Assembly (NCBI RefSeq): GCF_003584685.1
Contig: NZ_AP018549.1
Coordinates: forward strand, 930,001 to 994,000
DNA: 64,000 nt
Direction: 5' to 3'
Source: Lactobacillus paragasseri
GTDB lineage: Bacteria > Bacillota > Bacilli > Lactobacillales > Lactobacillaceae
Under the pieces are notes generated by a model. It worked only from the letters and a program-made list of their open reading frames with translations, was not told where the DNA came from and did no database searches. How positions within the stretch are numbered: the stretch's first letter is position 1; each line of letters starts with the position of its first letter. Shown here piece after piece: positions 1 through 64,000 of this stretch. The translations under genes and the position numbers were made by a program.

Positions 1-1
1 G

Positions 2-145
2 ATAAAGCTAGATGTGTTTACTGACAACTTCGTAGCCAAAGCATTGTATGAAAAATATGGTTTTAAAGTAGTAAAAACTGTGGTTGAAAAGTGGTCTGAT
101 GAGTATCCAATAGAGTTTGCGCAGGATACTATGGAGATGAAGTAA
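2..145 (+). CDS. GNAT-type acetyltransferase, C-terminal fragment (cut by window start)
   Basis: The open frame enters from the left edge and ends with TAA. The 47 visible residues contain TDNFVAKALYEKYGFKVV, the usual last helix and strand of a GNAT N-acetyltransferase (asparagine, then ALYEKYGF). This part of the fold closes over the acetyl-CoA site. The substrate cannot be told because the N-terminal part lies outside the window. The MazG-like gene starts 6 bases downstream, so the two are probably co-transcribed. Confidence 0.75.
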   Translation: MKLDVFTDNFVAKALYEKYGFKVVKTVVEKWSDEYPIEFAQDTMEMK

Positions 146-151
146 ATTAAA

Positions 152-454
152 ATGATTATTGATACTAAACAATTACAAAAAGCCGTTATCGAAAATAAGA
201 AAAAACATAATTTTAATACTACTGACGTTAAGTTTGAACTTCTTTTATTATATGGTGAAGTAAATGAACTGTTTCAAGCTTGGTTAAAAGAAGACCAAGA
301 AAATATCAATGAAGAGCTGGCTGATGTAGCAATATTTTTACTAGGAATATCCGAAATGCTTGGTAGTGATCTTGGTGAAGATATTGTTAAGAAAATGAAA
401 ATTAATGCAAAACGAAAATATGTGCACGGAAAGAAGATAATTAGTGATGACTAA
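152..454 (+). CDS. MazG-like nucleotide pyrophosphohydrolase
   Basis: A 100-residue all-alpha protein of the MazG-like size class. The expected acidic motif is visible: GEVNE at residues 35-39 and EELADV at 54-59, giving the paired helices that bind Mg2+ in the MazG/dUTPase superfamily. The family hydrolyses (d)NTPs to the monophosphate and pyrophosphate and is thought to clean up non-canonical nucleotides; the substrate here is not known. The gene overlaps the start of the next gene by 8 bases, which suggests translational coupling. Identification rests on the motif and length only. Confidence 0.75.
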   Translation: MIIDTKQLQKAVIENKKKHNFNTTDVKFELLLLYGEVNELFQAWLKEDQENINEELADVAIFLLGISEMLGSDLGEDIVKKMKINAKRKYVHGKKIISDD

Positions 455-806
455 AGTAGAACTTACTCGTTTTAGAATTAAAAAAGGGAAAGAAGCTAAA
501 GCGCAAGAATGGATGGACTTTCTAAATGAACATCACGCTGATACTGTCGCAACAATGGCTGGTGAAAAGATGTACGTGGAGAGCGTCTTTAAAGAGAAAA
601 ATCCAGATGGATATACCTATTTTTACTGGTATTCAGTTCAAGGAGAAGGCGGAAATGCCGTTGAAGAATCAAAAAGTTACATTGATAAGAAACATATTGA
701 GTATTGGGATGAATGTATCGATATGGAGTATAAGCCAGTTGATATGAAATTGGAAGAAAATTTGATTGCGCCGGCTGTTGAGAAGGTAATTGAAAAGGAT
801 GCGTAA
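447..806 (+). CDS. Conserved hypothetical protein, DUF6176-like
   Basis: A 119-residue soluble protein. The frame is open from GTG at 444, but the ATG at 447 is the likelier start. It has no signal peptide or membrane segment. It starts with a beta-strand (KVELTRFRI) and holds a conserved-looking FKEKNPDGYTYFYWYSVQG segment followed by an acidic helical tail. I associate this pattern with the DUF6176 family (small ferredoxin-like alpha/beta fold) from memory; function is unknown. The overlap with the MazG-like gene suggests one transcript. Confidence 0.6.
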   Translation: MTKVELTRFRIKKGKEAKAQEWMDFLNEHHADTVATMAGEKMYVESVFKEKNPDGYTYFYWYSVQGEGGNAVEESKSYIDKKHIEYWDECIDMEYKPVDMKLEENLIAPAVEKVIEKDA

Positions 807-812
807 TGCTAA

Positions 813-1022
813 ATGAAAGCATGGAAAATTAGTGGAAGTATTGTATTACTTTTGTATGCAGTTACTAGTGTATTTATTTGTATTAGAAAAGTTGACGGAG
901 CAGGTGTAGTACAGACGCCAGAAATGAGAAATATTACTTTAATTATCTGGGGAGTATTTGGATTAATCATTTTAATCAGTTATCTAATTTGGCTGGCAAT
1001 TTTAAAGCATAGTAAAAAGTAA
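813..1022 (+). CDS. Small two-pass membrane protein of unknown function
   Basis: A 69-residue protein with two hydrophobic helices, at about residues 6-24 and 41-64, joined by a short polar loop (IRKVDGAGVVQTPEMRN), and a basic tail ending in KHSKK. The start ATG lies 6 bases after the preceding stop codon, so it probably belongs to the same transcript. I do not recognise a family. The basic C-terminus suggests that both ends are cytoplasmic. Confidence 0.5.
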   Translation: MKAWKISGSIVLLLYAVTSVFICIRKVDGAGVVQTPEMRNITLIIWGVFGLIILISYLIWLAILKHSKK

Positions 1023-1023
1023 T

Positions 1024-1234
1024 ATGTCAAACTATAGAAAATAAGATTAGTCGAAATGCTTATATGGAAGCTTTAAAACAAGCACAAATTGAGGATAATT
1101 ATGAGTCATTTATTGAATTAGTGGCTGATTATGAGCAAGATGAATTAGATAAGCGAATAGATCTATTAACTAGGATTGAAAAAGAAAATTCGCACAAAGT
1201 CAAACTAGATTGGATAAGTTTGACAAGTAATTAG
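1024..1234 (+). pseudogene. Remnant of a Fic-like protein (C-terminal part, frameshifted)
   Basis: An ATG at 1024 reads six codons to a stop. In the other frame, from about 1040, an open stretch of about 64 codons runs to TAG at 1232-1234. It includes SRNAYMEALKQAQIED and FIELVADYEQDELDKRIDLL. The pattern (AY-EAL-QAQ, then F-EF-ADY) resembles the C-terminal tail of Fic-domain AMP-transferases. No HPFxxGNGR catalytic motif is present, so at most a broken tail remains. It could instead be a small independent gene starting at ATG 1064. The Fic link is from memory of the family. Confidence 0.4.
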
Positions 1235-1241
1235 TAAGACT

Positions 1242-1276
1242 AAAGCAGATTCTTGTATGAACCTGCTTTTTTATTT
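1242..1276 (+). terminator. Rho-independent terminator
   Basis: AAAGCAG (1242-1248) pairs with CTGCTTT (1263-1269), followed by a T-rich run. It would end the transcript of the MazG-like/DUF6176 genes and the Fic-like remnant. Confidence 0.7.
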
Positions 1277-1283
1277 ATTGCAA

Positions 1284-1335
1284 AGTATAAAATGAGTATA
1301 AAATCACTTGTTTAAGTATAAAAAAAGTATAAAAT
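1284..1335 (+). repeat. Short direct repeats AGTATAAAAT
   Basis: Three exact copies of AGTATAAAAT start at 1284, 1295 and 1326, and one variant (AGTATAAAAA) starts at 1315. They form two pairs whose members are 11 bases apart, one helical turn. They sit in the gene-poor stretch just upstream of a decayed ATPase fragment. They may be regulator sites or chance AT-rich repeats; nothing else identifies them. Confidence 0.4.
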
Positions 1336-1504
1336 CTGCATTTAAATCTAAGTGATGCAAAGTATCAAACTTCATTAGTTTACGGAGTTAGAAGAAGTGG
1401 AAAGACGGTTTTTCTGTTAAATGTTCAAAGAAATTAATGAAAAAGAGAAAAATCATTATTTTATTCGGTTAAACTTGGGTCGAGAAAATCATTTAATTTA
1501 AATA
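1333..1504 (+). pseudogene. Fragment of a P-loop ATPase (frameshifted)
   Basis: From 1333 one frame encodes DAKYQTSLVYGVRRSGKTVFLL within a 28-residue run, including the Walker A motif GVRRSGKT. It stops at TAA just after 1430. The +1 frame continues with KEINEKEKNHYFIRLNLGR, so a single-base frameshift splits the remnant. The layout resembles the N-terminus of AAA-type ATPases of the 'ATP-binding protein/DUF4143' kind, where a beta-strand and GxRRxGKT open the protein. The rest of the gene (Walker B, sensor, C-domain) is missing. It is surely non-functional. Confidence 0.55.
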
Positions 1505-1564
1505 GCATTAATAAGCTAAGAAAAATTTTTCTTCATGTTGATTTAAACATTAGTTAAATAAGTC

Positions 1565-1600
1565 ATAAGCAGAGATTGTAAAAGATCTCTGCTTATTTTT
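1565..1600 (+). terminator. Strong stem-loop terminator
   Basis: A perfect 12-bp inverted repeat: ATAAGCAGAGAT (1565-1576) against ATCTCTGCTTAT (1584-1595), with a 7-base loop and a following T run. It separates the decayed region from the acetyltransferase genes. Between it and 1690 I see only AT-rich sequence that should hold a promoter. Confidence 0.75.
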
Positions 1601-1690
1601 GTAGTTAAAAATTTTATAAGTAATCTATTGAAATATTAATTATATTTAAGTAATATTTAATTTAACTAAAAAACAAAAGATGAAAATGGG

Positions 1691-2233
1691 GTGGGACGAT
1701 TGCATAATTATCCGTTTGTTTTACATAAATTTGTAACTGGTAAACATGATGTTGAGTTAGTTTTACCTGAAACTTGGCAAGCAAAAGATTTATTTGATCA
1801 GCTTCAGAAAAATCTTTTCGAATTCTCTAAATGGTTAGTTTGGGCTAACAAAATTGATTCTGTTCAAAAAGAAGTAGATTCAATTAAGCAATTTCAACAG
1901 AAAATGGTCGATGGTACAGCATTTAATTTGGTGATTTTAGTTGATGAAATTCCAGCTGGCATGATTGACTTACATTACTTAAATTCAGAGTCAGGCGAAG
2001 TTGGATATTGGCTGTCGAATGATTTTCAACATTTAGGAATTATGACTGAATCCGTCGAATTTCTTAAAAAGTATGCATTTGAACAATTAGGACTCAAATA
2101 TTTAATTTTAAGAACTCATCCTCAGAATTTTGCAAGTCAGAATGTAGCTAAGCGAAGTGGATTTGAGTATCAAGGAATTGATGATAATGGGCATAAAAAA
2201 TTTGTCTTAAGAAATAATGTTGGTAGGCGATAA
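1691..2233 (+). CDS. GNAT N-acetyltransferase, RimL/RimJ-like
   Basis: A 180-residue GNAT protein of the ribosomal-protein-serine acetyltransferase type. It has a central strand LVILVDEIPAGMIDLHYL, then GEVGYWLSNDFQHLGIMTESV (acetyl-CoA loop region), and the closing NFASQNVAKRSGFEYQG, typical of RimL-like proteins where Asn and the A-K-GF segment cap the site. The frame opens with GTG at 1691. TTG at 1700, preceded by GGGGTGGG, is an equally plausible start. It is followed after 2 bases by another acetyltransferase gene. The real acceptor is unknown. Confidence 0.75.
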   Translation: MGRLHNYPFVLHKFVTGKHDVELVLPETWQAKDLFDQLQKNLFEFSKWLVWANKIDSVQKEVDSIKQFQQKMVDGTAFNLVILVDEIPAGMIDLHYLNSESGEVGYWLSNDFQHLGIMTESVEFLKKYAFEQLGLKYLILRTHPQNFASQNVAKRSGFEYQGIDDNGHKKFVLRNNVGRR

Positions 2234-2235
2234 TT

Positions 2236-2718
2236 ATGGAATTAAGAAAGGTAACTAATCAAAATCTTTGGGATGTTGTAAATCTTAAAGTTAAATCAGA
2301 TCAAAAAGAATATGTTGCAGATAATGCGACTAGTTTGCTAGAAGCATATGCAACTCAAAATGAAGGTAAAAAGGTTGAAACCTTTGCTATCTATGAAAAA
2401 GATAATTTAGTTGGCTTTGCAATGATTAACTTTAATGTATACCACTGGGAAGGTGCACCAAAAGTTGCTCGTAATAATTATTGCTTGTGGCGTTTTATGA
2501 TTGATCAAAAATATCAAGATCAGGGATTAGGGGTAGATGCGTTAGCTGTGCTTATTAAATATATAAAAACAATGCCTTTAGGAAATGGAAATAAATTGTA
2601 TCTTTCTTACGTCCCTTCAAATTTCGCTGCTGAACAGCTATACAAAGCTGCTGGTTTTGTGCCTAATGGTGAAAAAATTGAAGAAGAAATTGTTTTAGTT
2701 TTAGATTTGGAGAAATAA
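2236..2718 (+). CDS. GNAT N-acetyltransferase, spermidine acetyltransferase-like
   Basis: A 160-residue GNAT protein. LWRFMIDQKYQDQGLGVDAL holds the acetyl-CoA pyrophosphate-binding Q-x-x-G-x-G/A motif, and NFAAEQLYKAAGFVPNGE is the C-terminal closing segment. The sequence style (YCLWRFMID, then YLSYVP) resembles spermine/spermidine acetyltransferases of the BltD/PaiA type, but the substrate cannot be assigned. It begins 2 bases after the preceding gene and ends 4 bases before the next, so three genes form a compact operon. Confidence 0.75.
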   Translation: MELRKVTNQNLWDVVNLKVKSDQKEYVADNATSLLEAYATQNEGKKVETFAIYEKDNLVGFAMINFNVYHWEGAPKVARNNYCLWRFMIDQKYQDQGLGVDALAVLIKYIKTMPLGNGNKLYLSYVPSNFAAEQLYKAAGFVPNGEKIEEEIVLVLDLEK

Positions 2719-2722
2719 ATTT

Positions 2723-2989
2723 ATGAAAAGCTTATTTAAATTAATGATTAAAGGAGTGGGAATATGGTTTATCCTATTAATGCTCTATTTTGTGATTAAT
2801 TTATTCATCAATTTTAATGTTCTTCAAATCTCTAATCTTTTCGGCGTACGATTAATAATTGACGTATCAAAAGGAAGAGCAGTAACGATGAGCGGTATTG
2901 CACCTAATTTTTATATTAGTTTATTACTTTTTACTCTTTTTTATGGAGGAATAGCGTTTTGGATAAACAAGAGAAGAAGCAAAATATGA
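2723..2989 (+). CDS. Small two-pass membrane protein of unknown function
   Basis: An 88-residue protein with hydrophobic helices at about residues 10-33 and 61-80 and an extracytoplasmic-looking loop between them. The C-terminus is basic (NKRRSKI). It follows the acetyltransferase by 4 bases. Its last 31 bases overlap the start of a decayed Nudix gene whose ribosome binding site (GGAGGA at 2945-2950) lies inside this frame. No family recognised. Confidence 0.5.
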   Translation: MKSLFKLMIKGVGIWFILLMLYFVINLFINFNVLQISNLFGVRLIIDVSKGRAVTMSGIAPNFYISLLLFTLFYGGIAFWINKRRSKI

Positions 2990-3150
2990 AGCAAGATCGA
3001 CTTATTGATTGGGCAAAGCGACTTCAAAGTTTGGCGCAAGCTGGCTTAACGTATGGAAAAGATAATTTTGACTTAGAGTGATATCAAGAAATTCGTGATA
3101 TTTCGGCTGAAATGATGGCAGAAATAGTTAAAGAGGTTATAGATTTTTAA
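2959..3150 (+). pseudogene. Nudix hydrolase, N-terminal domain only, with internal stop
   Basis: From TTG 2959 (GGAGGA 8 bases upstream) or ATG 2986 the frame encodes LIDWAKRLQSLAQAGLTYGK, then an in-frame TGA at 3079-3081, then YQEIRDISAEMMAEIVKEV and TAA at 3148. This matches the helical N-terminal domain that precedes the catalytic domain in one Nudix subfamily (Nudix_N, PF12535: WAKRLQAIAQTGL..., EIREIAAEMMA). The Nudix box domain that should follow is absent. The gene is therefore both interrupted and truncated. Confidence 0.65.
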
Positions 3151-3322
3151 TCCATTCATCTAAATCGTCTAAAGAACCAATTTTTTTAATATTACCGTTT
3201 TCTACTTCTTTCTTTCCCTGTAATGCTTCGGGTGTATTTAAAAAGCTAGTCGACTTTCCAACAATTGTTTTAACTTTAGTTGAATCATAAAGATTTATAT
3301 AGCATTTAATATCTTTTTTCAT
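3137..3322 (-). CDS. Hypothetical small protein
   Basis: A 61-residue open frame opposite the end of the broken Nudix gene, overlapping it by 14 bases. It opens with MKKDIKCYINLYDSTKVKTIVGK, is mixed polar, and ends with SLDDLDEWIKNL. It has no membrane segment and no motif I recognise. No clear Shine-Dalgarno sequence is visible before the ATG at 3322. It may be a real small gene or a by-product of the surrounding decay. Confidence 0.35.
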   Translation of the reverse strand: MKKDIKCYINLYDSTKVKTIVGKSTSFLNTPEALQGKKEVENGNIKKIGSLDDLDEWIKNL

Positions 3323-3351
3323 AATTAATTACCATTTTCTATAAAACTTTT

Positions 3352-3380
3352 TTGCTATTGTATCTTATTTTCAGTATTAA
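3352..3380 (+). promoter_or_regulatory. Candidate promoter of the kinase-Nudix operon
   Basis: TTGCTA (3352-3357) and TATTAA (3375-3380) are separated by 17 bases and lie 20 bases before the ATG at 3400. Confidence 0.5.
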
Positions 3381-3399
3381 GAGAAAGTGAATAAAAATA

Positions 3400-3900
3400 A
3401 TGACATCAAAACTAATTATAATTCGAGGAAACTCTGGCAGTGGCAAAACTACACTGTCTAAAGAAATTCACCATCGATTGCCACGCAATACATTATTGAT
3501 CCCGCAAGATACAGTTAGAAGAGAAATGCTGAATGTTAAAGACGGAGAAAAGACTTTAGCTTTGCCGTTATTAGAAAACTTGCTTGAATATGGTTATCAT
3601 CACTGTTCTTATTCTATTTTAGAAGGTATCTTGAATGCAAAATGGTATGCTGACTTATTTGAAAAATCTCAGCAGCTTTTCGGCAATCAAATTTATGCCT
3701 ATTATTTTGATATTCCATTTGAAGAGACAATAAAACGACATAAAGCTCGTCATGAATATTCTTTTGGTGAAGAAAAAATGCGCTCTTGGTGGAATGAAAA
3801 AGATTATATTGGTTTTATTCCCGAATATGCCTTTACTAGTCAGATGCATTTAGATGATGAAATCTCAATTATAATGAATGATATTCAAGTAGAGGAATAG
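3400..3900 (+). CDS. P-loop kinase (zeta-toxin/AAA-type small-molecule kinase)
   Basis: A 166-residue protein with a Walker A motif GNSGSGKTTL at residues 10-19 and a kinase-like layout: TLLIPQDTVRREML (Asp after the second strand) and YAYYFDIPFEETIKRHKARH, the Arg-rich lid of nucleoside/shikimate-type kinases. The ending resembles small kinases annotated as uridine kinase-like or chloramphenicol phosphotransferase-like. The substrate is not known. Nudix and phosphorylase genes follow with gaps of 2 and 15 bases, which suggests a role in nucleotide salvage or repair. Confidence 0.7.
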   Translation: MTSKLIIIRGNSGSGKTTLSKEIHHRLPRNTLLIPQDTVRREMLNVKDGEKTLALPLLENLLEYGYHHCSYSILEGILNAKWYADLFEKSQQLFGNQIYAYYFDIPFEETIKRHKARHEYSFGEEKMRSWWNEKDYIGFIPEYAFTSQMHLDDEISIIMNDIQVEE

Positions 3901-3902
3901 CA

Positions 3903-4367
3903 ATGACTCAAGACTACATTAAAACTTTACGTCAAAAAGTTGGTCATGAACCAATTATTCTAAATTTTGCAGGCGGAATTTTGGCTAATGATCAGAATGA
4001 AATCTTACTTCAAAAAAGATCTGATTTTAATGCATGGGGTTTGCCTGGTGGTGCTTTAGAATTTGGAGAATCAGCACAAGAAGCATGTGTTCGAGAGTTC
4101 TTAGAAGAAACTGGCTTAAAAGTAAAAGTTAAGTCACTATTGGGTGTTTCAACTAATTTTATTCAGCACTATCCTAATCAAGATGTGGCACAGGCGGTGA
4201 CTATTGAATTTATTGTGGAACTAGTAGAAGAAATGTCAAAAGAAATCAGCTCTGAAACACTTGACTTGAAGTATTTTTCTAAAGACAAATTACCGAAGAT
4301 TTTTAACAAGCAACATCGACTTTTTATTGATCATTACTTTAATGAAGACTATCCATTTATTGATTAA
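3903..4367 (+). CDS. Nudix hydrolase
   Basis: A 154-residue protein with a complete Nudix box at residues 50-72: G50, E56, then R64-E65-F-L-E68-E69-T-G71-L. It binds Mg2+ through the REFLEETG helix and hydrolyses a nucleoside diphosphate linked to another moiety. The N-terminal strand NFAGGILANDQNEILLQKR is typical of MutT-like folds. The substrate is not predictable. It lies between a small kinase and a nucleoside phosphorylase in the same operon, as expected for a nucleotide housekeeping role. Confidence 0.9.
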   Translation: MTQDYIKTLRQKVGHEPIILNFAGGILANDQNEILLQKRSDFNAWGLPGGALEFGESAQEACVREFLEETGLKVKVKSLLGVSTNFIQHYPNQDVAQAVTIEFIVELVEEMSKEISSETLDLKYFSKDKLPKIFNKQHRLFIDHYFNEDYPFID

Positions 4368-4382
4368 GGGAGAGGGTATTGC

Positions 4383-5147
4383 ATGAATAAACAACCATTT
4401 ATTTTAGACTTTGATAAAAATCCTCACGCGGTTTTTGAACCTAATCATGATCAAGAACCGTTTTATTTTCATCCAAGATTGCTTTATGCGTTTGTGCCAG
4501 AAAAAGAAATCAATGCATTTTTAGATCAACACCTGCACCGCACTTTAGGCGAATTTGAATCATGCTCTTTTAACCCAAAAATCTATGAAGTTCAAATTGA
4601 CAATGAATTTTTCACTTTGTGTCAAGCACCCTTGGGAGCACCAGCAGCTACTCAATTACTTGAGTGGTTAATTGCTTATGGTGTAGAAAAAGTGTTAACT
4701 GTTGGCACCGCTGGGGCTTTAGTAGATTTACCTGAAAATACAATGCTTCTTCCGACACGTGCTATTCGGGATGAGGGAACGTCTTTTCACTACATGCAAC
4801 CTGGACAATTTGTTGAATTAGATTCCTCATTTTTAAAGGAAGTAGAAAAAGCTTTAACTGAATTAAATGTGGACTATGATGAGATAACAACTTGGACAAC
4901 TGATGGATTCTTTAGAGAAACGCCTAAAAAGGTGGCCCAATTTCGCCAATTAGGCGCATCAACCGTAGAAATGGAGTGTGCAGCTTTAGCTGCTTGTGCC
5001 CAGTTTAGAAAGATTGATTTTGCTCAGCTTTTGTTTACGGCAGATACATTAGCTGATATGGATAACTATGATGAGCGTGATTGGGGCGGTGAATCGCACA
5101 GAACTGGCTTAAGCATTGGTGCCCAAATTTTAACAAGGATCAAATAG
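4383..5147 (+). CDS. Nucleoside phosphorylase (uridine/purine nucleoside phosphorylase family)
   Basis: A 254-residue member of the PNP/UDP phosphorylase superfamily. The phosphate-binding glycine motif is VGTAGAL (about 107-113). The ribose-binding EMECAALAA lies at 196-204, with the Glu-Met-Glu triplet characteristic of the family, and Asp221 follows in FTADTL. Family members split nucleosides with phosphate into base and (deoxy)ribose-1-phosphate in the cytoplasm. Whether it prefers uridine or purines cannot be read from the sequence. GGGAGAGG precedes the ATG; the ASCH gene begins 2 bases after its stop. Confidence 0.85.
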   Translation: MNKQPFILDFDKNPHAVFEPNHDQEPFYFHPRLLYAFVPEKEINAFLDQHLHRTLGEFESCSFNPKIYEVQIDNEFFTLCQAPLGAPAATQLLEWLIAYGVEKVLTVGTAGALVDLPENTMLLPTRAIRDEGTSFHYMQPGQFVELDSSFLKEVEKALTELNVDYDEITTWTTDGFFRETPKKVAQFRQLGASTVEMECAALAACAQFRKIDFAQLLFTADTLADMDNYDERDWGGESHRTGLSIGAQILTRIK

Positions 5148-5149
5148 AT

Positions 5150-5599
5150 ATGGATGAGAATATACAAACATTTTGGCATCAGTTTTGTAAAAAGCATAAT
5201 TTAAATGAAAATACACCTGTTGAAGCATGGGCCTTTGGTGCAAATCAAAAATATGCTAATGAGTTAGCTTCTTTGGTTGATAAAGAAATTAAGACAGCTA
5301 CTACGTCAGCTTATGAATTGTATGGTAAAGATGAGAAATTACCTAAAGTAGGTGAGTGGAGCATTATTTTAGATGGTAATGCTAAACCAGTCTGCGTAAT
5401 AAAAGATGTATGCGTTGAGATCATTCCATATAATTTAATTTCTCAAGAACATGCTTATCATGAAGGAGAAGGTGATTGTAGCTATGCTTATTGGCGCACG
5501 GTTCATGATGAATTTTTTACGCGGAAATATAAAGAGCGTGGAAAAATTTTTTATTCTCAAGCACCGATGGTCTGTGAAGTTTTTGAAAAAGTAAAATAA
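5150..5599 (+). CDS. ASCH domain protein
   Basis: A 149-residue protein with the ASCH (PUA-like) pattern: GEWSIILDGNAKPVCVI about residues 67-83, then EHAYHEGEGDCSYAYWRTVH about 104-123. Both segments are characteristic of the YqfB/ASCH superfamily, which binds modified nucleosides or RNA and in some members hydrolyses N4-acetylcytidine. It closes the kinase-Nudix-phosphorylase operon, which fits nucleoside metabolism. The exact activity is unknown. Confidence 0.8.
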   Translation: MDENIQTFWHQFCKKHNLNENTPVEAWAFGANQKYANELASLVDKEIKTATTSAYELYGKDEKLPKVGEWSIILDGNAKPVCVIKDVCVEIIPYNLISQEHAYHEGEGDCSYAYWRTVHDEFFTRKYKERGKIFYSQAPMVCEVFEKVK

Positions 5600-5709
5600 G
5601 CGACAAAAATTAGCGCTTGTATAAAAATAGCTAGAAATAGTAGGTACATGGTAAAATTAATTCCATATGCTAAATTTAAGAACGTATTTTAGTAAGGAGT
5701 TAACTAAAC

Positions 5710-6105
5710 ATGAAAAAGACAGGAGTAATGAACTCAAATATTTCTAGAGTGATTGCAGATATGGGACATATGGATTGGTTAGGTGTGGGGGATGCAGGAA
5801 CTCCTGTGCCAGCTGGGACTGAAAAGATTGATTTATCTGTTAGACCAGGATTGCCATCATTTATTGATGTTTTAAAGGAAGTTCTCACAGAATTAGAAGT
5901 TCAAAAAATGTATATTGCTGAAGAAATTAAAACTGAAAATCCTAAGCAATTAGAAGCAATTAAAAAGACTCTTCCTAACGTTGAGATTAAATTTATTTCT
6001 CATTCAGAATTAAAGAAAGATTTAAAGTCCTCAAAGGCATTTATTAGAACTGGAGAGGAAACTCCATATTCTAATGTGATTTTAGAAAGTGGCGTAACTT
6101 TTTAA
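5710..6105 (+). CDS. rbsD: D-ribose pyranase
   Basis: A 131-residue RbsD. It converts beta-D-ribopyranose to the furanose form so that ribokinase can use it. The N-terminal [20 protein letters not shown] carries the catalytic His20, followed by the sugar-binding loop [10 protein letters not shown]. The C-terminal [18 protein letters not shown] is the conserved RbsD ending. AAGGAGT lies 9 bases before the ATG. The transporter gene follows after 26 bases. RbsK and RbsR are not in the window. Confidence 0.95.
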
Positions 6106-6131
6106 TTAATTAGAAATGGAGGAATTAGTCT

Positions 6132-7022
6132 ATGCAAGGAATTGCACTTTTAGTTGGATTAGGACCATTGATAGGATGGGGCTTATTTCCAACAATAGCT
6201 TCAAAGATTGGTGGTAAACCGGTAAATCAAATTATTGGAGCAACTTTTGGAACTTTTATTTTTGCAGTAATTTATAATTTGATGCAAGGAATTGCACTCC
6301 CTACAGGTTCAGCCTTGATTTGGTCAATTATTTCAGGAATTGGTTGGGCTAGTGCGCAAATACTTACTTTCCATTCCTTTACTTTAATTGGTTCATCAGG
6401 TACGATGCCGATCACGACGGCTTTTCAGTTGCTAGGAACTTCTTTATGGGGTGTGTTTGCACTAGGAGATTGGCCAAATACAAGTGATAAGTTAGTTGGT
6501 TTCCTTGCCTTAGCCTTAATTGTTTTGGGAGCTTGGATGACAACTTGGACTGAAAAGAAGACTGATGAAAACAGTGCCAAGCTGAGAAAAGCAGTCATCG
6601 TTTTATTAATTGGTGAAATTGGTTACTGGGCTTATTCAGCTGCCCCACAAGCTGCAAAAATTGACGGCTCAAAGGCATTCTTACCACAAGCTATTGGAAT
6701 GTGCTTAGTGGCAATTTTCTATGCAATTTATCTAAAGGTTAAGGATCCAAAGCAAACGATTGCATTAGCTCAGGGAATTTCTTATAAGCAAATTATTTCT
6801 GGTTTCTTCTTTGCTTTTGCTGCTTTGACATACTTGATTTCAGCACAACCAGATATGAACGGCTTGGCAACAGGATTTATTTTGTCGCAAACTTCAGTAG
6901 TTTTGGCAACATTAACTGGTATTTGGTTCTTACATGAAAGTAAGACAAAGAAAGAAATGATAGTTACTCTAGTTGGATTAGCTATTATTATTGGCGCTGC
7001 AACAATGACAGTGATTGTTTAA
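6132..7022 (+). CDS. rbsU: Ribose uptake permease (GRP/DMT family)
   Basis: A 296-residue integral membrane protein with about ten hydrophobic helices in two similar halves, as in the glucose/ribose porter (GRP) family. It starts with LLVGLGPLIGWGLFPTIASKIGG, typical of GlcU/RbsU proteins (conserved GWGLFP and K-GG). It imports ribose, probably with protons. GGAGG precedes its start. Its position right after rbsD supports ribose rather than glucose as substrate. Confidence 0.9.
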   Translation: MQGIALLVGLGPLIGWGLFPTIASKIGGKPVNQIIGATFGTFIFAVIYNLMQGIALPTGSALIWSIISGIGWASAQILTFHSFTLIGSSGTMPITTAFQLLGTSLWGVFALGDWPNTSDKLVGFLALALIVLGAWMTTWTEKKTDENSAKLRKAVIVLLIGEIGYWAYSAAPQAAKIDGSKAFLPQAIGMCLVAIFYAIYLKVKDPKQTIALAQGISYKQIISGFFFAFAALTYLISAQPDMNGLATGFILSQTSVVLATLTGIWFLHESKTKKEMIVTLVGLAIIIGAATMTVIV

Positions 7023-7032
7023 TTTAATATGA

Positions 7033-7072
7033 AAAAACTACAGCTCTTTATATGATGAGCTGTAGTTTTTTT
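7033..7072. terminator. Bidirectional terminator
   Basis: AAAAACTACAGCTC (7033-7046) pairs with GAGCTGTAGTTTTT (7057-7070). T and A runs on the two sides let it serve both rbsU (plus) and the convergent aac(3)-like gene (minus). Confidence 0.85.
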
Positions 7073-7078
7073 GTGGAG

Positions 7079-7906
7079 TTAAAGTTCTAGTGATTGCAAA
7101 TTATTTTTATCTTTTTTCTTAAACCACACTCTAGCAAAATTGATTAGTGGTTTTACTTTAATAACCTTAATAAAGCTATTGTTTAATTTAACTTGATTAA
7201 ATTCATTAGGAAAGTTTCTTTCAAAGGCCAGTCCTAGATCATTAAAATCATCATAAGAATCCATATCTATATTTTGGTAATCAGTCCAGATGGTCTTCCC
7301 ATTTTTATCTATTCCAGTTGCTGCTGAACAGGTTTCTGTTTTTCTACCAATTGTTGATTCAGCGTAATGTAGCATTGTGCAAGTTTCATAATCGGTTCCT
7401 AAAAAAATGATTTTACCATCGTTTTGATATAAATAATCTAAAGGACTATTCAAGCCATATGGCATATCAAGTGGCTGCTTGTTAGCAATTTGAACTTTAT
7501 CTTTGCCCCAAATAGCAATGGGTAGATAGGGATGACAACTACGTACTACATCAGGTAAAGTTCTGAAGTATTCAGGCGTAATGCCTAAACCTTCGCTTGG
7601 AGAAGTATCAGGATTATATGGAGGCATATTGTCACGAACTAATTGAATCAAATCTTGTTTAACAGGAGGATACTCCCAATCCGCTGGGTCACAATTAGTA
7701 GTGACTTCCGATGGCATCATGATCGTGCCTTGATTTATTGTTTCTTCTAAAGCTTGAACTAAACTTTCCGGTCCACCAGGCACATAATAAAACTTGCTTA
7801 AAGCAGTATGAACCATTACCTTGTCAGTAGTTTTTAGCTGAGCACTAATGAAGGTGTTTTTAAAATCATCTTTTGTGGTGATCGTAGTAATTATGTCTTG
7901 AGTCAT
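7079..7906 (-). CDS. AAC(3)-family aminoglycoside N-acetyltransferase
   Basis: A 275-residue protein of the Antibiotic_NAT (AAC(3)/YokD) family. Visible landmarks are VMVHTALSKFYYVPGGPESL near residues 30-50, the TIMMPSEVTTNCDPADWEYP segment (about 70-90) with the family's D-P-x-x-W, SEGLGITPEYFR (about 103-115), and an LHYAESTIGRKT segment with the conserved H-x-x-E. The family transfers acetyl from acetyl-CoA to the 3-amino group of 2-deoxystreptamine antibiotics, but many chromosomal members have no proven resistance role. The preceding 350 bases on this strand hold a short ORF and two strong hairpins (separate entries). Confidence 0.85.
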   Translation of the reverse strand: MTQDIITTITTKDDFKNTFISAQLKTTDKVMVHTALSKFYYVPGGPESLVQALEETINQGTIMMPSEVTTNCDPADWEYPPVKQDLIQLVRDNMPPYNPDTSPSEGLGITPEYFRTLPDVVRSCHPYLPIAIWGKDKVQIANKQPLDMPYGLNSPLDYLYQNDGKIIFLGTDYETCTMLHYAESTIGRKTETCSAATGIDKNGKTIWTDYQNIDMDSYDDFNDLGLAFERNFPNEFNQVKLNNSFIKVIKVKPLINFARVWFKKKDKNNLQSLEL

Positions 7907-7934
7907 AAATTTCTCTTTTCTTGAATCTTAATAA

Positions 7935-8009
7935 TTATTGACTGGGGCGATAGAATACTACTCTTGTTTTGATTTCTGTATTGTTGATTTTGTTTTTCTT
8001 GTTACTCAT
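7935..8009 (-). CDS. Candidate 24-residue leader peptide or microprotein
   Basis: A short frame opens with ATG at 8009 behind a very good ribosome binding site (AAGGAGT, 5 bases before the ATG) and encodes a basic peptide that starts MSNKKNKINN and ends VVFYRPSQ. It stops 29 bases before the ATG of the aac(3)-like gene. The better Shine-Dalgarno belongs to the small frame, not to the enzyme gene, which suggests that the peptide is really translated and may control the gene behind it. No homologue recognised. Confidence 0.45.
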   Translation of the reverse strand: MSNKKNKINNTEIKTRVVFYRPSQ

Positions 8010-8127
8010 TTATAACTCCTTGTTTTTTTAGTGCTTAGCTTTCATAAAGATAATTAAGCTCATTAATACGTATTTTTTACGGTATTTTGAAAGTTCAGGG
8101 AAAAGTTATCTATATTTAGTTAACAAA

Positions 8128-8152
8128 CCCCAAACTTTCATCAAATTTGGGG
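8128..8152 (-). promoter_or_regulatory. Hairpin in the aac(3) upstream region
   Basis: CCCCAAA pairs with TTTGGGG, a bulged base follows, then three more pairs close a 4-base loop. On the minus strand it would lie 120-145 bases before the short ORF. The T run after it is weak, so it may be an attenuator or just a structured leader element. Confidence 0.5.
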
Positions 8153-8167
8153 ACATTTATTAAATAT

Positions 8168-8205
8168 AGCTTAATAACTGAAAGAAAATAATTCAGTTTT
8201 AAGCT
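8168..8205 (-). promoter_or_regulatory. Long hairpin in the aac(3) upstream region
   Basis: AGCTTAATAACTGAA (8168-8182) pairs with TTCAGTTTTAAGCT (8192-8205): 14 base pairs with one bulged base and a 9-base loop. Neither side has a T run, so it is not a normal terminator. With the hairpin at 8128 and the short ORF at 8009 it makes a structured leader for the minus-strand gene. Confidence 0.5.
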
Positions 8206-8336
8206 TAATCCTAAGTTATTTAGAATAAACACCTAGTTTTCACCTCGTTCTAACAAGATAAAAATAGTATAGCATAGCAGAAAGTATTGAATAAATACCG
8301 CTTAGTTGAAAAATATTACCACTTAAAAAAATATGA

Positions 8337-8364
8337 TTGAAAATTAAAAAAGTATTAGTAAAAT
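8337..8364 (+). promoter_or_regulatory. Candidate promoter of the ABC transporter operon
   Basis: TTGAAA (8337-8342) and TAAAAT (8359-8364) with a 16-base spacer, 31 bases before the ATG. GGAGGAGGG at 8382-8390 is the ribosome binding site. Confidence 0.55.
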
Positions 8365-8395
8365 TAATAATAACTAAAGCGGAGGAGGGAAAATA

Positions 8396-9976
8396 ATGAC
8401 ATTTAAAGAATTAATAAAAAGTAATATTCCACGTTCAATCTTAATCATGGCTTTGTACATTCTTTATGCCATTACAGGTGCATTAGGAGAATATCTATTT
8501 AAAAATTCATTGAATAATATACTTAAGGGAAATTTGAATGGGTATATTTATTGGACTTTTATTCAAGCAGCGATGGAAATAGGAGCAGCAATTTTATTAC
8601 CAATTGCAACAATTGCTTTTACTAAACAAACACAGAGCTATTTACATCATATTAGAGAAGATATTATGCAGCATTACTATAATTCCGGTAATGATGAAAA
8701 GGTTTCTGAAATGCAAAATCAGTTAACAGGAAACTTAAAAATGTTAACAACTGATTTTGCTACTCCTTGGGTGTCTATTTTAAGTGGAGTTCTTGAAATG
8801 TTTATTTCCATAGGAATTTTACTTAAAATGAATTGGAGTTTGGTGTTAGTTAGTGCAATATTGTTAGGGATTAATTTTTTAATTCCTAAGATTATGGAAA
8901 AGAAAACTGCACAGGCTGCTAAGCAAGTTAACGTTAAAAATGAGAAATTACTCAATGCGATTGAGCATTGGCTTGGCGGTTTGCAAGAATTAAGACGCTT
9001 TAGTGCTTATGGTCGATTAAGAAAACAACTTCATCAAGCAAGTGATGATTATACGAAGGCAAGTAAGGAAAGCTGTAAGTATAATACGATTTCGTATCTT
9101 TTGAATGGCTGGGCAAATGCCCTAGCACAAGTAGGTTTGGCTTTCTTTGCTGGAATTTTGTTTATAAATCGCTCAATTTCTTTTGGTGAATTTGCAGTTG
9201 CTGGCTCATTTGGATTTGCAGTTTTCTCAGCTATTTGGGAAATTACTAGTGCAATTACACAAATCAAGTCAACAAAAGAATTACGTCAAGAAATTTCTGG
9301 ACTACGTCGCAATGAAAAACGGACGGTTAAAGCAAACGCATATGGTGTTTCAGTAAACGATCTGAAAATTTCATATGATCAAGGTGAAACTATTTCTTAT
9401 CCTGATTTTACAATTAAAGCTGGAGAAAAAGTGTTACTGACTGGTGATTCGGGAACAGGTAAATCTACATTATTTGCAGTTTTACTTGGAAAGTTGAAGG
9501 CGCAAAGTGGAACTGTTACTTACTTAGATAAAAATAATCAACCACTTGAAAATGCTACAGTAGGTTATTTGCCTCAAGATCCTGTAGTTTTTCCAGTTTC
9601 AATTAAAGAAAATATTACGATGTTTACTAAAAAGCTTGAACAACAAGTACTTAATGTAGTTAACAAAGTTCAGCTAAGCACTGATTTAGCTAAAATGCCT
9701 GCTGGTATCAATACAGTTGTTGATTTAAAAAATGAAAACTTATCAGGTGGGCAAAGACAAAAAGTGGTTTTGGCAAGGAGTGAAATTCATCATCAGCCAT
9801 TTGTTTTGATGGATGAAGTAACTAGTGCGATTGATCAAAAAGCCACTGAAAAAATTATTGATGAATTGCTAAAGACAGATCAAACTGTTTTAATGATTGC
9901 TCATAACTTTACATCAGAATTGGAGGCCAAGTTTGATCATGAAATAAAGTTAGAAAAGAAGGGAGGACACGAGTAA
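8396..9976 (+). CDS. ABC exporter half-transporter A (permease-ATPase fusion)
   Basis: A 526-residue half-transporter: six membrane segments in the first 290 residues, then one ATPase domain. Walker A GDSGTGKST starts near residue 350, the Q-loop is YLPQDPVVFP, the signature LSGGQRQK is near 449, Walker B with catalytic Glu is VLMDEVTSAID near 470, and the switch His is in IAHNF near 503. All catalytic residues are present. The stop overlaps the start of the second half-transporter by one base (TAATG), so the two surely form a heterodimer. The substrate is unknown; multidrug or peptide export is possible. Confidence 0.85.
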   Translation: MTFKELIKSNIPRSILIMALYILYAITGALGEYLFKNSLNNILKGNLNGYIYWTFIQAAMEIGAAILLPIATIAFTKQTQSYLHHIREDIMQHYYNSGNDEKVSEMQNQLTGNLKMLTTDFATPWVSILSGVLEMFISIGILLKMNWSLVLVSAILLGINFLIPKIMEKKTAQAAKQVNVKNEKLLNAIEHWLGGLQELRRFSAYGRLRKQLHQASDDYTKASKESCKYNTISYLLNGWANALAQVGLAFFAGILFINRSISFGEFAVAGSFGFAVFSAIWEITSAITQIKSTKELRQEISGLRRNEKRTVKANAYGVSVNDLKISYDQGETISYPDFTIKAGEKVLLTGDSGTGKSTLFAVLLGKLKAQSGTVTYLDKNNQPLENATVGYLPQDPVVFPVSIKENITMFTKKLEQQVLNVVNKVQLSTDLAKMPAGINTVVDLKNENLSGGQRQKVVLARSEIHHQPFVLMDEVTSAIDQKATEKIIDELLKTDQTVLMIAHNFTSELEAKFDHEIKLEKKGGHE

Positions 9977-11559
9977 TGAATTTTAGGGAATTAATAAAAA
10001 TTAATCCAGTTAGATTTTGTCTATTTGTTATAATTACTGTTTTAACACCAATCACATTAATTGGTAATACAGCACTAGTTCAACTAGAAACGACAATTGT
10101 TCTGTCACGGAATTTACGTAATTTTATAATTATTTCAGCAATAAGTTTAGTGGTTGCTGCTCTAGGCTATGTATTTATATATATCAGTCAATATTTGATT
10201 ACATATCAAGCACAAGACTTAAATAATTCAGTTAGAGATAAGATTGTTAAACATTACTTTTATGATGGCAAAAAACATCAAGTTTCTGAGATGCAGAATA
10301 GACTGACTAATGATTTACAAATGGTTAATGAAAATTACGTTGGTGCTATTTTTAATTTGCTATATGGTAGTGTCATGATTGTTTCAATTATCATATATTT
10401 AATTATGTTAAATTGGATCTTGTTACTAACAATTTGCTTAATTGTAGCAATTACTTTAGTCCTTCCGAAACTAATTGAGAAACCATTACAAAAAGCAAAT
10501 CAACTTATTTCTGATAGCAATCAGGTTTATTTAGATACTCTGAATGATTGGCTTGCAGGTTTAGAGCAATTAAGACAATTTGCCGCTGGGGCAAAGCTGT
10601 TTTCAGTTTCTAAATTAGCAAGTAAGAAGCTTGAAGATGCAAACGTTAAGCAAACTACTTATACCAAATTGCTTAATGCTATTACTGGTATTGCCTCTGC
10701 AATTTTTGGTTTGATTATCTTTTTATTGTCAGGTTTTTTAGTTAAGAATGGTTTATTAGAGATTAGTGCACTTCTAATTGTAGGTAATTTTAGATTTTAT
10801 TTAAATCAAGCTATTAATCAAATTTCAAATGCCCGTGGTCAGATGAAAGGTATTAAAAAACTAGTTACGGAAATAGATAAGTCTGCAGAACCTGTCTGTC
10901 CTTCAAGTAAAAACAGTTCTATTGCTCCTGCGATAATCAAGACAAAATCACTAGGTTTAAAGTTTTCAAATGGAGAAAGTTTAACTTATCCTGATCTTCA
11001 AATTAAAGAGGGCGAAAAGATCTTATTAACAGGCGATTCAGGTGCTGGAAAGTCAACTTTATTTAAATTAATTCTTGGAGAATTAAAGCCAAGTTCAGGA
11101 AAAATAATATTTGAAGACAAAAATGGCAATCAGATCGTGCCAGACTTACGTAAAATTGGATATCTTCCACAAGACCCAGTAGTTTTTCCCGCTTCGATTT
11201 TAGATAATATTACGATGTTTAATGACAAATTAGATAATAAAGTAGCTGAGGCAGTGAAAGAAGTAAATCTTTCTGCAGATCTAAAGAAGTTTGATGAAGG
11301 AATAGATAAGAAACTTAACTTGGATAAATTGAATATCTCAGGGGGACAAAGACAGAAGATTGTTTTAGCTCGTGCAAAGGTTCATGATAGTGATATTATT
11401 TTGATCGATGAAGGAACAAGTGCAATTGATCAAAAAGCGACAATGGATATTTTGAATAATCTATTAAAAAGTAAGGCAACTATCGTTTTTATTGCTCATA
11501 ATTTTAATAAAAAAATGCATGATCTATTTGATCGAGAGATTCACTTAGTAAAAGACTAG
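9976..11559 (+). CDS. ABC exporter half-transporter B (permease-ATPase fusion)
   Basis: A 527-residue paralogue of the preceding protein, with the same domain order. Walker A GDSGAGKST starts near residue 353, the Q-loop motif YLPQDPVVFP is identical, the signature is ISGGQRQK near 454, Walker B is IILIDEGTSAID, and the H-loop is IAHNFN. Both ATPase sites of the heterodimer look competent, unlike asymmetric exporters with one degenerate site. Translation is coupled to the first gene by a 1-base overlap. A terminator follows at once, so this is a two-gene operon. Confidence 0.85.
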   Translation: MNFRELIKINPVRFCLFVIITVLTPITLIGNTALVQLETTIVLSRNLRNFIIISAISLVVAALGYVFIYISQYLITYQAQDLNNSVRDKIVKHYFYDGKKHQVSEMQNRLTNDLQMVNENYVGAIFNLLYGSVMIVSIIIYLIMLNWILLLTICLIVAITLVLPKLIEKPLQKANQLISDSNQVYLDTLNDWLAGLEQLRQFAAGAKLFSVSKLASKKLEDANVKQTTYTKLLNAITGIASAIFGLIIFLLSGFLVKNGLLEISALLIVGNFRFYLNQAINQISNARGQMKGIKKLVTEIDKSAEPVCPSSKNSSIAPAIIKTKSLGLKFSNGESLTYPDLQIKEGEKILLTGDSGAGKSTLFKLILGELKPSSGKIIFEDKNGNQIVPDLRKIGYLPQDPVVFPASILDNITMFNDKLDNKVAEAVKEVNLSADLKKFDEGIDKKLNLDKLNISGGQRQKIVLARAKVHDSDIILIDEGTSAIDQKATMDILNNLLKSKATIVFIAHNFNKKMHDLFDREIHLVKD

Positions 11560-11562
11560 AAG

Positions 11563-11597
11563 AAAAAGGCTTTTGTAAAAAATGCAAAAGCCTTTTT
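11563..11597 (+). terminator. Terminator of the ABC operon
   Basis: AAAAAGGCTTTTG (11563-11575) pairs with CAAAAGCCTTTTT (11585-11597): a 13-bp stem with a T run, starting 4 bases after the stop codon. Confidence 0.85.
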
Positions 11598-11605
11598 CGA
11601 TGCCT

Positions 11606-11633
11606 TCAAAAAATGGCTGCAAAATGCAGTCAT
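11606..11633 (-). terminator. Terminator of the mevalonate operon
   Basis: On the minus strand ATGACTGC pairs with GCAGCCAT (plus positions 11626-11633 and 11613-11620), followed by a TTTTTT run, just after the end of fni. Confidence 0.75.
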
Positions 11634-11645
11634 TAAAGAAAGTAA

Positions 11646-12671
11646 CTAGTTATAAATTTGTCTAGTAAAATTATATAAATCGGTATCAAGATAATATTTA
11701 ACTTCATCTGCTTCAGCAATATTCTTTAATCCAAATAGGGCAGTTAGAAGACGTAACTCATATTTTAGATTTTGAATTGCGACAATCAAAGATTCGGTAT
11801 CTTGATTAGCAAACTGTAAGAAATAATTTGCAATACCAACATATTGTGCCCCTAAAACTAAGGACTTGAAAATATCTAAAGCATTGGTAATCCCACCGGC
11901 TGCGATAATCGTTTTATTAACCGGAATAGTTCGTGCAGCAAGCAAAGTTTTAACTGTTGAAAGACCAATGTCTTCTAAAAACATTAATTTTTGATTTTTT
12001 CGTCTTTCATTTTCAATCTGAGCAAAATTTGTTCCGCCACTTCCACCTAAATCAATAATTGAAAAGTCATTGATCAAGAGGGTTCGTAAAGATTCGGGGT
12101 CAATTCCCATTCCCACTTCCTTGATAATGATTGGAACATCGACTGCTTGACGAATTGCTTTTAGATTATCAAGCCAATGAAAATCCCGATCTCCTTCAGG
12201 CATCACAGCTTCTTGAACACTATTAAGGTGAATTTGAAGGGCGTTAGCATTTAATACCTGCACAATCTTTTGGGCCACTTTAGGTTTAGTAGTTGGATTA
12301 ACGTTAGCGAAAAGTAGGCCATCAGGATTTTCTTGTCGCGCAATTTCGAAACTTTTGATTTGATCAATTTCTTTTTCAAGAATGCTAGCAGAACCTAACG
12401 CCATCGGAATATTTTCTTTAGCAGCTGCTTGAGCTAAGCGTCGATTAATAGTATATGAAGCAACTGATCCACCTGTCATTGCATTGATAAAAAATGGGGC
12501 ACTAATTTTTTGACCAAACATTTCTGTTGCAATACTTTCTTTGCTAACAGCACTTTCAGGAAGAGCGGGGCGAATTAGATGTATATGCTTGAAATCATTA
12601 TTTTTATTACTATTAAAAAACATCTTAGCCAATGCTAGATGTTCTTCTTTTCTTTGGGATCTTTGTGACAT
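11646..12671 (-). CDS. fni: Type 2 isopentenyl-diphosphate delta-isomerase
   Basis: A 341-residue FMN-dependent isomerase, which interconverts IPP and DMAPP at the end of the mevalonate route. The N-terminal RKEEHLALAK holds the family's (K/R)x-x-H substrate motif. The barrel contains FFINAMTGGS, VNPTTKP, the FMN phosphate site LGGSGGTNFA (about 215-224) and AAGGITNALDIFKSLVLGAQ (about 260-279). It is last in the four-gene operon, 24 bases after mvaK2. This type is usual in Gram-positive cocci and lactobacilli and unrelated to type 1. Confidence 0.95.
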   Translation of the reverse strand: MSQRSQRKEEHLALAKMFFNSNKNNDFKHIHLIRPALPESAVSKESIATEMFGQKISAPFFINAMTGGSVASYTINRRLAQAAAKENIPMALGSASILEKEIDQIKSFEIARQENPDGLLFANVNPTTKPKVAQKIVQVLNANALQIHLNSVQEAVMPEGDRDFHWLDNLKAIRQAVDVPIIIKEVGMGIDPESLRTLLINDFSIIDLGGSGGTNFAQIENERRKNQKLMFLEDIGLSTVKTLLAARTIPVNKTIIAAGGITNALDIFKSLVLGAQYVGIANYFLQFANQDTESLIVAIQNLKYELRLLTALFGLKNIAEADEVKYYLDTDLYNFTRQIYN

Positions 12672-12695
12672 AATCGTTTCCTAGTATTAAATTAA

Positions 12696-13769
12696 TTAAG
12701 CTATTGAATGAACTAAAAAGTTCAGTGGCATAATTCCATTTTCACGCCAAATATTTTTCATTTCTTCAATATCAGTTTGCTCATCAGCAATCACAATGCC
12801 GCAATCGCCGTTTCCTGCGCCAGAAGTCTTAGCAGCACCATTAAATTGTTCTGCGATATTAATTAATTTAGTCAGACGTGGAATTTCGATAGCAATATGA
12901 TTAAGTGCAGCAAAATCCTTTAGCAATTGACGATTTAGACGAATTTGCTTTTGAATTAAAGCAATATTCTTTTCATTAAAGCCCTTAATCATATCAAGAA
13001 CGCATTGTCTAGATTGTTCTAAGAAAGTATCATATTGGGTCTTAATAAACTTCTTCTTAGCATTAGTCTTATCAACTAATTGTGAAGTTGAGGCAGGCTT
13101 TTGACTCCAACCAATTACTAAATTTAATCCTTCAGGGGGAGTTAATAATTGAATTTTTAGACCAGGCCAAGCTTCGTTTAAAACATCGCTAAGAGACTTG
13201 GTAGCTAATTCTTGCTTAAGCCATGCCTTGTCAAAAGTTTGATAAGCAAGCCATCCACCATAGACACTGGCGGCAATATCACCAGCTGATCCGTTTCCTT
13301 GAACACTATAGTGAGAGATAGCTGAAAGTTTAAAGATAAGATCTTTTGTACAATGTAAGCCATAAAAATTAAGAATTGCCTTTACAGTTGCAACTGTTAC
13401 AGCTGCAGATGAACCAAGACCATACTTCTTACCATCAGCTGAATCAAGATCAGAATTAACATGTAAGTCATATAAAGACATTGGAACTTTTTGTTCTAAA
13501 CAAAAACGTTCTGTAAATTTAATCGCAGATAAAATGTATTCAAACGGGTTATCACGATTATCGATTACCATTTGATTGCCTTTACGAATCCAGTGAATAG
13601 AATCTTGAGAATACTGCTTGGAGTGAATTAAACCACTAGTGCCAGTGCTCTTAGCAATAGATACACGTACAAATTCATTTACTGCAACTAAAATGGCAGG
13701 GCAGTTTTGCTCAAGAACTGCATACTCTCCCGCAATATACAATTTTCCTGGTGCTTGTTCTGTAATCAA
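12696..13769 (-). CDS. mvaK2: Phosphomevalonate kinase
   Basis: A GHMP kinase that phosphorylates 5-phosphomevalonate. APGKLYIAGEYAVLE is the N-terminal strand-turn, KYGLGSSAAVTVATVKA the ATP-binding glycine loop, and KTSGAGNGDCGIVI the C-terminal GHMP motif 3. The frame is open from 13838, but that start would overlap mvaD by 35 bases. The TTG at 13769 (then ITEQAPGK), with AGAGGAA at 13776-13782, is the credible start and gives 357 residues. Confidence 0.92.
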   Translation of the reverse strand: MITEQAPGKLYIAGEYAVLEQNCPAILVAVNEFVRVSIAKSTGTSGLIHSKQYSQDSIHWIRKGNQMVIDNRDNPFEYILSAIKFTERFCLEQKVPMSLYDLHVNSDLDSADGKKYGLGSSAAVTVATVKAILNFYGLHCTKDLIFKLSAISHYSVQGNGSAGDIAASVYGGWLAYQTFDKAWLKQELATKSLSDVLNEAWPGLKIQLLTPPEGLNLVIGWSQKPASTSQLVDKTNAKKKFIKTQYDTFLEQSRQCVLDMIKGFNEKNIALIQKQIRLNRQLLKDFAALNHIAIEIPRLTKLINIAEQFNGAAKTSGAGNGDCGIVIADEQTDIEEMKNIWRENGIMPLNFLVHSIA

Positions 13770-13803
13770 CGAATATTCCTCTAATCTTTTTATTTTCAAA
13801 TTA

Positions 13804-14769
13804 CTAAAGCAGAGTAACGCCTGGGCCGAAACTCGCAACGACTATTTTAACATTAGTCAATGATTTCTGAACAGCTGAAATAATTTCTTTTCTATTTCTT
13901 AAGGTACAGAGAATTTTTACATTTGGACCAGCATCGATTGTATAGTAACACTCAATGCCTTGCTGCCTTAAATTCTCTACTAATTTAATCGCTTTAATTG
14001 TCTCTGGTTCAAAGTATGTGAACGGCTCATTAGCTGTTAGGTTGCAAGCATGCATTTCATTAGCGCTTAATTCGCTGAGCTTGCCAATCTTAGTAAAATC
14101 TTTTTCCTTAATTGCTTGTTTTAATTCAGCAATTTCTTGTTTATTTCTAGCTAACCAAGGCTGATAGAAAGGAGATGTTTGAGCTAATTTCATCCCTTTT
14201 GTTGAAGAAATTTTCTTTTGTTTTGTATCAACTTCAAGTGCTAATAGGGACAGGTCAAGATCTGGATTTTCATCAATTGGAACAGCATAAGAACTTGCAT
14301 CATCAATTCCTTTTTGCCATTCGACAAAACCGCCATAAATCGATCTTGTTGCTGATCCTGATCCAAGACGTGCCAATTTCGAAAGTTCTCTTCTTGAAAG
14401 ATCTAAGCCATAACTTGCAGCAAAGCTGGTTGCTAAAGCCGCAAAGGCAGATGCTGACGAAGCAAGACCAGCCGAAGTGGGAACGTGGTTAGTAGACTTG
14501 ATTGTAAAATGATCATTAAAGCCAAATTTTTCTTGTAATAGGTGAATATAATTAAAAACTCGTTTACTTTCTTCAGGTGTTTGCTTTTGACCATTTAAAA
14601 TAAATGTATCTTCAGTTAGTGAAGAATCATGTTCAAAAGTAGTATCGGTATAAAAAGCATCTAAGGTCATTGATAGACTAGACATGAGCGGGGTCTTCAA
14701 AGCTTGATTAGCTTTTCCCCAATATTTGATTAGCGCAATGTTAGTATGCGCACGAGCAGTTTTTTTCAT
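13804..14769 (-). CDS. mvaD: Diphosphomevalonate decarboxylase
   Basis: A 321-residue GHMP-fold enzyme that uses ATP to decarboxylate mevalonate diphosphate to IPP. The N-terminal ARAHTNIALIKYWGKANQ is a family signature. VPTSAGLASSASAFAALA is the phosphate loop with catalytic-region serines. RLGSGSATRSIYGGFVEW and the late YTIDAGPNVKILC motif are also diagnostic. GAGGAAATCTA precedes the ATG, and the gene overlaps the end of mvaK1 by one base. Confidence 0.95.
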   Translation of the reverse strand: MKKTARAHTNIALIKYWGKANQALKTPLMSSLSMTLDAFYTDTTFEHDSSLTEDTFILNGQKQTPEESKRVFNYIHLLQEKFGFNDHFTIKSTNHVPTSAGLASSASAFAALATSFAASYGLDLSRRELSKLARLGSGSATRSIYGGFVEWQKGIDDASSYAVPIDENPDLDLSLLALEVDTKQKKISSTKGMKLAQTSPFYQPWLARNKQEIAELKQAIKEKDFTKIGKLSELSANEMHACNLTANEPFTYFEPETIKAIKLVENLRQQGIECYYTIDAGPNVKILCTLRNRKEIISAVQKSLTNVKIVVASFGPGVTLL

Positions 14770-15686
14770 TAGATTTCCTCAATCCAGTAATTATCAAAAT
14801 TTGCTTGAGCCTTTTTGGCAATTTTTTGTGCCGTTTCTTGATCAGGACATAGCGCAATCACGATTCCGCCAAGGCCACCGCCAGATAACTTAGTACCTAA
14901 GGCACCATTTTCGTTAGCAATTTTACAAATATTATCAATTTTTTTAGTTGAAAGGTTGAATGAGGCTAAAATGCTTTGAGCTTCGTTAAAGATCTTACCA
15001 ATTTCTTTAGCATTTTGTTTTAGCCAATTCTCTTGAGTGGCAGTAGCAAGCTCCCCAAGACGGGCAATTTGTTTCTTTTTGAGATCACTTTCGTCCATTT
15101 GCTTTTTAACTGCTTGCACCGCCACTTTGGTATTTCCAAGTTCGCCAGTATCCATAATCAAGAGGGTAGCACCTAATTTTTGAGAAAGTTGCTGCGGACC
15201 ATCCTGTTTATTAAAGAAGACTAGATAGTCTGAGCTAACAGTAGCGGCATCAAGTCCAGAAGCTTTACCGTGGTTGATCATTTCCGCATGGTTGGTAATT
15301 TCCATGATTTCATCGTGATCTAAATTCAAATTTAAGAATTGTGATAAAGCCTTAGTTGTCCCAAGAGCTACTACTGCACTTGAACCTAAGCCGCGTTCAA
15401 TTGGAATTTCACCACTATAAGTAATTTTAACGTTAGGTGCATCTGCAACTTTAGCTAACATAGTTTTAACAATATATTTAATACCGTCATATTCATCTGG
15501 TGCATCAAAAAAAGCACCGTGGTAGTGATTTGTGTCCATCCAAGTAGGACCAGCAGTTTCTTCAACAGTTGTGCTGATATTTAGGGCTTGAATTGGTAAA
15601 GCAAGTGCATTATATCCATACACAACAGAATGTTCACCAATTAGAATCACTTTTCCATGTGCTTTAATTTCAACTTTTTTATTCAC
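14769..15686 (-). CDS. mvaK1: Mevalonate kinase
   Basis: A 305-residue GHMP kinase that phosphorylates mevalonate at the 5-OH. HGKVILIGEHSVVYGYNALALP is the N-terminal motif (about residues 10-31), IPIERGLGSSAVVALG the ATP loop (about 95-110), HGKASGLDAATVSSDY the substrate-binding segment with the catalytic Asp, and TKLSGGGLGGIVIAL motif 3. The start is GTG with AGGAA 8 bases upstream. First gene of mvaK1-mvaD-mvaK2-fni; HMG-CoA synthase and reductase are elsewhere. Confidence 0.95.
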   Translation of the reverse strand: MNKKVEIKAHGKVILIGEHSVVYGYNALALPIQALNISTTVEETAGPTWMDTNHYHGAFFDAPDEYDGIKYIVKTMLAKVADAPNVKITYSGEIPIERGLGSSAVVALGTTKALSQFLNLNLDHDEIMEITNHAEMINHGKASGLDAATVSSDYLVFFNKQDGPQQLSQKLGATLLIMDTGELGNTKVAVQAVKKQMDESDLKKKQIARLGELATATQENWLKQNAKEIGKIFNEAQSILASFNLSTKKIDNICKIANENGALGTKLSGGGLGGIVIALCPDQETAQKIAKKAQANFDNYWIEEI

Positions 15687-15772
15687 GATTATCGTTCCTA
15701 TATTATAAATTTCATTAAGTCTATTTCGTTTGTTCCATATGCTAAAATATTTGCTAAGGAGACTTGAGACTT

Positions 15773-18700
15773 ATGATTAATGTAATTACTGGTAGACAAG
15801 TAGACAACTTGCAAAATGATATTATTGATCAAGCTGTTAAGTCATATTACCAAGATAAAACGCACGATGTTTTTATTATCGTGCCAAACCATATTAAGTT
15901 TACCACAGAAGTACGCGCACTTAGCAAGCTCTCTGTTTTAACGAATAAAAAACAAGTAGCGGTTAATAAACTGCACATTTTATCATTTTCACGACTAGCC
16001 TGGTATTTTTTGAAGGATGAAGCAATCAAGTTGCCCCAGATTTTAGATGATGCTGCTAGTGTGATGTTACTTGAGCAAATTGTTAAGGATCATCAGAACG
16101 AACTAAAACTATTTCAAAATAAGAATCAGATTACGTCTGGTGCCTTAAAGCAAATGTATGAAGCAATTTTATCCGTTCGGGCTGGAAATATTGAACTAGA
16201 AAATATTGATAATGAAAAATTAAATGAAGAAACCAGCTATAAAGTCCATGATTTGCGAATTATCTATGATGATTTTATCGAACGGCTATCTGAAAAATTT
16301 GCAACAAAAGATGAAATGCAGCTCCTGCTTAATGAGTTTCTAGCTAAAAGCAACAATTTGAGCAGCATGGAATTTTATTTTTCTGATTTTTCGCATTTTT
16401 CCTTGCAGGAATTAACTTCAGTGCGTTTAATTTCAAAAAAAGCTAAAAATACAACTTTAGCGTTTAAGACAAAAGTCGGCAAGATAGACAGTAAAGCGGA
16501 ACCTGGAGACTATGATTATGTAGTTCAAAGAACAATTGGACAACTAGAGCATTTTTGGCAAAATCAGCAATTAAATTATCAAACTACTGAATTTCCACTC
16601 AGTCAGACTAATCCTAGCTCCCTGTTAAATGGTGTTTGGACTAAGACTAGCAGTTTTGATGAAAGTTTGAGTAAATTTTTGCAACCAGTTAAAGCAGATT
16701 CTAGATATGCTGAAGCATACTTTGTCGCACGGACAATCTACCAACAAGTTGCTTTAAACCACTATCGCTATCAAGACTTTTTAGTTTTAGCGCCAAATTT
16801 AAGTGAATATGAAACTTACTTAACGCCAATTTTGCGTCAAAATAATATTCCTTTCTTCAATGACTTGCAAAAGGAGATGAAATATCATCCCTTGGTTGTT
16901 GCAGTAGAAAATCTCCAGCAAATTTTTAAGCGTGGTTTTCAAACAGATAATGTAATTGCGCTAATGAAAACGCAGCTGTTTATTCCCGAGTGGTATAAGA
17001 GTGTAGCACGTTATCAAAACGATGTGGATTTACTTGAAAACTTTGTGTTGGCACATGGTATTAAGGGAAGTCTTTGGAACAAACCTTTAAAAAAATTTGT
17101 GGATGCGGAAGTAATTGCACTTGATAAGTCAGAGCAAGAGGTGGAAGAACTTGAGCGATTACGTCAATACTTTATCAGTATTCTAAGTAAATTTTTTGAA
17201 GAAATAGAAGCAGAGAAAGATCCGCAAGCTGGAGTGACAATTTTTTGGAACTTCTTAATTAAAAATCGAGTTTCAAAAAGACTAGAGGCTTGGCGAAAAG
17301 AAGCAAATGATGCTGGAGACTTACAGTTAGCGCAGCAGCCTGAACAAGTTTGGTCAACCCTAAACGATTTGCTAAAGGATTACTTATTGGTAGCCAAGGA
17401 ATTTTCATTAGAACAATTTTTTGATCTTTTAATTAGTGGATTTAGTGAGGCTAATTTCTCACAAATTCCATCTACTCTTGATGCAGTTAACATCTCTGAA
17501 ATGGGAATGGTTCAAGGACAAGGTTATAAGCAAGTATTTATTATTGGGGCAACAAGTAGTAATTTACCGCAGATTGAGAAAATTCCAGGTTTCTTTAGTT
17601 CAGAGAACTTGGAACAGCTAAATGATGGGAATAATACTAGTGGCTATTTAGAGGATCAACAAAAAATTAATAATCTAGATCAGAATTATCAGTTTGGTAA
17701 TGCATTAAGTTTAGCCAGTGATAAGATTTATATTTCCTATCCTGTAATTAATACGGCAAATGAACGATTAGAACCATCTATCTTTTATAAACAACTTCTT
17801 AGATTAACCCAGGCAGAAGAGTTTTCACAGCATGATTTACCTAATTCTCCTGGTGATCTTTTAACCTTTATGACTAATCCGGAAGCTAGTTTGGGCTATT
17901 TAACTTACTTAAAGAGCAAGCGAGCCGTTAAGGTAGATTCTATCTTAGAGATGACTGAGCAGAAAATAGGCGAAGTAGCTCAAAATGTCCTTGAAGGAAG
18001 CAACTTTAAGAATATTCCCGAAAATCTCTCACCAGAATTGGCACAGGAACTTTACGGAGATCGGATAGAGACTTCAGTTTCACAACTTGAAACTTATTAT
18101 CAGAATTCTTTTGAATATTTCTTAAATTACGGCCTACATTTAAAGAAGCGATTTGAAAATGAACTTGATGTAATTCAGGCAGGTAATTATTATCATGAAA
18201 CTTTTGACTATTTAGTTAAAAAGATTAAAGAGAAAAACTTAAATTTTGCTGATTTAACTGATAGTAAGTTAACAGAATTACTAATTGAAGTACGAGAGGA
18301 ATTAAAAGAAAAAGGCAGATATCGTCAACTTTTAAATGATCCATTCAATAAATATTTGTTCCATAAGCTAGACCAAACCACATCTAATGTTGCTCATTAT
18401 TGGCATAGCAATGTAAATAAAACAACTTTTAGACCACAATATTCAGAATTAAGTTTCGGTAAAAATCAAAAAGTAACAGGTCTATCCTATAGTTGGAAAG
18501 ATGAAAATAATAAAAAGAAGATTGTTGATCTACGAGGAAAAATGGACCGAGTTGATCTGGCTAAGGTAAATGATCGAGTTTTAGGAGAGGTAATTGACTA
18601 TAAGTCTTCTGCTAAAAAGTTTGATTTAGGTCTCTTTGCTAATGGAATTTCGATGCAAATGATTTCGTATTTGGAAGTCTTAAAAAAGAATAATAAGTTT

Positions 18701-19249
18701 TTTGCTCAAGGTAAAAACTTAGATGTTTTAGGAGCTTTTTATCAAAATATTACTAGCAGCTTAGAACGCTTAAGTAGTGATAAGATGATTCTGAGCAACT
18801 ATCAAATTAAGGATCTTCTCAAAGAAAGTACTAAGAAACTAATGTATAACGGAATTTTAATTGCTGATGAAGAGATTCTGGACTTGATTGAACCAGGAAT
18901 GGAGAAAGATCGAGCTAATTCAGAAATATATAGCAGCGTTAAAAGAAAGGTAAATGGCGACATAAGTTGGCCACGAAATCAGAGTTTTACTCCTGATCAA
19001 TTAGAATTGCTATTGGCATATAATTCCTACTTAATCAAGAATGCTGGTAGTGAGATTTTATCAGGTAAGATTAAACTTGATCCATATACTTACGGACAAC
19101 AGAGTTCCTTAACTTATTCTGACTTTAAAGATATTTTCTTCTTTGATGCTATGTTAAAAGAAAATAATTACCATAAAATTAAAGCAATTGATAAAAAGAC
19201 GCTTTTGAACTTAATTAAAGAAAAACTGGATTTGGATGGTGATGAATAG
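15773..19249 (+). CDS. addB: ATP-dependent nuclease subunit B (AddB/RexB)
   Basis: A 1158-residue subunit of the AddAB helicase-nuclease for double-strand-break repair. The C-terminal RecB-like nuclease carries GEVIDYKSSAKKFD (D-x-K catalytic motif) near residue 940. A longer frame starts at TTG 15764, but AAGGAGA at 15756-15762 places the start at ATG 15773. The protein contains no cysteine at all. The Bacillus AddB Fe-S cysteines near the nuclease are replaced (SQLETYYQNSFEYF and GQQSSLTYSDF), and the N-terminal Walker A is degenerate (TGRQVDN). This is the RexB type known from streptococci and lactococci. addA follows without a gap. Confidence 0.92.
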   Translation: MINVITGRQVDNLQNDIIDQAVKSYYQDKTHDVFIIVPNHIKFTTEVRALSKLSVLTNKKQVAVNKLHILSFSRLAWYFLKDEAIKLPQILDDAASVMLLEQIVKDHQNELKLFQNKNQITSGALKQMYEAILSVRAGNIELENIDNEKLNEETSYKVHDLRIIYDDFIERLSEKFATKDEMQLLLNEFLAKSNNLSSMEFYFSDFSHFSLQELTSVRLISKKAKNTTLAFKTKVGKIDSKAEPGDYDYVVQRTIGQLEHFWQNQQLNYQTTEFPLSQTNPSSLLNGVWTKTSSFDESLSKFLQPVKADSRYAEAYFVARTIYQQVALNHYRYQDFLVLAPNLSEYETYLTPILRQNNIPFFNDLQKEMKYHPLVVAVENLQQIFKRGFQTDNVIALMKTQLFIPEWYKSVARYQNDVDLLENFVLAHGIKGSLWNKPLKKFVDAEVIALDKSEQEVEELERLRQYFISILSKFFEEIEAEKDPQAGVTIFWNFLIKNRVSKRLEAWRKEANDAGDLQLAQQPEQVWSTLNDLLKDYLLVAKEFSLEQFFDLLISGFSEANFSQIPSTLDAVNISEMGMVQGQGYKQVFIIGATSSNLPQIEKIPGFFSSENLEQLNDGNNTSGYLEDQQKINNLDQNYQFGNALSLASDKIYISYPVINTANERLEPSIFYKQLLRLTQAEEFSQHDLPNSPGDLLTFMTNPEASLGYLTYLKSKRAVKVDSILEMTEQKIGEVAQNVLEGSNFKNIPENLSPELAQELYGDRIETSVSQLETYYQNSFEYFLNYGLHLKKRFENELDVIQAGNYYHETFDYLVKKIKEKNLNFADLTDSKLTELLIEVREELKEKGRYRQLLNDPFNKYLFHKLDQTTSNVAHYWHSNVNKTTFRPQYSELSFGKNQKVTGLSYSWKDENNKKKIVDLRGKMDRVDLAKVNDRVLGEVIDYKSSAKKFDLGLFANGISMQMISYLEVLKKNNKFFAQGKNLDVLGAFYQNITSSLERLSSDKMILSNYQIKDLLKESTKKLMYNGILIADEEILDLIEPGMEKDRANSEIYSSVKRKVNGDISWPRNQSFTPDQLELLLAYNSYLIKNAGSEILSGKIKLDPYTYGQQSSLTYSDFKDIFFFDAMLKENNYHKIKAIDKKTLLNLIKEKLDLDGDE

Positions 19250-22200
19250 GTGACAAAGTTTACTAAAGAACAAGATCAGGCAATTAATGATTCTGGAAAA
19301 GACATTTTGGTTTCCGCATCTGCTGGTTCAGGTAAGACTACAGTTTTAGTTGAGCGAGTTTTAAAAAAAATTCTATCTGGCACACCGGTTTCTTCTTTAC
19401 TGATTATTACTTTCACTAAAGCTGCAGCACGTGAAATGAAAGAACGAATCAAACAAAAAATAAGTGATCAACTTGAAGTTGAACCGGATAACCAATTTTT
19501 ACGTAACCAACTATTAGATATTGATACAGCCAATATTTCTACGATTGATTCTTTTTGTTTAGATGTGATTAGGCGTTTTTACTATGTAATTGACCTTGAT
19601 CCGCAATTTAGTGTTTTAACTGATGAGACTCAAGGAGAGCTTTTGAAAGAACGCGCTTTGCGAGAGATAGAGGCGGATTATCTTGAAGAAGATAATCAAG
19701 ACTTTCAGGATTTTTATGATAATTTTTCAGGAGAACGTGATGCAGAAGGAGCCCGCAACTTGCTATTGCAGCTGTATAATACAGTAACGACTCAACCGAA
19801 TTATGAAAATTTTCTCGATGAGCTGCCAACTTGCTATGAAGTAGGCGACAATTTAATTCAATCTAATTTGTGGCAACAGCAAATAAAGCCGCTTTTACTT
19901 AAAGAAGTATCTGATTTAAAAGCAGAAGTAGAAGCTCTACTTGCTGAACCAGAAATAAATGGCTCTGATTTAGCTAAAGTTAAAGAAAATTATGACATTT
20001 TTTCTAACCGCCTAGATAGCTTTCTTGAATCTTTAAATAAGGACCAGCCTTATAATGAAATTCGTGCTAGTTTAATGAATTGTAAATTTGAAAAAGCAGT
20101 ACGAAAATCTAAAAAATGGTCGGATGAAAGCATTGAAGTCTATCAAGAAAGTCAGGACTTAAAATCAGATTTAAATGATCAACTTAAGAAAATTTTTGCT
20201 AGCTTTTTTGTAGTTGAAGAAAAAGAGCAAGTAGCAGTCCTTCAAAAATCAGAAAAAATAGTTAAAACAATTGTTGCTGCTGAGAAAAAACTAATTCAAA
20301 AATTTGGTCAGTTAAAACGTGAGCAAAATTTAATTGACTATAGCGATATGGAGCAATTTGCCTTTAGTATTTTGACAACAGATACTTCAAACGCACATAT
20401 TGCACAAGAATATTATCAAGAAAAATTTAACGAGATTTTGATTGATGAATATCAAGATGTGAACGCGCTGCAAGAAAATATCATTAAAGCCATTAAAAAG
20501 AAGGGGCAGAACACGCTTTTTATGGTTGGGGATGTCAAGCAGTCAATTTATGGCTTTAGGCAAGCACGACCAGACCTCTTTTTGAGTAAGTATCATACTT
20601 ATGGCAAAGATAATGATAGTGAAAAAATCATCTTGGCTGATAACTTTAGATCAACAAAAAGGGTTACTAAAACAGTTAATGAACTATTTAATCCAGTTTT
20701 AACAACTAATTTTGGTGGCATTGACTATAAGAAAGAAGGTCAATTACAGTTTGGAGCTAGCTATTATCCAGCGGATTTACCGACAGCAAGCGAATACATT
20801 TTTACCGATAAAAAGCAAACACAGTCAGCTTATGAGGACCAATATGGCGATGAAATGGATTTTAGCGAAGTTCAGATGGTAATTGCGAGAATTAAGCAAT
20901 TAAAAGCAGAAAATTTTCAAGTTTGGGATCGAAGAACGCAGCTTAAAAGACCACTTGAGTATTCAGATATTGCAATTATTACACGAACTAGAAGCGATAA
21001 TTTACAGGTAATGCAGGAATTTGCAAAAGCCGATTTACCTTTATTTGTTACTGATGCGCAAAATTATTTTCAAACTTTTGAGTTGATTATGATTATGAAT
21101 TACTTGAGGTTGATTGATAACCCTCAGCAAGATATTCCTCTAGTAGCTGTAATGAGATCGCCACTATTTAACTTCAAAGAACCAGAACTTGCACAACTTC
21201 GCGTTAAAACTCCAGCGGGCAATTTTTATACTGCACTTACTAACTTTGCTTCAGTTAACTCGGCTCTAGGGAAGAAATGCAGAGAATTTTTAAAGCAACT
21301 TGAAACACTCCGTTCATTTGCTGCTACGCACAGAATTTCTGAGTTAATCTGGAGCATTTACGAAAAAACACATCTTTTAGAAATTGTTACTGGTCTGCCA
21401 AACGGGCAACAACGTAGGGTTAATCTTGAATCTTTGTATGAGCGGGCAACTTCGTATGAAAGTGCTGGTTTTAAAGGTTTGTATCAATTCATTAGTTTTA
21501 TTGAACGAATGAGAAAAAATCAAAAAGATTTAGCTCAACCTCTTTTAAGCGATAAAGCAGATAATGCAGTGAAATTGATGACCATTCATGCTTCTAAGGG
21601 ACTAGAATTTCCCGTTGTATTTGTAATGGGATTAGGGCATCAGTATCAAACTAGAGACTTAAGCGGGAACTTTACAATTAGTCAAAAAGAACTAGGTTTA
21701 ACAATAAAAGAAAAGAATTATCGTATTGATTCTCTGGTTAAATCCTTAGCTGATGTTCAAAAAAGACAGCAAATGCTTGAAGAAGAAGCGAGAATTTTAT
21801 ATGTTGGCTTAACTAGAGCACAGCAAAAATTGATCTTAGTGGCAAGCGTAAATGAAATTGAAAATAAACAAAAGAAATGGCTAAGCGAGCTTGATCAAAA
21901 GAAAGACACAATTCCATTAGTTAAAAAGATTAATGCTCAATCACCGCTTGATTTTTTAGGACCAAAATTAGAACAAAAACATGAATTTGACCAAACTATT
22001 CGAGATATGACATCTGCCTTAGAAGAACAAGATAAGCTCTATTATTTAAAATTCAATCTTGACTTAGAGCCTAAGAAAGTTAAAAGTCAAAATGAGAACA
22101 GTCAAGAAGTAAATTCCAAAGTAAATAAGGTAGTCCAAGAATTGTACGACTTTAAGTATCCGTTTGAAGATGCTACTAAGACTACAGCTTATCAATCTGT

Positions 22201-22864
22201 ATCTGAAATTAAAAAGGCTTTTAATGATCCAATCGATAAAGAACTTGAAAACTCTCGTCTTATTTCTTCAAGTAATCGTTATTTGCAACCAATTGATGAA
22301 ACACCAACATTTTTAGAAGAACAAAAATTTACTGGGGCTGAAATAGGAACGGCAATGCACTTAGTTTTGCAATATTATAATTATGAAGGTAATAAAGACC
22401 TAGAAAATTTAGACCAAGAAATCGATCAGCTTGTTGAATTAGGGAAGCTGAATTCTTTAATGGTTCCATATTTGTCTAAAGAAGCTTTAAATTGGTTTGT
22501 AATGAGTGATTTTGCTAAAGAATTTTGGAAGCAATCTGATAAATTGCACAGAGAAAGCCAATTTTCAAGTCTCGTTAATGCTAGTGAATTATTTAGTGAC
22601 TTTTCTGATCCATCCGCGAAGATTTTAGTTCACGGAACGGTGGATGGATATTTTGAAGCAAAAGATGGCCTAGTTTTATTTGATTACAAAACTGACTTTG
22701 TTGATAAAACAAATGAAGAGCAAGCAATTGAAAAAATTAAACAAAAATATACTGGACAATTGCGACTATACGAACAAGCCTTAAATGAAATGAATAATGA
22801 TAAAAAGGTTATTGGAAAATATTTGATTTTGCTTGACGCAAGGAAAGTGGTCCCAGTAGACTAG
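19250..22864 (+). CDS. addA: ATP-dependent helicase/nuclease subunit A (AddA/RexA)
   Basis: A 1204-residue UvrD-like helicase with a C-terminal nuclease. The start is GTG, directly after the addB stop. Walker A is SASAGSGKTTVLV at about residues 22-34, helicase motif II is LIDEYQDVN, motif III is FMVGDVKQSIYGFRQARP, motif V/VI are MTIHASKGLEFPVVFVMG and EEARILYVGLTRAQQKLIL, and the nuclease Asp-Lys is LVLFDYKTDF near residue 1145. AddA is the 3'-5' helicase and cuts the 3' strand; with AddB it generates recombinogenic ends at Chi. Confidence 0.95.
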   Translation: MTKFTKEQDQAINDSGKDILVSASAGSGKTTVLVERVLKKILSGTPVSSLLIITFTKAAAREMKERIKQKISDQLEVEPDNQFLRNQLLDIDTANISTIDSFCLDVIRRFYYVIDLDPQFSVLTDETQGELLKERALREIEADYLEEDNQDFQDFYDNFSGERDAEGARNLLLQLYNTVTTQPNYENFLDELPTCYEVGDNLIQSNLWQQQIKPLLLKEVSDLKAEVEALLAEPEINGSDLAKVKENYDIFSNRLDSFLESLNKDQPYNEIRASLMNCKFEKAVRKSKKWSDESIEVYQESQDLKSDLNDQLKKIFASFFVVEEKEQVAVLQKSEKIVKTIVAAEKKLIQKFGQLKREQNLIDYSDMEQFAFSILTTDTSNAHIAQEYYQEKFNEILIDEYQDVNALQENIIKAIKKKGQNTLFMVGDVKQSIYGFRQARPDLFLSKYHTYGKDNDSEKIILADNFRSTKRVTKTVNELFNPVLTTNFGGIDYKKEGQLQFGASYYPADLPTASEYIFTDKKQTQSAYEDQYGDEMDFSEVQMVIARIKQLKAENFQVWDRRTQLKRPLEYSDIAIITRTRSDNLQVMQEFAKADLPLFVTDAQNYFQTFELIMIMNYLRLIDNPQQDIPLVAVMRSPLFNFKEPELAQLRVKTPAGNFYTALTNFASVNSALGKKCREFLKQLETLRSFAATHRISELIWSIYEKTHLLEIVTGLPNGQQRRVNLESLYERATSYESAGFKGLYQFISFIERMRKNQKDLAQPLLSDKADNAVKLMTIHASKGLEFPVVFVMGLGHQYQTRDLSGNFTISQKELGLTIKEKNYRIDSLVKSLADVQKRQQMLEEEARILYVGLTRAQQKLILVASVNEIENKQKKWLSELDQKKDTIPLVKKINAQSPLDFLGPKLEQKHEFDQTIRDMTSALEEQDKLYYLKFNLDLEPKKVKSQNENSQEVNSKVNKVVQELYDFKYPFEDATKTTAYQSVSEIKKAFNDPIDKELENSRLISSSNRYLQPIDETPTFLEEQKFTGAEIGTAMHLVLQYYNYEGNKDLENLDQEIDQLVELGKLNSLMVPYLSKEALNWFVMSDFAKEFWKQSDKLHRESQFSSLVNASELFSDFSDPSAKILVHGTVDGYFEAKDGLVLFDYKTDFVDKTNEEQAIEKIKQKYTGQLRLYEQALNEMNNDKKVIGKYLILLDARKVVPVD

Positions 22865-22888
22865 AAACAGAATAGAAGGGAGATTATT

Positions 22889-25702
22889 ATGAAAAAAGCC
22901 TTTACAGATGATGTTTTTGCGGTCGTCGATCTTGAAACTACAGGCACGCAGCGTAATCAAGGCGATCATATTATTCAATTTGGTTGTGCAATCATCAAAA
23001 AGCGTAAGGTAGTAAAAACGTATTCATTCTTAATCAATCCTCATCGTGAAATCCCTCAAGCTGTTGAAAATTTAACTCATATTAGTAATAGAGATGTTGC
23101 TCAAGCACGCGATTTTAAGTACTATGCTCCCAAAATTCGAAAAATTTTAGAGAATACAATTTTTGTTGCGCATAATGTTAATTTTGATCTCCCTTTTTTG
23201 AACTATGAGTTAGTAAATGCTGGCTTAGAGCCATTAACAGGAAAGGCAATTGACACAGTTGAATTAGCTCAAATTGCTTTTCCAACTTTTCCATCCTATA
23301 AATTACGCGACTTAACTGCTCGTTTAAAAATTAAGCATTTAAATCCCCACCGAGCTGATTCAGATGCTTTAGTAACAGCTAAGTTATTGCTAAAGGTTAT
23401 TAAAAAACTTGAAAATCTTCCTCAGGCAACGTTAAATACTTTAACTTCTTTATCTAAAGGCTTATTACGAGATACTGATTATATTTTTTATGAAATAGGT
23501 CAAGTTGCTCGTCAAACAAAGAGACCACTAGATAAAGATTTGATTCAAGTAAAGCATTTAATTCTTAAGAAACAAATTGCATCTACGCGGCAAATTGGAA
23601 CTGCAAGTAAAGGCGAGTTCCCTCAAAGTGATGATGAGAAGAAGAAGTTATTTAAGAAAAATTTGCGATTTAGACGTGGTCAAGTAAGTTTAATTAATCG
23701 ACTGCATGAATTTGTCTATAGTGATACAGATAACTCGTTAGTGGTTGAGGCACCAAATGGAAGTGGAAAAACTTTTAGCTATTTAATGGCGTATGCATAT
23801 GAACTTTATTCAGGGAGAAAATTAGTTGTAGCAACGCCTACGAAGGTCTTGCAAGAACAGATACTAAAACAAGAGATACCGCAACTTTTAAGGGTAACTC
23901 ACTTAGATTTAGACGCTCAAATTGTTAAATCAAGCAGTCACTATTTAGATTTAGACGGTTTCTATAATTCACTATATCAAACTGATAATCCAATTCAGCA
24001 AACTCTAATTTTACAAATGGGAATTTTGATTTGGCTTACTGAAACTGAAACTGGTGATTTAGATGAACTACAGTTAACTAATTATCAAGCACCATTATTC
24101 GCTGCAATTGAACATCCCGGGGATGCAAGAATTGGAACTGCATTTGCAGAATATGATTTTTGGAATCTGGCTCGGAGCAGACAAGAGCAAGCTGATATTT
24201 TAATTACGAATCATGCCTATTTGGCAAACCATTATATGGATTCAATTTGGGGACAAAACCCATTTTTAGTTGTAGATGAGGCTCATCGTTTTGTTGAAAA
24301 TGTTGCAAGTTCAAGAAATGATTCGCTCCAGTTTGAAAGCTTTTGGGGCATGTGCAGCCATTTGCGCAACTTGCTTTTTTATGCAGAAGATAGTGCAAAA
24401 GTTAGATTTGGCAATAATATCGAGTTTAAGATAATTTTGGATAAACTTGAAAAAAATACCAACGATTTAATCCACTCGATAAACAAAGTTCAGCAAGCAC
24501 TTTATGATAATCGAAATTTTGCTACCAGTCGGGAAGACAGAATACAAAATGCGGTTAGTTTAGGCTTTCAAGGACAGGATTTATTTAGAAGTGTTCCTCA
24601 GTTTAAACGTTTGCTAAGTCAAATGCAGGATAATATTGAAATTGTTCGTCAAGAAACAAATCAATTATTATTTTTGCTATATCATCAGCAAAAGAATCTT
24701 TTGACAAGTGATGATGTTTTAATAAGAGACTTACAAGAAGAGATAGACCATCTTGACTATTATTCAGAACAGAATTATCTTTTATTAGATCAGCTAAGCG
24801 AACCACAAAAATTAGATCATGAAGGATTTGTTTTGGAAATTAGTAACGAGGAGGATCCCTTATCAACCAATTTGACTTGGTTAATGCTTGATCCTGAAGA
24901 AGAAGTGCAACAATTATATCAATATTTTGACAAAAAGTTGTTTATTTCAGCTACTTTAGCGCAACAAGATGATTTTTCATATACAATTAAGAACCTATAT
25001 TTAGATCCTGAAAAAACACTAACTTATCGTGCCAAGCCATCTTTTAAGGTTGAAAAACATTTAAAAATCTATGCACTCTCTGATAATGATGCGCCAGAAG
25101 ATCCAAATAATCCTGAATATGAAGAGTTTATCAGTAATTTGCTTACGCAAATTAAAAATTACAATCATATTTTGGTTTTGTTTACAAATTTAGATGTTAT
25201 TCGTGATGTCTTTAGTAAGTTAAGTGAAAATAATAATTTAAAAGATTATGAAATTTTAGCTCAGGGATTAACTGGTTCAAATGAAAAGATTGCTAAGCGT
25301 TTTGGAATTGCTGAAAAAGCTGTTTTACTTGGAGCAAATAGTTTCTGGGAAGGAATTGACTTCAAGCATAATGGGGTAGACTTGGCAATTGTTACGCGCT
25401 TACCATTTGAATCGCCTGATCAGCCAGAAGTAAAACTGCGAACAGAATGTTTAAAAAAGCAGGTTGGTGCTAACAAAATTTTTGAAGTTGACACTTTGCC
25501 AAGGGCTATTTTGCGGTTTAGACAGGGATGTGGTCGCTTGATTAGGAATGAGCGTGATCATGGCATCTTTGTAATTTTAGACCAACGTGTTTGGAATAAA
25601 TCTTATGGTGAGCAATTTTTAGCTGGCCTTCCTGTAAGTGCCAAAAAAGTCAGCAAACAACAACTACTAAATGTTTTAAGGAATAGTAAGCAGAATGAAT
25701 AA
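22889..25702 (+). CDS. dinG: DinG-family helicase with 3'-5' exonuclease domain
   Basis: A 937-residue protein. The N-terminal DEDD exonuclease has FAVVDLETTGTQ, VAHNVNFDLPFL and HRADSDALVTAKLL (DEDDh pattern). The helicase half has Walker A APNGSGKTFSYL (about residues 290-300), the DEAH box LVVDEAHRFVE, and the late motif RQGCGRLIRNERDHG. Firmicute DinG proteins of this kind lack the Fe-S cluster of the E. coli enzyme; in some the helicase is inactive and the protein acts as exonuclease. GGGAG precedes the ATG. tseB-like overlaps its end by 8 bases, as in Bacillus. Confidence 0.9.
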   Translation: MKKAFTDDVFAVVDLETTGTQRNQGDHIIQFGCAIIKKRKVVKTYSFLINPHREIPQAVENLTHISNRDVAQARDFKYYAPKIRKILENTIFVAHNVNFDLPFLNYELVNAGLEPLTGKAIDTVELAQIAFPTFPSYKLRDLTARLKIKHLNPHRADSDALVTAKLLLKVIKKLENLPQATLNTLTSLSKGLLRDTDYIFYEIGQVARQTKRPLDKDLIQVKHLILKKQIASTRQIGTASKGEFPQSDDEKKKLFKKNLRFRRGQVSLINRLHEFVYSDTDNSLVVEAPNGSGKTFSYLMAYAYELYSGRKLVVATPTKVLQEQILKQEIPQLLRVTHLDLDAQIVKSSSHYLDLDGFYNSLYQTDNPIQQTLILQMGILIWLTETETGDLDELQLTNYQAPLFAAIEHPGDARIGTAFAEYDFWNLARSRQEQADILITNHAYLANHYMDSIWGQNPFLVVDEAHRFVENVASSRNDSLQFESFWGMCSHLRNLLFYAEDSAKVRFGNNIEFKIILDKLEKNTNDLIHSINKVQQALYDNRNFATSREDRIQNAVSLGFQGQDLFRSVPQFKRLLSQMQDNIEIVRQETNQLLFLLYHQQKNLLTSDDVLIRDLQEEIDHLDYYSEQNYLLLDQLSEPQKLDHEGFVLEISNEEDPLSTNLTWLMLDPEEEVQQLYQYFDKKLFISATLAQQDDFSYTIKNLYLDPEKTLTYRAKPSFKVEKHLKIYALSDNDAPEDPNNPEYEEFISNLLTQIKNYNHILVLFTNLDVIRDVFSKLSENNNLKDYEILAQGLTGSNEKIAKRFGIAEKAVLLGANSFWEGIDFKHNGVDLAIVTRLPFESPDQPEVKLRTECLKKQVGANKIFEVDTLPRAILRFRQGCGRLIRNERDHGIFVILDQRVWNKSYGEQFLAGLPVSAKKVSKQQLLNVLRNSKQNE

Positions 25703-26189
25703 ATATGTAAAAAAAGGGCTTGAAATTACTGGAATTGTGGTCGGAGTTATTGCAGTAATATATTTATGTTTATGTTTTGTGTTTTACTTTGCAACTAAAC
25801 GGGCAAGTGATCAAGTTAAACAAACTAATGAAATTGCACTTGAAAAAACACCAATTACTACGATCACCAAAAATTATCATCTGAGCCGAAGTGTAGAAAG
25901 TAATAGTTTAGCTGGGACTAGTAAGAAGGGAAAGAAGTATTACTTCATCTATTTGCCAAAAAGCAAAAAAGCTTATCTTTATCAAGCAAATAAAGGAAAA
26001 AGCGAAGAGCAAATATTAAAGATTTTTAATGAGGCTCATCCTGGACATGATAATCTTAAATGCCAATTAGGTTGGTACAAAGGAATGCCAGTCTGGGAAG
26101 TGACTTATAACAAGAAAAACGGTAATTATGGCTATGTTCTTTACACCTTTAAAAACGGAAAAGAATTAGCCTATGCGGACAATTTGTAA
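25695..26189 (+). CDS. TseB-like (YpmB) DUF5590 cell-wall protein
   Basis: A 164-residue protein with one N-terminal membrane helix (about residues 10-32) and an outside domain with two PepSY-like repeats (YYFIYLPKSKKAYLYQANKG and WYKGMPVWEVTYNKKNGNYG). Bacillus YpmB/TseB, found at the same place after dinG, interacts with penicillin-binding protein 2A and modulates cell elongation. The assignment here is by size, topology and gene order. Translation is coupled to dinG by an 8-base overlap. Confidence 0.7.
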   Translation: MNKYVKKGLEITGIVVGVIAVIYLCLCFVFYFATKRASDQVKQTNEIALEKTPITTITKNYHLSRSVESNSLAGTSKKGKKYYFIYLPKSKKAYLYQANKGKSEEQILKIFNEAHPGHDNLKCQLGWYKGMPVWEVTYNKKNGNYGYVLYTFKNGKELAYADNL

Positions 26190-26218
26190 ATTTGTTAAAC
26201 TAACGAGCAATTTTTTAG

Positions 26219-26224
26219 TATAAT
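26219..26224 (+). promoter_or_regulatory. Promoter -10 element of asnS
   Basis: A consensus TATAAT lies 33 bases before the asnS ATG. A weak -35 (TTAAAC, 18-base spacer) precedes it. The leader is about 25 bases, too short for a T-box. Confidence 0.6.
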
Positions 26225-26257
26225 AAAATTAAATTTAATTAAAAAGGTTGGTAAGTA

Positions 26258-27556
26258 ATGACAGAATTAATCTCAATTAAAGATTCTTCTAAACATGTAG
26301 ACCAAGAAGTTAAGATGCATGTTTGGTTAACTGATAAACGATCAAGTGGTAAGATTATCTTCTTGCAATTACGTGACGGAACTGCATTTTTCCAAGGCGT
26401 TGTTCGTAAGAACGATGTTTCTGAAGAAGTTTTTGAAGCAGCTAAGTCTTTACGTCAAGAAGCTAGTTTTTATATTACTGGTACTGTTCATGAGGATAAG
26501 CGTTCTCACTTCGGTTATGAAATTCAAATTTCAGATTTAAAAATTGTTTCTAATAATGAAGGCTACCCAATCGGTAACAAGGAACATGGTGTTGACTTCT
26601 TACTTGATAATCGTCACTTATGGCTAAGATCAAAGCGTCCATTTGCTATTATGCAAATTAGAAATACTATGTTTAAAGCAACTGTTGACTTCTTTGAAAA
26701 AGAAGGATTTATTAAATTTGATGCACCTATTTTGATGCATTCTGCTCCAGAAGGTACTACGCAATTATTCCACGTAGAATACTTCAACAATGATGCTTAC
26801 TTATCACAGTCTGGTCAATTGTATGGTGAAGCTGGTGCCATGGCTTACGGTAAAATCTTTACTTTTGGTCCAACATTTAGAGCGGAAGAATCTAAAGGCC
26901 GTCGTCACATGACAGAATTCTGGATGATGGAACCAGAAATGGCTTGGATGCACCAAGATGAATCCTTAGATATTCAAGAAAGATATTTAGCATACATGGT
27001 TAAGCAAGTTCTTGAAAATAATGAATACGAATTAAGAATCTTGGGTAGAGATCCTGAAAAATTGCGTCCAACTACTGAAGGTAACTTTACTCGTCTTCCT
27101 TACGATGACGCTATTAAAATGCTTCAAGAAGCTGGTCGTGATATTAAATGGGGTGACGACTTTGGTGCCCCAGATGAAGGATATATTTCAGAACAATTTG
27201 ATCGTCCAGTCTTCATCGTTAACTACCCAACCACAATTAAGCCTTTCTACATGAAGAAGAATCCTGATAATCCTAAAGAATACTTATGTGCTGATGTAAT
27301 TGCACCAGAAGGATACGGTGAAATTTTTGGTGGTTCTGAACGTGAAGGAAACTACGAAATTTTGAAAAAGCAAATTGAAGAAGCAGGGCTAAACTTAGAA
27401 GACTACCAATGGTACCTTGACTTGCGTAAATTTGGTGGTGTTCCTCACTCTGGCTTTGGTATGGGATTTGAGCGTACGATTGCTTGGATTTGTAAGTTAG
27501 ATCATATTCGTGAAGCTATTCTATTCCCAAGATTGATTAACAGAATGCAACCATAA
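26258..27556 (+). CDS. asnS: Asparaginyl-tRNA synthetase
   Basis: A 432-residue class IIb synthetase. The N-terminal OB fold ([20 protein letters not shown]) binds the anticodon. Motif 2 is [20 protein letters not shown] and motif 3 is [19 protein letters not shown] near the end. It charges tRNA-Asn with asparagine and ATP. Standalone AsnS in this position (dinG-tseB-asnS-dnaD) matches Bacillales gene order. A terminator follows, so dnaD may have its own promoter or read-through. Confidence 0.97.
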
Positions 27557-27577
27557 TCAATAATTTAATATAATATA

Positions 27578-27609
27578 AAAAGTTGAACTATTTTAGTTCA
27601 GCTTTTTTT
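27578..27609 (+). terminator. Terminator after asnS
   Basis: AAAGTTGAACTA pairs with TAGTTCAGCTTT (one G-T pair, 3-base loop), followed by a T run. Confidence 0.8.
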
Positions 27610-27623
27610 GAAAGGAAAAATGT

Positions 27624-28268
27624 ATGGCGTCTTTTGCGGCTATCCAAAATGAAGGATTTACAGTCATTTCTAATAGTCTATTACGTTACTATCCCTCTTT
27701 AAAAATATCTGAAATTGAAGCAATGCTTTTATTGCAATTAGAATCATTCAAACAAATGAATAATTTCTTTCCAAGCAATAATGATTTATCAGAAAGAATG
27801 AATTTATCGCCAGTCGAAGTGTCGCAGCTAATTCAGGATTTAATTGATAAGGAATTACTTGAATTAGGGCAAAAGAGAGATAGCGAAGGTAGAATTACAA
27901 ATTTTTATGATCTCAAGCCTTTATATCAAAAATTAGATACAATTATTGATGAGAGAGAGACGAATGCTAACGATCAAGTTCGTGCAGGAGAACTAACAGA
28001 AGAAAGACAATCAGTAAATCCATTGCAAGAGTTAGTGAGACAATTTGAAATTGAGTTTGGACGTCTTTTAAGTCCAATTGAAAAGCAAGAAATTGCTGCT
28101 TGGCTTAATATTGACCATTACAATCCAGAGATAGTTAAATTAGCTTTGCGTGAAGCAATTTTAGCGCAGGTATATAATTTTAAGTATGTTGATCGAATTT
28201 TATTGAATTGGCAACGACATGGCCTGACAACTACAGATCAAATTAAAAATTTCCTGCAACGAAACTAG
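27624..28268 (+). CDS. dnaD: DnaD primosome protein
   Basis: A 214-residue DnaD-family protein: an N-terminal winged helix (about residues 20-95, with NNDLSERMNLSPVEVSQLIQ) and a C-terminal DnaD domain (about 125-205, VRQFEIEFGRLLSPIEKQE then YVDRILLNWQRHGL). In Bacillus it takes part in replication restart and initiation with DnaB and DnaI. Spacing (8 bases to nth) suggests co-transcription with the repair gene. Confidence 0.9.
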   Translation: MASFAAIQNEGFTVISNSLLRYYPSLKISEIEAMLLLQLESFKQMNNFFPSNNDLSERMNLSPVEVSQLIQDLIDKELLELGQKRDSEGRITNFYDLKPLYQKLDTIIDERETNANDQVRAGELTEERQSVNPLQELVRQFEIEFGRLLSPIEKQEIAAWLNIDHYNPEIVKLALREAILAQVYNFKYVDRILLNWQRHGLTTTDQIKNFLQRN

Positions 28269-28276
28269 GTGATTAA

Positions 28277-28906
28277 ATGGAAAAATTATTATCGGATGAA
28301 GAAGCTCGATTAGTTTTAAAAAGAATTTTATCTCTTTATCCGGATGCTAAAGGAGAGCTTCACTGGGATACAAAGTTTCATTTACTCTGTGCAGTTTTAA
28401 TGAGTGCACAAACTACTGATAAGATGGTTAATAAAACAACACCTAAATTTTTTAATGACTATCCTGACAGCGCCAGCTTAGCCCAAGCTAATATTAGAGA
28501 TATCGAAGCACATATTCGCACCATTGGTTTGTATCGCACAAAGGCTAAGCATTTAAAGGAAACAGCACAGATCATTACAGACAAGTTCAATGGTGAAATT
28601 CCCCAGGATAAAAAGACTTTAATGACATTACCTGGCGTAGGAGAGAAAACAGCTAATGTTGTTTTAGCAGAAGGTTTTAAAATACCTGCAATTGCAGTTG
28701 ATACTCATGTATCCCGTATTTCTAAAAGATTTAAGATAGTGGGGGAAAAAGCAACTCCCCACGAGGTAGAACAACGTCTTGAAGAATTACTTCCAAAAGA
28801 AGAATGGATTCGTACGCATCATGCAATGATTTTATTTGGCCGATATACAATGCCGGCTAGAACTAAAGATCAAGATCCGTATTCTTTTTTACCACCTTTA
28901 AAATGA
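28277..28906 (+). CDS. nth: Endonuclease III (Fe-S-free form)
   Basis: A 209-residue DNA glycosylase/AP lyase of the HhH-GPD family. The HhH motif LPGVGEKTANVV is at residues 118-129, with the catalytic Lys124, and the catalytic Asp142 lies in IAVDTHVSR. It removes oxidised pyrimidines. The C-terminus reads FGRYTMPARTKDQDPYSFLP, where E. coli Nth carries four cysteines ligating a 4Fe-4S cluster; all four are absent, the protein has a single cysteine (Cys38). The fold can be stable without the cluster, so it is likely still active. Confidence 0.92.
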   Translation: MEKLLSDEEARLVLKRILSLYPDAKGELHWDTKFHLLCAVLMSAQTTDKMVNKTTPKFFNDYPDSASLAQANIRDIEAHIRTIGLYRTKAKHLKETAQIITDKFNGEIPQDKKTLMTLPGVGEKTANVVLAEGFKIPAIAVDTHVSRISKRFKIVGEKATPHEVEQRLEELLPKEEWIRTHHAMILFGRYTMPARTKDQDPYSFLPPLK

Positions 28907-28932
28907 CTTTTTTTAATTAAAATACAATGCAA

Positions 28933-28977
28933 AAAAGCTCCAGAAGGCATCTCTGATATGATGCTTCTGGAGCTTTT
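28933..28977. terminator. Terminator between nth and pbp1A
   Basis: AAAAGCTCCAGAAGGCATC (28933-28951) pairs with GATGCTTCTGGAGCTTTT (28960-28977), with one bulged base. It serves the convergent nth and pbp1A genes. Confidence 0.85.
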
Positions 28978-28992
28978 ATTTGATTTCAATAA

Positions 28993-31371
28993 TTAATGAT
29001 TATTATTGGAATTATTTGCCTGATGTTGTTGTTGATTTTGGTTATTTTGATTATTTGTATTTTGCTGGGAATTGTTATTTTGATTATCGGATTTATTTTC
29101 CGTTTGCTGATTATTGTTTTGATTCTGATTATTTGAATTATTATTGTTATTAGAAGTTGATGACTGCTTTTGACTCGATGATTGTTGTTCAGCATGACTT
29201 GATGAAGAGCTACTTTGAGAATGAGATTGCCCCTTAGATGATGTATCATCTTCTGTATCAAGTCTCGTATCAACGTCGTCATCTTCATCTTTCCGTTTAT
29301 CAACGGTTACTTCGCTATAAGGATTTTTTGGCGCATGGCCTTTGACAAATAATTGCCAGCTTGAATTGCTTGCAGTAGGAGAAACTACTTTATCTTGGGT
29401 ACCATTAGCAATTCTGCGTCTAACAACTGTGCTTGGCTTTGTCCAATCTTTATTAGCTTTATCTGTCATGAGATAAGACATCATTTGCTTATATAGAAGT
29501 TGAGCTGAAGAAGAACCAACGCCTGATGGGGTACCATCTTTCAAGTTATCGTATCCAGTCCAAATACCCATTGAATAAAGTTTAGTATAACCGACAAACC
29601 ATGAATCTTTTGGCGAGTTCTTGTATTGAGGATATCTTACCAATTCTTCATCTGAATATTTAACAGTACCAGTTTTACCAGCTTCATATAAGTTTTTAAT
29701 TCGAGCTTGTGTACCAGAACCCTTAGTTAACACACCCTTAAGCATATCAGTCATGATATATGCGGTTGATTCCTTCATTACTCTAGTACCACTGCTATCA
29801 TAATTTCTAGTTAAACCATCCGGTGTTTCAATTTTAGAAACAAATTGTGGCTTGTGGTAAACACCATTATTAGCAAAAGCACCAAAAGCGCCTGCCATTT
29901 GAAGAGAAGAAGCATTAGCACCGATTGCAACTGATAAACCAGAATCAGAAGGAACGTTAACGCCAAGCTTTCTTGCAAAGAGCGATGCACGTGCAACTCC
30001 AACTTTGCTTAAGGTCTTAACTGCAGGGACGTTTCTGGATTGTTCTAGAGCATGGCGCATAGTCATTTTACCTTCGTATTTATTATCCCAGTCATAAAGC
30101 TGAATATTAGTACCAGGGTAAACATACTTAGAATCGTCTAATATATGAGAAGTTGGCCAGTTAAGATATTCAATTGCTGGACCATAATCTAATACGGGCT
30201 TAACAGTTGATCCAGTTGAACGGCCAGTTTGAACAGCGCGATTTAACCCTAATTGAACAGAAGGTAGCTTACGGCCACCAATAATAGCAATAACGTGACC
30301 AGTCCTTGGATCAATAATTGTTGCACCAACTTGCATCTTATCGTTAGTAAATGGAACTGATCCATTGTTTACTAGGTCATAAAGCTTTTGTTGTGCATCT
30401 TGATCAATATTAACTGTAATCTTTAAGTTGTCATTATAAGGATTAAATCCTTTGCTCTTAACTTCGCTGATTACTTCTTTAATATATGGATCGTCAACCT
30501 TCCTTAATTCTGAAGTTGCATTGTTCTTCTTTGGTTGTAATCCTTGAGTGATTGGCTCATTAACAGCTTGTGTATATTGAGACTTAGTAATCTTGTCGTT
30601 TTTAAGCATTGCTCTTAAAACAATATCTCTTCTATATTTAGCCTTTTCTGGATAAACATATGGATCATAGGTAACTGGTGCATTAGGCATGCCTGCCAGA
30701 AGAGCAGTTTGTGCTAAATCAAGATCCTTTAGATCTTTGCCATAGTAGAAATCTGCTGCAGTACCCATTCCATAGTTACCGTAATTCATATATACCTTAT
30801 TAATATAGAATTCTAAAATTTGCTCTTTACTAAATTCTCGTTCAACTTTCATTGAAAGCCATGCTTCTTGTGCTTTTCTACGAAGAGTTCTTTGCGAAGC
30901 AGCAGTTGAAAAAACAGAAAGCTTAACTAATTGCTGAGTGATAGTTGATCCACCGGCAGCCACGCCCTTGCTTTTAGCGTTAACTAGGACAGAACCAACA
31001 ATTCGAATTGGATCAAGCCCAATACCTTCTTTATAAAAACGCCTATCTTCGACAGAGACAATAGCATTTTTGAGTTCTTTAGGAATTTCATCATTATTAA
31101 CGTAAGTTCTTTTTTCAGAACCTAAAGAAAGAAGAAATTTCCCATCTCGAGTATAAAGGCTACTCGTTCCTCCACTTTGAAGTTGAGCTTGTGAAATGCT
31201 AGGAGCGTCTTTAGCGTAATACGCAAATAGTCCTACCCCAGAAACAATGATTAACATTGCCACAATAAAGAACCATTTAATTATTTGTAGCCAAATTCTT
31301 TTACGTGGTTTACCTTCGGGGTGAAGGTTAGCCATTCTAGAATTGGTTGGCTTTTGATTGTTATCTGCCAT
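28993..31371 (-). CDS. pbp1A: Penicillin-binding protein 1A
   Basis: A 792-residue class A PBP. One membrane helix lies at about residues 28-50. The GT51 transglycosylase has VEDRRFYKEGIGLDP (catalytic Glu) and GGSTITQQLVK. The transpeptidase has the S-x-x-K motif in GSTVKP, SRN and AGKTGTVKY. The last 100 residues are an unstructured Ser/Asn/Gln-rich tail (about 680-792), normal for lactobacilli but unusual in most PBPs. It lies downstream of recU with an 11-base overlap, a conserved Firmicute pair. Confidence 0.95.
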   Translation of the reverse strand: MADNNQKPTNSRMANLHPEGKPRKRIWLQIIKWFFIVAMLIIVSGVGLFAYYAKDAPSISQAQLQSGGTSSLYTRDGKFLLSLGSEKRTYVNNDEIPKELKNAIVSVEDRRFYKEGIGLDPIRIVGSVLVNAKSKGVAAGGSTITQQLVKLSVFSTAASQRTLRRKAQEAWLSMKVEREFSKEQILEFYINKVYMNYGNYGMGTAADFYYGKDLKDLDLAQTALLAGMPNAPVTYDPYVYPEKAKYRRDIVLRAMLKNDKITKSQYTQAVNEPITQGLQPKKNNATSELRKVDDPYIKEVISEVKSKGFNPYNDNLKITVNIDQDAQQKLYDLVNNGSVPFTNDKMQVGATIIDPRTGHVIAIIGGRKLPSVQLGLNRAVQTGRSTGSTVKPVLDYGPAIEYLNWPTSHILDDSKYVYPGTNIQLYDWDNKYEGKMTMRHALEQSRNVPAVKTLSKVGVARASLFARKLGVNVPSDSGLSVAIGANASSLQMAGAFGAFANNGVYHKPQFVSKIETPDGLTRNYDSSGTRVMKESTAYIMTDMLKGVLTKGSGTQARIKNLYEAGKTGTVKYSDEELVRYPQYKNSPKDSWFVGYTKLYSMGIWTGYDNLKDGTPSGVGSSSAQLLYKQMMSYLMTDKANKDWTKPSTVVRRRIANGTQDKVVSPTASNSSWQLFVKGHAPKNPYSEVTVDKRKDEDDDVDTRLDTEDDTSSKGQSHSQSSSSSSHAEQQSSSQKQSSTSNNNNNSNNQNQNNNQQTENKSDNQNNNSQQNTNNQNNQNQQQHQANNSNNNH

Positions 31372-31990
31372 TCTTTTTGTTCCTATCTATAAAATTATCT
31401 ATTGCATCCAAGTAAGGAAGTGTTGGTCGAAATCCACTTTTGATTTCAATTGAATTGTCAATCAACTCTTGAAGTGTCATCGAACTCTTATGCGGTGTTT
31501 TCCAAGCTTTAATTACAAAACTCGCTGGAGTTACAAAATAGCGATTAAGAGTTACGAAGCGGATTATTGTAAAACAAATTCCTTTTTGCTTTAAACATCT
31601 TTCAAGATGGATGATCTGATGTTCATGGAAATTTTTCAAAGGGAAAGATCTTTTATTTCTCGTTTCTTTAGCTTCAAAATCTAAATATCGACCTTGATAA
31701 ACGCCATTATAATCAGTTGTAGAAGCCTGCCTAAAGTAAGCTTCTTTAATGACTGCACGAGAACGTTTGGGATAATCTACTTTGACAATTTGAACCGGAG
31801 TTGGCTTTTTATGAACTACAGCAATATCTTCAAGAAGATAATACTTATTAGATTCATTGATTTGTTGCTCTAGGTTCATTCCACGATCAGAAAATACAAC
31901 ATCTTTACGATGTTTTTGCTTTCTTGGATGCAGAAGGTCAGTTTGATCTTTAGTATAATGTGTTAGACTGCCTGTTGGATATTTTACCAT
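31361..31990 (-). CDS. recU: Holliday junction resolvase RecU
   Basis: A 209-residue RecU. DFEAKETRNKRSFPLKNFHEHQ (about 121-142 in this numbering) carries the conserved D-x-E-A-K nuclease motif, and GMNLEQQINESNKYY is the conserved N-terminal segment. It cuts four-way junctions during recombination and chromosome segregation. The frame is open to 31999, but the Shine-Dalgarno AGGAG places the start at ATG 31990 (8-base spacing). It is followed by pbp1A, as in Bacillus. Confidence 0.92.
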   Translation of the reverse strand: MVKYPTGSLTHYTKDQTDLLHPRKQKHRKDVVFSDRGMNLEQQINESNKYYLLEDIAVVHKKPTPVQIVKVDYPKRSRAVIKEAYFRQASTTDYNGVYQGRYLDFEAKETRNKRSFPLKNFHEHQIIHLERCLKQKGICFTIIRFVTLNRYFVTPASFVIKAWKTPHKSSMTLQELIDNSIEIKSGFRPTLPYLDAIDNFIDRNKKNGR

Positions 31991-32058
31991 CAACATCACT
32001 CCTGTTTAGCATTATAGCAAAGATTTTAAATCATTTTTAGAGAAAGAAAGGATCATCA

Positions 32059-32628
32059 ATGAAGCGTCTATGGGTTACTGGATATCGTTCGTATGAATTA
32101 AGTATCTTTAGTGATAAGGATCCTAAGTTAACTGTAATTAAATATACTCTAACTAATTATTTTAAAAGCTTACTTGAAGAGGGAAAAATTGACTGGATAA
32201 TTAGTGGCGCAAACTTAGGAATTGAGCAATGGGCATTAGAAGCAGCAATTCAACTTCAGAATGAATATAGCATTCATACGGCCTTGATGACGCCTTATTT
32301 AGAATTTTCTAAAAGATGGAATGAAAATAATCAGATGAAGTATCAAAATTTAACCGAACAAGTTGATTTCACTGCTGCTACTTCAAATTATCCCTATATG
32401 AGTCCAGCACAATTAAAAAATTATCAAAGTTTCATGTTGGGACATACCGACCGCGCAGTTCTGATTTATGATCCTGAACATCCTGGTAAGCCCAAATATG
32501 ATTATGAAGCCATCCAAAAGTATCAAGAGGGACATGATTACCCTGTAGATATAATTGACTTTTATGATTTGCAGGAATCAGCAGAAGAATATGAAGAAAA
32601 TCATCGACAAGAAAATAATTTTTATTAG
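32059..32628 (+). CDS. YpsA-like SLOG-domain protein (DUF1273)
   Basis: A 189-residue protein. MKRLWVTGYRSYEL opens with the GxRSYEL motif of DUF1273; WIISGANLGIEQWALEAA is the central SLOG-type ligand-binding motif (G-x-x-x-G), and MSPAQLKNYQSFMLGHTDRAVLIYD completes it. Bacillus YpsA lies next to gpsB and affects cell division or nucleotide signalling, but its ligand is unknown. AGAAAGGA precedes the ATG. Confidence 0.85.
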   Translation: MKRLWVTGYRSYELSIFSDKDPKLTVIKYTLTNYFKSLLEEGKIDWIISGANLGIEQWALEAAIQLQNEYSIHTALMTPYLEFSKRWNENNQMKYQNLTEQVDFTAATSNYPYMSPAQLKNYQSFMLGHTDRAVLIYDPEHPGKPKYDYEAIQKYQEGHDYPVDIIDFYDLQESAEEYEENHRQENNFY

Positions 32629-32705
32629 ATTTTAGAGTAATTTTTTTGCTTGTAGCTTATATAAGACTAATTTAATAAGAAATTTTTTAGAAACAGGGGC
32701 TATTA

Positions 32706-32734
32706 TTGCCTGAAGAAAATTTATAACTTATACT
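32706..32734 (+). promoter_or_regulatory. Promoter of gpsB
   Basis: TTGCCT (32706-32711) and TATACT (32729-32734) with exactly 17 bases between. Transcription would start near 32741, giving a leader of about 100 bases that contains the hairpins entered below. Confidence 0.6.
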
Positions 32735-32743
32735 AGTTGTATA

Positions 32744-32817
32744 CGATATGGTGAGTGCCATTGAGCTAATAACTAGTTAACACCTTATCGCCTAAATTAA
32801 AGACAGACATTAGTCTG
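32744..32817 (+). promoter_or_regulatory. Structured 5' leader of gpsB
   Basis: CGATATGGTG (32744-32753) pairs with CACCTTATCG (32781-32790) at 9 of 10 positions around a 27-base loop. A second small hairpin, CAGAC/GTCTG, is at 32804-32817, just before the ribosome binding site AAGGAG. I do not recognise a named riboswitch. It could be a protein-binding or RNA-stability element. Confidence 0.4.
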
Positions 32818-32841
32818 CAATTAAGGAGTTTGACGAAATAA

Positions 32842-33279
32842 ATGGCAAGTTTAAATGATATTCAACTAAATCCACAAAGTATTTTAAAAAAGCAATTTAG
32901 GACCAAAATGAAGGGGTATGACTCAGATGAGGTAGATTCATACCTTGATACGATTATTTCTGACTATAGTACTTTTGCGACAATTATTGAAGATTTACAG
33001 GCACAAATTAGTGAGTTAAAAGCTCAACAAAAACAGGCACCAACTCAGAGTGATGCTCCTAAGTTAGATTTCAAAAATGAAGAAGTTGAGGATGATGTTA
33101 AGACGTACACTCCTCATAATATCCAGAAACCTATAGTAAATAGCGCAAATGAAGAAAAAGAAGCTCCTGAATTAACTACTAACGTAGCTATGATTCAACG
33201 TATTTCTACTTTGGAGCGTAAAGTCTACAACCTTGAGCAAAGAATGAATCAACAAGATAGAACTTACCAAGCTAATTAA
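32842..33279 (+). CDS. gpsB: Cell-division protein GpsB (DivIVA family)
   Basis: A 145-residue DivIVA-family protein. The N-terminal LNPQSILKKQFRTKMKGYDSDEVDSYLD matches the GpsB membrane-binding and PBP-binding domain (about residues 8-35). A coiled coil follows (about 37-70). An acidic linker (72-115) leads to a C-terminal helix RISTLERKVYNLEQRMNQQ, which forms the hexamer. GpsB shuttles between sidewall and septum and links PBP1A to the divisome. pbp1A is encoded nearby. Confidence 0.92.
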   Translation: MASLNDIQLNPQSILKKQFRTKMKGYDSDEVDSYLDTIISDYSTFATIIEDLQAQISELKAQQKQAPTQSDAPKLDFKNEEVEDDVKTYTPHNIQKPIVNSANEEKEAPELTTNVAMIQRISTLERKVYNLEQRMNQQDRTYQAN

Positions 33280-33287
33280 AACTATGA

Positions 33288-33293
33288 TATAAT
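33288..33293 (+). promoter_or_regulatory. Promoter -10 of rnpB (extended)
   Basis: TATAAT preceded by TGA (TGATATAAT) gives an extended -10 element 7-12 bases before the RNA. The -35 is poor, as expected for an extended -10 promoter. Confidence 0.6.
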
Positions 33294-33299
33294 TGTTAT

Positions 33300-33680
33300 T
33301 GCAAATTTCGAGCGATCGCGGTTAGCTTATGCTAGCTGAGGAAAGTCCACGCACGCACAAGCTGAGATGCTTGTAGTTTTTGTACTCAGCCCAATAAGCT
33401 GGGGGACTTGTTTTATCAAGTTACGGCGGAAAAAGCACTAAATCATTTTTGACATGTGTGACTATCCTGAAAAGTGCCACAGTGACGAAGCAGCAAGGGA
33501 AACTTTGCTGGTGGAACGAGGTAAACCCTGCAAGCGGGCAACCCAAATTTGGTAGGGGCGCTTTCGTCTAAGTAAATGAACTAAAGACGAAGTCATTTTT
33601 AATGAAGATAGATGGTCGCTGAAGATAAGGTTTAACCGGATCTTATTGGAACAGAACGTGGCTTATAGAGATTTGTAGGT
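33300..33680 (+). ncRNA. rnpB: RNase P RNA (M1-like, Bacillus type B)
   Basis: The RNA removes 5' leaders from tRNA precursors with RnpA. Diagnostic conserved segments are present: GAGGAAAGTCCACGCACGC (P4/J region) near 33338, GCAAGGGAAACTTTGC near 33492, GGTAAACCCTGCAAGCGGG near 33521, and ACAGAACGTGGCTTATAGA near 33651. The 5' GCAAAT and 3' ATTTGT ends pair to form P1. Ends are approximate. It sits between gpsB and a THUMP methyltransferase, as in Bacillus. Confidence 0.95.
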
Positions 33681-33681
33681 T

Positions 33682-33710
33682 AGGGTTGAGCTTTGGCTCA
33701 ACCTTTTTTT
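33682..33710 (+). terminator. Terminator of rnpB
   Basis: GGTTGAG (33684-33690) pairs with CTCAACC (33697-33703), followed by seven T. Confidence 0.9.
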
Positions 33711-33743
33711 ATAGAAAAATTTAGTATAGATAGAGAATAAATA

Positions 33744-34868
33744 ATGAAAGAATATACATTATATGCGACAATGGGCGCTGGATTTGAAAGCGTTGTTGCA
33801 AAAGAATTAAATAATCTAGGCTATGAGACTAGTACCGAGAATGGACGTGTATTTTTTAAAGGTACACAAAAGGATGTTGTAAAGACCAATTTATGGCTTA
33901 GAAGTGCTGATCGAATCAAAATTTTATTAAAAGAATTCAAGGCATTTAGCTTCGATCAATTGTACGATGAAGTTTATAGCTATGATTGGGCAGAATTATT
34001 ACCAGTTGATGCACAATTTCCTGTGAAGGGAAGAAGCGTTCGTAGTAAATTACACTCTGAGCCTGATGTGCAATCAATTGTTAAAAAAGCAATTGTAGAT
34101 AAGCTGACCGATCAATATCGGAGACGTGGCTTTTTACCTGAAAGTGGAGCTGAGTATCCTTTAGATATTCATATTTATAAAGATGTAGCACGGTTAAGCT
34201 TAGATACAACTGGCCAGAGTTTATTTAAGCGTGGATATCGAGTTGAACATGGTGGAGCACCTTTAAAGGAAAATTTTGCAGCTGGATTAATTGAATTAAC
34301 ACCATTTGATGGCTCTCATCCTTTTATCGATCCTATGACTGGATCAGGCACGATTGCAATCGAAGCAGCCCTAAAGGCTAAAAATATAGCTCCAGGTATT
34401 TGGAGAGAGTTTGCTTTTGATAATTTTGACTGGTTTGATAAAAAAATTCATCCCGAATTAGTGGAAGAAGCAAAAACTAAAGAAAAACAAGAGCATGCTC
34501 CAATTTTAGCAAGCGATATTGATCAGTCAATTTTAGAAATTGCTAAGGTTAACGCACATAATGCTGGCGTGTTACAAGATATTAAATTTAAACAAGTAGC
34601 TGTAAAAGACTTTGCGACCGACTTAGAAAATGGGGTAATTATTGCTAATCCACCTTATGGTAAGCGATTGAAAGACCGCGAGGCAGCTGAAAAAATTTAT
34701 GAAGAAATGGGACAAACTTTGCGTCCATTATCTTCATTTAGTCAGTATTATTTAACCTCTGATCCGCAATTTGAAAAATTCTTTGGTGCTAGAGCTACTA
34801 AAAAACGGAAATTTTACAATGGTAATTTAAGAACTGATTATTATCAATATTGGGCAAATAAGAGATAA
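33744..34868 (+). CDS. THUMP-domain RNA methyltransferase (RlmL/YpsC-like)
   Basis: A 374-residue RNA methyltransferase. The N-terminal THUMP domain covers about residues 1-155 (LYATMGAGFESVVAKELNNLG). The SAM-binding domain has DPMTGSGTIAIEAALKAK (motif I, near 203) and the catalytic IIANPPYGKRL (NPPY, near 300), which marks N2-guanine or N6-adenine methylation. It resembles Bacillus YpsC and the N-terminal half of E. coli RlmL (m2G2445 of 23S rRNA). Target by analogy, not proven. Confidence 0.85.
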   Translation: MKEYTLYATMGAGFESVVAKELNNLGYETSTENGRVFFKGTQKDVVKTNLWLRSADRIKILLKEFKAFSFDQLYDEVYSYDWAELLPVDAQFPVKGRSVRSKLHSEPDVQSIVKKAIVDKLTDQYRRRGFLPESGAEYPLDIHIYKDVARLSLDTTGQSLFKRGYRVEHGGAPLKENFAAGLIELTPFDGSHPFIDPMTGSGTIAIEAALKAKNIAPGIWREFAFDNFDWFDKKIHPELVEEAKTKEKQEHAPILASDIDQSILEIAKVNAHNAGVLQDIKFKQVAVKDFATDLENGVIIANPPYGKRLKDREAAEKIYEEMGQTLRPLSSFSQYYLTSDPQFEKFFGARATKKRKFYNGNLRTDYYQYWANKR

Positions 34869-34870
34869 AA

Positions 34871-36103
34871 ATGTTAACGCAAGACAAAAAGACGAGCTTT
34901 TGGGTCATTAGTGATACTCATTTAATTGCAGATAGCTTACATGATGATGGTCAGGCCTTTTCTCAAATGCAAAAAACTAGTCAGGGCAAGGATCTTTATT
35001 ATCAAGAAACTGCTCTTAGTGCTTTTGTTAGAATGGCAGAAGAAAAGAAGCCTGCAGCAATTATTGTTACGGGGGATGTAACTTTTAATGGAGAGCGGGT
35101 TTCAGCTGAGAGATTTGCGGAAATTTTTAAACCTCTGACTAAAACTAAACTTCTTGTTCTTCCTGGAAATCATGATATTTATGATGGGTGGGCAAGAGAA
35201 TTTCATGGTAAAAAGCAATATTATGCTGGGCAGATTAGTCCTCGAATGTGGCGTAATATTTTTAGAACTTCTTATGAAACTGCAGTTAGCGTTGATAATA
35301 GTTCATTAGCCTATAGTGTTCAGTTAAATCCAGATTATTTGTTAATCTTAGCAGATTCTAACGATTATGGAAAAGAAGAATCATCTACTGCTCCAGCTAC
35401 AGCAGGCTTTTTAGGTAAAGAACAAAGAAAGTGGATTAAAGAGCAGCTTCAATATGCTAGTCAGAATAACTTGCGTGTAATTTTCTGTATGCATCATAAT
35501 CTTTATGCACATAATCCAGCAGTAAATAAAGGCTATGTGGTTGATGACTATCGAGAATTACGTAAATTATTAGCTCAATATAATGTAAAACTAGTTTTTT
35601 CTGGTCATATTCATGCTCAAAATATCATGTCACCGCAAAATTCATGTCCAGCAACGGAAGTTGTAACTACAAGCTTTTGTTCTAATGATCAAGGGTATGG
35701 TGTAGTTAAAGTTTCTCCAAAAGAAATTAGCTACACATGTCACCATTTTGAGATGAAAGACTATCTAACTGATAAAGAAAAGCAAAATTGGACTTTGACT
35801 CATTTTCATGATTATTTAGAAAACATTCAGTTAGGGACTATTTCTGCAGAATTAATGCAAGAAGATTTGTATCGAAATCATGATGATTTAAAGAGTGTTC
35901 GACAGATGGGGCGTCTTTTTGGCGAAATGAACTATCATTTCTTTACTGGCAAGAATCATATCGTTTTTGACGAATTACAAAAACTAAAAAAGTCTGAAAT
36001 CTATCAACGACTAATTTCAGAAAATCCTCAATATGAATTATATTTGCAGACTCTATATGATACTTCTGTACATGATAACTTACATGTGAAAATTAAGTAT
36101 TAA
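34871..36103 (+). CDS. Calcineurin-like metallophosphoesterase
   Basis: A 410-residue protein with a two-metal phosphoesterase core: DTHL (near residue 15), IVTGDVTFNGE (GDxx, near 65), LPGNHDIYDG (GNHD, near 98), CMHHNLYAH (near 208) and FSGHIHAQN (GHxH, near 243). The last 130 residues form an extra helical domain. The layout resembles the Listeria Lmo2642 type. Its substrate may be a cyclic nucleotide or phospholipid; not predictable. It starts 2 bases after the methyltransferase. Confidence 0.85.
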   Translation: MLTQDKKTSFWVISDTHLIADSLHDDGQAFSQMQKTSQGKDLYYQETALSAFVRMAEEKKPAAIIVTGDVTFNGERVSAERFAEIFKPLTKTKLLVLPGNHDIYDGWAREFHGKKQYYAGQISPRMWRNIFRTSYETAVSVDNSSLAYSVQLNPDYLLILADSNDYGKEESSTAPATAGFLGKEQRKWIKEQLQYASQNNLRVIFCMHHNLYAHNPAVNKGYVVDDYRELRKLLAQYNVKLVFSGHIHAQNIMSPQNSCPATEVVTTSFCSNDQGYGVVKVSPKEISYTCHHFEMKDYLTDKEKQNWTLTHFHDYLENIQLGTISAELMQEDLYRNHDDLKSVRQMGRLFGEMNYHFFTGKNHIVFDELQKLKKSEIYQRLISENPQYELYLQTLYDTSVHDNLHVKIKY

Positions 36104-36117
36104 AAGGCAAATTAACT

Positions 36118-36163
36118 AAAAAAGGCAAGTACTATATGAAATTTATAGTACTTGCCTTTTTTT
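36118..36163. terminator. Bidirectional terminator
   Basis: A 19-bp inverted repeat (36118-36136 with 36145-36163, core GGCAAGTACTATA) with A/T runs, between the convergent metallophosphoesterase and degV genes. Confidence 0.9.
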
Positions 36164-37085
36164 AATCTTCAACTACTCGAGAATTAATATTTAAAAGTGG
36201 CTTACCATTTTTATCAAAATAAGAATCTAAGTCTCGGCACCAGATCATTGCCATTGTATGTTGACCAACGTGAACTCCAACAACTGGACCGATAATACTT
36301 TGATCAACTTTAATTTTTGGAAAACTCGTTTGATAATCATTAATCCACGCAGCTTCTCTTTCTTCATCGTCAGCATGAAAAATTGTTAGCTGAATTGGAT
36401 AAGGCATGTTAGAAGTTAGGCGACTGAAATCTTTTTTAATATGATTATAAGCACGTTTATACTGTCTTTCTTTTGCAATTGCAGAAATCTTACCTTCGTT
36501 TTGAACGTCCATAGATAAGATAGGCTTGATTTTTAAAATAGAACCAACAAAGCTAGCCGCATTTGATAAACGTCCGGTTCGTTTTAAGTGATTAAGATTA
36601 TCTACCATAAATCTAACATCAGTAGTATTTCGTAGATCCTTTAAGTCATGCATGATTAGATTAATATCAGCTCCAGCCTTAACTAATCGACCAGCTAAGA
36701 TTGCGGCATCTGCCTCTCCAGCACATGTGATTTTACAGTCAAAGGGATGAATATTAATACGCGTTTCTTCATTTGCTACGCTTAAGACATTACTATAAAA
36801 ACTAGAATTACCACTTGAGAGCGTAATAATAATTAGATCTGTATAACCCTCATTAATATACTTTTCAACATATCTTTTAACTGTTCCGATTGATGGCTGA
36901 GAAGTGGTAGGAAGAGTTGTAGAGCTATTTAATTTTTTATAAAATTCATGAAAACCAATATCAATTAAATCAAGATATTCTTTATTGTCCCAAATAATTG
37001 GAATTGGTAGTACATCAATACCATATTTCTCACATTGTTCTTTCGTTAAATAAGATGAACTGTCAGTTAAAACGCCGATTTTCAT
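36162..37085 (-). CDS. DegV family fatty-acid-binding protein (intact)
   Basis: A 307-residue DegV protein of the FakB class, which binds a fatty acid for phosphorylation by FakA. The N-terminal MKIGVLTDSSSYLTKEQC carries the TDSxx motif that holds the carboxylate; TSQPSIGT, IITLSSGNSSFYSN, HLKRTGRLSNAASFVGSIL and a late VGPVVGVHVG follow in order. The frame is open to 37103, but GGAGGA places the start at 37085. A second copy at 47.35 kb is broken. Confidence 0.88.
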   Translation of the reverse strand: MKIGVLTDSSSYLTKEQCEKYGIDVLPIPIIWDNKEYLDLIDIGFHEFYKKLNSSTTLPTTSQPSIGTVKRYVEKYINEGYTDLIIITLSSGNSSFYSNVLSVANEETRINIHPFDCKITCAGEADAAILAGRLVKAGADINLIMHDLKDLRNTTDVRFMVDNLNHLKRTGRLSNAASFVGSILKIKPILSMDVQNEGKISAIAKERQYKRAYNHIKKDFSRLTSNMPYPIQLTIFHADDEEREAAWINDYQTSFPKIKVDQSIIGPVVGVHVGQHTMAMIWCRDLDSYFDKNGKPLLNINSRVVED

Positions 37086-37217
37086 AATATTAATTTCCTC
37101 CATATTCTTGCTTAATATTATAGTCTAGAACACAACTTTAAACAAAAACGTAAATCTGTTTTATTTTTGTTACAATAGAGATAATTAATAAATAGGGTGT
37201 GACCTAAATTCTAAATT

Positions 37218-37562
37218 ATGAAAAAACATTTTATTTTTTTAGGAGCTGCCGGTGTAATTTATTACTCCTGGCTCTTAGCACTAATTTTTGTAGCCTTTAT
37301 TGTTGGGTATGAAAGTAACAAGTCAATTAGTTATCCTGCAATTGCTTTAGGAACTATTTTCGCAATTATTGTTATTTATACCTGGCTTAATTCTTATTTT
37401 CAAAAAGAAGCACGTGTTTATTGGTTAAAATTACCATATCGTCAAAAAATTCAGCTTCAGGACTTAAAAATTAAGTGGCAATGGAAGGCATTCGACATAT
37501 ATGAAGCAAGAGGTAAACTTAATACTTATTTGCTTTTAGCACTTAAGAGAAAGAAGAAATGA
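37218..37562 (+). CDS. Small two-pass membrane protein of unknown function
   Basis: A 114-residue protein with two membrane helices, at about residues 5-30 and 39-62, and a basic cytoplasmic tail rich in aromatic residues ([13 protein letters not shown]). Its stop overlaps the start of fhs by 4 bases (ATGA), so they are translated together. The ribosome binding site is weak. No family recognised. Confidence 0.6.
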
Positions 37563-39238
37563 ATTTGAAGTCAGATATCGAGATCGCTCAGAATACTAAA
37601 GAATTACCAATTACAGAAATTGCACAAAAGATAGATCTTCAGCCAGAAGAAATTGAACTTTACGGTAATGATAAAGCTAAGATAAGCTGGAAAGGTATTA
37701 ACCGAATTAAGAAGAGCCAAAAACTGGGAAAGTTAATCTTAGTTACGTCAATTAGTCCTACTCCTGCGGGTGAAGGTAAATCGACCATTACTATTGGTTT
37801 GGGGGATGCTATTAGCAACCAACTCCATAAAAACACTTTAATTGCTTTAAGAGAGCCCTCAATGGGTCCTGTTTTTGGATTGAAGGGTGGAGCTACTGGT
37901 GGTGGTTATGCACAAATTATTCCGATGGAAGACATTAATTTGCATTTTACTGGAGATATGCATGCTTTAACTAGTGCAATTGATACTTTAGCTGCTTTGG
38001 TCGATAATTATATTTACCAAGACAATAGTTTAAAGTTAGATCCAAATCGGATTTTGTTAAAGCGCGGAATTGACGTTAATGATCGTACTTTAAGAAAGAT
38101 CACTATCGGTCAAGGATCACGTTTTAATGGAATCGAACATGAAGCTAGCTTTGCAATTACTGTAGCCAACGAACTAATGGCTATTTTATGTTTAGCAACT
38201 GATATTAATGATTTAAAGAAGAGAATTGGAAATATTCTTGTTGGCTTTTCAGTAAAAGATGAACCTGTTTATGTTAAAGACTTAGGGTTTGAAGGAGCAA
38301 TAGCCGCTTTACTATCAACTGCATTAAAGCCAAACTTAGTTCAAACGCTTGAACATACTCCAGCTATTGTTCATGGAGGTCCATTTGCTAATATTGCTCA
38401 TGGTGCTAACTCAGTAATTGCTACTAACACAGCCTTACATTTAAGTGATTATGTTTTAACTGAAGCAGGTTTTGGTGCAGACCTTGGTGGTCAAAAGTTT
38501 ATGGACTTTGTATCAAATCATCTAGATAAACGACCAGATGCCGTTGTAGTAGTGGCAACTGTGAGAGCATTAAAATATCAAGCTGAAGAAAGTACAGATC
38601 ACTTAGATAAAGAGAACATTCCTGCTTTAGAAAAGGGATTTGCTAACTTGAAGCGTCATATGGAAAATATGGCTCATTATGGTGTTCCAGTAATGGTCTT
38701 GATTAATAAATTCGCTAGTGATACTGATCAGGAATTGTCTAAATTAAAGGAATTAGTTCAAAATGATGGCTTTGACTGCGAAGTTGTTTCTTACCATGAT
38801 GAAGGTTCAAGAGGCGGAATCAAGGCAGCTGAAAAAGTTGTTGAGTTAACTGGTAAAGCTAGTGACTTTACTCCTGTTTATGAGCCTGAGGATTCTGTAG
38901 AAGATAAAATCGCTAAAATTGCTCATAAGATTTATCATGCAAAGGATATCGAATATTCGGATAAGGCAAAGAAGCAATTAGCAGAAATTAAGAAGATGGG
39001 CAAAGATCAATTACCAGTAATTATTGCTAAGACGCAATATAGTTTTACCGATAAAAAGAAGATTCTTGGAGCACCAGAGGACTTTACTCTTCATGTTAAA
39101 TACCTTGCTCTTAAGAATGGTGCGGGCTTTATCGTGGTAGCAACTGGTTCAATTTTAGACATGCCAGGACTTCCTAAGCATCCTGCTGCTTTAGACATCG
39201 ATGTAGACAATAATGGAAAGATTTCAGGATTATTCTAA
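37559..39238 (+). CDS. fhs: Formate-tetrahydrofolate ligase
   Basis: A 559-residue enzyme that makes 10-formyl-THF from formate, ATP and THF. The P-loop-like [19 protein letters not shown] (about 65-83) binds [25 protein letters not shown] (about 97-118) and [14 protein letters not shown] (about 270-283) are family signatures; [14 protein letters not shown] lies later. Length is normal for the family. It feeds purine and fMet synthesis. It leads a compact run of lspA, rluD and the carAB-like genes. Confidence 0.96.
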
Positions 39239-39703
39239 ATGAAGAGAGCTAAGCAAGTCTTATATTTAGTAATTTCTTTACTAGTGGTTGTTGCCGATCA
39301 ATGGTTAAAAAACTATATTGTTACTAATTTTAAAATAGGTGACGAGAAAACTATTATTCCAGGAATTCTTTCATTTACGTATTTACAAAATGATGGAGCT
39401 GCATGGAATATTTTTAGCGGTCAAATGATCTTGTTTTACTTAATTAGTATCGCTGCAATTGTGGTGGTAGTTTATTATCTTTTTAATCCTAAATATAAAA
39501 ATTGGCTTTTCGATACTGGTTTAGCCCTAGTTTTGGGAGGAATTGTCGGCAATTTTATTGATCGATTGCACTTGAAATATGTAATTGATATGCTGCAATT
39601 AGATTTTGTTCAGTTTAATATTTTCAATATTGCTGACAGTGCTATTACAGTTGGAATTGTCCTTGTTTTTATCTATTTGATATTTATAAGTGAAAAGGAT
39701 TAA
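39239..39703 (+). CDS. lspA: Lipoprotein signal peptidase II
   Basis: A 154-residue membrane protease with four hydrophobic segments. The catalytic Asp pair is in NFIDRLHLKYVIDML and NIFNIADSAITVG (about residues 100-105 and 129-141). FTYLQNDGAAWNIF is the family motif C/N-x-G-A-A/W-x-x. It removes prolipoprotein signal peptides after lipidation. The gene starts directly after the fhs stop. Confidence 0.95.
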   Translation: MKRAKQVLYLVISLLVVVADQWLKNYIVTNFKIGDEKTIIPGILSFTYLQNDGAAWNIFSGQMILFYLISIAAIVVVVYYLFNPKYKNWLFDTGLALVLGGIVGNFIDRLHLKYVIDMLQLDFVQFNIFNIADSAITVGIVLVFIYLIFISEKD

Positions 39704-39717
39704 AGGCTGAAAGTTAA

Positions 39718-40632
39718 ATGACCGAAAATTATCAATTAGTAATTGAAAAAGAAAAAGGACGCTTAGATAAAGTGATTGCTGAAAAGATTAAAGATCTAAG
39801 CCGAACAAAAATCAAAGAGCTAGTTAACGATAAAAATATTCTAGTTAATAATAAGGCCGAGAAAGTATCATATAAGGTGCAAGCCGGTGATTTAATTGAT
39901 ATTACTGTTCCTCCAGCTAAACCATTATCTTTAGAGGCGCAAAATTTAAATCTTGATATTGTTTATGAAGACGCAGACGTGATTGTAGTTAATAAGCCGC
40001 AAGGGATGGTAGTTCATCCTTCCGCTGGTCATCCTGATCATACTCTAGTTAATGGTTTGCTATATCATACGCATGAATTAGCTGATAGTCCTGAAGGTTT
40101 TCGACCAGGTATCGTTCATCGAATTGATAAGGATACTTCCGGGCTGTTGATGGTAGCTAAGAATGATAAAGCTCGTGAAAGTTTAGAAAAGCAACTAGCA
40201 GAAAAAATAAATAAGAGAGAATATTTAGCAATTGTTCATGGTAACTTTGAAACAAAAAATGGGGTTATTGATGCTCCGATTGGTAGAAATCCTAATAATC
40301 GGAAACAAATGGCAGTTAATCCTAAAGGGAAAGCTGCAGTAACTCATTTTACTGTGCTTGAACAATTTAAAGACTATAGTTTAGTTAAATGTGTTCTTGA
40401 AACAGGCAGGACTCATCAAATTAGGGTTCACATGAAATATATTGGTCATCCTTTAGCTGGAGATCCTTTATATGGACCTAAAAAGACATTGACAGGCCAT
40501 GGTCAATTTCTGCATGCTGAAACTTTAGGTTTTTATCAACCATCTACACACAAATGGCTGGAGTTTTCTGCACCATTACCAGCTATTTTTGAAAAACAAC
40601 TAGAAAATTTAAGACGAGAAACGAAGCATTAA
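39718..40632 (+). CDS. rluD: 23S rRNA pseudouridine synthase, RluD-like
   Basis: A 304-residue protein with an S4 RNA-binding domain (about residues 13-75) and a catalytic domain. PGIVHRIDKDTSGLLMVAKN holds the catalytic Asp (HRLDxDTSG motif), ETGRTHQIRVHMKYIGHPLAGDP is the conserved arginine-rich motif. RluD modifies 23S rRNA helix 69, but Firmicute paralogues (RluD, YjbO, YhcT) cannot be told apart here. It follows lspA, a very common pair. Confidence 0.9.
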   Translation: MTENYQLVIEKEKGRLDKVIAEKIKDLSRTKIKELVNDKNILVNNKAEKVSYKVQAGDLIDITVPPAKPLSLEAQNLNLDIVYEDADVIVVNKPQGMVVHPSAGHPDHTLVNGLLYHTHELADSPEGFRPGIVHRIDKDTSGLLMVAKNDKARESLEKQLAEKINKREYLAIVHGNFETKNGVIDAPIGRNPNNRKQMAVNPKGKAAVTHFTVLEQFKDYSLVKCVLETGRTHQIRVHMKYIGHPLAGDPLYGPKKTLTGHGQFLHAETLGFYQPSTHKWLEFSAPLPAIFEKQLENLRRETKH

Positions 40633-40635
40633 TTT

Positions 40636-41691
40636 ATGAAACGATATTTAATTCTTGAAGATGGCACAGCATTTTCGGGACACGGTTTTGGTGCACCGAT
40701 TACTGCTACAGGCGAACTTGCCATTCAAACTAGTAATTTTGGCTATCAGGAAGCTATTTCAGATCCTGCTAATTTTGGTAAAATCTTAGCTTTTACAACA
40801 CCAATGATTGGAGGTAGTGGTATTAATGCCATCGATTACGAATCAATCGATCCAAGCGTGCGCGGAATAATTGCTAATGATATTGCCTTTCATATTTCTG
40901 CAAATCCAACTTTTCAAGACTTAAATGATTTTTTAAAGGAAAAAAGAATACCGGCAATCTATGGTGTTGATACACGGGCGTTAGTTCAAAAACTAAAAAA
41001 TAAACAAGTAATCAAGGCATCAATTATGGATACCAATGATGCCCATGCATTTGATCAAATTAAGGCGCTTGTTTTGCCTAAAAATAAAACAGCTCAAATT
41101 TCTACTACGCATCCCTATGCTGCACCAAATGTTGGTAAAACTGTTGCTGTGATTGATTTAGGTTTAAAACATTCATTGCTACGATCCCTTTCATTACGCA
41201 AAATTAATAGTGTTGTTTTACCATACAATGCATCAATATATGACATTATTAATTTACGAGCAGACGCAATTGTGATTTCTAATGGACCAGGTAGGGTAGA
41301 AGAAGTTGCACCTTTTTTGAAGCCTGTTTTTGATAAATTTTATGGAAAATTACCAATTCTAGGAATTGGATTAGGCTTTCTTGCCATTAGTAATTTCTTA
41401 AATTTAGAGCTTTTAGACTTAATTCCGGCTTATAATGGTAGTAATTTTCCCGTTATTGAACAGACTAATAATCGAATTTGGCAAACGGCAATGAATATTG
41501 ATCAATTAGTTGTTCCAGATAGTTTATCATTGAATCTTTCACGTAAATATTTTGACCTAAAGTCAGATTTATTAGCTGGTTTCAGTATTAAAGATGATAA
41601 AGTTTTGGCAACTGCATTCAATCCAGAAGGTTCACCAGGTAACTTTGATGCAGCTAGTATTTATGATCAGTTTTTGAATATGATGGAGTAA
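40636..41691 (+). CDS. carA: CarA-like protein, degenerate (no glutaminase Cys/His)
   Basis: A 351-residue homologue of the small subunit of carbamoyl-phosphate synthetase. The N-terminal domain is clear (EDGTAFSGHGFGA, GYQEAISDPANFGK, VDTRALVQKL), and so is the class I amidotransferase fold (ISNGPG near 215). The nucleophile elbow reads G243-I-G-L-G-F instead of GICLGH, so the Cys (E. coli Cys269) is Gly245. The His of HPEASPG is Asn329 (FNPEGSPG). The substrate-binding HHGGNHP and QNHG are also lost (YNGSNFP, MNID). Only Glu331 of the triad remains. Glutamine hydrolysis is not expected. The frame is intact and 3 bases ahead of carB. Confidence 0.85.
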   Translation: MKRYLILEDGTAFSGHGFGAPITATGELAIQTSNFGYQEAISDPANFGKILAFTTPMIGGSGINAIDYESIDPSVRGIIANDIAFHISANPTFQDLNDFLKEKRIPAIYGVDTRALVQKLKNKQVIKASIMDTNDAHAFDQIKALVLPKNKTAQISTTHPYAAPNVGKTVAVIDLGLKHSLLRSLSLRKINSVVLPYNASIYDIINLRADAIVISNGPGRVEEVAPFLKPVFDKFYGKLPILGIGLGFLAISNFLNLELLDLIPAYNGSNFPVIEQTNNRIWQTAMNIDQLVVPDSLSLNLSRKYFDLKSDLLAGFSIKDDKVLATAFNPEGSPGNFDAASIYDQFLNMME

Positions 41692-41694
41692 ATT

Positions 41695-44600
41695 ATGCCT
41701 TTACATAATGAAATTAATAAAGTTCTTGTGATTGGGGCCGGGCCAAGTATCGTTGGAGAAGTTACAGAGTTGGACATTCTAGCTAAACAAGCTTTAGCTG
41801 CATTTGAAGAAAGTAGTATTCAAGTTGTTCTAATTAATCCTAATCCAGCAACAGTAACAACTGATCCTCGTCCAGATGTAAACGTTTATCTTGAGCCAAT
41901 GACGCTTCCCTTTGTGAAACGTATTATCCGAATGGAAAAGCCAGATGCTATTATTCCAGCTTTTGGAGGAAAGCCAGCCTTAAGACTTACTAAAGAGTTA
42001 TTAGAATCTGGAATTTTAGCTCAAATGAACATTGAGCTATTAACCATTAATAGTTTGGCTTTAAGTTTGTCAACACCTCATAATTTTTATACTTTCCTTA
42101 AGGCAAATAAGATTGCTGTGGCTAATCAATGGATCTTAGAAAAAGAAGAAGATTTAAGACGCATAGTTGAACATGCACACTTTCCACTTCTTTTGTCAAA
42201 GAAACAGCATTATCGTCCAGATAATATGATTTCATTGAGCAATTTAACACAATTAGAGCAGTATTTTTTGGATGAAGAAAATGACGACCATTTTAATTGG
42301 CAAGACTATCGATTAAGTGAAGATCTCTCTAATTGGGAAGAATTGATTTTTGATATTGTCCGTGATAATAATGGCAATTTCTGTTTTGTTGGTAATACTG
42401 GTAGCTTAGAACCAGTAGGTATCAATTCTTCTGATTCTTTACTAGTTACGCCCATTTTAACCAGGAATAACAATCAGATTCAAAGATTACGAAATTGTTG
42501 TCGCAAAATTGCTAATTGCCTTAATTTGCATGGTGCATTAAGTATTCATTTTGCTGTTAAACAGAGTGGTGAATCTTTTAACTATAAAGTGTTAAGTATA
42601 AAGCCACGCCTAACACAAACTAGCCTACTTTCATATAGAAGTGGTGTTTATTCAATTGGCTATGTAACTGCAAAAATTGCACTTGGATATAATTTAAATG
42701 AAATAACTGATCCGCAATCTGGTATTTCAGCCGCAGTTGATCCAGTACAAGACGCTTGCTTTGTAAAATTACCTTATTGGTCATTTACTGAAGCAGGCTA
42801 TAATCACTATGCTTTAAACAATAAGACTACTTCAGGTGGACAAGCACTTGGAATAGGTCGTAATTTTGAAAGTGCATTTTTAAAAGCCTTGCAATCAACA
42901 ACTGGTTTTTCTAATAATGTAACAACTTTTAATAAAGAATGTGCTAAGAGTGAAGAACAGTTACTACAAGATTTAAGTCATCCTAATGAAATGCATTTAG
43001 TAACACTTTTAGCTGCCTTAGCTAAAGGAATTAGTTATCATAAGTTACACAAACTTTTACATGTTCATTTAGTATTTTTGCAGAAATTTAATCATATTTT
43101 GATTTTATTAAAAAAGCTGCAAGCAGATGAATTAACTCCTGATTTGTTACTTAAAGTAAAAAAGAACGGGTTTTCTAATCGATTAATTGCTGAAATTATT
43201 GGACGAGAAGAAAAAGCAATTGCTGATCTATGTACAAAATGGTCAATTAAGCCAAGTTATATTGAAATTGATGGTACAGCTGGATTAATACATCCTAATA
43301 TTAAGGCAGTTTATAGTAGTTATGGGATTGAGGACGAAGTAAAACCATTAGCTAATTCTAAAAAATGTCTTCTTTTAGGGCTAAAACCATTTCAGGTATC
43401 TCTAACTGGAGAATTTGATTACATGCTCTATCATGCAGCGAAAACCTTGAAAGAGCAGGGAATTAGCCCAGTAATTATTAGTAATAATCCTGAAAGTGTT
43501 AGTGCTGCTTATGATGTATGTGACCGGGTTTATTTTGAACCAATTACTTTAGAAAATATTTTAGAAGTTGCTTGGAAAGAAAATATTACTGAAGTTGTAA
43601 CTCAGTTTTCTGGTAAACAAATTAATCAGTATCGAATTCAGCTTTTAGAGCATGGGCTGACGATTTTAGGACAACCTAATTTAAAAGAGATTTTAAAAGA
43701 AGACCATGCTGAAGAGGTATATCAAGCAGGTGTTAATCCTGTTCCTGCTCTTCAATGTGATAATGAGAAAAATATTTTTGCTTTTGTAAAGGATAATGGT
43801 TTTCCAGCTTTGATCGGTGGTACCAGCAATGGCAAGAAACAAAAGTCTGCTGTTGTTTTTGATTTACCTGCCTTACAAAGATATATTGCCGAGAATTCAT
43901 TAGAACATATAACGGTTTCTAAGTTCATTGAAGGCAAAAAATACGAAGTCACTGCTATTTCTGATGGTAAAAATGTTACTATTCCTGGAATTATTGAACA
44001 TTTCGAACAAACTGGATCACATGCCAGTGACTCAATAGCTGTTTATCGCCCCCAAAACTTATCAACTAATGATCAGCGTAGGTTACGCGATAGTGCAATT
44101 AGTATTGCAACTAAATTACACTTAAGAGGACCAGTTAATTTACATTTTTTATTAGCTCATGATCAGATATACTTATTGCAAATGAAGAGTTATTCAGGCC
44201 ATAATGTAGCCTTTTTAACTAAAGCTTTGAAAAGAGATATCACTGCAATTACCATGAAAGTTCTTTTGGGAAGTAAGCTGTCTGAATTAGAATTACCTAG
44301 TGACATTTGGCCATCAAATAACCTAATTCATGTTAAAATGCCTGTATTTTCTTATTTATCTTACCAAAGTGAAAATACCTTTGATTCCAAGATGAAGACG
44401 TCTGGAAGCGTAATCGGACGTGCCAAGCATTTACCAACAGCCTTATTTAAGGGGTATGAAGGTAGTGATTTAATGATTTCGACATATGGGACCGTATTTA
44501 TTTCTGTTAAAGATTCTGAGAAACAGAATGCAATTAAAATAGCTGCGAGATTCCACCAGTTAGGATTTAAATTGCTTGCTACTGAGGGAACAGCTAATGT

Positions 44601-44859
44601 TTTAGCTGAAGAAGGTATTACAACTGGAATTATTGGAAAGGTTCAAGAGGGTAGCAATAGTTTATTAGAAAAAATTAAGCAACATCGCATTAATTTAGTC
44701 ATTAACGTTACTAGTTTATCTGACTCTGCTAGTCATGATGCAATCATGATTAAGGATGCAGCTTTAAGTACGCATATTCCTGTCTTTTCTAGTTTACAAT
44801 CTGCGCAAGATGTACTAACGGTGCTTGAAACCTTAGCAATGACTACACAGCCATTATAA
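41695..44859 (+). CDS. carB: CarB-like protein, degenerate in both ATP-grasp halves
   Basis: A 1054-residue protein with the full CarB layout: two duplicated halves and a C-terminal allosteric MGS-like domain (about 930-1054, FKLLATEGTANVLAEEGI). In half one the ATP loop (RPAFTLGGTGGG in real CarB) is SKKQHYRPDN at 168-177, and the metal-binding Q, E-x-N are H, S-x-K (IHFA near 284; VLSIKPR at 299-305). In half two RPSYVLGGR is GGTSNGKKQ (708-716), and Q, E-x-N are H, Q-x-K (LHFL near 816; LLQMKSY at 827-833). Neither half should bind Mg-ATP normally. The frame is nonetheless open and full length. Confidence 0.85.
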   Translation: MPLHNEINKVLVIGAGPSIVGEVTELDILAKQALAAFEESSIQVVLINPNPATVTTDPRPDVNVYLEPMTLPFVKRIIRMEKPDAIIPAFGGKPALRLTKELLESGILAQMNIELLTINSLALSLSTPHNFYTFLKANKIAVANQWILEKEEDLRRIVEHAHFPLLLSKKQHYRPDNMISLSNLTQLEQYFLDEENDDHFNWQDYRLSEDLSNWEELIFDIVRDNNGNFCFVGNTGSLEPVGINSSDSLLVTPILTRNNNQIQRLRNCCRKIANCLNLHGALSIHFAVKQSGESFNYKVLSIKPRLTQTSLLSYRSGVYSIGYVTAKIALGYNLNEITDPQSGISAAVDPVQDACFVKLPYWSFTEAGYNHYALNNKTTSGGQALGIGRNFESAFLKALQSTTGFSNNVTTFNKECAKSEEQLLQDLSHPNEMHLVTLLAALAKGISYHKLHKLLHVHLVFLQKFNHILILLKKLQADELTPDLLLKVKKNGFSNRLIAEIIGREEKAIADLCTKWSIKPSYIEIDGTAGLIHPNIKAVYSSYGIEDEVKPLANSKKCLLLGLKPFQVSLTGEFDYMLYHAAKTLKEQGISPVIISNNPESVSAAYDVCDRVYFEPITLENILEVAWKENITEVVTQFSGKQINQYRIQLLEHGLTILGQPNLKEILKEDHAEEVYQAGVNPVPALQCDNEKNIFAFVKDNGFPALIGGTSNGKKQKSAVVFDLPALQRYIAENSLEHITVSKFIEGKKYEVTAISDGKNVTIPGIIEHFEQTGSHASDSIAVYRPQNLSTNDQRRLRDSAISIATKLHLRGPVNLHFLLAHDQIYLLQMKSYSGHNVAFLTKALKRDITAITMKVLLGSKLSELELPSDIWPSNNLIHVKMPVFSYLSYQSENTFDSKMKTSGSVIGRAKHLPTALFKGYEGSDLMISTYGTVFISVKDSEKQNAIKIAARFHQLGFKLLATEGTANVLAEEGITTGIIGKVQEGSNSLLEKIKQHRINLVINVTSLSDSASHDAIMIKDAALSTHIPVFSSLQSAQDVLTVLETLAMTTQPL

Positions 44860-44900
44860 AACTAAATATTTAAAATTATGTAAACTAGAGGAAACATAAA

Positions 44901-44947
44901 AACGCTCAATTTATAGAAAATGAAATCTATAAGTTGAGCGTTTTTTA
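44901..44947. terminator. Bidirectional terminator
   Basis: AACGCTCAATTTATAGA pairs with TCTATAAGTTGAGCGTT, with A and T runs outside; one mismatch. It lies between the convergent carB-like and fbpA genes. Confidence 0.85.
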
Positions 44948-46636
44948 TATTTTTTTACTTAAAACGTCGTGTTCATCAGGGGTTACTTCAATTGAATTTT
45001 GACCAGTATAGATAACGAAACCAGGTTTAGCTCCATTTGGTTTCTTAATTCTTTTTACTTGAACATAATCTACGGGAACATGACCAGAAGTTTTTCCTTT
45101 TGAAAAGTATGCTGCAATTTCAGCTGCTTCTTTAATGTCTTCATCGCTTGGACTGTCATCTTGTAATATTACGTGGGAGCCAGGCATGTTTTTAACATGG
45201 AACCAATAATCACGTTTGTCAGCCTTTTTTAAAGTTAACCAGTCATTTTGATAATTGTTTTTTCCAACTAATACTTTCTTTCCATCACTCAATTTGAAAG
45301 TATTCAAATTTTTTTCGCTAATTTTTTTCTTGCGTCGACGGTTGTGAGTCTGTTCTTTCAAATAGCCTTGATTAATTAATTCATCCCTGATTGCATCAAT
45401 ATCTTGAGGATCAGCATTATCAATCGCGGTCTGAATAGAATCAAAATAATCTAAATTTTCATTGGCTACTTTTATCTGCTCGTTAACGTGTTTAATTGAA
45501 TTACGTAATTTTTGATAACGAGTAAAGTATTTCTGAGCATTTCTAGCAGGAGAGAGAGCAGGATCAAGTTTTATTTTCAATGGTTGATTATTTTCATAAT
45601 AATTTGGTAAGTCAATACTTTCCATACCAGGTTTTACCTCATGAAGATAAGCATTAAGTAATTCGCCCTTGATTCGATAGCCTTCAGAATTTTCAGCTTG
45701 ATCTAATTGTTTACGTAATTTAATAATTTTCTTCTTGAGCTTTTTAAGTTCATTATTAACGATATTTTCAACTTTTTTAGACTTTTGTTTTACCCATTCG
45801 CGATTAGCTTGCTCGCGGTAAAAGTTATCAAGAGTTTCGTTGATATCGTCATTAGAGTAAATCAGATTTAGCTCAAGATGATAGGGAAGATAAGTATATA
45901 CTCGATCTTTATGCTTAATAGTCTGTAAAACATACCCCTTAGGTCTATTAAATTGATTAAAAAATGTTTGCAAGGAGCTATAGGAAAAGTCATCTTCTAG
46001 ATAACCTGTGAATTCTTTTTTATCATCTCCATCTAAACCGTTAAATTGCTTTACAAAATCTATCGGTTCAGGATATTTTTTCTTTAAATCGTTGAAATGG
46101 TCTAAAGATAAATGAAAACCATTAAGTCCTGGTAAAAGCGGTGGTAATTCATAAGATGCATGCGGAAGTAATAAACGAGCCCGGTTTTCATCAGGATTAA
46201 TTCTCTTAAGCAAGTCAATAATCTTATTATCATCAGCATTATATAAGATGACATTACTGTGACGCCCCATTAATTCAACTGATAAGATAAGTTGCATTTC
46301 GTCGCCAAGCTCATTTCGATTAGAAAAATAAAAATTAACAATTCTTTCTACGCCGACTTGCTCAATTTTTTTAAGAATTGAACCTTCTAAGTATTTACGT
46401 AGAACCATGACAAAAGTGGGGGCAACATCGGGATTTGTAATTGTATCTGTTGTAATATAAAAACGCGGATTTTGAGCATTTGCAGAAATTAATAGACGTT
46501 GATTTGTACGATCTTTTCTAAAATTTAAAACTAAGTCTTGTTCGAATGGTTGATAGATTTTTGTAAGCTTTCCTCCAGTTAAAGCGGGAGAGAGATTTTG
46601 TAAAAGACTATGAATAAATAAGCCATCAAAAGCCAT
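44945..46636 (-). CDS. fbpA: NFACT protein: FbpA / ribosome quality-control RqcH
   Basis: A 563-residue NFACT protein. The N-terminal NFACT-N domain (MAFDGLFIHSLLQNL, ISANAQNPRFYIT) runs to about 260, the central coiled coil to about 430, and the NFACT-R domain (KKVLVGKNNYQNDWLTLK, DYWFHVKNMPGSHVIL) ends the protein. RqcH recruits tRNA-Ala to stalled 50S subunits and adds alanine tails; the same protein is reported as fibronectin-binding in several Gram-positives. Start ATG with AAGGAGG. Confidence 0.92.
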   Translation of the reverse strand: MAFDGLFIHSLLQNLSPALTGGKLTKIYQPFEQDLVLNFRKDRTNQRLLISANAQNPRFYITTDTITNPDVAPTFVMVLRKYLEGSILKKIEQVGVERIVNFYFSNRNELGDEMQLILSVELMGRHSNVILYNADDNKIIDLLKRINPDENRARLLLPHASYELPPLLPGLNGFHLSLDHFNDLKKKYPEPIDFVKQFNGLDGDDKKEFTGYLEDDFSYSSLQTFFNQFNRPKGYVLQTIKHKDRVYTYLPYHLELNLIYSNDDINETLDNFYREQANREWVKQKSKKVENIVNNELKKLKKKIIKLRKQLDQAENSEGYRIKGELLNAYLHEVKPGMESIDLPNYYENNQPLKIKLDPALSPARNAQKYFTRYQKLRNSIKHVNEQIKVANENLDYFDSIQTAIDNADPQDIDAIRDELINQGYLKEQTHNRRRKKKISEKNLNTFKLSDGKKVLVGKNNYQNDWLTLKKADKRDYWFHVKNMPGSHVILQDDSPSDEDIKEAAEIAAYFSKGKTSGHVPVDYVQVKRIKKPNGAKPGFVIYTGQNSIEVTPDEHDVLSKKI

Positions 46637-46728
46637 AAGTGTCCTCCTTAAAAATAGTATATATATTATACTCTTTAATACTATAAATTTCCTTAGTTAC
46701 CAATTACGTGATTTTTTCACAAATATTG

Positions 46729-46759
46729 TTAAATTTTCACAAGTCTTGTGAAAATTTAA
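46729..46759. promoter_or_regulatory. Perfect palindrome, likely MarR operator
   Basis: Two 15-base arms, TTAAATTTTCACAAG and CTTGTGAAAATTTAA, flank a single T: a perfect inverted repeat. Its right arm contains TTGTGA (46746-46751), which with TAGAAT (46769-46774) and a 17-base spacer makes a promoter for the marR gene. A bound dimer would cover the -35. Confidence 0.75.
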
Positions 46760-46774
46760 ATTATGTCTTAGAAT
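46746..46774 (+). promoter_or_regulatory. Promoter of the MarR gene
   Basis: TTGTGA-17-TAGAAT; the transcript would start near 46781. The -35 lies inside the palindrome. Confidence 0.6.
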
Positions 46775-46824
46775 TATTGTTGATTAGACAAAATGGGAAA
46801 TATAAGCATAGGTGGTAAATAAAA

Positions 46825-47235
46825 ATGGATGTCCTAATATTTAATAGTGTTAGTGAAAGTATTAAGCGGGCGATTAATAAAAAATGTGGGTTAAATCTTT
46901 CTCAAACTCGTTTATTACTTTTCTTCGACCGTCATCAGAATGAAACATTGACGATGGGAGAATTAGCACAAGCACTAAGTATATCGCTTTCTACCTTAAG
47001 TAGACAAATTAAGCAGAAAAAAACTGCTGCTTTAATTCAAGTTGAACGTTCAAAGAAGGATTCTAGTAAATCTTTAAATTTGAATGCTGAAGGATTAGCC
47101 AAAGCCCAGGAACTAAAAGATGTTTTAAGACAAATCGAGGCGCAGGTTTTTTCTACTTGGAGTCAAGAAAAAATTCAAGATTTTGATAGTAAGATGCAAA
47201 TTGTTGTTAACAACTTAATGGCAGATGAGTTATAA
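46825..47235 (+). CDS. MarR family transcriptional regulator
   Basis: A 136-residue regulator with the MarR winged helix: GLNLSQTRLLLFFDRHQ, TMGELAQALSISLSTLSRQIKQ (recognition helix, about residues 50-71), and the wing with basic charges (VERSKKDSSKSLNLNAEG, about 78-95). C- and N-terminal helices form the dimer. The 31-bp palindrome in its own promoter suggests autoregulation. No transporter gene lies beside it, so the regulon beyond itself is unknown. Confidence 0.88.
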   Translation: MDVLIFNSVSESIKRAINKKCGLNLSQTRLLLFFDRHQNETLTMGELAQALSISLSTLSRQIKQKKTAALIQVERSKKDSSKSLNLNAEGLAKAQELKDVLRQIEAQVFSTWSQEKIQDFDSKMQIVVNNLMADEL

Positions 47236-47299
47236 ATCAACGATTATATTTAAAAAACAATTGATTTTATGATATAATTTCATTTTGATAAGTAGTATT

Positions 47300-47321
47300 G
47301 CAGCATGCAACTTAATGCTGC
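47300..47321 (+). terminator. Hairpin before the broken degV
   Basis: GCAGCAT (47300-47306) pairs with ATGCTGC (47315-47321), then CATTTTAATTTT. It lies 27-52 bases downstream of TATAAT (47274) with an extended TG. It may be a weak terminator or an attenuator. Confidence 0.45.
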
Positions 47322-47350
47322 CATTTTAATTTTAAGGTAGGTTTTCACAC

Positions 47351-48230
47351 GTGAAGATAGCACTCATTACAGATAGATATAAGCCCAGAAGAAGCCAAGG
47401 CCAACGATATTACTGTAGTACCAATCCCAGTTATCATTGGAGATAAGCAATATATGGATGGGATAGATATTACTGCGGAAAAACTTTTTGAGCTAGAACG
47501 CGATGGAGCACCTTTTCCGAAGACTTCGCAACCTAGTCCAGGTACTATGCTTGAACTATGTCAGAAATTAAAAGATGAAGGCTATGAAGCAATTATCGCT
47601 ATTCCATTAACGTCAGGTATTTCCGGTTTCTACAATAGCTTAGTTAACTTAGCACATAATCATCCTGAATTTAATCTTTACCCTTATGATCCAGCAATGA
47701 CAGTTCGTTCAATGGGAAACTTAGTACTTGCAGCCGCCAAAATGATTAAAAATGGGTGGGAACCTAAAGAAATTTTAGCTAAGCTTGATGAAATCAGAGA
47801 TACAATCGATGTTTTATTTGTTGTAGATGACTTAAATAATTTAGTTCGTGGTGGCAGATTAAGTAATGCGAGCGCCTTTATTGGTACTATGCTTCAAATT
47901 AAGCCACTGTTAACATTTAAAAAAGATGATTATCAAATTGTAAGCTTTGATAAAGTACGTTCAATGAAGCGTGCGGTAAAGAAAGCAGAAAATATCACTA
48001 TTGAACGAATAAATAATTCACCAATTAAAGATAAAATAGCATTAACCGTTTATAATTCAAATGACTTAGAACAAGCTACTAAGGTTAAAGATGATTTTCA
48101 AGCCGCTTTCCCTAATATGACCATCAAAATGTTCAATTTTAGTTCTGTGATTGCCACATATTTAGGAGAGAAATCTCTTGGTATTACTTGGATGGCAGAC
48201 ATTGATAAAATGGACTTTAGTAAAAAATAA
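47351..48230 (+). pseudogene. DegV family protein, frameshifted in the fatty-acid motif
   Basis: From GTG 47351 the frame reads MKIALITD, then is lost. In a second frame, from 47376, it continues as DISPEEAKANDITVVPIPVI and runs intact to 48230. The break at 47375 falls in the TDSxxD motif that binds the fatty acid. The expected spacing suggests an 8-base deletion between short GATA repeats. Without correction, the first ATG available is 47454, which loses the whole lipid-binding N-terminus. The remainder (TSQPSPGT, LTSGISGFYNS, GRLSNASAFIGTML) is typical. Confidence 0.8.
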
Positions 48231-48237
48231 TCATATG

Positions 48238-48275
48238 AAAAATAGGAGAGCTAGAGTTGCTTTCCTATTTTTTTA
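48238..48275 (+). terminator. Terminator after degV
   Basis: AAAATAGGA pairs with TCCTATTTT around an imperfect AG-CT stem, then six T. Confidence 0.7.
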
Positions 48276-48314
48276 ATAAATAAAGAAAAACTAAAGTGAG
48301 AGTGAACTAAATTA

Positions 48315-49406
48315 ATGAAAAATAAATTTTTAAAAATTTTAGGCTTAGTCGCAGGGGTAGGATTTACGTTAGTAATAGTCTTTCAAGTGATTTTAGCAAT
48401 GAATACGAGCGCTATCAAAAATTCAACTCCCACAACTGTTAACTCAGCTACAAGTAATAGTAGTGATAAAGAAATTATTGCTGAAGCATTAAATACTGAT
48501 TTTAAGAGTTACAAATTTAAAGTAAAGAATTCACCTGGAATTGAGGCTACTAGAACTTGGTCAGGCAAATATCAAAATGACCCGCTTAAAGCACAAGCTA
48601 AAGTAGATAAGACTTCTATGTGGCTAAATGAAGATAAGGTATATCAGAAGATGTGGGATAATACCGGAAGTCCAAAATGGAAGGCTTCATCTACAATGAC
48701 GCCTAACAAGGTAGTCAGTCAGTTTGATCCAGCTATTATCTTAAGTGGAAGTAAAGCAATTAAGAATAATATGAAACTGAAAAAATCTGGCTCTGTTTAT
48801 CGTGTTAGCTATAGCGGAAGTAGTTTACGTTTCTGGAATAAAACCCACAAGAAGCTAATTAAAAAGCTTAAGGGTAATGCTTCAGGTCTTGATAACGAAG
48901 GTGCACTTAAGCGACTAAAAGTTGAATATACTTTAAAAGAAAAAAGTGGACACCTAGTTTTGACTAGTTTTTCATTTTATTTGCGTTTTGCTTATGCTGG
49001 TTATAATATCTCGCAAGAGGGTACGTATTCAGAAATCAATGCTATTAAAGTAAGTACACCTAATGCATTAAAATCGAAGTCCTCTACCAAGAAGAGCCAC
49101 AGAGTGTACCATCCAAAAGCTGATGATAGTTTTGATATCAATATAGATTCAGAAAACTCACATTCTTCTCAATCTAGTCAATCAAGTTCAAGCTCAAGTA
49201 GTCAGCAATCTAGTTCATCACAAAGTAGTAAATCTGAAGAGCATAATGATGCTAAGCAAGATTCACAAAACCAAAGTAACGCAACAAGCCAGTCAGCAGA
49301 CAATAAAGAATCTAACCAACAGTCGCAAAACAATAATACAAATACTAATAATCAACAAGGGCAAAATCAAAATAATCAGCAGCCTGCATCAGGTCAGAGT
49401 CATTAG
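48315..49406 (+). CDS. Secreted or membrane-anchored protein with low-complexity tail
   Basis: A 363-residue protein. One hydrophobic helix (about residues 8-30) serves as signal anchor. The middle (about 45-245) is a folded-looking domain (EALNTDFKSYKFKVKN, then WLNEDKVYQKMWDNTG, LVLTSFSFYLRFAYAGYNIS). The last 90 residues are Ser/Gln/Asn-rich. There is no LPxTG or lipobox cysteine, so it is probably held by the helix. I do not recognise the domain. The tail resembles that of PBP1A at 28993. Confidence 0.6.
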   Translation: MKNKFLKILGLVAGVGFTLVIVFQVILAMNTSAIKNSTPTTVNSATSNSSDKEIIAEALNTDFKSYKFKVKNSPGIEATRTWSGKYQNDPLKAQAKVDKTSMWLNEDKVYQKMWDNTGSPKWKASSTMTPNKVVSQFDPAIILSGSKAIKNNMKLKKSGSVYRVSYSGSSLRFWNKTHKKLIKKLKGNASGLDNEGALKRLKVEYTLKEKSGHLVLTSFSFYLRFAYAGYNISQEGTYSEINAIKVSTPNALKSKSSTKKSHRVYHPKADDSFDINIDSENSHSSQSSQSSSSSSSQQSSSSQSSKSEEHNDAKQDSQNQSNATSQSADNKESNQQSQNNNTNTNNQQGQNQNNQQPASGQSH

Positions 49407-49417
49407 AAATAGATAAT

Positions 49418-49463
49418 TTAAAAAGCTTTGAAAAATCCAATTTGGAATTTCAAAGCTTTTTTT
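49418..49463. terminator. Bidirectional terminator
   Basis: AAAAAGCTTTGAAA pairs with TTTCAAAGCTTTTT, with an inner small stem. It lies between the convergent secreted-protein and LysR genes. Confidence 0.85.
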
Positions 49464-49475
49464 ACTGGACTAAAC

Positions 49476-50360
49476 TTATTTTTCATTTTTTATAGAATTA
49501 CGTAATAATTTAAGAAATAAACGCGCAACGTTTGATAGTTGAACTCGTGAATTCCAAATTAACCGATTATGATCAATTATTTTGGGTTGAAGTGGAATAA
49601 AACAAAGATTGCTCTCCGGGGAAAGTGAAAGTAAATCTTTATAAATTAGCAGGCAATATAGTCCTTTTTCTACTAGATATTGCAGATTATCAGGTAAATT
49701 AAATGTGGCTACGATATTTAATTTTTGCGGATCAGTACACCAATCTCTAAAGTTATCAGAATCAGCTGTGTGCTTAGAAATAATAAGTGGATATTTCTGA
49801 AGGTCTTCAGGGACAATATATGGTTGCTTGGCAAGAGGATGATCTTTACTTACAATTATTCCATATTCATTATTTTCAGGAAGCGTAAGGCTATTAAAGT
49901 TTTGAGTCGTGTCATATTGTCCCATTGTAATTCCAAAGTCTAAAATACCACGCTCAATTTTCCCTTCGATCATAGAAGAATTCCCATTAAAAACATGAAT
50001 TTTTACTTGAGGGTAATTTTTAACAATATTATTTACAATATCCATTACACGCTTAATTGCAATACTTTCTCCAGCTCCAATATATAATTCACCAGAAATG
50101 ATTTTAGAATGTTTTAAATTTTGTTGTGTCTTATTAGCTAAAGAAATAATTTCTTCAGCATGTTCTTGAAGATAATAGCCTTCCTGAGTTAACGTAATTT
50201 CTTGATGTCCGCGGTAAAACAAGGTTACACCAAGTTCTTCTTCTAGATTTTTTAACTGTCTTGACAAGGATGGCTGACTAATATGAAGAGAATTAGCAGC
50301 TTTTGATATATTTTTTTCTTCGCAAACTGCCAGAAAGTATCTTAAAACTCTTAACTCCAT
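49476..50360 (-). CDS. LysR family transcriptional regulator
   Basis: A 294-residue regulator. The N-terminal winged helix (MELRVLRYFLAVCEEKNISKAANSLHISQPSLSRQLKNLE, residues 1-40) is textbook LysR. A ligand-binding domain follows (from about 90, ELYIGAGESIAIKR, then DFGITMG). Its target is unclear: it lies 68 bases downstream of xerS on the same strand and no divergent gene is present. Confidence 0.88.
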   Translation of the reverse strand: MELRVLRYFLAVCEEKNISKAANSLHISQPSLSRQLKNLEEELGVTLFYRGHQEITLTQEGYYLQEHAEEIISLANKTQQNLKHSKIISGELYIGAGESIAIKRVMDIVNNIVKNYPQVKIHVFNGNSSMIEGKIERGILDFGITMGQYDTTQNFNSLTLPENNEYGIIVSKDHPLAKQPYIVPEDLQKYPLIISKHTADSDNFRDWCTDPQKLNIVATFNLPDNLQYLVEKGLYCLLIYKDLLSLSPESNLCFIPLQPKIIDHNRLIWNSRVQLSNVARLFLKLLRNSIKNEK

Positions 50361-50428
50361 AAGTGATACCTCTCATTTTTAATATAAACTATCATATTTA
50401 TTATAATTAAAATAGTACTATACTTAAA

Positions 50429-51499
50429 TTAATCTTGATTCTTATGTCTATTGATCTTATTGAGAGCAGCTTTTTGCTTTTTTTGATCTACGTGAGTATA
50501 CAAGTCAGTTGCCGTAGTTCCTTTTTGACCTAATTGTTGTGCTACGAGAACTTGATCTTTAGTTACTTCGTACAGCTCACTGGCCAAAGTATGGCGTAAT
50601 TTATGCGGTGTTAGAGGTTTTCCAAAAGCAGCAGAATATTTATTGACCATCTTTTCAACAGCATTTGCAGTCATTCTTCTGGTTTTTCCATGCCATCTGG
50701 TTAAAAAGAAGGCTATATCATCTCTATCTGCATGGTAGCGATCGGCACGTATTTCTTGATATTTTTTTAAATAAGGAATAGTCCAGTCAGCAATCGGGAC
50801 ACTATCTTTTTGACCACCTTTTCTAATCACATCAAGCATTTCATCTTTTAGGTTAATGTTACGAACATTCACACTAACACATTCTGAAACTCTAATTCCT
50901 GTACCTAAAATCAATGCAATAATAGCGATATCACGTTCATGATTTTTTTTGAAAGAAGGTAGAGACTGTTTATTACATTTATGCTCGTATTCATTTTCAA
51001 TAAAATCTAAAAATTGATATTTTAAATCACCCATGTACATATGAGATTCTAGAACATGAGCTCGGTAATTCAATGTCTTAGTATCATTCAACGAATTAAT
51101 TTTTAACATGACATTACGATCAAAGTATGGTTCTCCATGATTATTGTCTGAGGTAATTGTTAAAAATTTATATAAAGAACGCAGGGCATTAATTGATCGA
51201 TTAATTGTAGTAGGTGAGTTTAATCGTCCTTGTTGGTTTTTGGTGTGTTTAAGATGATGAATATAAAGCATAACATCATTTCGTTGCATGTCTTCTAGTG
51301 TCACTAGTTCAATTTCTTTATTGGAAGAAGCTGTAGATAATTTATTTTGTCTCAACCAATCAAAAAAGCGACGAATTTCTGTTAAATATTGGTATGTTGT
51401 AGTTAATGAATGAGTGGTGCCAAGATTATATTCTTTTACAAAATCAGGCATATTCGCCAACTCTTGTTTAATTAAGGATAAATATTTGTTAGTTTCCAA
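50429..51499 (-). CDS. xerS: XerS-type tyrosine recombinase
   Basis: A 356-residue tyrosine recombinase of exactly the length of streptococcal XerS and similar throughout, including SINALRSLYKFLT and GEPYFDRNVM. Catalytic residues are Arg203 (GTGIRVSE), Lys227 (RKGGQKDS), His299 and Arg302 (HKLRH) and the nucleophile Tyr334 (DLYTHV). The second His/Trp position (LGH in most) is Gln325 (LGQ). Start is TTG 51499 with GAGGAGA 8 bases upstream. XerS alone resolves chromosome dimers at difSL in streptococci; a different dif-like site lies 1.2 kb away here. Confidence 0.9.
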   Translation of the reverse strand: METNKYLSLIKQELANMPDFVKEYNLGTTHSLTTTYQYLTEIRRFFDWLRQNKLSTASSNKEIELVTLEDMQRNDVMLYIHHLKHTKNQQGRLNSPTTINRSINALRSLYKFLTITSDNNHGEPYFDRNVMLKINSLNDTKTLNYRAHVLESHMYMGDLKYQFLDFIENEYEHKCNKQSLPSFKKNHERDIAIIALILGTGIRVSECVSVNVRNINLKDEMLDVIRKGGQKDSVPIADWTIPYLKKYQEIRADRYHADRDDIAFFLTRWHGKTRRMTANAVEKMVNKYSAAFGKPLTPHKLRHTLASELYEVTKDQVLVAQQLGQKGTTATDLYTHVDQKKQKAALNKINRHKNQD

Positions 51500-52739
51500 T
51501 TTATAGTCTCCTCGAACATAGGTTTGTATATATTATATCTTATTTAAGCAATTTAGTCTTGTCCCCTAATCTTTTCTAAGTAGGAGAGGGGGGAGAGTAT
51601 CCATAAGTAAGAAGAAATTAGATAAATAATAACCTGAAAATGTAGAAGTTAGTTTACAGATTGCTAGGAGGAACATAACTAAAACTGGAATGCGAAAATT
51701 CTAAGGTAATTTAATAATTGATGAACTGAAAAGTTAATTTAAATTAATTTGGCAAATTTCAAGATAATTAAGGAGTTGATTATATAATTTAGAATTTGAT
51801 TGAAATAGTATTTATTAACTATATATTTATTAACTGAGGCGTTAAGGCTGTATAAATGTTTGGATTTAATTAGAGGAGAACGGGATATAATTTCTAATTA
51901 AACATTAAACTAATTCACAGGAATTTTTTGCTGAAACTTACAGCTTTTTGGTATGTATGAGGAGGTTTTGTTCTTAGTATTTTGAAGACACCGATAAGAC
52001 ACTAATCAAGTGTAATTTTAAAGGTAAAAATAGAATTTTATAATAATTAAATGTAATTTGTAAGCATTGATTATCAGCAAAACATTGATGTTTCGGGAGA
52101 GTCTCTTATACCTTTCATTAAAATTATTGTTTTAATGAAAGACCATTACGTATATATTGATAATTCTAGACTTTAATTTTAATAAGAAAATAAATTAAAA
52201 TACCCGCAATAACAATTGATAGATAAAAATTATTATGACCAGGTTTACTATGATTATGCTTTATCTCTTTTTACCTTTTATTTTGAATGTTTCATAATAA
52301 TTTTAAGAAATATTCAACTTAGTATCTAGCATATCCGAACTAACATGATCTAATTAAAAGCTTACTGGATTTAGATGAAAGAAATGTATCATGAACAAAA
52401 AAGTTTCGCATCCAGTAATTTATGAGTTCTTATAGCTAACAACTTAACAACTATTAATCAAGAACCATTTTAAAAGACGTAGAATCGTCATCTCAGCACT
52501 AAAGAAATAATCTAATCTGATTAATTGATAAAAATCTTTAGCTTAGTATTTTCAGCTGATTAATAAATGAAATAGAGGCTAAGGAAGATTTCTGACTGTA
52601 AAAAGATTAATGTGTTCTAATTGAAATGCTAGTAAATTTAAAAATGATTTTTAAAAAGTAACTTTTGATAAATAGTAGATAATTAGTTGATTGACTGTTG
52701 ATTGTGATTAATTACAAATATGATATATTTTTAAATATT
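51500..52739. other. Gene-free, AT-rich spacer (terminus region)
   Basis: No frame with a plausible start, ribosome binding site and length is seen. It contains a -10 for xerS (ATTATA on plus, 51532-51537) and several inverted repeats: CTTTCATTAAAA/TTTTAATGAAAG (52112-52123 with 52130-52141, perfect 12-bp arms, 6-base loop), TTACTGGAT/ATCCAGTAA (52362-52370 with 52410-52418, 39-base loop). These lack T runs, so they are not standard terminators. Confidence 0.7.
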
Positions 52740-52767
52740 ACTTTACATAATATATATTACACGAAGT
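52740..52767 (-). other. dif: dif-like site (chromosome dimer resolution)
   Basis: The 28-bp site contains TTTACATAATATATATT (52742-52758) and ends in GAAGT (52763-52767). Against the Bacillus subtilis dif, as I recall it and on the reverse strand, 24 of 28 positions agree, including the full XerD-type half and the 6-bp centre. It lies at the junction of gene orientation in the window. Recall of the reference, not a database search, is the limit. Confidence 0.75.
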
Positions 52768-52804
52768 ATAGTCAAGATGAACTAAGCTACTCTCTTTTAT
52801 AAGT

Positions 52805-52838
52805 AAAAAAACTTTGAGTTTTATCATTCTCAAAGTTT
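52805..52838 (-). terminator. Terminator of the DUF1275 gene
   Basis: On the minus strand AAACTTTGAG pairs with CTCAAAGTTT, followed by a T run (52805-52811 on plus). Confidence 0.85.
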
Positions 52839-52847
52839 CTCTATTAA

Positions 52848-53546
52848 TTATTCATTTTTAGAAAAAGATAGTTTCTTTCTTTTATTTAAAGAGATCGTAT
52901 AAACGATATTGATTGCTCCTAAAAGTAAAACAGCAAACCAAATAGTTTTTAAAACAAAGATCTTTTGGAGCAATGCTGATACAATTGCACCAAGTGCAAA
53001 TGCAATAACCAAGAACATATAGTTAACAGCTGCGTTATGCTGTGACTTATCTTCACCAAAGAAATATGCGCTCCAAGCAACTACAGATTTTTTTAAGTTG
53101 CCAGTTGTAAATGCATTATTATATCCCATACCTTCAATTTTACTAAATGATGCATTCTGAACCGCTAAACCAAACGCAATTACCGGAACTACATAATAAT
53201 TTGGTACGTTTTTAGGAACGAAACCAACGCCCAAGCAAATAAATAGAATTGGAAATAAACAAAATACACGCCAATAATTACTTTTTACATACTTATGAAA
53301 AAGTCCAACAAGTAGTAATCCTAAGGTAAAAGCAATAAACGTTGTTGCCCTGTTTAACATACCTGCAATATTATGGTCAGCAAATGCTGACGCAAAGAAG
53401 ATGACGTTTCCTGTCTGCCCAGCAGATAAAGTATGTCCCCGTTGAATATAAGTATAGGCATCAATAAATCCCGCAGAAAAAGTCAATGCTGTAGCTAAAA
53501 TACGCGATTCAGATGGACGATATTTTTCATCTGAAAATATTCCCAT
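52848..53546 (-). CDS. DUF1275 family membrane protein (YoaK-like)
   Basis: A 232-residue protein with six hydrophobic segments. The N-terminal ALTFSAGFIDAYTYIQRGHTLSAGQTGNVIFFA matches the DUF1275 signature: a G-F-x-D-A helix, then TGN. AVQNASFSKIEGMGYNNAFTTGNLKKSV in the middle repeats the theme with a second TGN. Function is unknown (a transporter role is suggested for the family). GGAGG precedes the ATG. Confidence 0.85.
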   Translation of the reverse strand: MGIFSDEKYRPSESRILATALTFSAGFIDAYTYIQRGHTLSAGQTGNVIFFASAFADHNIAGMLNRATTFIAFTLGLLLVGLFHKYVKSNYWRVFCLFPILFICLGVGFVPKNVPNYYVVPVIAFGLAVQNASFSKIEGMGYNNAFTTGNLKKSVVAWSAYFFGEDKSQHNAAVNYMFLVIAFALGAIVSALLQKIFVLKTIWFAVLLLGAINIVYTISLNKRKKLSFSKNE

Positions 53547-53573
53547 GATTAACCTCCAAGTTATAGTGAAAAC

Positions 53574-53606
53574 AAATTAAAAACATGATCGATTTAGACC
53601 ATGTTT
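53574..53606 (-). terminator. Terminator of the cyclophilin gene
   Basis: AAACATG (53581-53587) pairs with CATGTTT (53600-53606); the minus strand continues with a T-rich run. Confidence 0.65.
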
Positions 53607-53613
53607 AATTTGT

Positions 53614-54201
53614 TTAATCTTCAATATGAATACTCTTAATAATCACATCTTCTTTTGGCTTATCATTTGTCTTATCACGTGGAACCTTTGCAATTTCATC
53701 AACAACATCCATACCTTTGATCACTTGACCAAAAACAGTATGGCGACCATCAAGCCATGGTGTTCCACCTTGCTTGTATGCCTTAACTAATTCTTTAGGA
53801 TAACCTGCAGCATCCATTTCTTTAATCATGCGTTTAGGTACGTTTTTATTTTGAACAATAAAGAATTGGCTGCCATTTGTATTAGGCCCAGAATTAGCCA
53901 TGGAAAGCGCACCACGTACATTGAATAATTTGTTTGAAAATTCATCTTCAAAAGGATGTCCCCAGATACTTTCACCACCAGTACCGTCACCCTTTGGATC
54001 ACCGCCCTGGATCATGAAATCACTAATTACTCTATGAAAAGTAGTGCCATCATAATAGCCTTTTTTAGCTAAACGGACAAAATTTTCAACAGTCATTGGA
54101 GCTTCTTTTTCAAATAATTGAATTTTAATATCTCCATGATTTGTTTGAATTAAGGCTTTTGGACCTTTTGCATTTTCTAGGTCTAATTGTGGATATTGCA
54201 T
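53614..54201 (-). CDS. ppiB: Peptidyl-prolyl cis-trans isomerase, cyclophilin type
   Basis: A 195-residue cytoplasmic cyclophilin. [20 protein letters not shown] (active-site Arg in FHR, then QGGD), the [18 protein letters not shown] motif (about 97-114) and [17 protein letters not shown] (about 154-170) are all present. It speeds proline isomerisation in protein folding. No signal peptide. Ribosome binding site AGGAGG. A single-gene unit with its own terminator. Confidence 0.95.
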
Positions 54202-54263
54202 ATTAATCCTCCTGAATTTTATACTATTCTAATTCATTTTACACTTTATTTAACTACACTTCA

Positions 54264-56057
54264 TTAGTCTGCGTCTTCTTTCAAGTAATTTTTGATTGCA
54301 GCTAGCATAATTTGACCATAGGATTTAAGCTTAGCTTGACCTACTCCTGAAATATTTAAAAATTCTGCTTGTGTCTTAGGTTTTTGCAGTGCCATTTCTC
54401 TTAAAGACTTATCTGAAAAGATATAAAAAGCTGGTATCCCCTGTTTTTTAGCTAAATCTAAACGAACTTCTTTTAAGCGAACAAATAAGTCATTCTCTTC
54501 TTTCGGAATTTGATTATAGGTTTGACTTAATTTTTCTATTTTTTTAGAAATCTTTTGAGTTACACGCTTTTTATTATCTAAAACGTCCCATCCTAAGTTA
54601 GTCACATGAACTACTGGATATTGACTATCAGTCAGTTGTAAATAATTATGGCTAATTAGATAGTTTATTAAGTTTATGACCCTACTCTTTCCAATCTTTA
54701 AACTGCCATAATGCCTTAAATGAGCTGCATCAATTTCTCTCATGCGTTGATTATTTGCTCCTGAAACTACATCAGCAACTACAGTCTTGCCAAAACGACC
54801 ATCTAATTCATAAATAGTTGAAATAATGCTTTTACTTTCTGACGTAATGTCTTTTTCAATAAAGGTTCCTAAACAGTTAGAGCACTTACCACAGGGCTCA
54901 CACCTTTGTCCAAAATAGCTGACGATAAACTGTTGTGAACACTCTGTGGTATTAACATATTTAGTAATCATAGCTTGTTTTTGATACTGTATTTTTTGAT
55001 ATTCATCAGCTAAATCAGATTGTTCAATAAACCAACGATAGAGCCGGATATCTTTAGGATGATAGATCATGATACCCTCGCAACGCTCACCGTCTCTACC
55101 TGCTCTGCCAGCTTCTTGATAATACGATTCTAAGTTTGGCGTACTGTTAGCATGAATTACAAAGCGCACATTTCTTTTGTCAATCCCCATTCCAAAAGCA
55201 TTAGTAGCAACTATCACTTGTACTTTATCGAATTGAAAAGCATCTTGTACATCTGATCTCTCTTCATTAGAAAGACCAGCATGGTAACTAGCTGTTAGAA
55301 TGCCATTTTGAGCTAAATAGTCAGTTAATTCTTCAACATGTTTTCTTGTACTGGCATATATAATTCCAGATTCATTAGGGTGCTTTTTAATATAGTCTAA
55401 AAGATACAAGTTAGTATTTTTAGGATTATCCACTACCTTGAAACTTAGATTTGGCCTTGCAAATGAAGTAATAACATAATTTTTATTAGGTATCTGCAAT
55501 TGTTCTGCTATGTCTTTTTGAACTGAGGGTGTGGCAGTTGCAGTTAAGGCCAAAATATTCGGATTACTCTTAATTGATTTGACGCCATCCATTATTTGGC
55601 GATACGCTGGTCGAAAATCATGTCCCCACTGTGAAATACAATGTGCTTCATCGACTGCTACTAATGAAATATCTAAGAAGTTTAGCTGATAGCGAAAATA
55701 ATCCATTGCTAATCGCTCAGGAGTCACATACAGAAGCTTTATTTTGCCTTCATATGCTTGTCTTAAAATTGGATTTACTTCTTCTTGAGGAGTCGCCGAA
55801 TTTAGGGCTGCCGCATTAATACCATTTTGCTTTAAGGAATCAATTTGGTCTTTCATTAGCGAAATTAAGGGAGAAATTACTAAAGTCAAACCGGAATTAA
55901 CTAAGGCGGGAATTTGATAGCACATTGATTTTCCTGCACCAGTTGGCATTACTGCTAGAACATTTTCTCCTTTAAGAACTAAATCAATAACTTTTTCTTG
56001 TCCTGGGCGAAATGTTGTGTAGCCAAATACATCTTTTAATACTTGTAATGATTTCAT
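54264..56057 (-). CDS. recQ: ATP-dependent DNA helicase RecQ
   Basis: A 597-residue RecQ helicase. Walker A MPTGAGKSMCYQ (about 38-49), DEAH box AVDEAHCISQWGHDFRPAYR, and motif VI YYQEAGRAGRDGE lie in the helicase core. The zinc site follows with CSQQF and CEPCGKCSNC (about 375-400), then winged helix, then HRDC (about 515-590). It unwinds DNA 3'-5' in recombination and fork repair. All ligands are present. Confidence 0.95.
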   Translation of the reverse strand: MKSLQVLKDVFGYTTFRPGQEKVIDLVLKGENVLAVMPTGAGKSMCYQIPALVNSGLTLVISPLISLMKDQIDSLKQNGINAAALNSATPQEEVNPILRQAYEGKIKLLYVTPERLAMDYFRYQLNFLDISLVAVDEAHCISQWGHDFRPAYRQIMDGVKSIKSNPNILALTATATPSVQKDIAEQLQIPNKNYVITSFARPNLSFKVVDNPKNTNLYLLDYIKKHPNESGIIYASTRKHVEELTDYLAQNGILTASYHAGLSNEERSDVQDAFQFDKVQVIVATNAFGMGIDKRNVRFVIHANSTPNLESYYQEAGRAGRDGERCEGIMIYHPKDIRLYRWFIEQSDLADEYQKIQYQKQAMITKYVNTTECSQQFIVSYFGQRCEPCGKCSNCLGTFIEKDITSESKSIISTIYELDGRFGKTVVADVVSGANNQRMREIDAAHLRHYGSLKIGKSRVINLINYLISHNYLQLTDSQYPVVHVTNLGWDVLDNKKRVTQKISKKIEKLSQTYNQIPKEENDLFVRLKEVRLDLAKKQGIPAFYIFSDKSLREMALQKPKTQAEFLNISGVGQAKLKSYGQIMLAAIKNYLKEDAD

Positions 56058-56070
56058 TTTTCCTAATTAA

Positions 56071-56105
56071 ATAAAAAAACAAGTATGAAAGATCATACCT
56101 GTCTT
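56071..56105 (-). terminator. Terminator of ppaC
   Basis: On the minus strand ACAGGTATGA pairs with TCATACTTGT (one G-T), followed by seven T. Confidence 0.8.
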
Positions 56106-56130
56106 TTCTAAAATTGAACTAAATAATAAC

Positions 56131-57066
56131 TTAAGCTTCAAAAGCATTAGTTAATGGAGGAACAACTTGCTTCTTTCTTGAAACAACACCTGGTAACTTA
56201 ACTTCTGAATCTGACAATTTAGTATTAAATGCCTTTTCAAACTTAGCTTTTGATTCATCACTACCTACTACTAAAGCTTCTGAATCTGAATCAAGAATAT
56301 TGGTAATCAAAAGCATGAACATATCGTAGCCTTCACTCTTTGAAGCTTCATCCATAGCCTTTAAGAAAGCTTCTTTACGCTCTAAAGCCTCTGGCAAGTC
56401 AACAACATTAATTTGTGCTACACGAACGTTGCTGCCATTTAATTCAAAGCTCTTAGCGTCTAAATCGATTAAGTCTTCTTCTGACTTATCAGCAATATTG
56501 GTACCAGCTTTTAGCATTTTAAGACCATATTCTTTGTAGTTAACACCAGCAATGTTGGCTAAAGCTTCTACAGCTTCTTTGTCTTGATCTGTAGTAGTTG
56601 GTGATTTTAATAATAAAGTATCTGAAATAATAGCTGAGAGCATAATTCCAGCAATATCTTGTGGAATTTCAATTTCTTTTTCGTTGTACATCTGCCACAT
56701 AATTGTACTTGTACAACCAACTGGAGCTGCACGATAGTATAAAGGATCAGCGGTATTAAAGTTCATGATACGGTGGTGATCTACTACGTGAGTCACTTTA
56801 ACTTTATCAATGTCAGAAACACTTTGTTGAGGTTCATTGTGGTCAACAAGCATAACTGCATCAACTTCGTTTGAAGCAGTTTTAATTACACGAGGTGCAG
56901 TAAAACCGAATTTATTCAAGGCATACTTAGTTTCATCGTTAGCTTCGCCCAAAGCGACTGCTTCAGTATCGTAACCTAATTTATTTTGTAAGTATGAGTA
57001 TGCAATTGCAGTTCCGATTGCATCTGTATCAGGATTTTGGTGACCAAAAATCAATTCTTTTGCCAT
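56131..57066 (-). CDS. ppaC: Manganese-dependent inorganic pyrophosphatase
   Basis: A 311-residue family II pyrophosphatase of the DHH superfamily. [16 protein letters not shown] (about 8-23), [10 protein letters not shown] (about 72-81), THVVDHHRI (DHH, about 93-101) and [11 protein letters not shown] (about 149-159) hold the Mn2+-binding His and Asp residues; the C-terminal DHHA2 domain ends with [12 protein letters not shown]. Manganese dependence fits a lineage that relies on Mn rather than iron. Confidence 0.96.
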
Positions 57067-57143
57067 TATATAGAGCTCCTTTAAAATTATATCTATTTAA
57101 TATTTTAGATTAAAATTTGAACTTAAGCAAATCAATCCCGCAC

Positions 57144-57179
57144 TAAAAAGCATTGCTTTTAGTTATAAAAACAATGCTT
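57144..57179 (-). terminator. Terminator of the LysR gene
   Basis: AAGCATTG (57148-57155 on plus) pairs with CAATGCTT (57172-57179); the minus strand ends in a T run. Confidence 0.7.
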
Positions 57180-57185
57180 CTAAAA

Positions 57186-58139
57186 CTAGATATTAACTTT
57201 AACCTCTTCTAATCGACTATCATAATCTTTTTCATTAATAAATTTATCCCATTCTTTTAAGAAATTAACTAATCGAGGTATCTCACTCTTGTTTTTACGA
57301 TAAATAAAGCAACTTTCAAAGTTTGTTTCATGCTTTGGCTCTAATGGAGAGAGCGTGATTTGAGCCTTGTGAGCCTTATAGAAGCTCTTTGAAACATAAG
57401 TGTCGTAATCAGTTTGTTCCGCAAATTTTATTAGTTGATAAGGAGCAGTAAAAGTAACTGGAGTTAGCAACTCATTATTTGGAAATTCAGTAGCATAAAA
57501 TCGACGCACAATTTGAGGCAAGTAGTAATCCTTAGGGTAAGTTACCCACTTATGTTGTGCTAACTTATAAAATTTCGTTTCTGGATTATGAGTTAAAAAT
57601 ACTACTGATTCTGGATAAATTTGTTTAGCCATATATTGCTTCATGTTTTTTACAGTAGCATTGTGATCTGGCATATAAAGAACTGCTAAGTCTAATTGAT
57701 TATTATCTAATTTGTCCCAAAGCTCTGTTCTATTGTAAAAGCCGACATGTAAGGTTATCTCTGGATATTTCTGGTTAAATTCAATTAGAAATTGATCGAT
57801 AACCCTAGCTTCAATAGTGGACAATACACCTAATGAAATAGTCCCAGTATCTGATTTTGTATATTGCTGGATACTATCAACGGCATTATTAACTGTTGAA
57901 AATAGTGCCTTGGCTGTTTCCTCCATTTTTAGACCAGCATCAGTTAAATAGAGCTTTTTCCCCATTTGACCAAATAAGGGAGATCCAACTGCACGTTCCA
58001 ATTTCTTAATTTGTTGAGTTAATGCAGGTTGGGTTATTCCTAAGATTTGAGCTGCTTGAGTGTAACTCATGTTATCAATTAATTGAAGAAAGTAACGTAA
58101 AGATTTCGCAGATAGAACTGCATCAGTATTTGTTTTCAT
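57186..58139 (-). CDS. LysR family transcriptional regulator
   Basis: A 317-residue LysR protein. The winged helix is slightly offset from the N-terminus (about residues 11-68): SLRYFLQLIDNMSYTQAAQILGITQPALTQQIKKLE. The ligand domain (about 98-300) contains GTISLGVLSTIEARVIDQFL and DLAVLYMPDH. In the last part aromatic and acidic residues prevail. No divergent target gene is adjacent, as parC upstream reads the same way. Confidence 0.88.
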   Translation of the reverse strand: MKTNTDAVLSAKSLRYFLQLIDNMSYTQAAQILGITQPALTQQIKKLERAVGSPLFGQMGKKLYLTDAGLKMEETAKALFSTVNNAVDSIQQYTKSDTGTISLGVLSTIEARVIDQFLIEFNQKYPEITLHVGFYNRTELWDKLDNNQLDLAVLYMPDHNATVKNMKQYMAKQIYPESVVFLTHNPETKFYKLAQHKWVTYPKDYYLPQIVRRFYATEFPNNELLTPVTFTAPYQLIKFAEQTDYDTYVSKSFYKAHKAQITLSPLEPKHETNFESCFIYRKNKSEIPRLVNFLKEWDKFINEKDYDSRLEEVKVNI

Positions 58140-58330
58140 GATTGAATGCCTCTTATATAAATCTGGAATAACATCTAATTGATATAAATTTAAAATACAT
58201 ACAATTATTTTCTGATAGCCTTTTATAAAGCCTATTATTCATCCTACACTTTTTATCATAACACCTGTATCTAGATAATGAAAATATTTACATAAAATAT
58301 AAGCTATTTTTCTATAATTATTTATCTTAA

Positions 58331-58373
58331 TAAAAAAGCTAAGAGTAGCTTTAGAATGCTATTCTTAGCTTTC
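58331..58373 (-). terminator. Terminator of parEC
   Basis: On the minus strand GAAAGCTAAGAATAGC pairs with GCTACTCTTAGCTTTT (one mismatch), followed by a T run. Confidence 0.85.
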
Positions 58374-58375
58374 AT

Positions 58376-60856
58376 TTAAAATAAGTCTTCTGTTCTATCT
58401 CTTCCGTCTGCTAATGGTTGACCTAGCGTTAATGAAATTGGTGTTCCATCTGTCATTGGATCTAAAACAAATGAACCATTTGAATATCGATCACCTAATG
58501 GAAATTCAGATGTATTTAATTCGATATGACGATCACTAGAAGTAGTTAAATGCAAGATATGATTCTCGCCGTAGCTACTAATTGCCATGATTCGATGAGG
58601 TTTAGTTTTAAGTTCACGTAGTACTAATACACCTCGTTTAGCACGAGTTACCTTGTTTATTAAGTTAAGTTTTAGCTGCTTAAATGCCCCACGTTGAGTA
58701 ATAATCCCAATATGAATCAAGTCAACATATTTAGGATCGGCAAGAACATAATTTACGATATAATCATTGTCTTTAAGGTTAACGGATTTAACCCCTACTG
58801 CTTTAGAACCCGAAGTAGGAATTTCACTAATATCAAATCTAACTGCATATGCTTGATTAGTTATTAAGGTAATTTCTTGCTTACTATCTGGTTTAACTTG
58901 ATCAATTCTTACGACTTTACTGTCTTTACTCTTAAGCTTAATTGCAGTGATCGCACGAGATTTATAAGTTCTAGTTGGCTGCAAATCAGCTAAGGTAACT
59001 TGTTTAATATAGCCATCGTTTGTGGCAATTAAAAAGTTCAAACTTGCTTTTAAGTCATTAATTTCAAATACTCGAATGATTTCTTCGTCATTATCAAGTC
59101 CGATTTCTTGAGAAAGGTGTTGACCAGTTTCTTTCCACTTTGTTTCTATTAATTCATGGACTGGTCGATAAATAAGGTTTCCTTTATTGGTGAAAATATA
59201 AAGGTTATCTAAGGTTGACATTGTCTTTTCAAAAATAACCTTATCGCCATCAGGTAATCCATTATCGCTTGTGTCAGTCGACTGGAAGGAACGAATGGAT
59301 GAGCGTTTTAAGTAGCCATCTTTACTTACTAATACACGAACGTCTTCATCGGCAACTAAAGCTTTTTCGTTAATTTCAATTTTAGCTGCTTTAGCTGTGA
59401 TTTCAGTTCTTCTTGGAGAACCAAATTCTTTTTTGACCGCGTTTAATTCTTTAACTACAACTTTTTCTAGAACTTTATTGTCGCTTAAAATTTCATTGAA
59501 TTTGTCAATCTTTTTATTTAGTTCTGTTTGTTCTTTCTTAAGTTGGTTAACATCAGTATTAGTTAAACGGTACAGTTGCAAAGAAACAATAGCTTCTGCT
59601 TGATTAGGAGTAAATTCATATTTAGCAATTAAATTATTTTTAGCATCCTTTTTATCTTTAGAAGATCTAATTGTCTTAATAACTTGATCTAAAATATCCA
59701 GCGCATGAATCAAACCTTCAACGATTTCTAGTCGCTGCTTTGCCTTTTTTAAATCAAATTCAGTTCTTTTAGTAACAACCTCTTTTTTATGGGTCAAATA
59801 TGAAGATAAAATTCGTTTCAAGCCAACTTGGACGGGAGTCATACGGTCAATTGCAACCATATTGAAGTTATATGAAACTTGCAAATCAGTGTTCTTAAAA
59901 AGATAGTTCAAAATATTTTGACTGTCTGCGCCCTTTTTTAATTCAATAACGATTGAAAGTCCATGACGGTCAGTCTCGTCTCTTACTTCGGAAATTCCAT
60001 CAATTTCCTTATTTAAACGGATTTCATCAATTTTCTTGACCATCATCGCCTTGTTGACGCCAAAAGGAACTTCAGTAACTACGATTTGTTGACGGTGTCC
60101 CTTAATATCTTGAATAGTGGTCTTAGAGCGAACTTGTATTCTTCCACGACCAGTTTCATAAGCTTCCTTAATGCCTTTTGTTCCAAGTACAATCCCACCA
60201 GTTGGAAAATCTGGTCCTTTGACAAATTCCATTAAATCATCTGTGGTGGCATCGGGATGTTTCAAGAGATAAACAGCTGCGTCAATAACTTCAGCTAGGT
60301 TATGTGGCGGAATTTCTGTCGCATATCCAGCTGAAATCCCAGTTGAACCATTAACTAATAAATTAGGAAAATGCGCAGGTAGGACAGTTGGTTCATATTC
60401 TGTGTCATCAAAGTTCAAAATCATTTGAACTGTTTCTTTATCAATATCCTGTAAAAGCAAATTAGAAATTTTACTTAAACGAGATTCCGTATAACGCATT
60501 GCTGCTGGACCATCCCCATCCATCGATCCATTATTACCGTGCATCTCGATCAAGGGTTCACGCATCTTCCAGTCTTGAGATAAGTGAACTAGCGCACCAT
60601 AAATGGAACTATCTCCGTGAGGGTGAAAGTTACCCATTACATTTCCGACAGCCTTAGCAGCTTTTTTATAAGGTTTGTCATATGTATTATTATCTTTATA
60701 CATTGCATAAAGAATACGACGTTGAACAGGTTTCAAACCATCTCGAATGTCAGGGAGAGCACGTTCTTGGATAATATATTTTGAATATCGTCCAAATCTT
60801 TCTCCCATAACTTCTTCAAGAGGTAATTCCCTAATTCTTTCAGTAGTTTTTACCAT
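58376..60856 (-). CDS. parC: DNA topoisomerase IV subunit A
   Basis: An 826-residue type IIA topoisomerase subunit. The N-terminal winged-helix domain carries the catalytic Tyr in AAMRYTESRLS (about residue 125), and the quinolone region reads HPHGDSSIYGALVHLSQDW with the wild-type Ser-Ser. The tail (about 490-826) is the beta-pinwheel of ParC rather than GyrA (no QRRGGKG GyrA box). It decatenates sister chromosomes. parE is 16 bases upstream. Confidence 0.96.
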   Translation of the reverse strand: MVKTTERIRELPLEEVMGERFGRYSKYIIQERALPDIRDGLKPVQRRILYAMYKDNNTYDKPYKKAAKAVGNVMGNFHPHGDSSIYGALVHLSQDWKMREPLIEMHGNNGSMDGDGPAAMRYTESRLSKISNLLLQDIDKETVQMILNFDDTEYEPTVLPAHFPNLLVNGSTGISAGYATEIPPHNLAEVIDAAVYLLKHPDATTDDLMEFVKGPDFPTGGIVLGTKGIKEAYETGRGRIQVRSKTTIQDIKGHRQQIVVTEVPFGVNKAMMVKKIDEIRLNKEIDGISEVRDETDRHGLSIVIELKKGADSQNILNYLFKNTDLQVSYNFNMVAIDRMTPVQVGLKRILSSYLTHKKEVVTKRTEFDLKKAKQRLEIVEGLIHALDILDQVIKTIRSSKDKKDAKNNLIAKYEFTPNQAEAIVSLQLYRLTNTDVNQLKKEQTELNKKIDKFNEILSDNKVLEKVVVKELNAVKKEFGSPRRTEITAKAAKIEINEKALVADEDVRVLVSKDGYLKRSSIRSFQSTDTSDNGLPDGDKVIFEKTMSTLDNLYIFTNKGNLIYRPVHELIETKWKETGQHLSQEIGLDNDEEIIRVFEINDLKASLNFLIATNDGYIKQVTLADLQPTRTYKSRAITAIKLKSKDSKVVRIDQVKPDSKQEITLITNQAYAVRFDISEIPTSGSKAVGVKSVNLKDNDYIVNYVLADPKYVDLIHIGIITQRGAFKQLKLNLINKVTRAKRGVLVLRELKTKPHRIMAISSYGENHILHLTTSSDRHIELNTSEFPLGDRYSNGSFVLDPMTDGTPISLTLGQPLADGRDRTEDLF

Positions 60857-60872
60857 TTAAAAATCTAACCTC

Positions 60873-62831
60873 TTAATCTCTACTTGTTTCTAGAATTGAA
60901 CCATCTTCGCCCATGCGGAATTTAACATTTTCGTCGATCCATTTTCTTCTCGGAGCAACCTTATCTCCCATCAAGGTTGTCACACGCTTTTCAGCAAGTT
61001 GTGCATCATCAATCTTAACTCTAATTAAAGTACGAGTTTCAGGATTCATGGTAGTTTCCCATAACTGATCAGCGTTCATTTCACCTAAACCTTTAAACCG
61101 CTGTAAAGCAAATCCTTTACCCATATCTTTAGAGTCTTCATTTAGTTCTTCATCAGTCCAGGCATATTTGATCTTAGCTTTTGCACCGTTTCCCTTTTGA
61201 AGCTTGTAAAGTGGTGGAAGTGCGATATAAACGCGCCCTGCTTCAACCATTGGACGCATATATCTGTAAAAGAAGGTTAACAACAAAATTTGAATATGAG
61301 CACCATCAGTATCCGCATCTGTCATGATGATGATTTTATCGTAATTAGCATCTTTAATTTGAAAATCAGAACCAACGCCAGCTCCAATAGTATGAATCAT
61401 AGTGTTAATTTCTTCGTTCTTAAAGATATCTTGCAATTTAGCTTTTTGTGTATTCAATACTTTACCACGCAATGGTAAGATTGCTTGAAATTTTCGATCT
61501 CGGCCTTGTTTTGCAGATCCTCCAGCTGAGTCACCCTCGACTAGGAATAATTCATTTTTCTTAGGATTACGTGATTGAGCAGGGGTTAATTTTCCAGAAA
61601 GAATTTCTTTCTTTCGTCTCTTTTTGCCGCTTCGACTTTCATCTCTGGCCTTTTTAGCAGCTTCACGCGCATCCCTAGCTTTTTGAGCTTTTTGAACTAA
61701 ACTTTGGGCAAATTCTCCATTTTCCATTAAGTAATAAGAAAGTTGCTCGTAAACAATGCTATCAACAACACTTCTTGCTTGTGGAGTACCTAATTTACCC
61801 TTGGTCTGTCCTTCAAACTCTAATAATTCTTCAGGGATCTTAACAGATAAGACTGCACTTAGGCCTTCACGGTAATCACTACCTTCTAGACCCTTATCTT
61901 TATTTTTTAACAAGCCCTGCTTTTTAGCATAATCATTAAAAGCTTTAGTAAATCCACTTCTTGCACCAGCCTCATGACTACCACCATCAGCAGTACGAAC
62001 ATTGTTTACAAATGAAACAAAGTTTTCTGAGTACCCATCGTTATACTGACCAGCGAATTCTACCTCAATGCCATTTTGCTGACCAGAAAAGTAGAATACA
62101 TCTCCCATCGTATCTTTATCTTCATTTAAGTAAGATACAAATGACTTAATTCCATCTTCATAGAGAAATTCATCATGATGTTCGGGTTCGCGTTCATCGG
62201 TTAAAGTAAATTTAACACCCTTTAAAAGAAATGCTGATTCACGAATTCGTTCTTGAATAGTTTCATAATTATAGGTAGTAGTTGAAAAGATAGTCGTATC
62301 TGGTTTAAAAGTAATCGTGGTACCATTCTTATCTTTAGTTTTACCCAAATGCTTAAGAGTGCCAATCGGATGTCCACCATTTTCAAATTCTTCTTCATAA
62401 GCCTGTCCGTCTCTAACGACTCTAACCTTTAGATAAGAAGATAATGCGTTTACGACAGAAGAGCCGACACCGTGCAAGCCTCCAGAGGTTTGATAATTTT
62501 TCTCAGTAAACTTACCACCTGCGTGCAAAACAGTCAGAATAACCTCAATTGTTGGAATTCCTGATGCATGCATTCCGGTTGGCATTCCACGTCCAAAGTC
62601 CTGAACTGTAACCGAATTATCTTTATGAATAGTTACGTTAATTTCTTTACCATAACCAGCCATTGCTTCATCAACTGAGTTATCAACGATTTCGTAAACT
62701 AGTTGATTTAGACCATGTCGATCAGTTGAACCGATATACATTCCTGGACGTTTTCTTACTGCCTCTAGTCCATGAAGAATCTGGATCGAAGAATCATCAT
62801 ATGAACTGGTCGTTTTATTTGTTTTAGCCAA
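60873..62831 (-). CDS. parE: DNA topoisomerase IV subunit B
   Basis: A 652-residue ATPase subunit. The GHKL fold starts at ILHGLEAVRKRPGMYIGS (about 19-36), with IVDNSVDEAMAGYG, DFGRGMPTG and GGLHGVGSSVVNAL. The TOPRIM domain has FLVEGDSAGGSAKQGRDRKFQAIL and IIIMTDADTDGAHIQ (E and DxD). The frame opens at 62858, but GGAGG at 62839-62843, 7 bases before TTG 62831 (then AKTNKTT), gives the true start. It is divergent from plsY, the usual Firmicute arrangement. Confidence 0.96.
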   Translation of the reverse strand: MAKTNKTTSSYDDSSIQILHGLEAVRKRPGMYIGSTDRHGLNQLVYEIVDNSVDEAMAGYGKEINVTIHKDNSVTVQDFGRGMPTGMHASGIPTIEVILTVLHAGGKFTEKNYQTSGGLHGVGSSVVNALSSYLKVRVVRDGQAYEEEFENGGHPIGTLKHLGKTKDKNGTTITFKPDTTIFSTTTYNYETIQERIRESAFLLKGVKFTLTDEREPEHHDEFLYEDGIKSFVSYLNEDKDTMGDVFYFSGQQNGIEVEFAGQYNDGYSENFVSFVNNVRTADGGSHEAGARSGFTKAFNDYAKKQGLLKNKDKGLEGSDYREGLSAVLSVKIPEELLEFEGQTKGKLGTPQARSVVDSIVYEQLSYYLMENGEFAQSLVQKAQKARDAREAAKKARDESRSGKKRRKKEILSGKLTPAQSRNPKKNELFLVEGDSAGGSAKQGRDRKFQAILPLRGKVLNTQKAKLQDIFKNEEINTMIHTIGAGVGSDFQIKDANYDKIIIMTDADTDGAHIQILLLTFFYRYMRPMVEAGRVYIALPPLYKLQKGNGAKAKIKYAWTDEELNEDSKDMGKGFALQRFKGLGEMNADQLWETTMNPETRTLIRVKIDDAQLAEKRVTTLMGDKVAPRRKWIDENVKFRMGEDGSILETSRD

Positions 62832-62930
62832 ATAAATGCCTCCATTTTTAACAGACAATCAAAATCAATCCCACAGCTATTATAATCTCTGTTAAAATAG
62901 CTTTAGATTTTAAATGGGGTTGAAAATTAA

Positions 62931-63590
62931 ATGTCTACGTTGAATTATTTACTAGTTTTTATTTTAGCATACTTAATTGGGTCCTTTCCTACAGGTGTGT
63001 TAGTCGGAAAAATATTTTTTCATGAAGATATAAGAAATTTTGGATCAGGAAACATTGGAACAACTAATTCATTCAGAGTAATGGGACCGATAGCTGGAAG
63101 TGCGGTTTTAATTATTGATGTATTAAAAGGAACACTTGCTACCGATTTGCCTTTAATTTTCCATTTAAAGGGACCAAAGTATTTATTATTAATTGCCGGT
63201 GCCTGCGCTATTTTAGGTCATACTTTCTCAATCTTTCTAAAATTCAAGGGAGGAAAAGCGGTAGCAACTAGTGCAGGTGTATTCCTAGGCTACAATCTAA
63301 AATTCTTTGGACTATGTGCAGTAGTATTTTTACCAATGCTCTTTATTACTTCATACGTAAGTTTATCTAGTTTAGTTTCAATAGTGATAATTTTTATTTG
63401 TTCTTTCTGGTTTCATGATGTCTTTCTGACTATTATTACTGGAATCATGATGGTCTTATTGTTTGTAAGACACCGTTCTAATATTAAACGATTAATCAAT
63501 CATGAAGAAAATATCGTTCCTTTTGGATTATGGTATTGGTATAAAAAATCCCATGGATTACTCAATAGTAAATCTAAAATAAATAAATAG
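62931..63590 (+). CDS. plsY: Acyl-phosphate:glycerol-3-phosphate acyltransferase
   Basis: A 219-residue membrane enzyme with about five membrane helices. The three PlsY motifs are visible: GSFPTGVLVGK (motif 1), FGSGNIGTTNSFRVMG (about 37-52, with the S-x-N-I-G-A/T-T-N glycerol-phosphate site) and HTFSIFLKFKGGKAVATSAGVFLG (about 97-120). It starts phospholipid synthesis by acylating glycerol-3-phosphate from acyl phosphate. The C-terminal NHEENIVP is normal. Confidence 0.95.
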   Translation: MSTLNYLLVFILAYLIGSFPTGVLVGKIFFHEDIRNFGSGNIGTTNSFRVMGPIAGSAVLIIDVLKGTLATDLPLIFHLKGPKYLLLIAGACAILGHTFSIFLKFKGGKAVATSAGVFLGYNLKFFGLCAVVFLPMLFITSYVSLSSLVSIVIIFICSFWFHDVFLTIITGIMMVLLFVRHRSNIKRLINHEENIVPFGLWYWYKKSHGLLNSKSKINK

Positions 63591-63597
63591 TAAGAAC

Positions 63598-63634
63598 AAA
63601 AGACTGCTAAAGTTAATGCTTTAACAGTCTTTTT
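63598..63634 (+). terminator. Terminator of plsY
   Basis: AAAAGACTG and TAAAG pair with CTTTA and CAGTCTTTT (one bulge or mismatch), followed by a T run. Confidence 0.8.
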
Positions 63635-63692
63635 TCATAGTTATTATACTTCATTCAAACAAGTGTTCGCAAGACGATTCTATAGCAAATTT

Positions 63693-64000
63693 TTAGTAAG
63701 GATAATTATCTAAGCGATCTTTTTCAGTAATTTTTCTTACTACCCGACCTGGAACTCCTAAAACAAGTGAATTATCAGGAATATTTTTAGTTACTACGCT
63801 CCCTGCTCCGATAACACAGTTCTTACCAATAGTTACGCCCGGACAGACAGTCACGTTACTTGCTAGCCAACAGTTATCGCCAATTGTAATTGGAGCACCA
63901 TATTCGATATCAGCAATTTTCCCATCTTTTTGAAGACGTGCATTACGTTGCTCAGGCAATAAGGGATGAAGTGGAGTTACTAATGAAGTATTTGGACCAC
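63693..64000 (-). CDS. Maltose/galactoside O-acetyltransferase family protein (cut by window end)
   Basis: The frame enters from the right edge and ends at 63693. The visible 102 residues show the left-handed beta-helix hexapeptide pattern: PITIGDNCWLASNVTVCPGV then TIGKNCVIGAGSVVTKNIPD, ending VLGVPGRVVRKITEKDRL. Upstream, NTSLVTPLHPLLPEQRNARL carries the catalytic His in the TPLHPL motif of the Maa/LacA acetyltransferases. The sugar specificity is not known. Confidence 0.88.
   Translation of the reverse strand, partial: GPNTSLVTPLHPLLPEQRNARLQKDGKIADIEYGAPITIGDNCWLASNVTVCPGVTIGKNCVIGAGSVVTKNIPDNSLVLGVPGRVVRKITEKDRLDNYPY

Follow-up and report, generated by a model that had tools for sequence, protein, structure and literature searches.

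A canonical dif and a difSL-like palindrome as candidate sites of two dimer-resolution systems at the replication terminus of Lactobacillus paragasseri

As judged from sequence comparisons, the replication terminus of Lactobacillus paragasseri very probably carries two chromosome dimer-resolution systems, i.e., XerC/XerD with a canonical dif and XerS with a separate palindrome, either of which can be lost. The stretch of DNA analyzed here (the window, 64,000 nucleotides) represents positions 930001-994000 of a genome assembled as a single contig of 1,937,632 bp (1.94 Mb). In the arrangement we propose, XerC and XerD would recombine dif and XerS would recombine the 30-bp palindrome; in each case, site-specific recombination between two copies of the site would resolve a chromosome dimer to monomers when the cell divides, with FtsK presumably controlling both modules. 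The assignment of enzymes to sites is supported by their co-retention and co-loss across genomes, and we infer binding, cleavage, FtsK dependence and the activity of both modules.

The dif site lies at 52740-52767 and reads ACTTTACATAATATATATTACACGAAGT on the plus strand and ACTTCGTGTAATATATATTATGTAAAGT on the minus strand. On the latter it has the canonical 28-bp form ACTTCGTGTAA-TATATA-TTATGTAAAGT, with a presumed XerC arm at 52757-52767, a central 6 bp at 52751-52756 and a presumed XerD arm at 52740-52750, the arms being assigned by the dif sites of B. subtilis and E. coli. An earlier note on this DNA had described the site as dif-like; its sequence was confirmed, including the identity on the reverse strand at 24 of 28 positions with B. 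subtilis dif. By chance, a position reaches at least 24/28 with a probability of about 6e-10 to 1.5e-9, which corresponds to an expectation of 0.002-0.006 for the whole genome. When the whole genome was searched with a degenerate dif pattern, allowing up to three mismatches, a single place was found (52740-52767). The site combines a conserved XerD arm and a variable XerC arm with a 6-bp center, and its right arm (TTATGTAAAG) is constant in most relatives. The sequence of dif is nearly constant even between genera in which XerS shares only 33-46% identity with the window protein. By its sequence, the 28-mer is an ordinary chromosome dimer-resolution site for XerC/XerD.

Its position agrees with that of a terminus. 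With dnaA starting near base 68 of the contig, dif lies at 50.7% of the circle from dnaA. The cumulative GC skew, calculated for the window and 30 kb beyond, reached its maximum at 52706, 34 bp outside dif (about 50 bp); this is the turning point for which the earlier note had proposed to look, and dif is present there as a single copy. Sampled GC skew was positive in all nine stretches ahead of the peak and negative in each of the 11 that follow. The strand bias of GAAGAAG, the polar heptamer of Lactococcus type, also flipped at dif, from 24:3 before it to 4:16 after it. The B. subtilis-type SRS motif (GAGAAGGG) was dropped because its occurrences were too rare. Both dif and the palindrome lie in a gene-free stretch of 1.35 kb (51500-52847), which has no open reading frame of 100 or more amino acids, as the earlier note had stated for the surroundings of dif, and no Rfam match.

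Four tyrosine recombinases are encoded in the genome, i.e., XerS, XerD, XerC and a phage-type integrase. The gene next to the gene-free stretch (50429-51499, minus strand, TTG start) encodes a 356-residue protein scoring 486 bits against NF003462 (cut-off 267), which upholds its previous identification as XerS; it is 91% identical to L. johnsonii XerS. Residues R203, H299, R302 and Y334 are invariant in 84 aligned XerS proteins. The third catalytic histidine is replaced by glutamine in 72 of the 84, comprising nearly all Lactobacillaceae, whereas streptococci keep the histidine. The XerC and XerD genes, found by the genome search that the earlier note had suggested, are about 120-150 kb from dif, in the orders trmFO-xerC-hslV and xerD-GNAT-scpA-scpB-rluB (gene names taken from translations). 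Both proteins retain the catalytic residues R, K, H, R, H and Y and, because they are intact, there is no need to suppose that XerS has moved to dif. The XerS profile was matched at E≤1e-30 in 60/60 good-quality Lactobacillus genomes; in G044 and G074, however, the match was no stronger than XerC/XerD themselves would be expected to give. Two proteins of XerC/XerD type are present in most of the genus. In several Lactobacillus genomes an additional member of the XerS family is encoded (L208-L216), with 43-48% identity to the terminus XerS, and no palindromes in common were seen upstream of these paralogues (about 45% identical). In G016 xerS is split into two frames (L217), which reflects a pseudogene or else an error of assembly.

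The candidate XerS site emerged when k-mers were searched in the sequence preceding xerS in 41 genomes after masking of dif. This yielded a single strong motif, the best 13-mer being present in 29 genomes compared with 13 in shuffled DNA. In the window it is a 30-bp palindrome at 52112-52141, CTTTCATTAAAA-TTATTG-TTTTAATGAAAG, in which perfect 12-bp arms (52112-52123 and 52130-52141) flank a 6-bp center (52124-52129). It is located between xerS and dif, 612 bp from the former and about 600 bp from the latter, and is single-copy in the genome at up to three mismatches. Most genomes have the version CTATCATTAAAA-CTATAA-TTTTAATGATAG, and the 14-base core in most relatives, AAAACTATAATTTT, is that of streptococcal difSL; on the same strand the window has AAAACAATAATTTT. 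The core was detected in 60 of 75 Lactobacillus genomes (a reversed control pattern was found in one) and in none of 21 XerS-negative genomes.

Among 28 distinct versions of the palindrome, seven of the 12 arm pairs had changed on both sides, in 28 cells compared with 9.7 ± 2.4 after shuffling, a control weakened by the relatedness of the sequences; sliding the partner arm destroyed the signal. Equal arms that covary are consistent with one recombinase, as the unequal ones of dif are with two. In seven genomes of the gasseri/johnsonii group, 89% of columns in dif and 77% in the palindrome were invariant, compared with 8-11% in the sequence around and between them. Conservation within 51500-52847 was limited, in these close relatives, to dif, the palindrome and some 50 bp immediately preceding xerS. 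Other genera have a palindrome 53-90 bp ahead of that gene, with an AAAA-N6-TTTT center and arms that are different yet symmetric; in the acidophilus/crispatus-like group dif and the palindrome are both less symmetric. These sequence features suggest that the palindrome is likely the target of the adjacent XerS, a homologue of difSL and not difSL itself. It had been overlooked in the earlier note and would supply the other purpose for XerS that the note had left open. The asymmetric 6-bp center is reversed relative to xerS, with the arms unchanged, in G021, G024, G034 and G009. Another genome, G008 (L111), has phage lysin, holin-like and structural genes between xerS and a palindrome with a damaged right arm, possibly representing integration of a phage into the XerS site.

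Genomes that lack one module retain the other. A dif with no more than two mismatches in 22 was present in 14/20 XerS-negative Lactobacillaceae from other genera. Within Lactobacillus, the closed genome G074 has an exact consensus dif and two XerC/D proteins, with neither xerS nor the palindrome; about 110 bp separate dif from the next gene, where relatives carry the palindrome and xerS. This was the only closed Lactobacillus genome with a clean joint absence of both. G044, the second XerS-less genome, has a weak, non-palindromic match to the core 42 kb from its dif. Three others were left out as XerS-less genomes, i.e., G004, whose contig ends 429 bp from dif (xerS may be unassembled), and G026 and G073, which are without a chromosomal-type XerS but fragmented.

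Loss of the XerC/XerD module was seen in G009, G020, G042 and G046, which have XerS and the palindrome (degenerate in G046, at 22/30), lack XerC and have no XerC/D pair. Around xerS, no dif-like site better than 20/28 was found within 95-97 kb in G020, G042 and G046, or within 77 kb in G009. The incomplete genomes G039, G040, G047, G056 and G057 likewise appear to be XerS-only, and four of the five carry the palindrome upstream of xerS. The skew turn is 0.2 kb from the palindrome in G042 and about 2.2 kb from it in G020 and G046. Since dif is missing where XerC is missing and kept in XerS-less genomes, these results support one of two options raised by the earlier note, i.e., that XerC and XerD encoded elsewhere use dif while XerS serves another site. 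G020, G042, G039 and G056 have one XerD-like protein left (L239, L243, L244 and L245), 44-52% identical to the window XerD, in which several catalytic residues are lost and the scpAB gene order is kept.

Where both modules are present they are probably redundant in function, and this would account for the repeated loss of either. The same losses could mean instead that only one module is active in the window species, the other being a decaying remnant or retained for plasmid dimers or, in the case of XerD, for SMC unloading. Such a reading, which we consider rather unlikely although far from negligible, would accommodate the disappearance of either module from some genomes, the at least four changes to the XerS-only state on the XerS tree (a gene tree rather than a species tree), and the persistence of dead XerD proteins beside scpAB in XerS-only genomes. 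However, the catalytic residues of XerC and XerD, the four invariant residues of XerS and both sites are all intact and under purifying conservation, which speaks against this reading. Points that count against the two-module arrangement itself are the single closed genome with a joint absence of xerS and the palindrome, the weak core match in XerS-less G044, the lower symmetry of the two sites in acidophilus/crispatus-like genomes, the degenerate palindrome of G046 and the glutamine in place of the third catalytic histidine of XerS.

The spacing of the three elements bears on a different possibility, that the palindrome is not a recombination site but regulates xerS or another gene as an operator, or acts as its terminator. 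Palindromes are a common shape for operators, and in several genera this one lies 53-230 bp before xerS. In nine genomes, however, xerS has been displaced to 4-13 kb away (3.5-12 kb from the palindrome) and the palindrome is still beside dif, at 0.4-1.3 kb. The order dif-palindrome-xerS was kept even then, and the intervening genes sometimes encode a transporter or phage lysis functions. In the examples checked, GC skew turned at the dif-palindrome pair and not at xerS. As the two sites stay together and the skew turns there, the terminus is marked by the pair, and a role of the palindrome as an operator of xerS is very unlikely. It also shares the difSL core, has a 6-bp center, is single-copy and has no GC-rich stem, so that a purely regulatory role appears improbable. 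Least probable of all, and hardly credible, is the other option of the earlier note, that XerS has switched its specificity to the canonical dif and XerC/XerD do something else: dif does lie 1.24 kb upstream of xerS (0.5-1.3 kb in most of the genus), but XerS has its own difSL-like palindrome near its gene, XerS-less genomes retain the same dif with XerC/D, XerS-only genomes lose it, dif does not follow a displaced xerS, and its unequal arms are typical of a two-enzyme site while those of the palindrome are equal and covary.

Returning to two dimer-resolution modules, a broader scheme can be put forward tentatively. Two active, independent systems would share one terminus, with lineages repeatedly dropping one of them; where XerC and dif were dropped, a catalytically dead, DNA-binding XerD would have stayed in the scpAB operon, probably for SMC unloading, in parallel to the XerD-like protein of streptococci, and the XerD-arm palindromes near streptococcal xerS would serve as the sites to which the latter binds. 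The dead XerD beside scpA-scpB in XerS-only lactobacilli does resemble the streptococcal XerD-like protein. In 13 of 20 streptococcal genomes we observed XerD-type arm palindromes, TTACATAA-N4-7-TTATGTAA, mostly with N6 and one or two per genome (L135-L164); 16/18 were no more than 7 kb from xerS, frequently 5 bp past its stop codon, and a reversed control gave none. They are candidates for sites that the XerD-like protein binds or that serve SMC unloading. A similar search for XerD-arm sites in XerS-only termini was set aside, as three copies of TATTATGTAAAG lay at the same codons of carB and are explained by coding constraint. The window has a carB-like gene at 41695-44859, and an XerD-arm-like sequence occurs at the same place of carB in four XerS-only relatives, most simply because of its codons.

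Only one intermediate between the two-enzyme system (XerCD-dif) and the one-enzyme system (XerS-difSL) had been noted before, without its sites. All three states occur in this genus and their sites are now available, making the switch from the former system to the latter directly testable by single and double deletions, and the dead XerD beside scpAB offers a way to separate the recombination role of XerD from its role in SMC unloading.

Among known systems, B. subtilis XerC/XerD-dif (CodV/RipX) matches the first module in its 28-bp site (24/28 identical), the location of that site at the skew turn and the gene order trmFO-xerC-hslV; it differs in that the window has a second recombinase with its own site within 1.3 kb. 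The background on XerS/difSL and XerD-SMC follows a review (PMC5357621) and citations in PMC8357415. The streptococcal and lactococcal XerS-difSL system shares with the second module an XerS family equivalog and a site upstream of xerS, i.e., an imperfect inverted repeat around an ACTATAA core, which is streptococcal in most relatives and ACAATAA in the window. However, difSL is an asymmetric 31-bp site with half-sites TTTCCGAAAA and TTTTCTTGAAA, as quoted in the review (PMC5357621), and in streptococcal loci the sequence about 50 bp before xerS reads ATCTTTCCGAAAAACTATAATTTTCTTGAAAAAT, in agreement with these half-sites. The window site has 30 bp and perfectly symmetric arms of other sequence (CTTTCATT/AATGAAAG, compared with CTTTCCGA/CTTGAAA in difSL). 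Moreover, it lies 612 bp rather than about 50 bp from xerS, and coexists with intact XerC/XerD and dif. A text search, covering mainly literature outside subscription journals, found no paper later than the survey of Kono et al. that names an XerS site in Lactobacillus. In the survey of Kono et al. (2011; PMC3025954), L. helveticus DPC 4571 had xerC, xerD and xerS, with xerS near the skew shift; neither dif nor an XerS site was found, and an evolutionary intermediate was proposed. Compared with that report, both types of site have now been identified, not only in the window species but throughout most of the genus, with divergent forms in genomes of acidophilus/crispatus type.
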